A DNA stretch of 35,387 bases from a virus, in the IMG/VR virus record IMGVR_UViG_3300043411_001259, positions 1-35,387 of that record; one strand, written 5' to 3'. Position 1 is the first letter of the stretch; each line of letters opens with the position of its first letter. The position numbers and the translations under genes were made by a program. Below are positions 1 to 35,387 of this stretch, piece after piece. A model generated the notes under the pieces. The model was not told where the DNA came from. It searched no databases and saw only the letters and a list, made by a program, of their open reading frames with translations.

Positions 1-1
1 C

Positions 2-307
2 TCTCCGGAAGATTTTGTCCTGAGAAAGTTCATGGCTAGGCGTAAACATACCGAGTTGACAAAAACTGCCCTGCTGGTCATGGCGTCCATGAACGTGGAC
101 TCCAAGGCCATATCAGGGAAGTGGGAAGAGTACGCCAAGTCTGCCTTGTTCCTGGAGAATCTAAAGTCGGCTAAACCTGTGGAGGACACCCGCTACAAAA
201 ACTACCTTGAGGAGTACGAGAGGATGAAGGATATCCGGCCAGAGGTTAAAATGGAGAGAGGTATAGCTTCCCTCTCCCTATCCAGCATTGAGCAACTCTG
301 TGAATGA
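2..307 (+). CDS. 5'-partial small protein upstream of the tape-measure gene
   Basis: The reading frame is open from base 2 to a stop at 307. An ATG at 32 exists but has no convincing ribosome site, and the residues before it (SPEDFVLRKF) read like ordinary protein, so the gene probably starts left of the window. The visible part is about 101 residues, charged and probably helical, with no motif I recognise. It ends in an ATGA-type overlap with the next gene, so the two are translationally coupled. A small gene directly before a tape-measure gene is the usual place for a tail assembly chaperone; that role is inferred from position only. Confidence 0.6.
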   Translation, partial: SPEDFVLRKFMARRKHTELTKTALLVMASMNVDSKAISGKWEEYAKSALFLENLKSAKPVEDTRYKNYLEEYERMKDIRPEVKMERGIASLSLSSIEQLCE

Positions 308-3300
308 ACCAGTTCCCGCCAACCTATGGAATAGACCCGAATGCCCCTCCGGAGGGGGGCCTGGGCGGAGATGTGTTTGCTCCACAACATGGCCCGGAGT
401 TCTTTGGATACAATGAGGTAAACCTCTTCTCCAACGGGAAGATGGGGATGGATCCTTCCTACGCCTCCCCAAACTGGACGGCCAACATGAGGCCCCAGTA
501 CGGTGGACCTTCCGGGTTCGATGCCAGGCAGGCTCCGCAGTTTACCATGATGGGCGGCGTACGCCAGTTGGGTTACCTCCCTACCTGGAACGACCCCGTT
601 ACCCCTACCTACATGTCGTCCTCGACATACTACGGCCAGGCTGCCCACGACGTAGCCTCCAAGCCGATTGACTACACAATGAACGCGGTGCAGAACGCCG
701 CTATCCCTATCGCAGGGTTTATGGCGGGTACCTACCTGTCTGGTCGGAACGTGGGGTGGCTGTTCGGCCCCCACAAGGCTGTCCGCAGTGCCCACTACTC
801 CATGAGCATGGCTTCCCAGAGGGCTGCAGCCCTGGTTACCGGAAACGCTGTGAGCTCCGCTGCGATGCACAGTACCGCCATGGCTGCCGCCGGCAGACAC
901 TCCTTTGGCGCCTTTGCCGGTCGAATGATTGGATCCGGTATAGGCCGCACTGTTGGCTTCGCTGCGGGCGGAGTAGGGGGTTCCCTCGGAGGTTTTGTCG
1001 CAGGTGGAACCGGTGCTGGACGCGTGGTTGGAGCTGCAACCTGGGGTGGACGTGGTGCGATGATGGGCGCCAGGGCTCTAGGGTTTGCTGGGTCTATGGT
1101 CGGAGCTGCTGCGGGATGGCTGGCGTTGCCTATGGCCGGCATGGCTGCGGCTGACGTGGTAGGGGACCAGATGGCAAACGCCTATATCGGCACCCGCCAG
1201 GGCATGGACACCCTGTTGTCTGCCTCCTCTGCAGAGTACACCGGACAAAGCATGTACGGCACGGGTATGAACCGCAGGGTTGCTGCCGACCTCGGCGGTC
1301 GCATGGCCAGGGAATCCATCCTGAAAGGGAAGGAGGGTTCATACCTGGCAGAGATAATGAACACCGGATCCCAGATGGGTATGTACGAAGATGTAAACTT
1401 TGCCAACAGCGAGAAGGTTCTCTCCCGTACCCGGTCTATCGCCAAGCAAGTTTCCATGCTGATGAAAGTGGCCAACGAGCCCAACGTCCAGGAGGCCTTG
1501 AAGATGGTCTCTGACTTGCAGAGGGCGGGGATTGTCGGGAAGAACGCGGAAGCACTGATTACCTCCTACGGGTCTGCCTCGGCGGTGTCCGGGGTTGCCG
1601 GCCGCAGGATCATGGAGACTGTGGGTAAGCAGGGGCAGGCGATGGCCCAGATGGTAGGAATGTCTGCTTTCAGTGGTCAGATGCAGGCCGCCTCTGCTTA
1701 CGCAGGAATAGCCAATGCTGCCAAGATGGGCCTTGTAGACCCGGCTACGTTGGCCTTGATGGGTGGAGTTGAAGGGGCAACCCAGGCCTTCACAGGTGGG
1801 TCCATGCGTCTGGCTACTACGGTATATAACCGTGCTACCTCCTTGTGGGGCAGGGAAGGTAGCGTCACTGGCAGTTTGTCTAGGATTGGCAACCGGGTCG
1901 CGGCTGACCCCATGGCGGCCAGAGCAGAGCTGTTCCTGCTGGGGGGACAGGCTGCGGCAGAAGAGATGGAGAAGAACTTCTTCGCTCCCTATCAACAGAT
2001 TTTTGATGTAGCTAAAACCTTACCAGGAGGGCTAAATACTAACAATATCGTCAACGTAATGCAGTCCAGGGGGATGTCGGCGGATGAGACCCGGTCGTTT
2101 CTTACCATGTTTAGAAACTTCAGGGACCCCGCGGCCATGGCCCGTATGTATGGAGCGATGGCTGCCCAAAACAGGGAGACTACATTCCACACCATGGAGC
2201 AAGCCGGTTTTGCGTATACCGGGGAGGGGCCCGGAGCAGGGTTTTTCTCTCCTTTATCTCGGACAGCGGCTAACGTGAAAGGGTGGTGGAACCGGATGGG
2301 CGGAGCTATGACGAATGACTCCGCCGCAGTATCAGGCACGATCGCAGACTGGGGGGACTCGTTAAACCGCATGGCCTGGGGGGATCGTTGGGGAACTGGC
2401 CCAGAGGTAACCAGGTACCGCTACGAGACAGATAATAACGGAGAAACGTACCGAGTTTCTGGAGGAGCCGCAGTAGTAGACCCGAAGGAACTACGAGGCA
2501 GGGGCTTCTCGGCGTCAGGGGTAGCGTTAACCAAACAGATGTCAGACCTTATCTCTACTGATGTAGATATCAACAGGGAGTTCTCCGAAGCCCGGAAGGG
2601 GCCAAGGGATAAGGTACGGGGGAACATAAGTAGCTTGTTGTCCAAGTATATGCCGGAAGCGCATGTAATGGATATCTCCCAAGCCACCCAAGCTTTATCC
2701 ACCGCGGAAGTGTCGGAGGTCGTTAGGAGAAACCTGAAACCAATTAAGGAGAATGAGGAGAGGAACGCTTCGGCCTCCGCCAAGGGGTCAATGTACACCG
2801 GGAATGACACCTTCATCGGAGAGTGGATGGGGTTTGGCAGTGAGAAAGTACAAAAAGCTGCCCGACACCGTATGGACAAAGGGTGGGCTCAAATACTGGA
2901 GGGGGAGAACACTAAGTTCGGTAAAACACGCAACCCCCTTCTCGGTGCGTATAATGTACTCACCGGGGCAGCAGCTTTATCGTCTAGCAAGAGCTATGGA
3001 CTGAGTACCTTCCTTTTGCCAGCAACGATGTTTGTTGGAGACCAGGATATAGAGGAAACCTCCGGCATGCGGGGGGACGTGGAGTCCTTCCGCGGGTCCA
3101 TGGCAATATACCGGGCTGCATTAGACGACCCTACCGGAAGTAATGTGAGAGACCTTATTAGAACGGACTCCGCCGCTAAAGCGGAAGCTGCTCGTAACTC
3201 CCAGGTCTCTGTCGCAGAGATGGATTGGTTTTTGTCTAACAAAAAGGGGCTCTCCAGTGAGAAAACTGCTCGTATAACAAAGTTCTTTAAGGAAGGAGGA

Positions 3301-3786
3301 ATAGAGCAAGGTAACGAGATTATCGCAAGGAACTTCCGGGAAGGCACAGGCGCTGACGCTATTATGGTCGCGCTTAACCTCCCGGACAAATACCGCAGTG
3401 TTGTTGAGGAAGCCACGGTTGGGATTAACAAGACGTCGATGGACGCGGAGACCTCTGGTAGGTTGCTGAGTTCTATTCGCAATTCGGTTGGAGAGAGAGG
3501 TAAATTCAAAACCTCGCAGGAGTACGCGAAGGCTGTACACGCTGATGCCAAGCTCTCCGGAGAACAGACTCTAGACACCGAAGACGACGACAAGTGGGCT
3601 GGAGCCCGTGCGGAGGAAGCTGCCGATAGACAGGCTAACAAGGACTTCCGGGATGGCGCCAAGTACCTTCTGGAGTTCGCTACCTCCCAGAGGGGTAATT
3701 GGCTGCCTCCGAATGGCATCCCCACCGCCAGCGGAAGGGAGACCGGTGCAACCAACATGCCAGCTGGAAGAGGGAAACAGCGATGA
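304..3786 (+). CDS. Putative tail tape-measure protein (1160 aa)
   Basis: This is the longest gene in the window. The first 120 residues are rich in Pro, Gly, Tyr and Asn. Residues about 130-285 are Gly/Ala-rich, with many GxxxG spacings and hydrophobic stretches suited to inserting in a membrane. The rest is mostly helical, Ala/Met/Arg-rich and polar. Length, the hydrophobic Gly/Ala block and the position just before baseplate hub genes fit a tape-measure protein, which sets tail length and can form part of the DNA-entry channel. At roughly 1.5 Angstrom per residue it would correspond to a tail near 170 nm. An internal virion protein is the main alternative. The start overlaps the preceding stop; no strong ribosome site is seen, suggesting coupling. 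Confidence 0.6.
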   Translation: MNQFPPTYGIDPNAPPEGGLGGDVFAPQHGPEFFGYNEVNLFSNGKMGMDPSYASPNWTANMRPQYGGPSGFDARQAPQFTMMGGVRQLGYLPTWNDPVTPTYMSSSTYYGQAAHDVASKPIDYTMNAVQNAAIPIAGFMAGTYLSGRNVGWLFGPHKAVRSAHYSMSMASQRAAALVTGNAVSSAAMHSTAMAAAGRHSFGAFAGRMIGSGIGRTVGFAAGGVGGSLGGFVAGGTGAGRVVGAATWGGRGAMMGARALGFAGSMVGAAAGWLALPMAGMAAADVVGDQMANAYIGTRQGMDTLLSASSAEYTGQSMYGTGMNRRVAADLGGRMARESILKGKEGSYLAEIMNTGSQMGMYEDVNFANSEKVLSRTRSIAKQVSMLMKVANEPNVQEALKMVSDLQRAGIVGKNAEALITSYGSASAVSGVAGRRIMETVGKQGQAMAQMVGMSAFSGQMQAASAYAGIANAAKMGLVDPATLALMGGVEGATQAFTGGSMRLATTVYNRATSLWGREGSVTGSLSRIGNRVAADPMAARAELFLLGGQAAAEEMEKNFFAPYQQIFDVAKTLPGGLNTNNIVNVMQSRGMSADETRSFLTMFRNFRDPAAMARMYGAMAAQNRETTFHTMEQAGFAYTGEGPGAGFFSPLSRTAANVKGWWNRMGGAMTNDSAAVSGTIADWGDSLNRMAWGDRWGTGPEVTRYRYETDNNGETYRVSGGAAVVDPKELRGRGFSASGVALTKQMSDLISTDVDINREFSEARKGPRDKVRGNISSLLSKYMPEAHVMDISQATQALSTAEVSEVVRRNLKPIKENEERNASASAKGSMYTGNDTFIGEWMGFGSEKVQKAARHRMDKGWAQILEGENTKFGKTRNPLLGAYNVLTGAAALSSSKSYGLSTFLLPATMFVGDQDIEETSGMRGDVESFRGSMAIYRAALDDPTGSNVRDLIRTDSAAKAEAARNSQVSVAEMDWFLSNKKGLSSEKTARITKFFKEGGIEQGNEIIARNFREGTGADAIMVALNLPDKYRSVVEEATVGINKTSMDAETSGRLLSSIRNSVGERGKFKTSQEYAKAVHADAKLSGEQTLDTEDDDKWAGARAEEAADRQANKDFRDGAKYLLEFATSQRGNWLPPNGIPTASGRETGATNMPAGRGKQR

Positions 3787-3980
3787 GAATCCTGTCCAAA
3801 CTAAAACCGGTTACCCCCACAGAGCTTTTCAAGAAGCAGGTTGAGGGTGTTATGAACTACGCCAGGAACGAGGGCACGAAGACTGTGACCATTCCTCCGC
3901 AGTTTGGGGGTCTGTTCGGCCAGCGCACCACGCTGCAGGAAGACTTGGTGGTTAACGTGATCTCGGTTGACGGGAGGTAA
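3783..3980 (+). CDS. Hypothetical 65-aa protein between tape measure and baseplate genes
   Basis: The ATG at 3783 overlaps the tape-measure stop (ATGA), with a GAGGG-like ribosome site about 8 bases upstream. The frame is open further upstream, but that part lies inside the tape-measure gene, so the short form is preferred. The product begins MRILSKLKPVTPTELF and is basic at the N-terminus, with no recognised domain. It is sandwiched between virion genes and is probably a small tail component or assembly factor; this is inferred from position only. Confidence 0.65.
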   Translation: MRILSKLKPVTPTELFKKQVEGVMNYARNEGTKTVTIPPQFGGLFGQRTTLQEDLVVNVISVDGR

Positions 3981-3982
3981 GC

Positions 3983-5449
3983 ATGGCAACTGTATCGTTT
4001 AACCCAGGCGGGGACCCTAATGTAAACGTAAAGGCAGCAACGGATCCTTCTTTTACTACCATAAACGGATACGGCACATCCCCCAATGTTAACGTGACTT
4101 CTGGGACCAAGGAGGACTTAGCTAAGGCTAACGCCCAAGCTGCTAACGCAAGCGGCGAGGGCATCATCCTCACCCCTCCCCCTGGCACACGCCTTCACAC
4201 CATCCGTCCTCGTTACGACCTGGTCAAGAAGAACCTTCGAGGGTCTTTGTCGGCTTTTCGTATAAAAAACTCGGGTATTACAAGGAGGTACGTAACCGGG
4301 GAGGTAGAGAAGCTATATAAAATGTTCAAAGACCCAGAGGACTCCCAGGACACCGCCAGCAGCGGCTACACCCAGTTTCTCCTACAGGGAACCTCCCTTG
4401 TCTTCCAGGAGAAAGCCCAGGTTATTACCACTGCTGGGGATAACGACGTGGTGTACTACTTCGGGCGCACTCCCACGCAGTTAACCATCCAGGGAACCCT
4501 CATTGACGATGCGGATAATGATTGGTTCACAGGGTTTGTCACTGCGTACAATTCCATCATGCGAGGGACACAGCTTGCCCGTAACTTCGAGGTAATCGAG
4601 CTTTCCACACCGAGTGTGAACTATGTGGGTACGATCATGAACCTGCAGCTTGGGCAGAGCTCCCAGGTAGAACAGCTTGTTCCGTTCTCCATGACGTTGC
4701 TTTTGAAGGAAGTAACTCCGTTAAGCGTGACTGCCTGGGGGGAAGAGGTAAACCAGACAAAAGATGGGTTCGAGTCAGTGAAGTGGGCCGGGTACGACCA
4801 GATGAGCGACGTAGCTAGGAACCAGTATATCCTACCTGAGGAAGTGTTTAGCTACTACGACTACCGTGGGGAGGGGAAAGCCTTCCTAGACCACAAAATA
4901 TTCTCTGAGGTACCCGTCGAAAAACCCGAACACTTATTCTCCTCGGAGTACGTCAGCGTTGCCAGTGGCGTTCGTACTAGCATCCTGGACAGTATCGAGT
5001 CTATCAACTCTGCTATTCTGACTACCGCGAGTGTGGGAGCTAATCTCATCACGGACATCTCCAACTTCGTTACCGCCCCGCTGGACTTGATAGAGGGGGT
5101 AGCGAACGGAGTAACCTCGATCATCAATGCTGCAGAGGCTGCCAACGACCAGCTCGCTGACGCCCTGCTGGCCCCTTACAACCAGTTGCTGGCTACGGAG
5201 GACTCTCTAAAGGGTATGGTAGGGACCATCACTGCGTTCCCTGAGACAATTAGCGAAACTCTTGCCAGGATGACCGGGGATAACAGTTACGGTACAGCTA
5301 CCTTTGCTGGTGGAAAGTCGCTATCATCGGAGGACGCCATGGCGATACTGAGAGACGCCAACCACCGCGACCCATCCAAGGTTCCAGTGGTGGGACCTCC
5401 GTCAACCGCTGATAGTAGCAGCGACGATGGCGCTTCTATCTCCTTCTAG
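3983..5449 (+). CDS. Putative baseplate/tail-tube-end protein (488 aa)
   Basis: A GGGAGG ribosome site sits 5 bases before the ATG. Residues 1-80 are low-complexity and rich in Asn, Thr, Gly and Ala. Residues about 140-250 form a beta-rich block containing YYFGRTPTQLTIQGTLIDD, then RGTQLARNFEVIELSTP and NYVGTIMNLQL, ending in a strand-rich FSMTLLLKEV segment. That pattern resembles the tube-like domain of phage tail proteins that cap the tube at the baseplate. The C-terminal third is Ala/Ser/Ile-rich, amphipathic and likely helical. Position between the tape measure and the hub gene supports a tail-tip role. I cannot assign an exact family. Confidence 0.5.
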   Translation: MATVSFNPGGDPNVNVKAATDPSFTTINGYGTSPNVNVTSGTKEDLAKANAQAANASGEGIILTPPPGTRLHTIRPRYDLVKKNLRGSLSAFRIKNSGITRRYVTGEVEKLYKMFKDPEDSQDTASSGYTQFLLQGTSLVFQEKAQVITTAGDNDVVYYFGRTPTQLTIQGTLIDDADNDWFTGFVTAYNSIMRGTQLARNFEVIELSTPSVNYVGTIMNLQLGQSSQVEQLVPFSMTLLLKEVTPLSVTAWGEEVNQTKDGFESVKWAGYDQMSDVARNQYILPEEVFSYYDYRGEGKAFLDHKIFSEVPVEKPEHLFSSEYVSVASGVRTSILDSIESINSAILTTASVGANLITDISNFVTAPLDLIEGVANGVTSIINAAEAANDQLADALLAPYNQLLATEDSLKGMVGTITAFPETISETLARMTGDNSYGTATFAGGKSLSSEDAMAILRDANHRDPSKVPVVGPPSTADSSSDDGASISF

Positions 5450-5457
5450 GTGAATAC

Positions 5458-6648
5458 ATGAGAAAGCTTGCTAACACCGTAGCCCTGGAAAACCTGTTTA
5501 CCGCCGTACCGGGAAAGAACGCTCCTGGGTACCCTGCCGGCAGTGGGAGCATGCTGTTGAAAGCATTTTCCGAGAAGGTGTTCCGCCCCAACGTCCCCGT
5601 GGTGAAGGACGACTGCGGTACAAAACTGGGGAGACTGATCTATTCGGATACCGACCTCATCGGGAAGGTTCTGTTGAACGACGTCATGGGGGGGGCTGGA
5701 AACAACACGGTTGTCTGCCCTGCAGGAAAGCTCGTCACTTCGGAAGACCTTACCAAGATAATCTCGGAGGGGATTCCTCAAGTCCGTATTCGCACGCTGG
5801 ATAGCTGTGTGGCTTCGTCCTCCGGGGTACAGGGTGTCTGCGGAAAATGCCTGCACGCCTCTGCCGAGTACACGTTCAAGGTGACGGTACCATCCCTGTC
5901 TACCTCAACTTCGTTTGTTGCGTTTGGAACAAACTCTCCTAACCAGCCCACCCCTAGGTACTGGATGCTGGAAGACGTGGTTAACGACACCCGTAATACC
6001 TATGTGGTTTACTACAACGATGAAAGTGTGGTTGGAACTAACGGGTTGCCGAAGGTACGGAAACCGAATGGTATTACCCCTGCGTCACTGCCCACTAACC
6101 TGGTTACCAATGAGGGGGTCATTGCCTATGTACAAGTCGCTGTGCTGGTAACCGACTCCCTGGAAACCATTTTGAGAAAGACTGCAGAAGCCTTGGACAA
6201 AACAGGGCAGTTCTCCTGCTCGGTTGTAAACAACGAGCTGTTCATCCGGGATATTTTCTACTCTCCGGTACTGACTACCCATGTTCCGTACTCCCCTACC
6301 TCCAACGCAATCGACGGGATTTCGTTCAAAGGACTCTCCAAGGACTCCAAGGCCCGCCTGGACCAACACACCATGGAGGGATTCTACGACCGCTTTTCCG
6401 AGTCCTCCTCTGGCAGTATCCTTGGGGTTAAGAAAGCTACCGACTTTCCGCTTCCATTCCGGGAGGAGCTGTTCTATGCTACGGTCTCCGACAACGACGT
6501 GGCTATCGCGTACAGGGAGTTAAACAAGGTTCTGGGAAAGAAAGTCCCCCTGGACATGCTTCGGTACATCGATGAGTTGCCTGACAGGTTGGAAAAGTCC
6601 CTGTTGATTATCGCAGTGTATACCATCTACTCTTTCCTACGGGTGTGA
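5458..6648 (+). CDS. Tail-cluster protein with an RNA polymerase beta' (RpoC)-like zinc module
   Basis: The 396-aa product has two parts. Residues about 28-135 match the bacterial RpoC segment around the second zinc site: a GSGSMLLKAF block (compare NSGYLTRRL), PVVKDDCGT (compare VTEDDCGT), a LIGKVLLNDV stretch (compare VLGRVTAEDV), PAGKLVTSED, IPQVRIRTLDSC (compare VDAVKVRSVVSC) and GVCGKC (compare GVCAHC). The four ligand cysteines are C53, C117, C128 and C131. The trigger-loop block that follows this module in RpoC (AAQSIGEPGTQ) and the NADFDGD catalytic motif are absent, so it is not a polymerase. Residues about 140-300 look like a beta-rich phage tail domain, and the C-terminus is helical. 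The neighbours are baseplate genes. AGGTGA before the ATG is the ribosome site. Function is unknown: structural reuse of the fold, or contact with host RNA polymerase. Confidence 0.7.
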   Translation: MRKLANTVALENLFTAVPGKNAPGYPAGSGSMLLKAFSEKVFRPNVPVVKDDCGTKLGRLIYSDTDLIGKVLLNDVMGGAGNNTVVCPAGKLVTSEDLTKIISEGIPQVRIRTLDSCVASSSGVQGVCGKCLHASAEYTFKVTVPSLSTSTSFVAFGTNSPNQPTPRYWMLEDVVNDTRNTYVVYYNDESVVGTNGLPKVRKPNGITPASLPTNLVTNEGVIAYVQVAVLVTDSLETILRKTAEALDKTGQFSCSVVNNELFIRDIFYSPVLTTHVPYSPTSNAIDGISFKGLSKDSKARLDQHTMEGFYDRFSESSSGSILGVKKATDFPLPFREELFYATVSDNDVAIAYRELNKVLGKKVPLDMLRYIDELPDRLEKSLLIIAVYTIYSFLRV

Positions 6649-6653
6649 CCTGA

Positions 6654-9191
6654 ATGGCCATACGAACTACCCGATTCGCGGCTCCTGACAGTACTTTTGC
6701 TGTTAAAGCGTACAATTCGAATGCTCTTCGTACTGACGTCCTGTTCCAGGACTTTAGGGTATATCTGGAGGGCATTGAGGTACCTTTCACAGAGGTACAC
6801 GTGTCAGAACCTTACATGGCCCTCCCCGTGGCCACCGTGTCCCTGCCGTATTTCCCAGGGCTTACCGAGATTGGCCGTAATTACTTTCCCAAGGTGCACG
6901 TGTTTTACCGGGATATAGAAGCAGAACGGTATCTACGTAGTAACCAGATTGAATACACAGACGACGACATTTACCGACTGAAGTTCGCTGGGGTAGTGCA
7001 TAGGTATTCCTACTCTATGCAGAAAACCTCTGGAGGTGCATCCAAACAGTTCACTATTCACTGCTCCCATAAATACTACGTTCTCAACGAGATTGTCACC
7101 TTGTTCGGGGCCAGACAGCCAGAGGATGTTACAAACCCTACTGCCGATGGGGCGGTAGCGAAAGTAGCTTCCTACTTTGGTTCTGCGCAGATGTCGCTGG
7201 ACTGCATGAAACCTGTGAAACCACCTGTATCCGTTCTTCAGAAGTACTCCGCCTCTAACGCTATTTCCGGCCCACCCCTTAGCCCGGATTCCTTACTTGA
7301 GGACCCGACCTTGGAGCCTGCGGACATAGACATCACAATACTACCGGAAGGCATGGTGGGGTACGAGAACCGCGTACAAGGTATACCAGGGTACATTACC
7401 AACATCTGGGGAGCGCTAAAAAGAGACTCGTATTCCAGCCAGGTTAGTGTCGAAGGTAAGGACAACCTGATGATATCCAGGCCCATGGTGGATGTGTATA
7501 TCCCCCTGCTGGATAACGGCCTCAAGTTCTTTCGACGGATGTCCGGTCACCCCGTGATCGAATCGGACTTAAACATCGGAGTACCTACTGCCGGCGCTAA
7601 TGCAGTGGATAAGTCAAAGCTATCCACCGAGTCCAAGATAGTAGTACCTCCTATCATGCACGCTTCTGTGGGGGCGGCCGCCTCTGTAGATCTATCCCTG
7701 CTAGTGATGGAGACATATCTTAGTTACACGGGGCAGACTGGGTCCCTGATGGAAATATTTCAGAACACCCTGAATAACATCCGGTACGACATGTGCTTCC
7801 TGGCCAGTCCCGCCCAGGCAACTACCCTGAAAGAGGGGGTAGACGTCTTGGTAAAACCAGTTATGTCTACTTATTTCTCCCCGACCTGCAACGTCATACT
7901 ACCTACTATGTATGATTCCCTAAGCATTGAGGAGTCCTACTACGACACCCCTACCAGGGTGTCCGCCGTAGACAACGTCCCTTTGGCTACTCCGGATGGT
8001 AGTTTCTCTCCGCTGCAATTCAGGGCCCCTCACCTGTATCGTACCGCAGTGGCTGGATTGAAAAAGGGGGTAACTGATCATAAAACAGTTACCGGAAACC
8101 TTCTTGACTCCTTGTCGTTTGTGTATGAAGCCGTAGGGTCCCATGAGCTTGGGCAGGGAATCCGCTACAAGTTCGTCGAGGTCGAACCTTGGGTTAGGTT
8201 CCTGTTTGTCGAGGAAGACCCAGAGAAGTTGGATAAGTACCTCAACGAGGGCAAGTATGAGGAGGGAGTAGAAGAAGCCCTACATCTATCCTGGCTTCAG
8301 GCCCATGCAGCTAACGACACCATTGGAACCCGGGACGCGTTGGAGAAACTAAACCCATGGTCGCCGAAAGAAGGGGCTCTTGGGAACGGGTTGGACGGGG
8401 CGTACCGCAACTTATTGGCCACGTTGGAGTATGATTATTCCGTCTCTCTTGTACAGGCAAGGGTAGGAAGGGTCTCTGGGGTATTCAACCCTCATGTTAT
8501 CCCTGGGTACCCTTGCGACGTTATAAGCAAAAATGCCAATGAACCCAGCTACCACGCCTTCGTTACCAGCGTCGATACATCCTACAGTAGTTCCGGTTTT
8601 TGTGGGACTACGGTTACCTTTAGCTCGGCATTTACTTATGACGAATTCGGAAGCTACTACCTTCCTTCTACTCAACCGTGGCTGTCAGCCCAGCTAGACT
8701 TGGCGAGCAGTTACACCATGTTGGACCCAACCTCAAAAGCGAGGAAGACCGCGTCGGATTACTACAAGCAGGTCATCGGGGTAGGGGCGGCGTTCCCCAC
8801 TGCGTTGTATGATTTCGCTGAAGGACGAGGACTTCTCCCGGTTATCTCCGACAAGGGGGATATTGACCAAGGCGTTCCCTGGCCGTATGGACTTACCGGG
8901 GAATACCTGACTATCCAGGAGACTTCCGATAAAGCTCTGTCAACAGAGGCGTCCTTGGCGATGACACGCCGGGAGATTGAGACCCTCGGGGATGTAGCGG
9001 AATCTATGGGGGTTAAATTTATCTCTCTTCCTCGAGGACCCGATGGGTTACAAATCACCGCTTCCTCCCAAACCTCCGCTGTGAAAAGTGCTCTTAAAGG
9101 AAGGGCTGCAGGAGGGAAGCCGAAGCACCACGACGTGATAAAATCCGTAGGCAAGTCAGTGTTCCTGGATTACCCAGACGAGAAAAATTAG
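6654..9191 (+). CDS. Putative baseplate hub protein (845 aa)
   Basis: The N-terminal region reads FRVYLEGIEVPFTEVHVSE, then LPVATVSLPYFPG and a KVHVFYRD strand. I associate this beta-rich pattern (folded domain, Gly-x-Glu-Val-Pro, then a Leu-Pro-Tyr strand) with tail hub proteins of large phages. A later block (HVIPGYPCDVISKNANEPSY with TSVDTSYSSSGFCGTTVTFS) resembles the second barrel of gp27/gpD-like hubs, where a path-definition strand is followed by a Thr/Ser-rich strand. The C-terminus is basic and flexible. Position between tail-tip and wedge genes fits. The ribosome site is weak; the start lies 5 bases after the preceding stop, consistent with coupling. The hub assignment rests on pattern and context, not on a named signature. 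Confidence 0.5.
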   Translation: MAIRTTRFAAPDSTFAVKAYNSNALRTDVLFQDFRVYLEGIEVPFTEVHVSEPYMALPVATVSLPYFPGLTEIGRNYFPKVHVFYRDIEAERYLRSNQIEYTDDDIYRLKFAGVVHRYSYSMQKTSGGASKQFTIHCSHKYYVLNEIVTLFGARQPEDVTNPTADGAVAKVASYFGSAQMSLDCMKPVKPPVSVLQKYSASNAISGPPLSPDSLLEDPTLEPADIDITILPEGMVGYENRVQGIPGYITNIWGALKRDSYSSQVSVEGKDNLMISRPMVDVYIPLLDNGLKFFRRMSGHPVIESDLNIGVPTAGANAVDKSKLSTESKIVVPPIMHASVGAAASVDLSLLVMETYLSYTGQTGSLMEIFQNTLNNIRYDMCFLASPAQATTLKEGVDVLVKPVMSTYFSPTCNVILPTMYDSLSIEESYYDTPTRVSAVDNVPLATPDGSFSPLQFRAPHLYRTAVAGLKKGVTDHKTVTGNLLDSLSFVYEAVGSHELGQGIRYKFVEVEPWVRFLFVEEDPEKLDKYLNEGKYEEGVEEALHLSWLQAHAANDTIGTRDALEKLNPWSPKEGALGNGLDGAYRNLLATLEYDYSVSLVQARVGRVSGVFNPHVIPGYPCDVISKNANEPSYHAFVTSVDTSYSSSGFCGTTVTFSSAFTYDEFGSYYLPSTQPWLSAQLDLASSYTMLDPTSKARKTASDYYKQVIGVGAAFPTALYDFAEGRGLLPVISDKGDIDQGVPWPYGLTGEYLTIQETSDKALSTEASLAMTRREIETLGDVAESMGVKFISLPRGPDGLQITASSQTSAVKSALKGRAAGGKPKHHDVIKSVGKSVFLDYPDEKN

Positions 9192-9202
9192 GTATAACCA
9201 CT

Positions 9203-9409
9203 ATGGAAGACGCGAAAGTTGAAAAGAGTTCCTTCGCTACAGGGTACCTGGTTTCCAACCAGGTTCCAAACGACGTGGCAGAAAAGCTCTCCCCCACTAG
9301 CGCGGCAAGTGATTGCTTCGCGGGGCAGAAGTTCAGCCGCAAGTTGCAAGAGTTTCTCCTCAACTACCGTACTTTCGTGACAGCACAATACCCATTAACT
9401 GATGAGTGA
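9203..9409 (+). CDS. Hypothetical 68-aa protein
   Basis: A short ORF between the hub-like gene and the sigma factor gene. The product begins MEDAKVEKSSF; it is polar, with no transmembrane segment or motif I recognise. No strong ribosome site precedes the ATG (only an AGGT 11 bases away). It sits in a gap of correct size on the coding strand and keeps the operon packed. It may be a small assembly factor, but nothing in the sequence shows this. Confidence 0.5.
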   Translation: MEDAKVEKSSFATGYLVSNQVPNDVAEKLSPTSAASDCFAGQKFSRKLQEFLLNYRTFVTAQYPLTDE

Positions 9410-9442
9410 CCAAGAGTGGCCAAGAGTGGCCGAGGTACATCT

Positions 9443-10180
9443 ATGTCCGAAGATCTTTTTATCCCGCCTATAGCCCCCGCGTACGGGAGCAACGACCAGG
9501 AGCTCTACCGCACCTGGAAAACAAACCCAAGCAAGGAGAACATGTCCAAGCTGGTCCAGGCCCTGATGCCTATCATCAACCGTGAGGTAACCAGACAGTC
9601 CGGGTCTGTAGCTACCAGCGTTCTTCGTGGAACGGGCATGGAGTGGGCCATCAAGGCCATCAAAAGTTACGACGACTCCAAGGGCGTCAAGCTCTCTACC
9701 CACGTTGCAAACTACGTGCAGAAGATCCGGCGTGTAAACTATACGTTCCAGAACGCAGCTCGTCTTCCTGAGAACCTGCAGATGGAGTACGGAAACTTCA
9801 AGGTGGCCAAGGACGATCTGTCCAACGAGCTCGGCCGAGATCCTACCGAGGTGGAGCTGGCCTCCAGGCTTGGGTGGAAGAAGCACACGGTAGCTAATCT
9901 CCAGAAGCGCCTGTACCAGGACGTGGTGGAATCCGGGTCAACCCAGAGTACGGCAGTCACCGGGTTCAACCCAAATGGCGTGCTGCTGGAGATGGTAAGA
10001 AACAGTCTGGACCCGCAAGAGGTCATGGTGTTTGATAACCAGATCAAGGAGAAGAAGGATCAGTTGTCCAATACCGACCTGGCGAAGAAGTTGGGGGTTA
10101 ACCAGAACCGGCTGCAGTACATCCGCAGAAAGGTAGTGGATAAAGCAAGGGCCCTGCAAGTAGAGATGGGGTCCTGGTAA
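9443..10180 (+). CDS. Sigma-70 family RNA polymerase sigma factor (245 aa)
   Basis: A region-2-like core lies at residues about 60-115 (EWAIKAIKSYDDSKGVKLST, then HVANYVQKIRR and RLPENLQ), equivalent to the helices of sigma factors that bind the beta' clamp and open the -10 element. Residues 128-150 (NELGRDPTEVELASRLGW) are a textbook sigma region 3 helix-turn-helix. Residues about 205-240 (LSNTDLAKKLGVNQNRLQYI) look like region 4 for -35 contact. I chose the ATG at 9443 because GAGGT lies 6 bases before it; an upstream GTG at 9416 lacks such a site. Phage sigma factors redirect host RNA polymerase, usually to late genes. Being inside the baseplate cluster, it would be made with the structural proteins. 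Confidence 0.85.
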   Translation: MSEDLFIPPIAPAYGSNDQELYRTWKTNPSKENMSKLVQALMPIINREVTRQSGSVATSVLRGTGMEWAIKAIKSYDDSKGVKLSTHVANYVQKIRRVNYTFQNAARLPENLQMEYGNFKVAKDDLSNELGRDPTEVELASRLGWKKHTVANLQKRLYQDVVESGSTQSTAVTGFNPNGVLLEMVRNSLDPQEVMVFDNQIKEKKDQLSNTDLAKKLGVNQNRLQYIRRKVVDKARALQVEMGSW

Positions 10181-10560
10181 TGGCCACTGCGCCGGATACC
10201 ATCAAGGAGGTACACAAAGTCATGGAAGACTTTTTTTTGGCTTCCAAGGAGTCAAGAGAGGATCCTGATACAAAAATAACCCCTATGGTCAAGGACTTGC
10301 CAGAGGTAGACGGAGTGCCCCTGGAAGACTTCCTGTTGAAGAACGCTGCAAATTCTGCATCCAGGTCAGAAGCAGCTGTGTTCAAGAGCCTTACCTTGCT
10401 AAAATCTGTTCAGAGAGAGTCCTTGCTTCGCAGGATGACCCGCAAGAAATACATGGAAGACCTGGCGGAGTACTACGATAACGAGGCGGACTATTACGAT
10501 TACCAGGGCAAGCTGATGTATCAGTACGCTACTGGGAAGACCCCAATACAGAAAGGGTAG
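10180..10560 (+). CDS. Hypothetical acidic 126-aa protein
   Basis: The ATG overlaps the sigma factor stop (TAATG). The product is charged and probably helical, ending with a Tyr/Asp/Glu-rich segment (DLAEYYDNEADYYDYQGK). No catalytic or binding motif is recognised. Lying between the sigma factor and the gp25-like wedge gene, it could be a baseplate assembly factor or a sigma partner; both are guesses from position. Confidence 0.7.
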   Translation: MATAPDTIKEVHKVMEDFFLASKESREDPDTKITPMVKDLPEVDGVPLEDFLLKNAANSASRSEAAVFKSLTLLKSVQRESLLRRMTRKKYMEDLAEYYDNEADYYDYQGKLMYQYATGKTPIQKG

Positions 10561-10562
10561 GT

Positions 10563-11063
10563 ATGGCAGCATCCAGCAGGGTAGGCACTTCCTCCAACCT
10601 GGCGGAAGACGGGACGTACGACGTTCTTTTGTTCACCTATGAATCCGGGTTCCCGAACGGGCGCTTGCGTTTTTCCTATGGATCCGTCCCAAGGAAGATC
10701 ACTGGCGTGCAGAAAGTAGCCCAGACGCTGGCTAAAATACTGATCACCCCTCGTGGCAGTGATCCCATCCGAAAAACTCTGGGGACAGACTTCCCCTCCA
10801 TCGCCATGGGGTCGTCCCTCGGTGGGAATCGTAGCCAGGCATTGTCCATGCTATCCTCCGCGTTGAAAGATGCTGAGGTTCAGGTGAAGAACTCCCTGTC
10901 AGGCGGAAAGGACCTGGACTCCCAACTTCAGTCCGCTTCCATCCTGGATTTTGATTTGACCGAGGATATGATAACCTTGTACATTCGGATCATCACCAAG
11001 GCCGGGAAGAAGGCCTCCGTGACTATCCCGTTCCCTCAAACCGATCTGGCGATTAACGCCTAA
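10563..11063 (+). CDS. Baseplate wedge protein, W/gp25-like
   Basis: The 166-aa product contains VAQTLAKILITPRGSDPIRK followed by LGTDFPSI, the pattern of the GPW/gp25 family in which a helix runs into 'Leu-x-Thr-x-x-Gly...Pro...Gly'. The C-terminal half has a helix and two beta strands (DFDLTEDMITLYIRII), as in the lysozyme-like fold of gp25. In T4 and P2 this protein joins wedge to hub and helps nucleate the sheath, so its presence argues for a contractile tail. It is followed directly by the J-like gene, the conserved order in myoviruses. Confidence 0.75.
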   Translation: MAASSRVGTSSNLAEDGTYDVLLFTYESGFPNGRLRFSYGSVPRKITGVQKVAQTLAKILITPRGSDPIRKTLGTDFPSIAMGSSLGGNRSQALSMLSSALKDAEVQVKNSLSGGKDLDSQLQSASILDFDLTEDMITLYIRIITKAGKKASVTIPFPQTDLAINA

Positions 11064-11077
11064 CCTAGCGAGAATCC

Positions 11078-12670
11078 ATGAGCGAGAACCTGCTTTCCAT
11101 CATCCCCTCCCTCCAGGTTACCTCCGAAGAGGTCAGGGAGGCCGAGCTTCTGGCACAGCAGTACCTGGGGGCCCTGTACCCATCGGTAGACTTCCGCCCA
11201 GGACTGGCTATCTACGACCAGGTGATACGCCCCGTGGGCACCATGATAGCCGTGGTTAACAAGGGGGTTGAGCTTCTGTTCCAGAACAATACTGTGGAAG
11301 GTATCACTGATGAAACCCCCAAAGAGTTTGTGGACAAGCTCATGTCGAACCACTTTATGGCGCGAAGGATTGGCGCGAGTTCCACCGTTATGGCGCGGTT
11401 GTACTTTCTGCGCCAAAAGGACGTGTATATTTCCCCAAGCTATTTCTTTTCCACCAACAATACGGAGATGTTCTACCCGGTATTGGACAAGTCCTACGCA
11501 GCCTCTGAGATGCAAACTTCCTATGAAGAAGAGGCTATCGGTCCCTTCTTCCTGGATGTGGAGCTGCAGTCAGGGGGAGAGGGGGAGGAGTACAATATCT
11601 CCGCCGGAAGCTTGCTGTACTTCACCGTGTTCGACCCGTTCTTTGCCGGAGGCAACATTCTCTACTTGAAGTCCACCTCGATCGAGGAAGAGGCGAACAC
11701 TGCTTTCGTCAGCAGGACAGAGGCCTCCTTGTCCACCAGAAACCTGATCAACCTCCCTTCGATCGAAGAGAGGGTGTTCTCGGTATTCAACTACTTCAAC
11801 GAAGTCGAGGCGGTTGGATTCGGGGAGGAGGAGATGAAGAGGGACAAAGCAGATGTTATCAGTCGCACCTCCCCAGGACGGAGCAGCACTATCCACCTTG
11901 GCGGGAAGACCGATGTTTACGTGGACGCCGACCTGGAGTGGAAAACCCAGGTGGAAGTCACCGTGCAACCCTATAGCGAAACAGACGATAGACTTGGGAT
12001 ACATCTATACGGCCCTATCGTTGATTTCGAAGTAAGCCCGACCCCAGCAGAAAACCTGGTTCCTCCTACCTCGTATGCGGACGTCGCCCTGCTCCTCTCT
12101 TGGGGCTTTGAGATGATCCGGGACGACTACGAAAACGACACAGGATTCAGCGGGCGCCAGCATACTTTCGTAGCCCTGTCGTCCTATGAGAGATCGGATG
12201 GCGTCAGGGAGGACTTCGTACTAGGGGACAAATTCTTCGTCAACCTGGAGCAGTTCTTCGGGGTAGACTCCCTGCAGGCCTACCTGGACGACAGGCTTAC
12301 CCGTGTAATCGCAGCGGATTACCTTGCCAGGGCTATGGAACCTTGTCAGTTAACCGTGAATATTGAGATCGTAGAGCGGTCCAGCACCGATACCGAAGAG
12401 GACTACGAGGGCCTGGCCCAAGACCTGATAGAAACATACCTGGACTCTCTGGGTAACGGCGGAACTTTCTCCATGGCAGAGTTTATCACCTCGCTACAGT
12501 CCGGGGGGGTGTCAGGCATGTCCATTCCCCTTGATGTGTCGTATCGTCACCTACGCAGGAACGGCAGCGGTCCATCTACTGGTGTCATCACAGACACCTT
12601 GGAACTCGACCGCCTCTCTCGGTTCACCCTGGAAGCAGTGTCGGTAACCTTCGTAGACGAGGAGACGTAA
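11078..12670 (+). CDS. Baseplate J/gp6-like wedge protein (530 aa)
   Basis: The N-terminal helical region (LAQQYLGALYPSVDFRPG, then a VVNKGVELLFQNN helix) and the 'ARRIGASSTVMARLYFLR' segment leading to beta-rich domains match the layout of baseplate J/gp6 proteins. A central block (YNISAGSLLYFTVFDPFF) is the usual 'n-I-pAGt' domain. The C-terminal third has the FVLGDKFFVNLEQFFGVDSL region and the VSYRHLRRNGSG segment before the last strands. It lies right after the gp25-like gene, as in P2, Mu and T4-like order. It would form the ring of wedges that triggers sheath contraction. The ribosome site is modest. Confidence 0.75.
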   Translation: MSENLLSIIPSLQVTSEEVREAELLAQQYLGALYPSVDFRPGLAIYDQVIRPVGTMIAVVNKGVELLFQNNTVEGITDETPKEFVDKLMSNHFMARRIGASSTVMARLYFLRQKDVYISPSYFFSTNNTEMFYPVLDKSYAASEMQTSYEEEAIGPFFLDVELQSGGEGEEYNISAGSLLYFTVFDPFFAGGNILYLKSTSIEEEANTAFVSRTEASLSTRNLINLPSIEERVFSVFNYFNEVEAVGFGEEEMKRDKADVISRTSPGRSSTIHLGGKTDVYVDADLEWKTQVEVTVQPYSETDDRLGIHLYGPIVDFEVSPTPAENLVPPTSYADVALLLSWGFEMIRDDYENDTGFSGRQHTFVALSSYERSDGVREDFVLGDKFFVNLEQFFGVDSLQAYLDDRLTRVIAADYLARAMEPCQLTVNIEIVERSSTDTEEDYEGLAQDLIETYLDSLGNGGTFSMAEFITSLQSGGVSGMSIPLDVSYRHLRRNGSGPSTGVITDTLELDRLSRFTLEAVSVTFVDEET

Positions 12671-12673
12671 CCC

Positions 12674-14809
12674 GTGTTCAAGTCAGGGGCTGGGTATAAA
12701 GGCTTTCCCTCCACACAAGAGATCAGTGGGGGAAACCTCTATTTGTACGGCCTGTCGGATTTCTGGGCCAACATGTTCGAGGACTCCGAGCTTGTAGAGA
12801 AGCACTTGGAGCAATCCAGCATCCTCATGGCGGATGCCTACAGTAAGTTCCTGCAGTTAACCTCTACAATAAGCATCGACGACATCCAGGCGTACACGCA
12901 TAGTGAGATACGACTTTGCTTGTTCCGAAAGAACCGGGATTCCCGGGGTGGAACCACCTACCGCATGCCTGGGAGGATCGTAGACTGCAAGTACCTGATG
13001 ACCCGCCCTCTGCTGCCTACCAGGACCTTCGAGAAGGGGGTTCACTTCGAGATTGACGCAGACGCGGGCACCATCACCTTCTACGATACCCTGGACAACT
13101 CCCTTGCTCCTGCGCGAGCCATACTCGACCCGGCCCTGGGGGAAGTAGACACCGAGTTTGCATTATGGGCAACGGACGTCGTGGTCAACGATGACCTGAT
13201 TTTCAAGCACTTCGGGAAGAACCTTGGTAGGTTTCCACCCTCCCCCTCACTCCAGACCTCCTACAAGGACTTCATACGTGGGGTAATGTTCCTCTACAAA
13301 GGAGGGCCGGTGGTGGAGTCCCTGGAGCAGGGGCTTAGCCTTGCGTTAGGAGTTCCTATCGCCAGGGAAACCGAGAAGGTTCTGTCCGTAGTGAAAACGG
13401 CTGACCTGAACGCATACATCGTGGTCACTGCGGCCTACTCCTACCTGATCCCCTATGATGTTCCCCCCAGCTTCGCAGCCGGGGATACTATCTACCGTGG
13501 GGATTCCCTGTTGAGGGTATCTGCGGTGGAAGACCACCTTACCACCCCGAATTGGTGGGACGGAGTCGTCATACCAGCAAACCTTATTGACAAGCTATCC
13601 GGGAAAGAATATGGAACAGTGGAGAACCCGGAGGTGTCAGCAAGCCTGACGCCTACCGCTACTCTTGGGCAGAAGGAAGCCTACTATCTCATGGACACCT
13701 TCCTCAAGAACCACACGTTCCTGATACGACTGGTATGGCAGGCCGCCTTTGAGAGTAGCCGTACTTCCGAGGTGTTTGACCTCATACAGTCCACCAAGCC
13801 AGCGTATACCTACGGGATATACCTGTGGGAAGTCCCTCTGGGGGTAGAGCCAATCTTCATGGACGACAGCGAGATAGTTATCTCCCTGGATTCCTCCTTC
13901 CGGGAGTCTCTCGGCAATCTGGATACCTACATTGATCGCAGCGACAGCGCCGGGTCGTGGCAGCCAAGCACGTCGTACGTAGTTGGGGACGTGGTTGTGC
14001 CGGACTACGCCAACCCCCTGTTTACCTACCTGGACACTCAAGCGGTATGTGAAGTAGCCGGCATCTCCGGGGTATCAGACCCTGCCTGGGACACCTACGA
14101 CATCGGGGACCTGGTTGTTGACGGCACTGTCTCCTGGAGGATTGGGGAGAAGCAACTTGGGATCAACTCCGAGCGTCACGCAGGGTTCTTCATCCGGGGC
14201 AACTACGATCCTAACCTGATTGTTGTAGATACAGAAAATGTCACCTTTCGGGTGCCGGCCATCGACCACTTCCCGGATAGGGATTCTGTGTTGAATGTCG
14301 ACGACACAGACCTTGTTCCGTTGTACAACCTCCCGGCTTCCGAACTGGTGGAGAAGCTGGAGAGCGTTAACGCAGGAATAGGTAGCTGCTTGCCCAACCT
14401 CCTCGCCTACACAGGGCTTGACGGGATAGCCAACTACGAAATGATGTTTTTCCGGGACCACGCAGAATACCTGGACAACTATGGAGCCGGGTACACTGGC
14501 CTTGGATATAACGGGGGGGTACTCCCTCTGCCTTTACAGACAGGGGAAGCCTTCCGGGCGTACTTCCCTGACGTAGTGGACGTAACTCCCAACGAAACCT
14601 TGTTCTTCCTCAAGGCTACCCCGGATATGTACTCCGCGTTCTGGGTGAAGCCTTCTGTAGCGTTTGGGTACCTACCCTGGACCAGCGGGGAGCCGATGCT
14701 GATAACCCTGGCGTACACAACAGGCACGCCGTCCTTTACCCCGGAAGGAGCGCATACCGGGGTGATGTTTGAGGATGACTACCTCACAATGCGGTATGGG
14801 AACGAGTAA
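12674..14809 (+). CDS. Baseplate/tail-fibre attachment protein with carbohydrate-binding-like module (711 aa)
   Basis: The start is GTG at 12674 with GAGGAG upstream. The N-terminal 400 residues are mixed helix and strand and probably attach to the wedge (comparable in position to P2 gpI or T4 gp7-type proteins). Residues about 421-492 hold a Trp/Tyr-rich block (SWQPSTSYVVGDVVVPDY, then AVCEVAGISGVSDPAW and DGTVSWRIGE), which resembles small chitin/carbohydrate-binding modules common in phage tail proteins. The C-terminal part is beta-rich and aromatic. It may contact host surface sugars. The family is not named with certainty. Confidence 0.6.
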   Translation: MFKSGAGYKGFPSTQEISGGNLYLYGLSDFWANMFEDSELVEKHLEQSSILMADAYSKFLQLTSTISIDDIQAYTHSEIRLCLFRKNRDSRGGTTYRMPGRIVDCKYLMTRPLLPTRTFEKGVHFEIDADAGTITFYDTLDNSLAPARAILDPALGEVDTEFALWATDVVVNDDLIFKHFGKNLGRFPPSPSLQTSYKDFIRGVMFLYKGGPVVESLEQGLSLALGVPIARETEKVLSVVKTADLNAYIVVTAAYSYLIPYDVPPSFAAGDTIYRGDSLLRVSAVEDHLTTPNWWDGVVIPANLIDKLSGKEYGTVENPEVSASLTPTATLGQKEAYYLMDTFLKNHTFLIRLVWQAAFESSRTSEVFDLIQSTKPAYTYGIYLWEVPLGVEPIFMDDSEIVISLDSSFRESLGNLDTYIDRSDSAGSWQPSTSYVVGDVVVPDYANPLFTYLDTQAVCEVAGISGVSDPAWDTYDIGDLVVDGTVSWRIGEKQLGINSERHAGFFIRGNYDPNLIVVDTENVTFRVPAIDHFPDRDSVLNVDDTDLVPLYNLPASELVEKLESVNAGIGSCLPNLLAYTGLDGIANYEMMFFRDHAEYLDNYGAGYTGLGYNGGVLPLPLQTGEAFRAYFPDVVDVTPNETLFFLKATPDMYSAFWVKPSVAFGYLPWTSGEPMLITLAYTTGTPSFTPEGAHTGVMFEDDYLTMRYGNE

Positions 14810-15297
14810 TGAGCATCCGACACGCACGAGTATCACAGCTTGTCACCCCTGGGGGTCTCTTCTGGGCAGAGCTTGAGGTGTCCTCTCAGTCTACCACTGG
14901 TAAAGTTGCGGTAGGTGTTGCTACCGAGGGGGTTGTGTTACACAGGGACTTCGCGGACAACACCTGCGTGGGCACGTTCCCCATACCTTCCGGGGAGAGC
15001 CAGGCCGGCGTACTCCTCGATGTCGAGACGGGGGATGTACTATCGGTAGGCCTTAACCTGTCCTCAGGAGAAGTACACTTCTACTTGAATGGGGACTTCC
15101 TGGAAACCCAGGTTGTACCGGCGTCCAGCTCCTTCTACCTGGTAGGTGGAGTATCAAGAGGCTGCAGTTTATCGGCTAACCTATTTCAGCATGTACCCTT
15201 CCAGTTCCCCCCTCAATCGGGGTACACTGACTGGGTCGTGGGAGCTATCGGGGTTCCTACCGCTATCGACAACCAATTCCTTTCAGCGACGGTGTGA
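14809..15297 (+). CDS. Putative tail protein with SPRY/concanavalin-like fold (162 aa)
   Basis: The start overlaps the preceding stop (TAATG). The sequence GDVLSVGLNLSSGEVHFYLN followed by GDFLETQVVP matches the SPRY/B30.2 strand pattern in which 'Gly-Asp-x-hydrophobic-Gly' leads to 'x-Phe-x-x-Asn-Gly'. The C-terminus contains FQFPPQSGYTDW. The mature chain is nearly all beta strand. Such lectin-like folds occur in phage tail fibres and receptor-binding proteins, and the following genes look like fibre-tip paralogues, so host attachment is the likely role. Confidence 0.55.
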   Translation: MSIRHARVSQLVTPGGLFWAELEVSSQSTTGKVAVGVATEGVVLHRDFADNTCVGTFPIPSGESQAGVLLDVETGDVLSVGLNLSSGEVHFYLNGDFLETQVVPASSSFYLVGGVSRGCSLSANLFQHVPFQFPPQSGYTDWVVGAIGVPTAIDNQFLSATV

Positions 15298-15824
15298 GTA
15301 TGCAGTTACAATTCGAGGATGAGGTATCCATCCGGGGCAGGCTTGTGGTCAGCAAGGTGTTTCCCAACGGGGAGACAGAGCTCCACTACGAGGACGATAA
15401 CCTGATTACGGACTACGCCCGGGCGCTGATGCTGGCGCTGGTGTACGACACCACCGGTGGAGTAAGGCCGGACCCGATTCGGTCCTTCCAAGTGGGGAGT
15501 GGGGGTGTTGCCAATACCGCTACCCCAGGCTCTATCCTGGCCGGCGTGCCCAGCATGACCTCCCTGCGGACCCCGTTACAGCTAGGAACCAACACCCTGT
15601 CCCACAATAGATCTTCGGTTACACCAGGCAACCTGAGTGCCAACACTCCGTTGGATATCACCTTTTCGTTCGGAGTCCCTAACTCCTCCTTGGTTGACAA
15701 TTACATCAGCGAAGCCGGGATGTTTACTCAGGCTGGCAACCTGTTTAGCTACAAGTCGTTCCCTGCACTGCTGAAAACCGCCGAGTTCTCCATCCAGTTC
15801 ACCTGGACCATAACCTATGTGTAA
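15294..15824 (+). CDS. Tail protein, tandem paralogue 1 of 3
   Basis: The GTG start at 15294 overlaps the preceding stop; an ATG at 15300 is equally possible. The product shares a scaffold with the next two genes: an N-terminal 'G-x-Leu-x-(Ile/Val)-x-(Lys/Arg)-x-(Tyr/Phe)-x-(Asn/Asp)-Gly' strand pair, a central DPIRSFQVGSGG, and a C-terminal ISEAGMFTQAGNLFSYKSFP block ending in an aromatic strand. The conserved C-terminal 'Glu-Ala-Gly...Leu-Phe...Lys-x-Phe-Pro' pattern suggests a small beta-sandwich at a fibre tip or its adaptor. Role in host recognition is inferred from position after the tail proteins. Confidence 0.6.
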   Translation: MSMQLQFEDEVSIRGRLVVSKVFPNGETELHYEDDNLITDYARALMLALVYDTTGGVRPDPIRSFQVGSGGVANTATPGSILAGVPSMTSLRTPLQLGTNTLSHNRSSVTPGNLSANTPLDITFSFGVPNSSLVDNYISEAGMFTQAGNLFSYKSFPALLKTAEFSIQFTWTITYV

Positions 15825-16329
15825 GGGGAGCCTGGTTATCTCCAGGGAGTACCACGATGGACGTACTGAGGTGCTCGTAGACGGAGAAAACTACGTTCTC
15901 CTGTACCCGCGTGCCTATAATCTGTTCCAGACGTATGACGGCCGACTCCCGAATGACCCAATCCAGACCTACGAACTGGGAAGCGGTGGGTTCGTCAACG
16001 GGGCAACTGTGGCTGCGTCCGGTACCAATACAAGTAACTCTGTGTACAATCCTCTTACCTGCCTGTCAGAGACCACAACCACCCAGATTTATGACAGGAC
16101 ACGGTTGACCAGAGACGCTCACTACGTACCCTCGGTAGGTATAACTTCCACGTCTCCCCGCAGCGTCACCTACTCGTTCTACCTGGACTTCGAGGAGGCT
16201 GTTGGGCAAGCAATCAGCGAGGCCGGATTGAAAACACGGGCGAATAACCTGTTTTGCTACAAAGCGTTCCCCACAGTGGTCAAAACCTCCGAGTTCAAAC
16301 TGACGTTCCAGTGGAAGATAAAGATATGA
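15817..16329 (+). CDS. Tail protein, tandem paralogue 2 of 3
   Basis: The start overlaps the end of paralogue 1 by 8 bases. It shares SLVISREYHDGRTEV at the N-terminus, DPIQTYELGSGG in the middle and ISEAGLKTRANNLFCYKAFP near the C-terminus. In paralogues 1 and 3 the residue after the Glu-Ala-Gly-x position is Phe; here it is Lys, so surface positions differ while the core is kept. The pattern fits gene duplication followed by divergence, as often seen for receptor-binding parts. Confidence 0.6.
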   Translation: MCKGSLVISREYHDGRTEVLVDGENYVLLYPRAYNLFQTYDGRLPNDPIQTYELGSGGFVNGATVAASGTNTSNSVYNPLTCLSETTTTQIYDRTRLTRDAHYVPSVGITSTSPRSVTYSFYLDFEEAVGQAISEAGLKTRANNLFCYKAFPTVVKTSEFKLTFQWKIKI

Positions 16330-16784
16330 GTATCATCCAGGGCTCTCTGCAGATCGAGAAGCACTACCCCGATGGGCGTATCGAGGTGGCCCTGCCATGG
16401 GAAGATAACATGGTCATGAGAAAGCAGCGGGCTCGTATCCTGGTTTCCACCTACACCATGGACCCTACCAACTCAGTCTTCGTCGACCCTATCACCGAGT
16501 TTCGAGTAGGTTCGGGGAACCCCTTGGCAAACCCGGAAGGAACCGAGACAAGTCTGGTCACCCCTATTGTTTCCGGGTACACCCCAGGTGCGCTGTACTA
16601 CAACCTGTTCTACGGGGCCGTGACCTATGGGTACTCCCTTGGGGTTTCCCAGTTGAACGGAGAGACGATTAACGAGGCCGGCCTGTTCACCCGCAGCGGG
16701 GCTCTGTTCAGTCTGAAGAGGTTCCCTGACATTACCAAGGACGGGACCTTCGCTTTGGTCTTCCGGTGGAAGCTGTCGGTGTAA
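16326..16784 (+). CDS. Tail protein, tandem paralogue 3 of 3 (152 aa)
   Basis: I take the ATG at 16326, which overlaps the stop of paralogue 2. A longer frame starting at 16254 would lie inside the previous gene. The product has SLQIEKHYPDGRIEVALP, DPITEFRVGSGN and INEAGLFTRSGALFSLKRFP, matching the other two members. It is the shortest of the three. Confidence 0.6.
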   Translation: MSIIQGSLQIEKHYPDGRIEVALPWEDNMVMRKQRARILVSTYTMDPTNSVFVDPITEFRVGSGNPLANPEGTETSLVTPIVSGYTPGALYYNLFYGAVTYGYSLGVSQLNGETINEAGLFTRSGALFSLKRFPDITKDGTFALVFRWKLSV

Positions 16785-16810
16785 AATAGAAGTACACCCC
16801 GGAGGCTCCC

Positions 16811-17179
16811 GTGAGCAGCGAAATTGTAACTACAAAAACCTTTCTCCCCACCCCAGGAACCTGGCTGGTAGAAGCTGTTGTCACCCCTGGGGGGTCTCTC
16901 CCAGAGGCCCTCTTCCTGTACGAGGTAACCGAGGAGGGTGAGCTAGGAGAATACTGGGGGATCTCAAATCGTAACGAGCTGAGCTCCAGGTCCGTGTGGA
17001 CGGGGACTCCTGTGTCTACCTTCGGCAATGCCTTTGTACGACACGACGAGATGTCCAGGGAGTACGAAACGGAAGAAGACGCAGATGATGCTATTGAATG
17101 GATAGTGGAAAGCGCTACCTTGCTGAGTGTCGAGCTCCAGGGCGTGGTTCCGGAAGAGTTGACCCATGTCATACCGTAG
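16811..17179 (+). CDS. Hypothetical 122-aa protein
   Basis: The start is GTG with GGAGG 5 bases upstream, a strong site. The N-terminal half is beta-rich (TPGTWLVEAVVTPGG); the C-terminal half is acidic and helical (SREYETEEDADDAIEWIVES). No family is recognised. It ends the run of tail genes and overlaps the helicase gene by 14 bases, so it is co-translated with it. Confidence 0.65.
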   Translation: MSSEIVTTKTFLPTPGTWLVEAVVTPGGSLPEALFLYEVTEEGELGEYWGISNRNELSSRSVWTGTPVSTFGNAFVRHDEMSREYETEEDADDAIEWIVESATLLSVELQGVVPEELTHVIP

Positions 17180-18713
17180 CGTACAGCTACTTCGGAAGTT
17201 CGCTGAGGCGTCTCTCAGGCCTCACCAGGAACGGGTTGTCGAGAAAGTCTCTCTGCAGCCTACCCTTGCAGTCCATAGTCTGGGGTCTGGTAAAACCCTA
17301 ACCGCCCTGCAATCTATCCTGAAAGCCAAACGGGATAACCCTGGAAAAAAAGCCTTGGTGGTAGCTCCGGCGTCCCTTGGACAAAATATCTGGAAGGAAG
17401 TTGAGAAACACGGTATTCCACTGAAGCCGTCCGACGTCACCGTAATATCCTACGAAGCCCTGGCTCGAAACCCAGAGAAGTATAATTCCAGCGCGTATAG
17501 TATCGTAGTCATTGATGAGGTTCACCGTATCCGAAACACGGGAACCAAGATGAAAACCTCTCTGGACACCACTCTTCTTTCTACCCCTGACGCGAGGGTC
17601 CTCGGCCTCACAGCAACTCCTGTGTTTAACAAACCGGAGGACCTTGGGGTAATTGTAAATACGATATCCCGCAAAAAGATACTTCCGGAGGACTCCAAAT
17701 CCTTCGCCAACCAGTTCATGTCCATCGAAAAGTATGAGCCGGGGTTCTTCGCCAGACTGGGTGGGGCGACCCCAGGAGTTACCACGAAGCTAAAAAACCT
17801 GTCTGTGCTCGAGAACTCCCTTCGAGGACGTGTAGACTACTTCGACGCCAAGTCCGACCCAGAGTACCTGAAGATGTTCCCCTCAAGCTCGGAAAGGGAA
17901 GTCACGGTTACCATGACTCCGGAACAGCAGGCTGTGTACCAATACCTAGAAGGAAGAATTCCCCGGGCCTTGCGGACGAAGATCAATAAAGGGTTACCCC
18001 TCAGTAAGCAGGAAGCATCCCAGTTGAACTCCTTCCTGACGGGAGTACGGCAAGCTGCTAACACCCCTGTGGAGTACATGACCGACCCCTCTATACGAGA
18101 AAAGAACTATCTGTCTCCCAAGATACAACGTATTGCGGATGACTTTGACTCCTCCGCGAAGGGGAGTCCGGGGTTCAAGGGCGTGGTGTACTCCAACTAC
18201 CTAAAGTCAGGCCTGGCACCTGCCAGGGACGCCCTGGTTAACAAGGGGTATCGTGCAGAGGTGTTTTCCGGGGAGCTCTCCGCCAAGGAGAAAAAGAAGA
18301 TCATCGACGCGTACAACGCAGGGGACCTTGACGCCATGCTGGTCAGTAGCGCGGGGTCAGAAGGTCTCGACCTGAAGGGTACCCGCATGGTGCAGGTGAT
18401 GGAGCCCCACTTTAACGCCGCCAAGATCGATCAGGTTATCGGCAGGGCTATCCGCTATGGGTCCCACACGCATCTACCCGAAGACCAGAGGAAGGTAGAA
18501 GTTCTCCGGTACTACAGCGCAAAGAACCCTACGTTCTTTCAAGAAGTATTTGGTCTTCCTCCAGACCAGTCAGTAGACCGATTCCTAAAAAACCTGTCGG
18601 ATGAAAAAACTATGGTAGACAGAGAACTGAGAAAAGTTATGCAAAGAGCGACGATGGAGAAGACCGCAGCAAGGTCCCTTCTGTCGTGGCAAAAAAAGAA
18701 CCCCGCTAAATAG
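17166..18713 (+). CDS. SF2 DNA helicase, SNF2/UvsW-like (515 aa)
   Basis: All key SF2 motifs are visible: LRPHQ at residues 17-21 (Q-like motif), Walker A HSLGSGKT at 37-44, DEVH at 117-120 (Walker B), LTATP at 148-152 (motif III), and QVIGRAIRYG near 423 (motif VI, arginine finger). A second RecA-like domain is indicated by KGVVYSNYLKSG, FSGELSAKEK and LVSSAGSEGLDLKG. Such enzymes remodel forks or branched DNA in phages, as T4 UvsW does. It is at the 3' end of the structural operon rather than with the replication genes. A hairpin overlaps its stop codon. Confidence 0.85.
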   Translation: MSYRSVQLLRKFAEASLRPHQERVVEKVSLQPTLAVHSLGSGKTLTALQSILKAKRDNPGKKALVVAPASLGQNIWKEVEKHGIPLKPSDVTVISYEALARNPEKYNSSAYSIVVIDEVHRIRNTGTKMKTSLDTTLLSTPDARVLGLTATPVFNKPEDLGVIVNTISRKKILPEDSKSFANQFMSIEKYEPGFFARLGGATPGVTTKLKNLSVLENSLRGRVDYFDAKSDPEYLKMFPSSSEREVTVTMTPEQQAVYQYLEGRIPRALRTKINKGLPLSKQEASQLNSFLTGVRQAANTPVEYMTDPSIREKNYLSPKIQRIADDFDSSAKGSPGFKGVVYSNYLKSGLAPARDALVNKGYRAEVFSGELSAKEKKKIIDAYNAGDLDAMLVSSAGSEGLDLKGTRMVQVMEPHFNAAKIDQVIGRAIRYGSHTHLPEDQRKVEVLRYYSAKNPTFFQEVFGLPPDQSVDRFLKNLSDEKTMVDRELRKVMQRATMEKTAARSLLSWQKKNPAK

Positions 18714-18718
18714 CGGGG
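18701..18718 (-). terminator. Intrinsic terminator for the leftward operon
   Basis: An 8-bp perfect stem (CCCCGCTA with TAGCGGGG) lies inside the 3' end of the helicase gene. On the - strand it is followed by TTCTTTTTTT, so it ends leftward transcripts coming from the 18738 gene. On the + strand no T run follows, so it may not stop the helicase transcript. Confidence 0.75.
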
Positions 18719-18737
18719 CTCGACCTGGGTAGACAGG

Positions 18738-19460
18738 TCAGTGGATCGTCTTCTTCCCGGAGAAGTCTTTTACCACTTCACCGATGTCCTCGGTCGGGGT
18801 AAACCCGGTGTCTTTCATGGCCTCCTCCGGGCTAAGCCCAGCGTCGATGCGTTCCTGCATCGTGCGGTAGTTTTCTCTCTCCTCTTCCGTGAGATTGGGT
18901 ACGTACTTGTACCGCTCGCTTATTGGGAGGCCGTGAGCCTCCATCCAGGTGCAAGTCCCTTCCGTACGGAAGTCGAACTTATCTTTCAACATTTCCATAA
19001 CCACTGGGGCTTGGACTCCTTCCCCTAGTGGAAGGAAGAAGAACTTCATCATGGCTTCTGCCATAAGTTCTTTGAGAACAGGAGGTATGTTCTCTTCGAT
19101 TTTGTAAGTGGACTCCACCCACTTACACATCGTAACTCCAATCAGGGCTACGGCCTCCATGACCGATCTGGCCATGGTATCGTGGAAGTCCCCTTCCCTT
19201 GAGCCAACCCATTTCGTGGGCTCTGCGTCGAGGTCTTCCAGGGCGTCCATGTTATCCATCCCGGATAGGTACTTGTCTAAAGTCTCCCATATTCCCTGTG
19301 TTACCTTCAGTCTGTCCATATCCGGGTTCAGAGACATCACTGTCTCCACTAACATGTCGCAGTTCATATCCAGGAGACGTGTCACTATCTCCCGGAAGGG
19401 AACCTTCCTGGTCAGGTCTTCAAGGTTAACCTTTACCATCGCCAATTTATATGTACTCAT
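18738..19460 (-). CDS. Hypothetical 240-aa protein
   Basis: The product is mostly helical and rich in Met, Glu and Asp. It holds a mildly hydrophobic central part (VMEAVALIGVTMCKWVEST). No catalytic motif is recognised. A GAGGGGTG ribosome site precedes the ATG. It is the last gene of its leftward unit: a terminator lies on each side (18701-18718 and 19489-19510), so it may form its own short transcript. Confidence 0.7.
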   Translation of the reverse strand: MSTYKLAMVKVNLEDLTRKVPFREIVTRLLDMNCDMLVETVMSLNPDMDRLKVTQGIWETLDKYLSGMDNMDALEDLDAEPTKWVGSREGDFHDTMARSVMEAVALIGVTMCKWVESTYKIEENIPPVLKELMAEAMMKFFFLPLGEGVQAPVVMEMLKDKFDFRTEGTCTWMEAHGLPISERYKYVPNLTEEERENYRTMQERIDAGLSPEEAMKDTGFTPTEDIGEVVKDFSGKKTIH

Positions 19461-19480
19461 TTCTTCACCCCTCTCTGGTT

Positions 19481-19510
19481 AAAAAGAAAGGTGGGAATAA
19501 TCTCCCACCT
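19481..19510 (-). terminator. Intrinsic terminator after the dNMP kinase gene
   Basis: A stem AGGTGGGA with TCCCACCT (8 bp, 6-base loop) is followed on the - strand by TTCTTTTT. It lies 8 bases after the stop of the kinase gene and is followed by AACCAGAG, a variant of the recurrent leader motif, before the next start. Confidence 0.8.
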
Positions 19511-19517
19511 ACTATCC

Positions 19518-20147
19518 TTATACCAAATTCAGGCCAAGAATATACTTGGTAACGATCCCAAACATCTGTTCCCTGGTGCTGTCGTTCATGACGATGAGCT
19601 CCGGCGGCAAGGTAACACCCTTCTCACTGGAGTGGTCAGACTGCTCGATCTTCTGATACCCAGGAAACCCAGGGATGATACTGATTAATACCCCGTTCTC
19701 TTTCACCATGGCCGCTTCGTTATCGAACCTTACGTCCGGAACGATGACAATGTCCACACCATTCCGAATGGCGTGGTACTTCAGCGCAGTTACCCATACG
19801 TCAGGACCGAACGTGGCTCGGAAACACTCTGTCCCAACCTTCTGTAGAATTTCCCGGTGGGTCATATGTGGGTACAAGGTAGCCAGCCTCTTCTTCCCTT
19901 CCTGTGTGTACATATCGCTCGTCTCGAGGCCCAAGGCTATGTTACACACGGCCTTCAGCGGATCTGCTAGTGACATGACCCTGATCTTTTTGCAGGACCC
20001 TGACTGGGAGCTGACAAAATTCAGACACGCATCGAGCTTCTCCGCAACCGTGTCCTTACCACAGCCAGCCGGCCCGGTAAGACCAATAAAAAATGGGCCG
20101 GTTCCTTCGGCCACTTTACTACCTTCTGCCTGGTCTAAGGATGTCAT
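19518..20147 (-). CDS. Deoxynucleoside monophosphate kinase (209 aa)
   Basis: P-loop GPAGCGKDTV at residues 25-34. Other features of the phage dNMP kinase family (T4 gene 1-like) are VMSLADPLKAV, an HMTHREILQKVGTECFR block, FGPDVWVTAL and IVIVPDVRFDNEA. The enzyme converts dNMPs to dNDPs for phage DNA synthesis. I prefer the ATG at 20147 with GGAGG 6 bases before it, over the GTG at 20150 which would be only 3 bases away. The gene overlaps the upstream gene by 29 bases. Confidence 0.85.
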   Translation of the reverse strand: MTSLDQAEGSKVAEGTGPFFIGLTGPAGCGKDTVAEKLDACLNFVSSQSGSCKKIRVMSLADPLKAVCNIALGLETSDMYTQEGKKRLATLYPHMTHREILQKVGTECFRATFGPDVWVTALKYHAIRNGVDIVIVPDVRFDNEAAMVKENGVLISIIPGFPGYQKIEQSDHSSEKGVTLPPELIVMNDSTREQMFGIVTKYILGLNLV

Positions 20148-20484
20148 CACACACCTCCCCTAACAGTTGAATAAATGGGCTTGCCTCTTTCCCGGTCAGG
20201 GACTTCGACAAGTCTTCTACATCACCCCTCAGCTCTCCTGCCTTTACGGGTTCGTACAGCGGAATCCGGTTGATGGGCGCCGCAGAAGACACAGAAGACA
20301 GGGGACGGTTAGGTACCCCTATCCTGTGCAATGCAGAGTCCAGGAACATCGGCTTGGAAGTGATATACAGGCTACCAATGACCTCGTGATTAACTGGGGT
20401 CAGAGAGTATTTCCTTGTCGAGGTATCCCTACCATCGACAAGGCCTGCTTCCATAACAGTTACTTCAATCCACATTTTTCTCAC
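20119..20484 (-). CDS. Hypothetical 121-aa protein
   Basis: The start is GTG with AGGAGAT 5 bases upstream; ATG at 20475 is the alternative. The product begins MRKMWIEVTVMEAGLVDGRD and looks like a compact alpha/beta protein. No family recognised. It overlaps the dNMP kinase gene downstream and lies 2 bases after the gene upstream, so it belongs to the same unit. Confidence 0.65.
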   Translation of the reverse strand: MRKMWIEVTVMEAGLVDGRDTSTRKYSLTPVNHEVIGSLYITSKPMFLDSALHRIGVPNRPLSSVSSAAPINRIPLYEPVKAGELRGDVEDLSKSLTGKEASPFIQLLGEVCDDILRPGRR

Positions 20485-20486
20485 AG

Positions 20487-20978
20487 CTATCTCCTAAGAT
20501 CGAAGATTGAGGGTGGCCCTTCGTAAAACGGATCGGAAAGCTGGTCCTGTAGCTCACGATCCATCAAATCTGCGTACTCGTCGTCCGTAATGAACTCGGG
20601 GACTTTGCGCGCAGTCGGAGGGGTGTACGCCTGTGCTGGCCTGGAATACATAGCAGAGGGGATCGGGGACGTTGCCAGCCCGGTAGGGGCAGGGGAGTTT
20701 CCGGATACCATTCTCTGTATCAACAGCCGTATACACGGGTACGTTTTCTCTTTCGTGCTTTCTAACACGCCTTCCTGGTGGTCTCCTTCCACTGCGGAAG
20801 GTGTGCATGCCCAAAGAGCTCCAGCAGCGAGGGAGATACCCCCGGCCAGCAGGAGTGTCTTCTTCGTGTCGAGCTTGCAGTTTCTTTCGTGTGCAGTCTG
20901 ATAGCTGGCTAACATCATACACGCAAAAGCGCCTGCGCCAGCGAGAGCTCCGCTGGTGGCACGTCGTTTAAACGACAT
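20487..20978 (-). CDS. Membrane protein with two N-terminal transmembrane segments (163 aa)
   Basis: Hydrophobic segments lie at residues about 8-26 (SGALAGAGAFACMMLASY) and 41-58 (TLLLAGGISLAAGALWAC), separated by a basic loop (HERNCKLDTKK). The rest is Pro-rich and then acidic (FITDDEYADLMDRELQDQ). A Cys follows LAAGALWA, but a second-position lipobox at residue 58 is unlikely to be a true lipoprotein signal. It is the first gene after a promoter-like site at 21033-21061. Function unknown. Confidence 0.65.
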   Translation of the reverse strand: MSFKRRATSGALAGAGAFACMMLASYQTAHERNCKLDTKKTLLLAGGISLAAGALWACTPSAVEGDHQEGVLESTKEKTYPCIRLLIQRMVSGNSPAPTGLATSPIPSAMYSRPAQAYTPPTARKVPEFITDDEYADLMDRELQDQLSDPFYEGPPSIFDLRR

Positions 20979-21032
20979 AAAAGTAAACCTCTTGATTACT
21001 TTTGATTGTGGGCTCTTTGCCCGGTTACTTTC

Positions 21033-21061
21033 CTTATACCGCGTTATCTCTGTGGTATGAA
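21033..21061 (-). promoter_or_regulatory. Candidate sigma-70-like promoter upstream of the two-TM membrane gene
   Basis: On the - strand TTCATA is followed by 17 bases and TATAAG (4/6 and 5/6 to consensus). The site straddles the end of the HD hydrolase gene. Downstream lies a small GGGC-AAAGA-GCCC hairpin and then the ribosome site for the 20978 gene. Confidence 0.45.
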
Positions 21062-21610
21062 CAGGGTTTCCAGGTCGTGGTACCTATCCCCGTATTTCAA
21101 GCGGTTGTAGCGGGCCATGAACAACTTCTTGGCGGGCTGGGGGCCCAGGTGGAGGAAGAAGGAGGTCTCACCGAAAGATGGGTCATCCAGGGCTACCGGT
21201 AGCTCTTTTAGACACATGTGCCTATCCGCGTCTTTAACCACATCAGAGATCGTTCCAGGGACCTTGAACACAGCGGCCATCCTCTTGTACAACACGTCCT
21301 CCATCGACTTGAACTCTGGGAGAAACGCTTTCAACGGGGCTGGCATGTCCCCCAGGTAAGCTTCCGCCATATCGTGTAGCAGCCCTTCCATGGCGAACTC
21401 CGGGGGAACCATATAGGATACCCTCACGCAGTGTTCCGCTACGGAGTAAAACCGGTGAGCATGCCCCCCGAATCTGCAGGTGTTACCCAAGGCGTGGGCG
21501 ATATCCTCTATTCGGAAGAGATCGGAGTCCCTCCAGACGTTTACATCCGTTTCCAGTGGAACCTGAATCCTCTGTCCGGAGTAGGTTTGCATAAAGCCGT
21601 ATTCACTCAT
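21044..21610 (-). CDS. HD-domain phosphohydrolase, YfbR-like (188 aa)
   Basis: The metal-binding pattern is clear: H60 in RFYSVAEHCVRVS, H79-D80 in GLLHDMAEAYLGD, and a later Asp in VKDADRHMC near residue 127-129. The N-terminus (TYSGQRIQVPLETDVNVW) matches that of YfbR-like phage hydrolases. These enzymes dephosphorylate deoxynucleoside monophosphates or nucleotides. With the nearby dNMP kinase it would adjust nucleotide pools. GAGGT lies 7 bases before the ATG; the gene overlaps its upstream neighbour by 8 bases. Confidence 0.85.
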   Translation of the reverse strand: MSEYGFMQTYSGQRIQVPLETDVNVWRDSDLFRIEDIAHALGNTCRFGGHAHRFYSVAEHCVRVSYMVPPEFAMEGLLHDMAEAYLGDMPAPLKAFLPEFKSMEDVLYKRMAAVFKVPGTISDVVKDADRHMCLKELPVALDDPSFGETSFFLHLGPQPAKKLFMARYNRLKYGDRYHDLETLFIPQR

Positions 21611-21890
21611 TCTCTGTACCTCTCTTTGTTTTTTCCGAGTCTATCGCCCTCAGTACGTTGTCCCAGTCCTGCACGTCACACTCCATACCTGCGTGCCCCT
21701 TGGCTATTGCTTCACGGGCTTCCCTCTCTATCAAGTACAGCAGGTTGTCCTCCAGGATCGGAACGGTGGAGCGTAGCCAACTGCAGTAGCTTCCTACCGC
21801 GTATGTCTTCCGCCCAAGGTAATACCGGAAGGAGCCCACGATAACTTCGTCCGGTGCTTGCACCAGGTCATAAAACTGTCTCATTGCCAT
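21603..21890 (-). CDS. Hypothetical 95-aa protein
   Basis: I chose the ATG at 21890 because GGAGG lies 4 bases upstream; a longer frame to 21935 would lie in the resolvase gene without a ribosome site. The product begins MAMRQFYDLVQAPDEVIVGS and is aromatic and helical, with no recognised motif. It overlaps both neighbours. Confidence 0.65.
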   Translation of the reverse strand: MAMRQFYDLVQAPDEVIVGSFRYYLGRKTYAVGSYCSWLRSTVPILEDNLLYLIEREAREAIAKGHAGMECDVQDWDNVLRAIDSEKTKRGTENE

Positions 21891-22368
21891 ACTTCCTCCA
21901 CGCCATGTAACACAAACAGGTGGCATCCGCTTCATGGCTGTTCACTGCAGACGCCCCCGAGGCGGCTTTCGCAGCCGCACTACTAAACTTCTTGTCCATC
22001 GTTTTACTGGGGTTGGAAAACCCCTTGGTGACAACCAGGTGTTTGCACAGTATCGTCTTCCAGTCTATCGCTCTCCATAGGTCAACTTTCACACCCCTCT
22101 TCTGCAGGGCGTACTCTAAAGCCCCGATTACTTTCTGGGTGGACTCCGTGTCCTTGTTAGGGGTACCTCGTCCGTAGGTTACGTACCTCTCCATGAACGC
22201 TCCACGGATAGGGATACCCGCAGGAATGGCATCGTCCACCGCTTCTGCCAGGGTAGCAAACCCGGAGCAATCCACTGTTTTGGATAGAAGTATTTTCCCG
22301 TCCTGGTCCATGAGTACCACACCAAGGTTCTTCCAGCCAGGGTCTATTCCTAGGTAGTGCATGGGCAT
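21868..22368 (-). CDS. RuvC-like Holliday-junction resolvase (166 aa)
   Basis: An RNase H-fold pattern is visible: LGIDPGWKNLGVVLMD with catalytic D9, E60 in GAFMERYVTYG, and H145/D148 in NSHEADATCLCYMA. This order (Asp in first strand, Glu after the fourth, Asp/His in the C-terminal helix) fits RuvC-type nucleases of phages. Resolving branched DNA before packaging is the expected job. The gene starts just below a strong terminator that ends the noncoding RNA region. The ribosome site (CGGGAAC) is weak. Confidence 0.8.
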   Translation of the reverse strand: MPMHYLGIDPGWKNLGVVLMDQDGKILLSKTVDCSGFATLAEAVDDAIPAGIPIRGAFMERYVTYGRGTPNKDTESTQKVIGALEYALQKRGVKVDLWRAIDWKTILCKHLVVTKGFSNPSKTMDKKFSSAAAKAASGASAVNSHEADATCLCYMAWRKYGNETVL

Positions 22369-22380
22369 GTTCCCGGTTAC

Positions 22381-22415
22381 AAAAAAAGACAGCCCATATG
22401 TTACTACGGACTGCC
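22381..22415 (-). terminator. Intrinsic terminator of the second noncoding RNA
   Basis: An 8-bp stem (GGCAGTCC with GGGCTGTC, two G-U pairs) with a 12-base loop is followed on the - strand by seven T. It separates the structured RNA region from the resolvase gene. Confidence 0.75.
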
Positions 22416-22677
22416 TCAGCTTGCTAGGCTTGCGTTGGAATGTGCGACAGGGCCCTGAGCGAGCCGGCCGGATCCAGGGCCCTGAAGATTTAGGAGACCC
22501 GGGCGAAGCTCGGGTCGTACAAATCTTCAGGTTTTTCGCATACTTCAGTTTTGGGAAAGAAGGGAGTCGAAGGTAGCCCTCGACAATAGCTTGTGCACAA
22601 AATTACTTCGGTCGTACCCGCAATGGTTGCCCAGTGAGAGAGAACTCAGCTTTTGTATACAGCTAGATACCCTAGCT
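22416..22677 (-). ncRNA. Structured noncoding RNA (RNA-2) with own promoter and terminator
   Basis: No ORF of note lies here on either strand. Reading the - strand from a promoter-like site at 22684-22712, the elements are: AGCTAG-CTAGCT hairpin near 22660-22677; palindrome TTGTGCACAA at 22591-22600; hairpin GTCGAGGG-CTA-CCTTCGAC at 22566-22584, whose single odd pair is G-U only on this strand; an extended hairpin at 22481-22531 with an 11-bp outer stem and inner GACCCG-CGGGTC stem; GGCCCTG-CAGGGCC hairpin at 22451-22481; and the terminator. The GG-CTA-CC hairpin and its downstream long hairpin match the modules at 22895-23224. Family unknown. Confidence 0.6.
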
Positions 22678-22683
22678 ACTTTT

Positions 22684-22712
22684 GTTATACCCGGAAACCA
22701 AAAAAAAGTGAA
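22684..22712 (-). promoter_or_regulatory. Candidate promoter for RNA-2
   Basis: On the - strand TTCACT (4/6 to TTGACA) is followed by 17 bases and TATAAC (5/6 to TATAAT). It lies immediately after a terminator-like hairpin and immediately before the structured RNA. Confidence 0.5.
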
Positions 22713-22745
22713 AATAGAGCTGGACCCAGGTGGAGGGACCAGCTC
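22701..22745 (-). terminator. Terminator-like hairpin ending the first RNA block
   Basis: GAGCTGG pairs with CCAGCTC, followed inside by an A-A (on the other strand T-T) mismatch and a CCC-GGG stem, with a 7-base loop. On the - strand it is followed by TATTTTCAC and eight T, so it can act as an intrinsic terminator. Confidence 0.6.
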
Positions 22746-22894
22746 GAAGAACCTTCAAACTCGATGCTATTAATAACTTCCAGGACCGACTGGGCCCGAG
22801 GCAAGCGTAGCGCAGCCTGGGGCCAAGTGAGGGTGCCCTGGGTTACCCAGGGCTGGTTTTTCATACTTTGAAGGTGTAAATCTAACTACGCTCA
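22746..22894 (-). ncRNA. Structured RNA block B, closed by a 9-bp long-range helix
   Basis: ACCTTCAAA at 22867-22875 (- strand sense) pairs with TTTGAAGGT at 22751-22759, enclosing two hairpins: GCCCTGGG-TAA-CCCAGGGC at 22835-22853 and a branched GGCCC...GGGCC stem at 22793-22824 with an inner AGGC-GCCT and GCG-CTA-CGC tip. It begins with TGAGCGT, the word that also opens blocks C and D. Confidence 0.55.
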
Positions 22895-23071
22895 TTTCTT
22901 TCTTTAATTCTTGACCTGGAGTGTACCTGGTGCCCCGAGGGGCGTAGCTTGCGAAGGCCCGGTGGGCACGTGGTACACGGAAGGGTCAAGAGAAGTTGTC
23001 CCAGCGGTAGCCGCTGAGGAAGCAGTTTCCTGCTTTTTTTACGTACCGTAGTTAAAACTGTGTTACGCTCA
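22895..23071 (-). ncRNA. Structured RNA module C
   Basis: Reading the - strand: TGAGCGTAA, then TACGGT, then hairpin AAGCAG-GAAA-CTGCTT (23020-23035), hairpin CAGCGG-CTA-CCGCTG (23002-23016), then a long hairpin at 22911-22989 with stems TTGACC-GGTCAA, GTGTACC-GGTACAC and GTGCCC-GGGCAC. The order of elements matches module D although the stem sequences differ. Confidence 0.65.
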
Positions 23072-23224
23072 TTTTCTGAGAGGTTTTCCGGAACGGGAGC
23101 GGTCGGCGCAGCGCAGCGGAGCCGTGTAGCGGGAGTTCCGGAAGGAAAGTCGCCAGAGGTAGCCCCTGACTAACGCCTTGAAAGTTTCCTTGCAAGGGTT
23201 GTAGACCGTAACAATTAACGCTCA
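23072..23224 (-). ncRNA. Structured RNA module D
   Basis: Reading the - strand: TGAGCGTTA, then TACGGT, hairpin CCTTG...CAAGG with inner AAG-GAAA-CTT (23176-23197), hairpin CAGGGG-CTA-CCTCTG (23154-23168; one G-U pair, which would be an A-C mismatch on the other strand), then a long hairpin 23086-23143 closed by TTCCGGAAC-GTTCCGGAA. The same loops with different stems in modules C and D are the mark of a conserved RNA fold. Confidence 0.65.
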
Positions 23225-23252
23225 CCCAGGCAGATCCTTAGATCTGGCTGGG
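23225..23252 (-). other. Strong hairpin between the winged-helix gene and the RNA modules
   Basis: CCCAG and CAGATC on one side pair with GATCTG and CTGGG on the other across one mismatch, with a 4-base loop. It starts 8 bases after the stop of the 23261 gene. There is no T run, so it is more likely a processing or 3'-end protecting structure than an intrinsic terminator. Confidence 0.55.
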
Positions 23253-23260
23253 CTCCTTTC

Positions 23261-24160
23261 CTACCAGGCCGGCAGCATTTTCCAGCTGTACTGGAGCATT
23301 TCAAACATCTCCAGATGAGCTGGGGCTACACGTGGGTTGATCTCCCCGGGATTCAGGAATACCTTTCTGGCTAACGGAAGATCCGTAGCTTTATACGTGT
23401 CCCGCTTGCCGCGGACAATCAACCCTTCCTCCACCAATCCGTTGATAAGGTCTGACGGTTTCAGACGAAGGTACGTAGCTACCTCCGTCATGGTTAGACT
23501 CTTGGCCTTCATGGCCAGAGCCTTGTACCGGCCATGGAGCCATGTCATCTGGTCCTGAGCCTTCTCCGCGTCATTGCGGCGAGGCTTGTACTTCTTGGGG
23601 GCTTTCACCGGGGCGTGGGCTTGAGCCGTGACCTGCGCAGGCTCTGCGGCGAAGTCAAGGGCCAGTTGCACCGAGGGTTTCTGCTTCGTCTCCACTACTT
23701 TCAGAGGACGCCCCGCAGGTACAGACACCAGCGACACCGCTTCCACCACGCCTTGTAACTGGAAGTAGTCCCTGTTGCCGAGAACTTTCAGTTCCCTGAG
23801 CTCTTTCCCGATTTTCCCCAGGGAGGAGACAGCCTCTTGCTTGGAGGCACAGAGTCGAACCTGGTTCTTTCCGTGGTTCTTCAACTGGCTGGCAAACCCA
23901 TGTCGCACGCGGTGGATCGCGTATGACTTGTTACTCCCGATGGAACGGTGGGTTAACCGTGTGCAGAACGCACCCACTACCTTCTCCGAGAGTCCTGCGT
24001 TTTGCAGGGTTGCCTTCAGAGACACCAGAACTCGGTGGTCTTCTGTTCTTACCAGTACCACCCCTCGTTCTTCCTTGTGGAAAACCCCTTTCCGGACCAC
24101 GTCCGAAAACGAAGGGGATTTGCGACGGGGTTTACTGCTCTGTGGGACTACCTTTTGCAT
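23261..24160 (-). CDS. Putative DNA-binding protein with C-terminal winged-helix-like domain (299 aa)
   Basis: I take the ATG at 24160 with AGGAG 5 bases upstream rather than the GTG at 24187. The N-terminal part is Lys/Arg/Ser-rich. Residues about 55-100 (LKATLQNAGLSEKVVGAFCT, then HRVRHGFASQLKNHGK) are basic. After a Lys/Pro-rich linker, a helix-turn-helix segment (SLTMTEVATYLRLKPSDLIN, then GLVEEGLIVRGKRDTYKATD) resembles phage antirepressor/winged-helix domains. It is the gene directly upstream of the structured RNA tandem and likely co-transcribed with it. Regulatory or nucleic-acid-binding role is inferred. Confidence 0.6.
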   Translation of the reverse strand: MQKVVPQSSKPRRKSPSFSDVVRKGVFHKEERGVVLVRTEDHRVLVSLKATLQNAGLSEKVVGAFCTRLTHRSIGSNKSYAIHRVRHGFASQLKNHGKNQVRLCASKQEAVSSLGKIGKELRELKVLGNRDYFQLQGVVEAVSLVSVPAGRPLKVVETKQKPSVQLALDFAAEPAQVTAQAHAPVKAPKKYKPRRNDAEKAQDQMTWLHGRYKALAMKAKSLTMTEVATYLRLKPSDLINGLVEEGLIVRGKRDTYKATDLPLARKVFLNPGEINPRVAPAHLEMFEMLQYSWKMLPAW

Positions 24161-24177
24161 ACATACTCCTCGGTGCC

Positions 24178-24462
24178 TCACCGGCACTCATTGATTGCGT
24201 AAAGCGTGGACAGGGACGCCCACAGTTTGTCGTACAGCTCCTGCATACTCACCGTCATCAACGGAGAATCCATCGGGATTGTCACCTCTACAAAGAGCCC
24301 GTATTGCTCGTCCTCTTCATAGTAGGTGTCAGCCACATCCGGGCTGTTAGTAATAAGCTGCTCCACCCTCCTGAACTTAGAGTGGAGCTCGTGGTCCAAC
24401 TCCCCCGGCTCCCGAAAAGGAAACCGGAACGTGGCCGTTATGTCTACGGGTGCACCCCTCAT
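24178..24462 (-). CDS. Hypothetical 94-aa protein
   Basis: The product begins MRGAPVDITATFRFPFREPG and has an alternating strand-helix pattern with an acidic loop (VADTYYEEDEQYG). No family recognised. It overlaps the zinc-ribbon gene upstream by 4 bases (ATG within the stop region), indicating coupling. Confidence 0.65.
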   Translation of the reverse strand: MRGAPVDITATFRFPFREPGELDHELHSKFRRVEQLITNSPDVADTYYEEDEQYGLFVEVTIPMDSPLMTVSMQELYDKLWASLSTLYAINECR

Positions 24463-24761
24463 AGGTAGATGTCCCCCGTTCGAAGGTCATCCGCCAGGTC
24501 TGCCCCAGTGGATTTCTTGTCGAAAGCCCTCCGGAGAACGGTGTTAGGCTTCAGGAAGGGATCCCTGACCTTCTTCCCCCGTTTTGCGTCAAGGGCCGCT
24601 TTGTGGCGGTCTCTCTCGGTGGGGGCGAAGGTCTTGGTCAGAAGCTCCCCACACTCTGTACAAGCAGGCATGGGGGACGACACCCGAAGGATGACCACCT
24701 CTAACACCGCACCATACTTAGGGCACTTGGGATTTCGGCACTCACCGTTGTGTACTGGCAT
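24459..24761 (-). CDS. Small zinc-ribbon protein (100 aa)
   Basis: Four cysteines (C8, C13, C34, C37) form a zinc ribbon: GECRNPKCPKYG and later MPACTECGELL. This resembles FmdB-type putative regulators found in many phages. The C-terminal half is basic and helical (TERDRHKAALDAKRGKKVRD), suited to contact nucleic acid or protein. GAGGAGGT lies 4 bases before the ATG. Confidence 0.75.
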   Translation of the reverse strand: MPVHNGECRNPKCPKYGAVLEVVILRVSSPMPACTECGELLTKTFAPTERDRHKAALDAKRGKKVRDPFLKPNTVLRRAFDKKSTGADLADDLRTGDIYL

Positions 24762-24770
24762 GGTACCTCC

Positions 24771-25355
24771 TCAGGGTACCATAACCATACTAGCCGCCGG
24801 GGAGGTAAACCTTCCGGCGGGGTAACACAGATGAAGACCGGGGTTGGCCCTGTTCATCTCTTCAACATCCACGAGGGTTCCATACCGGGTCTCAAGGGGG
24901 GCTCCAACCACCACCACGTTACCCGTGGCGTCCACCGCTAGAACGGTGCTGGAGAATCCACGCATGTTCCCCCCGCGGTCCATGGCGAAAGCCCTGTACG
25001 GGAGATCGAATGCACGGTTCCAGGTGATTGGTACGGATATGTCGTCCTCGTCCTCGTCCTCGTCCTCGTCGTCGTCGTCGTTCTCGTCGTCGTTCTCGAT
25101 CTCGTCGACCACGGGGATTTCCGCTTCAAAGATCAACTGAACCTGGGGAGGGTGCACCACCACTTCCGGGTTATCCCCCTTGATAACCTTGTCGATCGAG
25201 TTATCCCCCTTGTTCATCGGGAGGAGGTACGCGTGTGAGAATAAGCTCTCCGCGCATACCCGGTTAAAACTCTCCTGGGTCTCGAACTCCGAGGTCAAGA
25301 CAAAGCCATTGTCGAGGATGAATACCCCGACGTACAGGCTGGTTATTTTTTTCAT
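24771..25355 (-). CDS. Protein with an Asp/Glu tract (194 aa)
   Basis: I use the ATG at 25355 (MKKITSLYVGVF) with GGAG 7 bases upstream; the longer frame to 25400 lies in the phosphoesterase gene. Two beta-rich halves flank an acidic tract at about residues 88-107, made almost only of Asp and Glu and coded by GTC/CTC repeats. The C-terminal half contains FAMDRGGNMRGF and an HLCYPAGRF segment. No family is recognised; the acidic tract could mimic DNA or bind a basic partner. Confidence 0.65.
   Translation of the reverse strand: MKKITSLYVGVFILDNGFVLTSEFETQESFNRVCAESLFSHAYLLPMNKGDNSIDKVIKGDNPEVVVHPPQVQLIFEAEIPVVDEIENDDENDDDDEDEDEDEDDISVPITWNRAFDLPYRAFAMDRGGNMRGFSSTVLAVDATGNVVVVGAPLETRYGTLVDVEEMNRANPGLHLCYPAGRFTSPAASMVMVP
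25041..25107. repeat. GTC/CTC microsatellite inside the acidic-tract gene
   Basis: About 65 bases consist of repeats of CGTCCT and CGT units with few interruptions. They code for the Asp/Glu run on the - strand. Such tracts are prone to slippage, so the length of the acidic run may vary between isolates. Confidence 0.8.
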
Positions 25356-25377
25356 GGTGTTTCTCCGGTTAGTAAAA

Positions 25378-25968
25378 TTAGGAAGGATACAGACTCTCAA
25401 AAGTCTTATACCTGTTTTCCTGTGTTTTCATAACTTCCCTTCTACAGTGGAGCTCTTCTGTTAGCTCCTCTCTAGGGACGGGAGCGTACTCCCAGTTCTC
25501 ACAGCACATGGACACATACCGGAGATCCTGCTCTCCGGGTAAAGCGGGGAGCATGATGGGCTTGCGGTGGGTGTGTCCGTGAATGTTGAAGTGCCACCTG
25601 GCTACTTCCTGAGGGTGAATCGGTATGTGTGTCGCCACAAGCCGAAACCCCTTGATACCAATATCGGTAGAACATCCTTCGATTTTCTCGAAGAAGCGTC
25701 GATGGCACTTGTCGATAACCGGGCTACTGTTGCTTCGCAGTATGTCGTGGTTACCGGTAACCAGGTACTTGGTTCCGTTCAACCTGGCGTACATCCTCGG
25801 GTCCCCCGCATCCCCCAGCACCCAGACTACGTCCCTCTTACGGACTACTGCGTTCCAGTTAGCGATAATGACTTCGTCGTGCTCTTCGATCGTAAGGAAC
25901 TCCTTCCTGTATTTCAGGATCCCTGCCTGACCCAGGTGTAGGTCAGACAGGTAGAAGACGTTGCTCAC
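25378..25968 (-). CDS. Calcineurin-like metallophosphoesterase (196 aa)
   Basis: The family motifs are all present: YLSDLHLG (D9, H11), LGDAGD (D53), TGNHD (N73-H74-D75), ATHIPIHP (H114) and HGHTH (H130-H134). These residues bind two metals. Small phage enzymes of this type are related to YfcE/phosphodiesterases and may act on nucleotides or nucleic acid ends. The start is GTG overlapping the ATPase stop; the ribosome site is weak. Confidence 0.85.
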   Translation of the reverse strand: MSNVFYLSDLHLGQAGILKYRKEFLTIEEHDEVIIANWNAVVRKRDVVWVLGDAGDPRMYARLNGTKYLVTGNHDILRSNSSPVIDKCHRRFFEKIEGCSTDIGIKGFRLVATHIPIHPQEVARWHFNIHGHTHRKPIMLPALPGEQDLRYVSMCCENWEYAPVPREELTEELHCRREVMKTQENRYKTFESLYPS

Positions 25969-26888
25969 AGAGGACCCCCCCAGTCTCCATCCTCAGCCTC
26001 GCTCCCAGCCTCTCCCCGGTTGTAGAGGAGCTTCTGAACATAGGCAACCCGCTCTTCTGCAGTACAGAGACCCAGGATGTAGCTGGACACCACCACCTCC
26101 TTGATGTCAGCCAGGCTCAGCCCTTCGGTTATTTCTGACAGCCTAGCAATGTCCTCTGGAGGAACCACGGTTAAGTGTGTCAGGTAGCTCTTGCGAGTCT
26201 CCACGGTTGGGGACTCTACCTCGATAACCAAGTCCATCCTGCCTGGCCTATAGAACCTATCCTGCAACCTGTCCAGGTAGTTGGTGGTACAGAGGATGAA
26301 CACGCTTAGGGAGCTCGGAATCAAACTTCCGTCCAGCATGCCCAATAACTTTTCTGTGTTTACGTTCTCCGCCAAGCTGTCCATCTCGTCGATGGGTATG
26401 ACCACTAACCGGTCGGGTTCTACCGCCGCGATCATACGAAGAACCCCAAGGGTCTCGGACATGTCCCCTGGGTGCACCACTACCCCGCCTTGTTCAACCA
26501 CGTACTCCTGGATACCCTCCAGGATACAAGACTTTCCACAGCCCGGAGGCCCATATAACAGGATACCTCTACGGTGCTGGATACCGTTGTCCCGGTATTT
26601 CTGGGCGGAGGACACAAACTTGGATACCTCTGCTCCCACCTGGGAGTACACCCCTCCTTCCAGGAAGTAGGTGGCCTCACGGACCGTAGAGGAGACCTCA
26701 CTCAGGAAGACCCCACCGAACATGGAGGAGGATGCCTGGTACTTCCCGGAGGGCAGGATCGACATTACGTCGTCCGCTGCCCGGTAAGAGGTACCGGCCT
26801 TGCTCCACACAGTACCGGAGATGGCCTCCTCCTGGGCGTCTTGGTTCTCCTCCCCGTTAGCTACTAATGCTTCGGATATACTACCCAT
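25965..26888 (-). CDS. AAA+ ATPase (307 aa)
   Basis: Walker A GPPGCGKS is at residues 113-120, Walker B VVIPIDEMD at 162-170, sensor 1 CTTNY at 200-204 and an arginine-finger segment RFYRPGRMDLVIE at 211-223. The pattern is that of classic AAA ATPases (FtsH, Bcs1, proteasomal-like), not of DNA-clamp loaders. About 105 N-terminal residues precede the ATPase core and may bind substrate. Role is unknown; protein remodelling or inactivation of a host complex is plausible. It is between a metallophosphoesterase and a hypothetical gene, overlapping both. Confidence 0.8.
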   Translation of the reverse strand: MGSISEALVANGEENQDAQEEAISGTVWSKAGTSYRAADDVMSILPSGKYQASSSMFGGVFLSEVSSTVREATYFLEGGVYSQVGAEVSKFVSSAQKYRDNGIQHRRGILLYGPPGCGKSCILEGIQEYVVEQGGVVVHPGDMSETLGVLRMIAAVEPDRLVVIPIDEMDSLAENVNTEKLLGMLDGSLIPSSLSVFILCTTNYLDRLQDRFYRPGRMDLVIEVESPTVETRKSYLTHLTVVPPEDIARLSEITEGLSLADIKEVVVSSYILGLCTAEERVAYVQKLLYNRGEAGSEAEDGDWGGPL

Positions 26889-27258
26889 TGGTATTATCCT
26901 CTGTAGGTGTTTGTTGTGCTGGTTGTGTTTGTGGCTCTCGGTAAGGTTTTACCTTGGCTACCCACTCCTCTCCGTCCTCCCTGGAGAAGATCGGCATATA
27001 TTGATCGATCACTGGTACATCATTCCTTGTTACCAGGGTTGTGTCCTCCCAGGTGTATTCCGCGCCGGTTGTGTCGCACGCAGAGGTTTTGTCTTCGTCA
27101 AGCCACTCCGCCCACCCATGGCAAGCCCCGGCAACAGCCATCGATCCCGCCTCTGAGTAACTACCCGCTTTCAGGAAATAGTGCAGGACGTCTCGGTAAG
27201 CCCCATGTTTCCTTTCTACCCGAACCGAGTAGACTACGTCTTTTTTCTCTTCACTCAT
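26881..27258 (-). CDS. Hypothetical 125-aa protein
   Basis: GGAG lies 7 bases before the ATG. The product begins MSEEKKDVVYSVRVERKHGA, has an alpha/beta pattern and a Pro/Gln/Thr-rich tail. No motif is recognised. It overlaps the AAA+ ATPase gene by 8 bases and is probably translated with it, so a role as its adaptor is conceivable but unsupported. Confidence 0.6.
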   Translation of the reverse strand: MSEEKKDVVYSVRVERKHGAYRDVLHYFLKAGSYSEAGSMAVAGACHGWAEWLDEDKTSACDTTGAEYTWEDTTLVTRNDVPVIDQYMPIFSREDGEEWVAKVKPYREPQTQPAQQTPTEDNTNG

Positions 27259-27273
27259 ACTTCAACTCCCCTG

Positions 27274-27301
27274 GAAAAAGAAAAGGCGCCCGAAGGCGCC
27301 T
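27274..27301 (-). terminator. Intrinsic terminator after the HTH gene
   Basis: A 7-bp stem (AGGCGCC with GGCGCCT) closes a TTCG tetraloop on the - strand and is followed by TTTCTTTTT. It lies between the HTH gene and the ATPase unit. Confidence 0.85.
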
Positions 27302-27323
27302 CTGGTACTACGTTGCTACATCT

Positions 27324-27650
27324 TCAGAAATCGAAGTGGTGCATCTCTCCTTCAGAAGCAACTACAACTTGTACCATCTTCTGGCTCATCTGAACCAAGG
27401 TTTGGTAGTTGTTGTTAACCATGTTTTTCACCGCGATCCACGTGGCAGGGTTCTTCGGCAGTCGTGCCAGGCGAGTTACTTTGCGTACTCTTGACGCTAC
27501 CTCGCTAGGCTTTACCCCGAGATCACGTGCTGTCTCCGCCTGGTTCTTACCAGAGCAGATCAACTCCACGATCTTCCCATCGATCTCCTCGATTCGTGCG
27601 ATTTCACACACTTCGTCCGCCATTGTGCGGCCTTCCAGTACTTCAACCAT
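27324..27650 (-). CDS. Small helix-turn-helix protein (108 aa)
   Basis: The sequence GKIVELICSGKNQAETARDL followed by GVKPSEVASRVRKVTRL has the spacing of a sigma region 4/transposase-type helix-turn-helix. The remaining part is helical and may dimerise. It is probably a transcription regulator of the phage. GAGGTG lies 4 bases before the ATG. It ends a unit with a strong terminator. Confidence 0.65.
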   Translation of the reverse strand: MVEVLEGRTMADEVCEIARIEEIDGKIVELICSGKNQAETARDLGVKPSEVASRVRKVTRLARLPKNPATWIAVKNMVNNNYQTLVQMSQKMVQVVVASEGEMHHFDF

Positions 27651-27653
27651 TTT

Positions 27654-28004
27654 TCACCTCGTTTTATCCCATAACCAAACTCCGCCAACAAGCAGGGTTC
27701 TTCTCCAGGCCTTGGAGTCAAGCTCCCGAAGGCACGCAGAAAACACTGCCCTGGCGTAGTCCCTATCATACCCATTTACCAGAAGGAAGTCATGCACCAC
27801 TGCAGCCCACCCGTACCTACCCAGAGGTGGTATCAGCCACCGAAGAGGCCTTGGAACACTGGCGAAGTCTGTCTTGAACTTGGAAGGAACAGTTATCACC
27901 CTTCCGTCCACTGATACTTTCAGATCGCCAAGGGTAAGAAACCTGGTCATTCCAAGGTTGATGGGCTGGATTGCTTCTGGTAACTCAACGAATACTGCTT
28001 TCAT
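27654..28004 (-). CDS. DUF1353-family protein (116 aa)
   Basis: FKTDFASVPRPLRWLIPPLG at residues 43-62 and GWAAVVHDFLLVN at 65-77 are the hallmarks of the DUF1353 family, which is common in phages. The function of the family is not established; it has been suspected to relate to cell-wall or lysis steps because of its distribution, but this is not proven. GGAGG lies upstream of the ATG. Confidence 0.75.
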   Translation of the reverse strand: MKAVFVELPEAIQPINLGMTRFLTLGDLKVSVDGRVITVPSKFKTDFASVPRPLRWLIPPLGRYGWAAVVHDFLLVNGYDRDYARAVFSACLRELDSKAWRRTLLVGGVWLWDKTR

Positions 28005-28045
28005 GAGGTATCCTCCGACCCAGGGGGGTCTATAGGGATTTTACC

Positions 28046-28258
28046 CTACTCCTCATACCAGTACTCTCCTGGCAGCTTCTCCTCCGTAAAAAACCTCCTT
28101 AGGTCCTCGGTGGTTACCTCGGGCGTCCTTTCGATATGCCTCTGGATGATAGCTCCTGCTCTCATTCGGATTCGGGCCTTGTGGAAAGACTCCCTCCAGG
28201 TCTTCTGGATGCTGCCAGGAGAAACTTGCTCCAGTCTTCCTAGAATAGAGACGGTCAT
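28046..28258 (-). CDS. Hypothetical 70-aa basic protein
   Basis: The product begins MTVSILGRLEQVSPGS and is rich in Arg and Lys in the centre (FHKARIRMRAGAIIQRHIER). It overlaps the preceding gene in an ATGA arrangement. No family is recognised. Confidence 0.6.
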   Translation of the reverse strand: MTVSILGRLEQVSPGSIQKTWRESFHKARIRMRAGAIIQRHIERTPEVTTEDLRRFFTEEKLPGEYWYEE

Positions 28259-28521
28259 CCCTCAAACTCCTCGGTCCACTGGTCCCCAGGCTCAGCCTCC
28301 CTCTCCGCGTCCAGGCTGGTGGGGTCTATCGCCCCCTTCTGGTTGCGGATCTTCGCTACCTTGGGGGGAGGCGGCTCCAGCGGTTTCTGTGCTGCCCGGA
28401 TACGCGCCGGGTCGTAGTGCTCCACCTGGGTTATCTTCCCCCCTTTGGCCAGGAACTCCGCTGTCTGCTGGGCGATCTCTCTACTCAGCTCCTCCTGTGG
28501 GGTGAGACTTCTTTCTAGCAT
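28255..28521 (-). CDS. Hypothetical 88-aa protein
   Basis: The product begins MLERSLTPQEELSREIAQQT, is helical at the N-terminus and acidic and disordered at the C-terminus, with a Pro-rich stretch in the centre (PLEPPPPKVAKI). AGGAG lies 8 bases before the ATG. It overlaps the HNH-like gene by 41 bases. Confidence 0.6.
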   Translation of the reverse strand: MLERSLTPQEELSREIAQQTAEFLAKGGKITQVEHYDPARIRAAQKPLEPPPPKVAKIRNQKGAIDPTSLDAEREAEPGDQWTEEFEG

Positions 28522-29029
28522 GCTGGTTGCTCCTTCTCCGGTTAAGCCCCAAGGACATAGTCTTGTCCTCGAGGTATTTCATGTTGGATTTGAACAGAGC
28601 CTTGGAAAAAACACTGTCTATATCTTCCGGGTTGGAAATACCCATGTGGATATAGGAGTGCTGATCTGCGGTTAGCAAGACACATTTCTCCAGCTCTGTG
28701 GTTACCTTCTTCATCCACTTATCGGTTGGCTCAAGGGAGCGGATTCCCCGCCCGACTCCACCGATGTCGTGATCCTTCTCCTTTGGGTCCACGTGGTGAA
28801 ACTGCATCACCGCAGGGTGTGTCCTCTTTCTGGTTATACCACAATACCCGACACCCTTTGCTCCGACAAAGGAGTAGACGAAGGCTACCTTGAATAAGTA
28901 CCGCGTCTCCCGTGTGTCCAGCCTACGACCTTCTGGCCTGGACTTGAAGAATTCGTCAGCTACGGAACGGAACCCTTTAGTGACCCACTTCAGGGAGAAC
29001 GCCTTGTTATCGGATACGGAATAATCCAC
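28481..29029 (-). CDS. HNH-like endonuclease lacking the zinc-knuckle cysteines (182 aa)
   Basis: FHHVDPKEKDHDIGG (H78-H79) and ELEKCVLLTADQHSYIH (H124, H128) match HNH nucleases. Compared with the intact enzyme at 34281-34958, which has CxxC pairs here, this one has only one Cys before the HHVDP block (C63) and ADQH where CHNCH is usual, so the structural zinc site is gone. It may be a degenerate or divergent homing-type nuclease. The start is GTG; its ribosome site is buried in a hairpin (see the regulatory entry). Confidence 0.65.
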   Translation of the reverse strand: MDYSVSDNKAFSLKWVTKGFRSVADEFFKSRPEGRRLDTRETRYLFKVAFVYSFVGAKGVGYCGITRKRTHPAVMQFHHVDPKEKDHDIGGVGRGIRSLEPTDKWMKKVTTELEKCVLLTADQHSYIHMGISNPEDIDSVFSKALFKSNMKYLEDKTMSLGLNRRRSNQHARKKSHPTGGAE

Positions 29030-29069
29030 GGCACACCTCTACGGTTAGAATTCCCCGTAGAGTGCCGTG
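29027..29069 (-). promoter_or_regulatory. Hairpin sequestering the start of the HNH-like gene
   Basis: In the mRNA, CACGGCA and CTCTACGG pair with CCGTAGAG and TGCCGTG across a 10-base loop, with a 3-base bulge. The GTG start codon pairs with CAC of the upstream arm, and the GAGGTG ribosome site lies in the same stem. Translation would need the helix to open. Confidence 0.65.
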
Positions 29070-29089
29070 TGTTTAATCGGTTGTCAAGG

Positions 29090-29563
29090 TCAGCCTGAGG
29101 CGGCGTCGATCTGTTTCTTCAGACTTTCAATCAGCCTATGCGCCCTGTACGCCTCTACTTCCGCCTTCTTACGTCTCTCGTTCATCCGTTTGAGAGCAAT
29201 ACTCAGGCAGTCCTCCTTCATTGGCTGGTCCAGGAATGGCAGGAGGTCCTCCACGCAAGTTACCTCTGTATCCGGGTGCTCCCCTTTTCCTATCTTCATC
29301 CCGGAGCGGGTTCCGAAGTCCGTATCGAAGCGATACCAATCCAGCTTTCCGTCCATGTCCCCCACCTTGTCCGAGACCATATCGGTGTAGCGGTCCGTCA
29401 GTATCTGCATGGCCTCTATGAGAGGAGAGTCAGAGACTCCAATACCCAGGACTTCCGTGAGCTTCCCCACCTCGTCCTCTACTCGGATAATCGTGTCTTC
29501 CCATTCGTTCAGGAGGATAGTCCTCTCTTTTTGTAGTATCTCCAACTCTTGCTCTTCACTCAT
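29090..29563 (-). CDS. Coiled-coil-like hypothetical protein (157 aa)
   Basis: I use the ATG at 29563 (MSEEQELEILQ) because a GGTGGAG site lies just before it; the longer frame to 29620 lies in the next gene. The ends of the protein are charged heptad-like helices (EEQELEILQKERTILLNEWE and AEVEAYRAHRLIESLKKQ). The centre is mixed. No enzyme motif is visible. It overlaps its upstream gene by 8 bases. Confidence 0.6.
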   Translation of the reverse strand: MSEEQELEILQKERTILLNEWEDTIIRVEDEVGKLTEVLGIGVSDSPLIEAMQILTDRYTDMVSDKVGDMDGKLDWYRFDTDFGTRSGMKIGKGEHPDTEVTCVEDLLPFLDQPMKEDCLSIALKRMNERRKKAEVEAYRAHRLIESLKKQIDAASG

Positions 29564-30029
29564 TTCTCCACCCCACAGGCAGTACACAGTTATAGGGAGC
29601 CCCTTCAAACATTGGGGCAATCTGTTCTTCCTTGTACCCGGCCAAGCCGCAGCCGATCTTCGTAACCTGGAAGGTCATATCCGGGTTGTTTCTGGCGTAG
29701 TTCAGGAACCTCTCTACCCCCTTCTGTATCTCTCCCAAGGGTAGGGTCCGGATGTCCCTGTCCTTGGTGGGGATTCCATAGGAGTTACCCTGGCGGCCCT
29801 CCCCTCTACCGTAGATTGCTCCACGGTGTTCCAAGGCGAACTTGGCAGCCCCTGCTCCATGCCTGCCGGCGAGGTTGCTACCAAAGACGAAGACACTCGG
29901 AGTGCCTCCGGCCGAAAGGAGGCAGGAGACCGCGTCCTTGCACTCTTTCACAGACTCCTTCATATCCCGGATTGCCTGACGCATTTCAGTCAGGTCTTCG
30001 GTGACAGGGTTGTCTATAGGGTCACGCAT
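29556..30029 (-). CDS. Macro-like phage protein, A1S_2505-type (157 aa)
   Basis: I take the ATG at 30029, with GGGGGT 4 bases upstream, rather than the GTG at 30035. After about 45 residues of helical N-terminus comes VFVFGSNLAGRHGAGAAKF, then GRGEGRQGNSYGIPTKD and TKIGCGLAGYKEEQIAPMF, a signature I associate with the A1S_2505 family of non-structural phage proteins. The Gly-rich loops resemble those of macro domains that bind ADP-ribose. The role in infection is not established; handling of ADP-ribosyl groups is a reasonable guess. Confidence 0.75.
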   Translation of the reverse strand: MRDPIDNPVTEDLTEMRQAIRDMKESVKECKDAVSCLLSAGGTPSVFVFGSNLAGRHGAGAAKFALEHRGAIYGRGEGRQGNSYGIPTKDRDIRTLPLGEIQKGVERFLNYARNNPDMTFQVTKIGCGLAGYKEEQIAPMFEGAPYNCVLPVGWRNE

Positions 30030-30846
30030 CCGCACCCCCTGCCAGCACCGTCAGGGCTTTGATAAGGTCTTCTCGGGTCAACCCCTTGATGTCCACGCCG
30101 ACGTCCATGCGACCCTCCAGGATATCCCTGGCTATCGCTTCCTGCAGGTAGTCGATGTCCCCATACAGGGCATCCAGCTTCTCTTCTGCCAAGGCCTTTG
30201 CCAGGCCAAGGCGGAGATCCTCGTCGGAGATGGGGGTCCCCTCGTTCCCGCTCGGGGTATTTTCCTGAGGAATAGGTGGTTCAACCGCTACTTCTTTCCC
30301 GAACGGTAAAGGCTGAGTATAGGACCGAAAGTCTGTCTGCCAGTCCCAGGGGTCCTCCTTGTACCCTCGAGGTAGCGCACCGGACAAGAAGTGGTCTGCC
30401 TCCGCCCATAGGTCCTCGATGTTCTCCAGGGTGTGCACCTGAAGAGGGATAACCCCAGGGTTCAGGATACAGGATATCATGGAGTTAACGAACCTCGCCT
30501 CATAACTGCTCTCCCACCCCAACCCACTATTGTGCAGGCTCTCCAGGAGACTCTCCTGGTTCTCCGCAGTTACGGTGAACCTCTTCAGGTTAGGTATGTC
30601 CGACACCCCAACCCCTTTTGGGAGTTCTACGAGGGTTAAGGTCCTACAAGTCATCCCCACTTCTTCCTCGTTCTCCCGGTCACTATCAGTGGAAAACACC
30701 GGGGCAAACAGGCTGCAAACCTTTATTTCCATCATCTCATAGGCGACCCCATACAGGTCTGTGCCCGATACGTGTAGCACCTTTGACCGGGCAATCCGGC
30801 GTCTAGTGTCCTTCCATTCTCTTCCCCAACTAAAAAAGTTTCTCAT
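30022..30846 (-). CDS. Hypothetical 274-aa protein
   Basis: GGGAG lies 6 bases before the ATG. The product begins MRNFFSWGREWKDTRRRIAR and is mixed alpha/beta, with an acidic Pro-rich centre (EVAVEPPIPQENTPSGNEGT) and a C-terminal part that is helical (GLTREDLIKALTVLAGG). No recognised catalytic motif. It is the first gene downstream of the structured RNA at 30881-31112. Confidence 0.65.
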   Translation of the reverse strand: MRNFFSWGREWKDTRRRIARSKVLHVSGTDLYGVAYEMMEIKVCSLFAPVFSTDSDRENEEEVGMTCRTLTLVELPKGVGVSDIPNLKRFTVTAENQESLLESLHNSGLGWESSYEARFVNSMISCILNPGVIPLQVHTLENIEDLWAEADHFLSGALPRGYKEDPWDWQTDFRSYTQPLPFGKEVAVEPPIPQENTPSGNEGTPISDEDLRLGLAKALAEEKLDALYGDIDYLQEAIARDILEGRMDVGVDIKGLTREDLIKALTVLAGGADA

Positions 30847-30880
30847 CTCACTCTCCCAAAAAAAGGTTGTTGTAGAAAGC

Positions 30881-31015
30881 CGGAAAAGTTTTTATGACCT
30901 GCACAGAGGGGGTCAAGGAAGGAGGAGTACCCCTATGTGAAAACCGTGAGGTCTTCACTGGGCCATCCGAGGACTCGGTCGAGTCGCCCCTGTGCAGGTC
31001 ATAAAAACTTTTCCG
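30881..31015. repeat. Perfect 26-bp inverted repeat with 83-base spacer
   Basis: Arms at 30881-30906 and 30990-31015 are exact reverse complements (CGGAAAAGTT... and ...AACTTTTCCG). After a one-base bulge the stem continues with three G-C pairs. The spacer can form GACTCG-CGAGTC and other small stems. No duplicated target site is seen, so a transposon remnant is not supported. Confidence 0.9.
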
Positions 31016-31017
31016 TT

Positions 31018-31080
31018 AAACAAAGAGAGGGGCCGCCCAAGAGGCGCACGCGGAAAGCTCCCGGTTAGGCAGCCCCTCTC
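31018..31080 (-). terminator. GC-rich hairpin with T-rich tail downstream of the polymerase gene
   Basis: GAGAGGGGC pairs with GCCCCTCTC; the stem extends by a G-U and GCC-GGC pairs. On the - strand it is followed by TTTGTTT. It can serve as intrinsic terminator for the DNA polymerase transcript, or as the middle domain of RNA-3. Confidence 0.55.
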
Positions 31081-31118
31081 AAAACACAGGTGGGAACGGA
31101 AACCCTTCCTGTATATTA

Positions 31119-31148
31119 CTTATACCACAATCACCTGCCAGATTGTAA
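31119..31148 (-). promoter_or_regulatory. Candidate extended -10 promoter upstream of RNA-3
   Basis: On the - strand TTACAA, 18 bases, TATAAG, with TGG just before the -10 (extended -10, TGnTATAA). It lies in the gap just after the polymerase stop codon. Confidence 0.5.
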
Positions 31149-31153
31149 CGGGC

Positions 31154-32701
31154 CTACGCAGCGTAGAGCAAGCACTCCTCGAACTTGTTAGGGTTCAACT
31201 CCCGTAGTGCATTCTCCACCTCTCCCTGGGTAACCCCACGTCGTACTGTGGTCAGCTCCCCCCAGGAGTACCCGATCTCCACGTCGGTACCGATAGGGAA
31301 GGTCAGCCAGTCGAATTGCTCCTGCGGCCAGTCATCCATACAGACAAAGCAGTTGTCTATCGCCTGAGCCACCTTCTTCAGCGGGGACTCCGTCTCGATA
31401 GAGTCGTACACCGTAGCCAGACTGTTAACCCCGATCAGCTTGTTCCTGCGGTTCAATTCCCCGAAGGCTACCAGCCCCAATGTAGAGGCAGTGGACTGTA
31501 TCATCACGTTCTGGGAGTTTCTCAGGGAAGCGTTGTACGCTGCAGTGCGACGGAAGCAGGGCAAGGTTCCGTAAGTCATCTTTCTCTGCCCGAACCGGGT
31601 GAAGATGTACTGGTTGGCGATGGCCATCTTGTGGCAGTCTTCCACGAAGTCCTTGATACGAGGGAATGCACCGAAGTACAAGGCAACCAGATTCTCTGCC
31701 TCTTTCTGGGTAATTCCCAGACCTGCAGCAATTCCGCCCAAGGAGGAGCCGTACAGGATACCGAAGGTCACCGCCTTGGCGTTGCCTCTCAGTACCTTGT
31801 ACTTCTTGTGAAGCGGGTGGTTTTTGTCTTCGATGGCCCCATGGAACTCCTCGTAGGGAATGCCGTTGATTACGGAAGCCGTGTAGGAGTGGAAGTCGAG
31901 GCCTCCAAGAATTGCTTCCAACATCTTCTCATCCTGGCATAGTGCAGCCAGGATTTTCACCTCGCACGAACTGAAGTCAGCAGTGACAAAGATGTACCCG
32001 CGAGGAACCGTGTAACACTCCCGTACATTGTACCCGTGTACTGGTTTAGGCAGGTTCAGCAAGTTCGGGTTATCCGAGGATATCCTGTGTGAGCTGGTCC
32101 CATGGAGGTTGTAATTCGGGTGTACCCTCCCATCTCTCTTGACCCAGTCTCCGATGTAGGTTTTGATGAACGAGGAATGAACGCTCGATATATCGGTGTA
32201 CATCCGCAGGCTCTTCAGCCAGGTCAGCCCCGTGGACTCCTCTAACGCTTTTATCGCGTCTCCGCTTACCGCCGGCTGGCCCTTCTTGGTAAACACGGTC
32301 ACAGGGAACCCGAGGTCCCCGTATAGCATCTGCGACAATTCCGTGCCGGAACCCAGGTTGATACTCTTCCCCATCCCTGTGAACACCTCTTCTTCCAGGG
32401 TAGCCAGCTGCATACACATACGCTGGTCATACTGGCGATTGAGAACCTGGTCGTAGAGAATCCCGTTGATCTCCATGTCCAGCATGAACTCCATTGCCGG
32501 ATGCTTGATGTTCCTGGCTTCGGACAGGATAGATGGTGCGAATACCGACTCCTCCTTCCCATCTTTGAACTGTTTGTACTTCACCTGGTTCTTGATGGAG
32601 GGCATTAGCCTCCGGAGCAGCTCATAGGTCACTAACGCGTCTACCCCTGCATACGAATACAATCGCTCTGAGGGGAAGTCTTCATAGGATTTAACAGCCA
32701 T
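31154..32701 (-). CDS. Family A DNA polymerase, polymerase domain with only the last exonuclease motif (515 aa)
   Basis: Polymerase motifs: TSSHRISSDNPNLLNLPK (202-219), motif A ADFSSCEVKILA (D242, E247), motif B RGNAKAVTFGILYG (R305, K309, F313, Y317), motif C TVYDSIE (D433). The N-terminus reads LYSYAGVDALVTYELLRRL, equivalent to exonuclease motif III (Y17, D21; compare T7 DNA polymerase), but motifs I and II are absent. The frame has an upstream stop at 32761-32759, so no extension is possible. The protein therefore starts inside the 3'-5' exonuclease domain. The rest of the exonuclease may be a separate gene or lost. The ATG has only a weak ribosome site (CGG at distance 9). Confidence 0.85.
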   Translation of the reverse strand: MAVKSYEDFPSERLYSYAGVDALVTYELLRRLMPSIKNQVKYKQFKDGKEESVFAPSILSEARNIKHPAMEFMLDMEINGILYDQVLNRQYDQRMCMQLATLEEEVFTGMGKSINLGSGTELSQMLYGDLGFPVTVFTKKGQPAVSGDAIKALEESTGLTWLKSLRMYTDISSVHSSFIKTYIGDWVKRDGRVHPNYNLHGTSSHRISSDNPNLLNLPKPVHGYNVRECYTVPRGYIFVTADFSSCEVKILAALCQDEKMLEAILGGLDFHSYTASVINGIPYEEFHGAIEDKNHPLHKKYKVLRGNAKAVTFGILYGSSLGGIAAGLGITQKEAENLVALYFGAFPRIKDFVEDCHKMAIANQYIFTRFGQRKMTYGTLPCFRRTAAYNASLRNSQNVMIQSTASTLGLVAFGELNRRNKLIGVNSLATVYDSIETESPLKKVAQAIDNCFVCMDDWPQEQFDWLTFPIGTDVEIGYSWGELTTVRRGVTQGEVENALRELNPNKFEECLLYAA

Positions 32702-32717
32702 TTTTATTTTCCGACGT

Positions 32718-32743
32718 AAAAGAAAAAAGGCCCTCGCGGGCCT
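32718..32743 (-). terminator. Intrinsic terminator between the 57-aa gene and the polymerase gene
   Basis: GGCCC pairs with GGGCC over a GCGA (GNRA) loop, followed on the - strand by TTTTTTCTTTT. It ends the short unit that carries the 57-aa membrane protein, so polymerase expression needs readthrough or a start further down. Confidence 0.8.
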
Positions 32744-32758
32744 GAGTAACTGGCCCGG

Positions 32759-32932
32759 TTACCCGAGCCATCCCATTATGGTGAGGTAGGTGCAAGCGAT
32801 CGCACCTACCAAAGCGGCCGCGCTCAAGAGCGTGGCAATCACAACTTCCCTGTCGTTCGCACGCTCCGCTTCTGCGGAGCTTAACTCACGGGCCCTCCGA
32901 AAATGGGGGGCCCAATCATTGCGTGCGCTCAT
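32759..32932 (-). CDS. Small membrane protein (57 aa)
   Basis: The ORF is short but has a strong ribosome site (GAGGAGGT, 5 bases before the ATG). The product begins MSARNDWAPHFRRARELSSA and ends with one hydrophobic segment (residues about 30-55, VVIATLLSAAALVGAIACTY). It is a tail-anchored type of small phage membrane protein; holin or antiholin are options but unproven. The DNA of this gene is unusually rich in self-complementary words, for example GGTAGGTGC with GCACCTACC and GCTCCGC with GCGGAGC. Confidence 0.65.
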   Translation of the reverse strand: MSARNDWAPHFRRARELSSAEAERANDREVVIATLLSAAALVGAIACTYLTIMGWLG

Positions 32933-32987
32933 GTTCACCTCCTCAGGTGGTTTGCGCCCGGAAGCGTGATGCTCCGGTTCTAACTAC

Positions 32988-33016
32988 CTTATACCAAAAT
33001 ACCGCTAGAACTTCAG
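32988..33016 (-). promoter_or_regulatory. Candidate extended -10 promoter of the 57-aa gene
   Basis: On the - strand TGGTATAAGG (extended -10) lies downstream of a poor -35 (CTGAAG, 17-base spacing). An AACCGGAG leader follows at 32972-32979. Confidence 0.4.
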
Positions 33017-33268
33017 CTTCTGGAACCAGGTCTTTCCCCGACGTACATCGGTGTGTACACACGTGCTGGAGGCTCCGCCTGCGCTACGCTCTTCTCCGGA
33101 CCCAGTACCCACAGACTCCCCAACCCGGTAAGCAGCATCACCGCCGCCGCCCTTCGTACTATCTTTTTCATGTTCATGCAGAACCTCCGTACTAACGAAG
33201 ATAAGGACGCACATTAGTCCCAGCGAGGCTACGCCAGCCAGGACATACCATAGGAGACCTGTCACCAT
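33005..33268 (-). CDS. Membrane protein with N-terminal transmembrane segment (87 aa)
   Basis: The N-terminus (LLWYVLAGVASLGLMCVLIF) is one hydrophobic helix; the rest is Gly-rich, polar and basic at the end. GAGGAG lies 8 bases before the ATG; the gene overlaps the next upstream gene by 7 bases. It could be part of a lysis module (spanin- or holin-like), but no signature is present. Confidence 0.6.
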   Translation of the reverse strand: MVTGLLWYVLAGVASLGLMCVLIFVSTEVLHEHEKDSTKGGGGDAAYRVGESVGTGSGEERSAGGASSTCVHTDVRRGKTWFQKLKF

Positions 33269-33558
33269 GGACGGTTCTCCTCGTTCATTGCCGCCAGGTC
33301 AGGATCTGGGGAAAGCATGATCCATGACACTGCCCAGAAGAGGGCGAAGGTTAACAGGCTCCCCGAGATAGCCTCGGGAACGTCCAACCCCTCTCCGTAC
33401 TTCATGTACGAGATCACAAAAGTAAGCACCGCTACTACCAGTGCTATTGCAATGGCCATCAAGTTTCTTTTCACAGGGTTCTCCCGCAACTCGTCGTAAG
33501 TGTCGAGTTGCTGTTTGTTTTGTAGGTAACTCGCCAAAATAGGCGAGGTCCGGTCTCT
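33262..33558 (-). CDS. Membrane protein with two transmembrane segments (98 aa)
   Basis: I prefer the GTG at 33558 (GGGAG 6 bases upstream); the GTG at 33606 has only an AAGGT immediately next to it. Two hydrophobic helices (LMAIAIALVVAVLTFVISYM and SGSLLTFALFWAVSWIML) are separated by a short acidic loop. The two-segment layout with a short charged N-terminal region resembles class II holins; this is only an inference. Confidence 0.6.
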   Translation of the reverse strand, partial: RDRTSPILASYLQNKQQLDTYDELRENPVKRNLMAIAIALVVAVLTFVISYMKYGEGLDVPEAISGSLLTFALFWAVSWIMLSPDPDLAAMNEENRPW

Positions 33559-33714
33559 CACAGTGTTCTCCCTGTTAGTGTCTCCAGCCGCCGTAGCTGT
33601 CTCCACCTACCTTCGCGGTGTTCTGCCTGGGGTACTAGCCGCGTCCGTCTCACTGTTCCTTACCTTACTCATCTGGGTTATACCCTTGTTCTCTTTTTCC
33701 TTGAAAAGAGGGCT

Positions 33715-34245
33715 CTAGCAGCAACCACCGCAGCTTGCGCAGTAGTCTTCTTCCGAGTCGTCCATAAACCCAATCTCCAGGAAACAGGTGTTCCCGTCCT
33801 CGTCCGTTCCAACGATGCAGGTGTACGCCCCGTCTCCATACCCGGAGCTTGATACGAGTCCTTTACCTTGGTAGGTACCTCCTAGACTCCCTGCTGTCAA
33901 CTCGCAGATGTCCCCATAGAATGTGCCCTTCTCTCCATACTCCCCCGTGCAACTTCCGGTAGGGTAGACGGTATCACAGAAGATTCCAGCCTGGCCAGAG
34001 TCAACCCCTACGGAAAACGGGGCGCTCACTTCGTTGTACACGTCCCCTGCTCCTTTACGTACCAGGCGCAGTTTGGACACCCGATCCTCGTCTCCATAGT
34101 GAAGGAAGGCCTCGTAGGTGCCGGGAGTGATGTCTACCTCCCCACGGCACCAGACGTCGCGAGGGTAGCATGGGTCGGAGACTACAACTCTGTTAGAGAG
34201 GAGGATGTCCTCGAACTGTTTGATTTCACCTTTTTTTGGTGACAT
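33715..34245 (-). CDS. DUF4241-like protein with Cys-rich C-terminus (176 aa)
   Basis: The blocks VVVSDPCYPRD, PGTYEAFLHY, FSVGVDSGQAGIF and VSSSGYGDGAYTCIVG are typical of DUF4241-type proteins. The last eight residues are CASCGGCC, a cluster of four Cys that could bind metal or form disulfides. GAGGT lies before the ATG. No function is established. Confidence 0.7.
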   Translation of the reverse strand: MSPKKGEIKQFEDILLSNRVVVSDPCYPRDVWCRGEVDITPGTYEAFLHYGDEDRVSKLRLVRKGAGDVYNEVSAPFSVGVDSGQAGIFCDTVYPTGSCTGEYGEKGTFYGDICELTAGSLGGTYQGKGLVSSSGYGDGAYTCIVGTDEDGNTCFLEIGFMDDSEEDYCASCGGCC

Positions 34246-34280
34246 GATAATACCTCTATTGAGTTTTGTTGGGGGTTGAA

Positions 34281-34958
34281 ATGAGCGGTATTGTTTTGAA
34301 AACGGTTAAGGCAAAGCTTTACTGCGTTGAGTGTGGAACGGAGTTGACGGGGAAGCAGGAGAAGTTTTGTAGTCCTTATTGCAGTATGAGGTTTCATACT
34401 AACCTAGCCCGTGAAAGAGGTACCGGAGGGTACCTAAATAGCCCTACCTCCAGAAAATACGAGCGTTGTGTAGAGTGTGGAAAACCCCTATCTGGGAACC
34501 AAAAGAAGTTTTGTAGTCCTACCTGTCGTGATAAGTCTCCCAAAAAGAGGGAAAGGGTGAGAGCTTCCCGAGGCACAAAAACGCAAAAGGCTAAGGTGTA
34601 CTATGTACTTCTCAGGGGTGGGTGCTGTCAAGAATGCGGGTACCACAAAAATATAGCGTCTTTATGTTTTCATCACCTAGATCCTTCAAAAAAGACACTA
34701 AGTTTAAACTGCGGCGTTCTTAGTAGTACCGAGGAGTCCGTAGTTGTGGCTGAGCTGAAAAACTGTGTACTCCTCTGCCACAACTGCCACAGCGAGCTAC
34801 ACAACCCAGAACTGGAAGGCCTGTTAGACCCTCCCGTCACCAGGCCCGTATTACCAACCCCAGATCCTCGTTCTGACACTTCCCATGAGAACGTAGTTTC
34901 TCTTCCAGTGAAGCGTACAAAGGGAGAAACCTCTCCTGTGGTAGCCCATACAACCTGA
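34281..34958 (+). CDS. HNH endonuclease with two tandem zinc knuckles (225 aa)
   Basis: I take the ATG at 34281, with GGGGGT 4 bases upstream, not the one at 34266. Two repeated zinc motifs are visible: C15, C18, C30, C34 (YCVECGTELTGKQEKFCSPY) and C63, C66, C78, C82 (CVECGKPLSGNQKKFCSPTC). The HNH core follows: C116-C119, FHHLDPSKK (H131-H132) and NCVLLCHNCHSELH (C166, C169, H170, H174). It is on the opposite strand to its neighbours, has AT-rich stretches and is the only + strand gene after 18.7 kb. Homing-type nucleases often enter genomes this way. It may be cut-and-copy mobile. Confidence 0.8.
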   Translation: MSGIVLKTVKAKLYCVECGTELTGKQEKFCSPYCSMRFHTNLARERGTGGYLNSPTSRKYERCVECGKPLSGNQKKFCSPTCRDKSPKKRERVRASRGTKTQKAKVYYVLLRGGCCQECGYHKNIASLCFHHLDPSKKTLSLNCGVLSSTEESVVVAELKNCVLLCHNCHSELHNPELEGLLDPPVTRPVLPTPDPRSDTSHENVVSLPVKRTKGETSPVVAHTT

Positions 34959-35034
34959 TTAGGAGCCTGGTGCATTCAACCAGGCCCTTTACCGTGGTCG
35001 TTTCTCCTACGTGGGTAATGGCTATGAAATGCAC
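34837..35034 (-). CDS. Possible 65-aa protein overlapping the HNH gene (perhaps truncated)
   Basis: The start is GTG at 35034 (GAGG 7 bases upstream), overlapping the stop of the 92-aa gene, so it is likely translated. The product begins MHFIAITHVGETTTVKGLVE. From 34958 leftwards it overlaps the HNH gene on the other strand by 122 bases. The last 40 residues therefore lie on DNA that also codes for the HNH C-terminus, so the natural C-terminus of this protein may have been lost when the HNH gene arrived. Confidence 0.45.
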   Translation of the reverse strand: MHFIAITHVGETTTVKGLVECTRLLIRLYGLPQERFLPLYASLEEKLRSHGKCQNEDLGLVIRAW

Positions 35035-35300
35035 TCGTGCACCTCTACACCTTCTGCCCTTGCCAAGTTCTCGAACTGTGCGGTACGGGCGAAGTCCCCC
35101 AAGGCCTCAGCCTTGGTGTATCCGTCCCTCTTCGGTTTTAGCCGATAACAGAACGTAGACTGACGCCCGAGGACATGCACTCTCCCCTTGTCGTCTACGA
35201 CAGGGTTGAAAGACCTTAGAACTTCTCCCCTAGAGCCAAAGGTACCTTGTACTACTCCATTCTTAACAACGAGGTAATAACGTGGAGGCAGTGTCCCCAT
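35022..35300 (-). CDS. Hypothetical 92-aa protein
   Basis: GGAGG lies 4 bases before the ATG. The product begins MGTLPPRYYLVVKNGVVQGT and is strand-rich at first (VVKNGVVQGTFGSRGEVLRS), then basic. No family is recognised. It is the first gene after the terminator at 35318-35347 and has an AACCGGAG leader at 35306-35313. Confidence 0.6.
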   Translation of the reverse strand: MGTLPPRYYLVVKNGVVQGTFGSRGEVLRSFNPVVDDKGRVHVLGRQSTFCYRLKPKRDGYTKAEALGDFARTAQFENLARAEGVEVHECIS

Positions 35301-35317
35301 AGGACCTCCGGTTCGTT

Positions 35318-35347
35318 AAAAAAGAAAACCCCGCTGGTTAGGCGGGG
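35318..35347 (-). terminator. Intrinsic terminator of a unit entering from the right
   Basis: CCCCGC pairs with GCGGGG across a 7-base loop, followed on the - strand by TTTTCTTTTTT. It ends a leftward transcript from genes beyond the right edge of the window. Confidence 0.8.
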
Positions 35348-35387
35348 CGGATTGAGGGGGGGGCAATCAGGGCAAGTACTTCAGGAT

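Follow-up and report, generated by a model that had tools for sequence, protein, structure and literature searches.

What does a phage keep in an 892-base gap between two of its genes, and what might it do there? The gap lies in an IMG/VR virus record of 35,387 bases, all of which was analysed here and is called the window. It spans positions 22369-23260, from the stop of a 308-aa orphan gene (23261) to the start of a RuvC-like gene (22368), close to the roughly 890 bases given in a preliminary description made from the sequence. No longer interval lacking an 80-aa open reading frame occurs in the window or in the examined stretches of related contigs, where the longest measures 510 bases. The best 40-codon log-odds for coding are 0.07 on the minus strand and 0.11 on the plus strand of the gap versus 0.40-0.60 in neighbouring genes, and the gap is non-coding on both strands. 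Folded whole, its minus strand reaches an MFE of −354 kcal/mol and a z of −9.7 (20 dinucleotide shuffles), whereas the plus strand folds more weakly with a z of −4.4. A sliding scan of 160-base pieces over the whole window gives z values of −4.6 (22721) and −4.5 (22881) in the gap, which places it among the better-folding stretches and not as the best, so its strength lies in its length and repeated domains. We hold with high confidence that the gap encodes structured RNAs built of paralogous domains (Table 1).

Table 1. Predicted elements of the gap and its flanking genes, in minus-strand order.
Element	Position	Strand	Basis or remark
Upstream gene: 308-aa orphan protein	23261..24187	-	
Entire structured non-coding stretch, probably two transcripts	22381..23252	-	MFE z, no coding signal, longest gap
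Lead hairpin CCCAG.CAGATC / GATCTG.CTGGG	23225..23252	-	Follows the upstream stop codon directly
First TGAGCGT word	23218..23224	-	Can pair with the UUACGGUC strand also used by the D closing helix (alternative local hairpin, longer folds)
Module D, four-way junction	23061..23213	-	Predicted fold
Module D helix P0	23213-23207/23067-23061	-	
Module D helix P1 (GAAA)	23197-23176	-	
Module D helix P2 (GG-CUA-CC)	23170-23152	-	
Module D helix P3	23143-23086	-	
Module C, four-way junction	22881..23056	-	Predicted fold
Module C helix P0	23056-23047/22890-22881	-	
Module C helix P1 (GAAA)	23035-23020	-	
Module C helix P2	23018-23000	-	
Module C helix P3	22991-22909	-	
Module B	22751..22875	-	Closing helix ACCUUCAAA/UUUGAAGGU
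Module B P2-like hairpin GCCCUGGG-UAA-CCCAGGGC	22853-22835	-	
Module B long hairpin	22824-22793	-	
Terminator-like hairpin GAGCUGG..CCAGCUC, then U-rich tail	22700..22745	-	Sequence and fold
GGTATAA promoter-like motif, for transcript A	22685..22691	-	Motif enrichment and context
Module A	22474..22675	-	P0 CUAGGG/CCCUGG, long P1
Module A helix P2 (GG-CUA-CC)	22584-22566	-	
Module A helix P3	22531-22481	-	
Intrinsic terminator-like hairpin with U7	22381..22416	-	Directly before ruvC
Downstream gene: RuvC-like Holliday junction resolvase	21868..22368	-	Conserved in phage family

The structural genes of the window are syntenic with those of Salmonella phage Arash and Vibrio phage D69 at protein identities mostly of 22-41%, and a group of IMG/VR contigs, some 172-183 kb long, share its baseplate gene or its ruvC gene; a search for baseplate-gene relatives in genome contigs returned none. 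The main genes of the window lie on the plus strand to ~18.7 kb and thereafter mostly on the minus strand. A homologue search with the 308-aa orphan protein found none, and its AlphaFold model (pLDDT 38) is too poor for use. Elsewhere in the window, a DNA polymerase frame (31154-32701, minus strand; 515 aa) matches a 1445-position polymerase profile only from position 797 onward, and the polymerase homologues in Arash and D69 match the profile in two pieces. Two proteins, at 28481-29029 and 34266-34958, carry HNH-endonuclease-like motifs by eye and both match one stretch of L077. A short membrane-protein-like frame of fewer than 60 codons, with a Shine-Dalgarno sequence by eye, lies at 32760-32932 on the minus strand, where folding is likewise good (z −3.8).

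Judged by sequence, modules D and C are paralogues: their alignment over most of their length is matched by 0 of 500 shuffles. The likeness of modules B and A to them is weak (as good in shuffles: D-B 11/500, C-B 6/500, D-A 36/500, C-A 157/500). Folding each module with its 3′ flank pairs the D start UGUUACG with CGUAACA of TGAGCGTAACA at 23071 (pair probabilities 0.74-1.0) and the C start AACUACG with CGUAGUU of TGAGCGTAGTT at 22894 (0.99-1.0). The TGAGCGT words, read in the preliminary description as module starts, are indeed present, but those at 23071-23065 and 22894-22888 therefore form the 3′ side of the helix that closes the module before them, so that D and C become predicted four-way junctions with a closing helix P0, a GAAA hairpin P1, a GG-CUA-CC hairpin P2 and a long hairpin P3. 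Closing-helix length is significant in C (p about 0.016) and marginal in D (p 0.064 counting Watson-Crick pairs alone, 0.47 once G-U is allowed); in longer folds the D closing helix is lost and its 5′ strand pairs with the upstream TGAGCGTT, a predicted rearrangement that could be either a switch or an artefact of the folding. Across P0, P1 and P2, the 21 aligned pairs of D and C divide into 12 that are the same, eight that are double-changed and still paired, none changed on one side and one broken, a count that leans towards pairing because the arms were hand-chosen and hand-aligned from predicted helices. Sequence is kept at the tips and joining bases, with GG-CUA-CC in D, C and A and with GGAAAC, UACGGU and AUGAG in D and C. 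From sequence and folding we propose that D and C arose when a domain made up of a closing helix plus three hairpins was duplicated.

P2 is an 8-bp hairpin with a three-base loop and compensatory stems that occurs in four copies (D, C, A and B), its tip reading GG-CUA-CC in D, C and A while the loop of B is UAA instead. These copies align without gaps, 32 of 32 cells being paired with double changes in four of the eight pairs, and the covariation score is 0.83, against 0.26 for shuffles and no more than 0.15 with the partner slid. Only three GGCTACC hairpins of at least five pairs exist in the window (23152-23170, 23000-23018 and 22566-22584). A P2 covariance model, R1, finds exactly four strong sites there, in D, C, A and B, all with E <1e-5; it was built from those sites, which match by construction, and the next non-overlapping site has E 0.18. 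The hand-picked stems contain seven G-U pairs versus one A.C mismatch on the minus strand, in agreement with an RNA read from that strand, so the "only" in the earlier statement that odd positions become G-U only on the minus strand is slightly too strong. The bias is absent from an automatic, unselected stem search (25 versus 27).

Taken together, the folding, the D-C comparison and the P2 family uphold the preliminary description of a structured minus-strand RNA with tandem paralogous modules and covarying stems. Its modules C and D and partial third, A, are present with GAAA hairpins in C and D, GG-CUA-CC hairpins and long hairpins; to this count we add module B, whose copy of the 8-bp hairpin has a UAA loop. 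A pseudoknot in B between UGAGCGUAG and the loop of the long hairpin, judged by eye only, was set aside as not clearly beyond chance. Separately, a 14-nt inverted match (93%) links 22742-22755 behind module B with 22324-22337 at the ruvC coding start, and could be chance.

A terminator-like hairpin and U-rich tail follow B, a GGTATAA motif comes next, and A ends in a terminator-like hairpin with U7, an order that points to two transcripts rather than one; on this sequence evidence the division into D-C-B and A is probable. The hairpin behind B was missed by a simple terminator scan, in which loops are limited to 8 bases. GGTATAA occurs 11 times in the window versus 2.5 expected (0 of 100 shuffles), eight times on the minus strand and in several cases shortly upstream of genes; the first 45 kb of Arash hold 10 versus 2.4 expected, nine on the minus strand, and a related contig holds 6 versus 1.0. 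Across the window phage, Arash and the related contig (L005; L036), the enrichment is about four- to six-fold and mostly on the minus strand. The motif is a putative promoter element of the family and may be recognised by a sigma factor that the family itself encodes (window 9416-10180). Transcript 1 would consist of the lead hairpin, D, C and B, about 560 nt, as the 3′ portion of an operon that possibly begins at a promoter-like motif at 25412 and would end at the terminator-like hairpin 22745-22700. Transcript 2 would be A, about 300 nt in front of ruvC, starting just past the GGTATAA at 22691 and ending at the terminator-like hairpin 22416-22381. A second strongly structured non-coding stretch, region E (30847-31153, minus strand; z −9.6), follows the DNA polymerase stop codon. 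GGTATAA stands at 31126, and a stem of close to 30 bp, paired almost perfectly, encloses a branched interior; Rfam gave nothing approaching a gathering score, and the only phage match covers 27 bases (E 0.03).

Rfam returned no match in the gap at gathering scores and, relaxed to E 5, nothing except one chance lncRNA match, in line with the earlier failure to match the locus to GOLLD or ROOL. A distant blastn search of phages and plasmids gave only short matches of 31-47 bases (E 0.07-0.8). In viral DNA the pattern TGAGCGT..TACGGT..GGAAAC occurs in 30 stretches, none with the following hairpin, and P2 patterns occur in 60 viral and 18 genome stretches, nearly all within long open frames. Three P2-pattern stretches outside long frames (L098, L103 and L119) were rejected, two lying at contig ends and no P1 or P3 being seen around them. 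R1 found no homologue in 13 related phage records and 26 loci, and its best match outside the window (G003, E 0.002) sits inside a coding gene. A module model, R2, holds only P0 and P2 as pairs because MAFFT gave no D-C alignment of P1 and P3; it finds only D and C, with none in 18 related records and none in 274 Gammaproteobacteria under stricter filters and without a positive control. The gaps before ruvC in six relatives, homologous by position, have no excess folding (z 0.1 to −1.1) and were taken for small coding genes. The gap RNAs are best read as lineage-specific and, with no relative in any database searched, may be a new phage RNA family; the searched sets may omit the records nearest to the window, and close relatives may thus have gone unnoticed. 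What had been called direct evidence of selection on RNA structure stands between copies inside one genome, and no between-species homologue was found.

As to function, we tentatively favour two minus-strand phage ncRNAs acting in trans as multivalent protein binders, either decoy or scaffold, a reading in which transcription, the transcript division, protein binding and the role in trans are all inferred. The RNAs would offer one protein several copies of a similar hairpin tip, and their stems would drift by compensatory change while tips and joining bases stay. Since the stems are preserved as pairs but the tips and joining bases as sequence, the tips and joining bases are the likely contact sites, and the presence of one P2 tip in both putative transcripts suggests a common binding partner more than control of a single gene in cis. 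The paralogous domains thus serve as an internal replicate that separates parts kept by pairing from parts kept by sequence, which makes the likely contact sites directly testable even without homologues. Counting against this explanation are the position of module A, where a ruvC leader would be, the weak likeness of B and A to D and C, the marginal length of the D closing helix and its loss in longer folds, and the lack of a homologue in the sets searched. A fuller version, which we consider somewhat doubtful, is a new phage RNA class in which a four-way-junction domain was duplicated in one transcript, P2 also occurs in a second, and the tip captures a host or phage protein.

Ranking close behind multivalent binding in trans, by our inference, is a role in cis, itself rather unlikely, in which A would be a leader and terminator attenuating ruvC and D-C-B a 3′ UTR protecting or ending the upstream operon mRNA. 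Module A does lie between the promoter-like motif and the ruvC start, with the terminator-like hairpin ~13 nt before the start codon, and region E is laid out alike, with promoter-like motif, structure and then gene p30022; yet the same P2 hairpin stands both behind the upstream operon and before ruvC, and the six relatives lack excess folding before ruvC. Similar size, phage origin and an extensively structured, multi-branched fold would also suit a large ornate RNA-only assembly of the GOLLD, ROOL or OLE kind, which the empty Rfam search, the probable split into two transcripts and perhaps the lack of tRNA in the 35-kb window render improbable.

The several inverted repeats, the adjoining RuvC-like resolvase and the unselected stem search lacking G-U strand bias are what DNA-level palindromes might give, as a replication or recombination site or as REP/MITE-like mobile hairpins beside ruvC. 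Against these speak the strand-biased folding excess (z −9.7 versus −4.4), G-U pairs mostly on one strand in the main stems, copies that differ in stems but keep loops, unlike recent mobile copies, and the lack of further copies in the window, and we give palindromes slightly less credence than an ornate assembly. Chance intergenic hairpins without function would fit the lack of a homologue anywhere searched, but the whole-gap fold, the D-C paralogy and the eight double changes with no one-sided change make them very improbable.

To our knowledge, phage RNAs this large and complex are few, and most still await a function. Proximity to tRNA islands is common though not strict in GOLLD and ROOL; a tRNA search found none in the window, which covers 35 kb of a genome that exceeds 170 kb in relatives. 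Many GOLLD RNAs are longer than 800 nt and one ROOL measures 659 nt, and GOLLD, ROOL and OLE form homo-oligomeric RNA assemblies (PMC12286853). The gap RNAs resemble GOLLD and ROOL as large, multi-branched, phage-borne RNAs and differ in matching none of the Rfam covariance models for GOLLD, ROOL and OLE and in having tandem paralogous domains, probably on two transcripts in the window phage. Protein-sponge RNAs of the CsrB/CsrC type repeat one hairpin tip along a transcript, a likeness to the gap RNAs in logic only: sponges of CsrA/RsmE present GGA in hairpin loops on many small hairpins, whereas the gap RNAs are few large junction domains with a repeated tip of GG-CUA-CC or GG-UAA-CC. ToxI of type III toxin-antitoxin systems consists of tandem, near-identical RNA repeats of ~36 nt with a terminator between them and a protein gene, and the gap RNAs share the tandem repeats and a terminator-like hairpin before a protein gene; their units are 125-200 nt and diverged, and the gene downstream is RuvC-like rather than a type III toxin and is kept throughout the phage family where the RNA is absent. 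The gap RNAs do show compensatory changes between copies and strand-biased folding, as expected of a structured phage ncRNA with paralogous domains.
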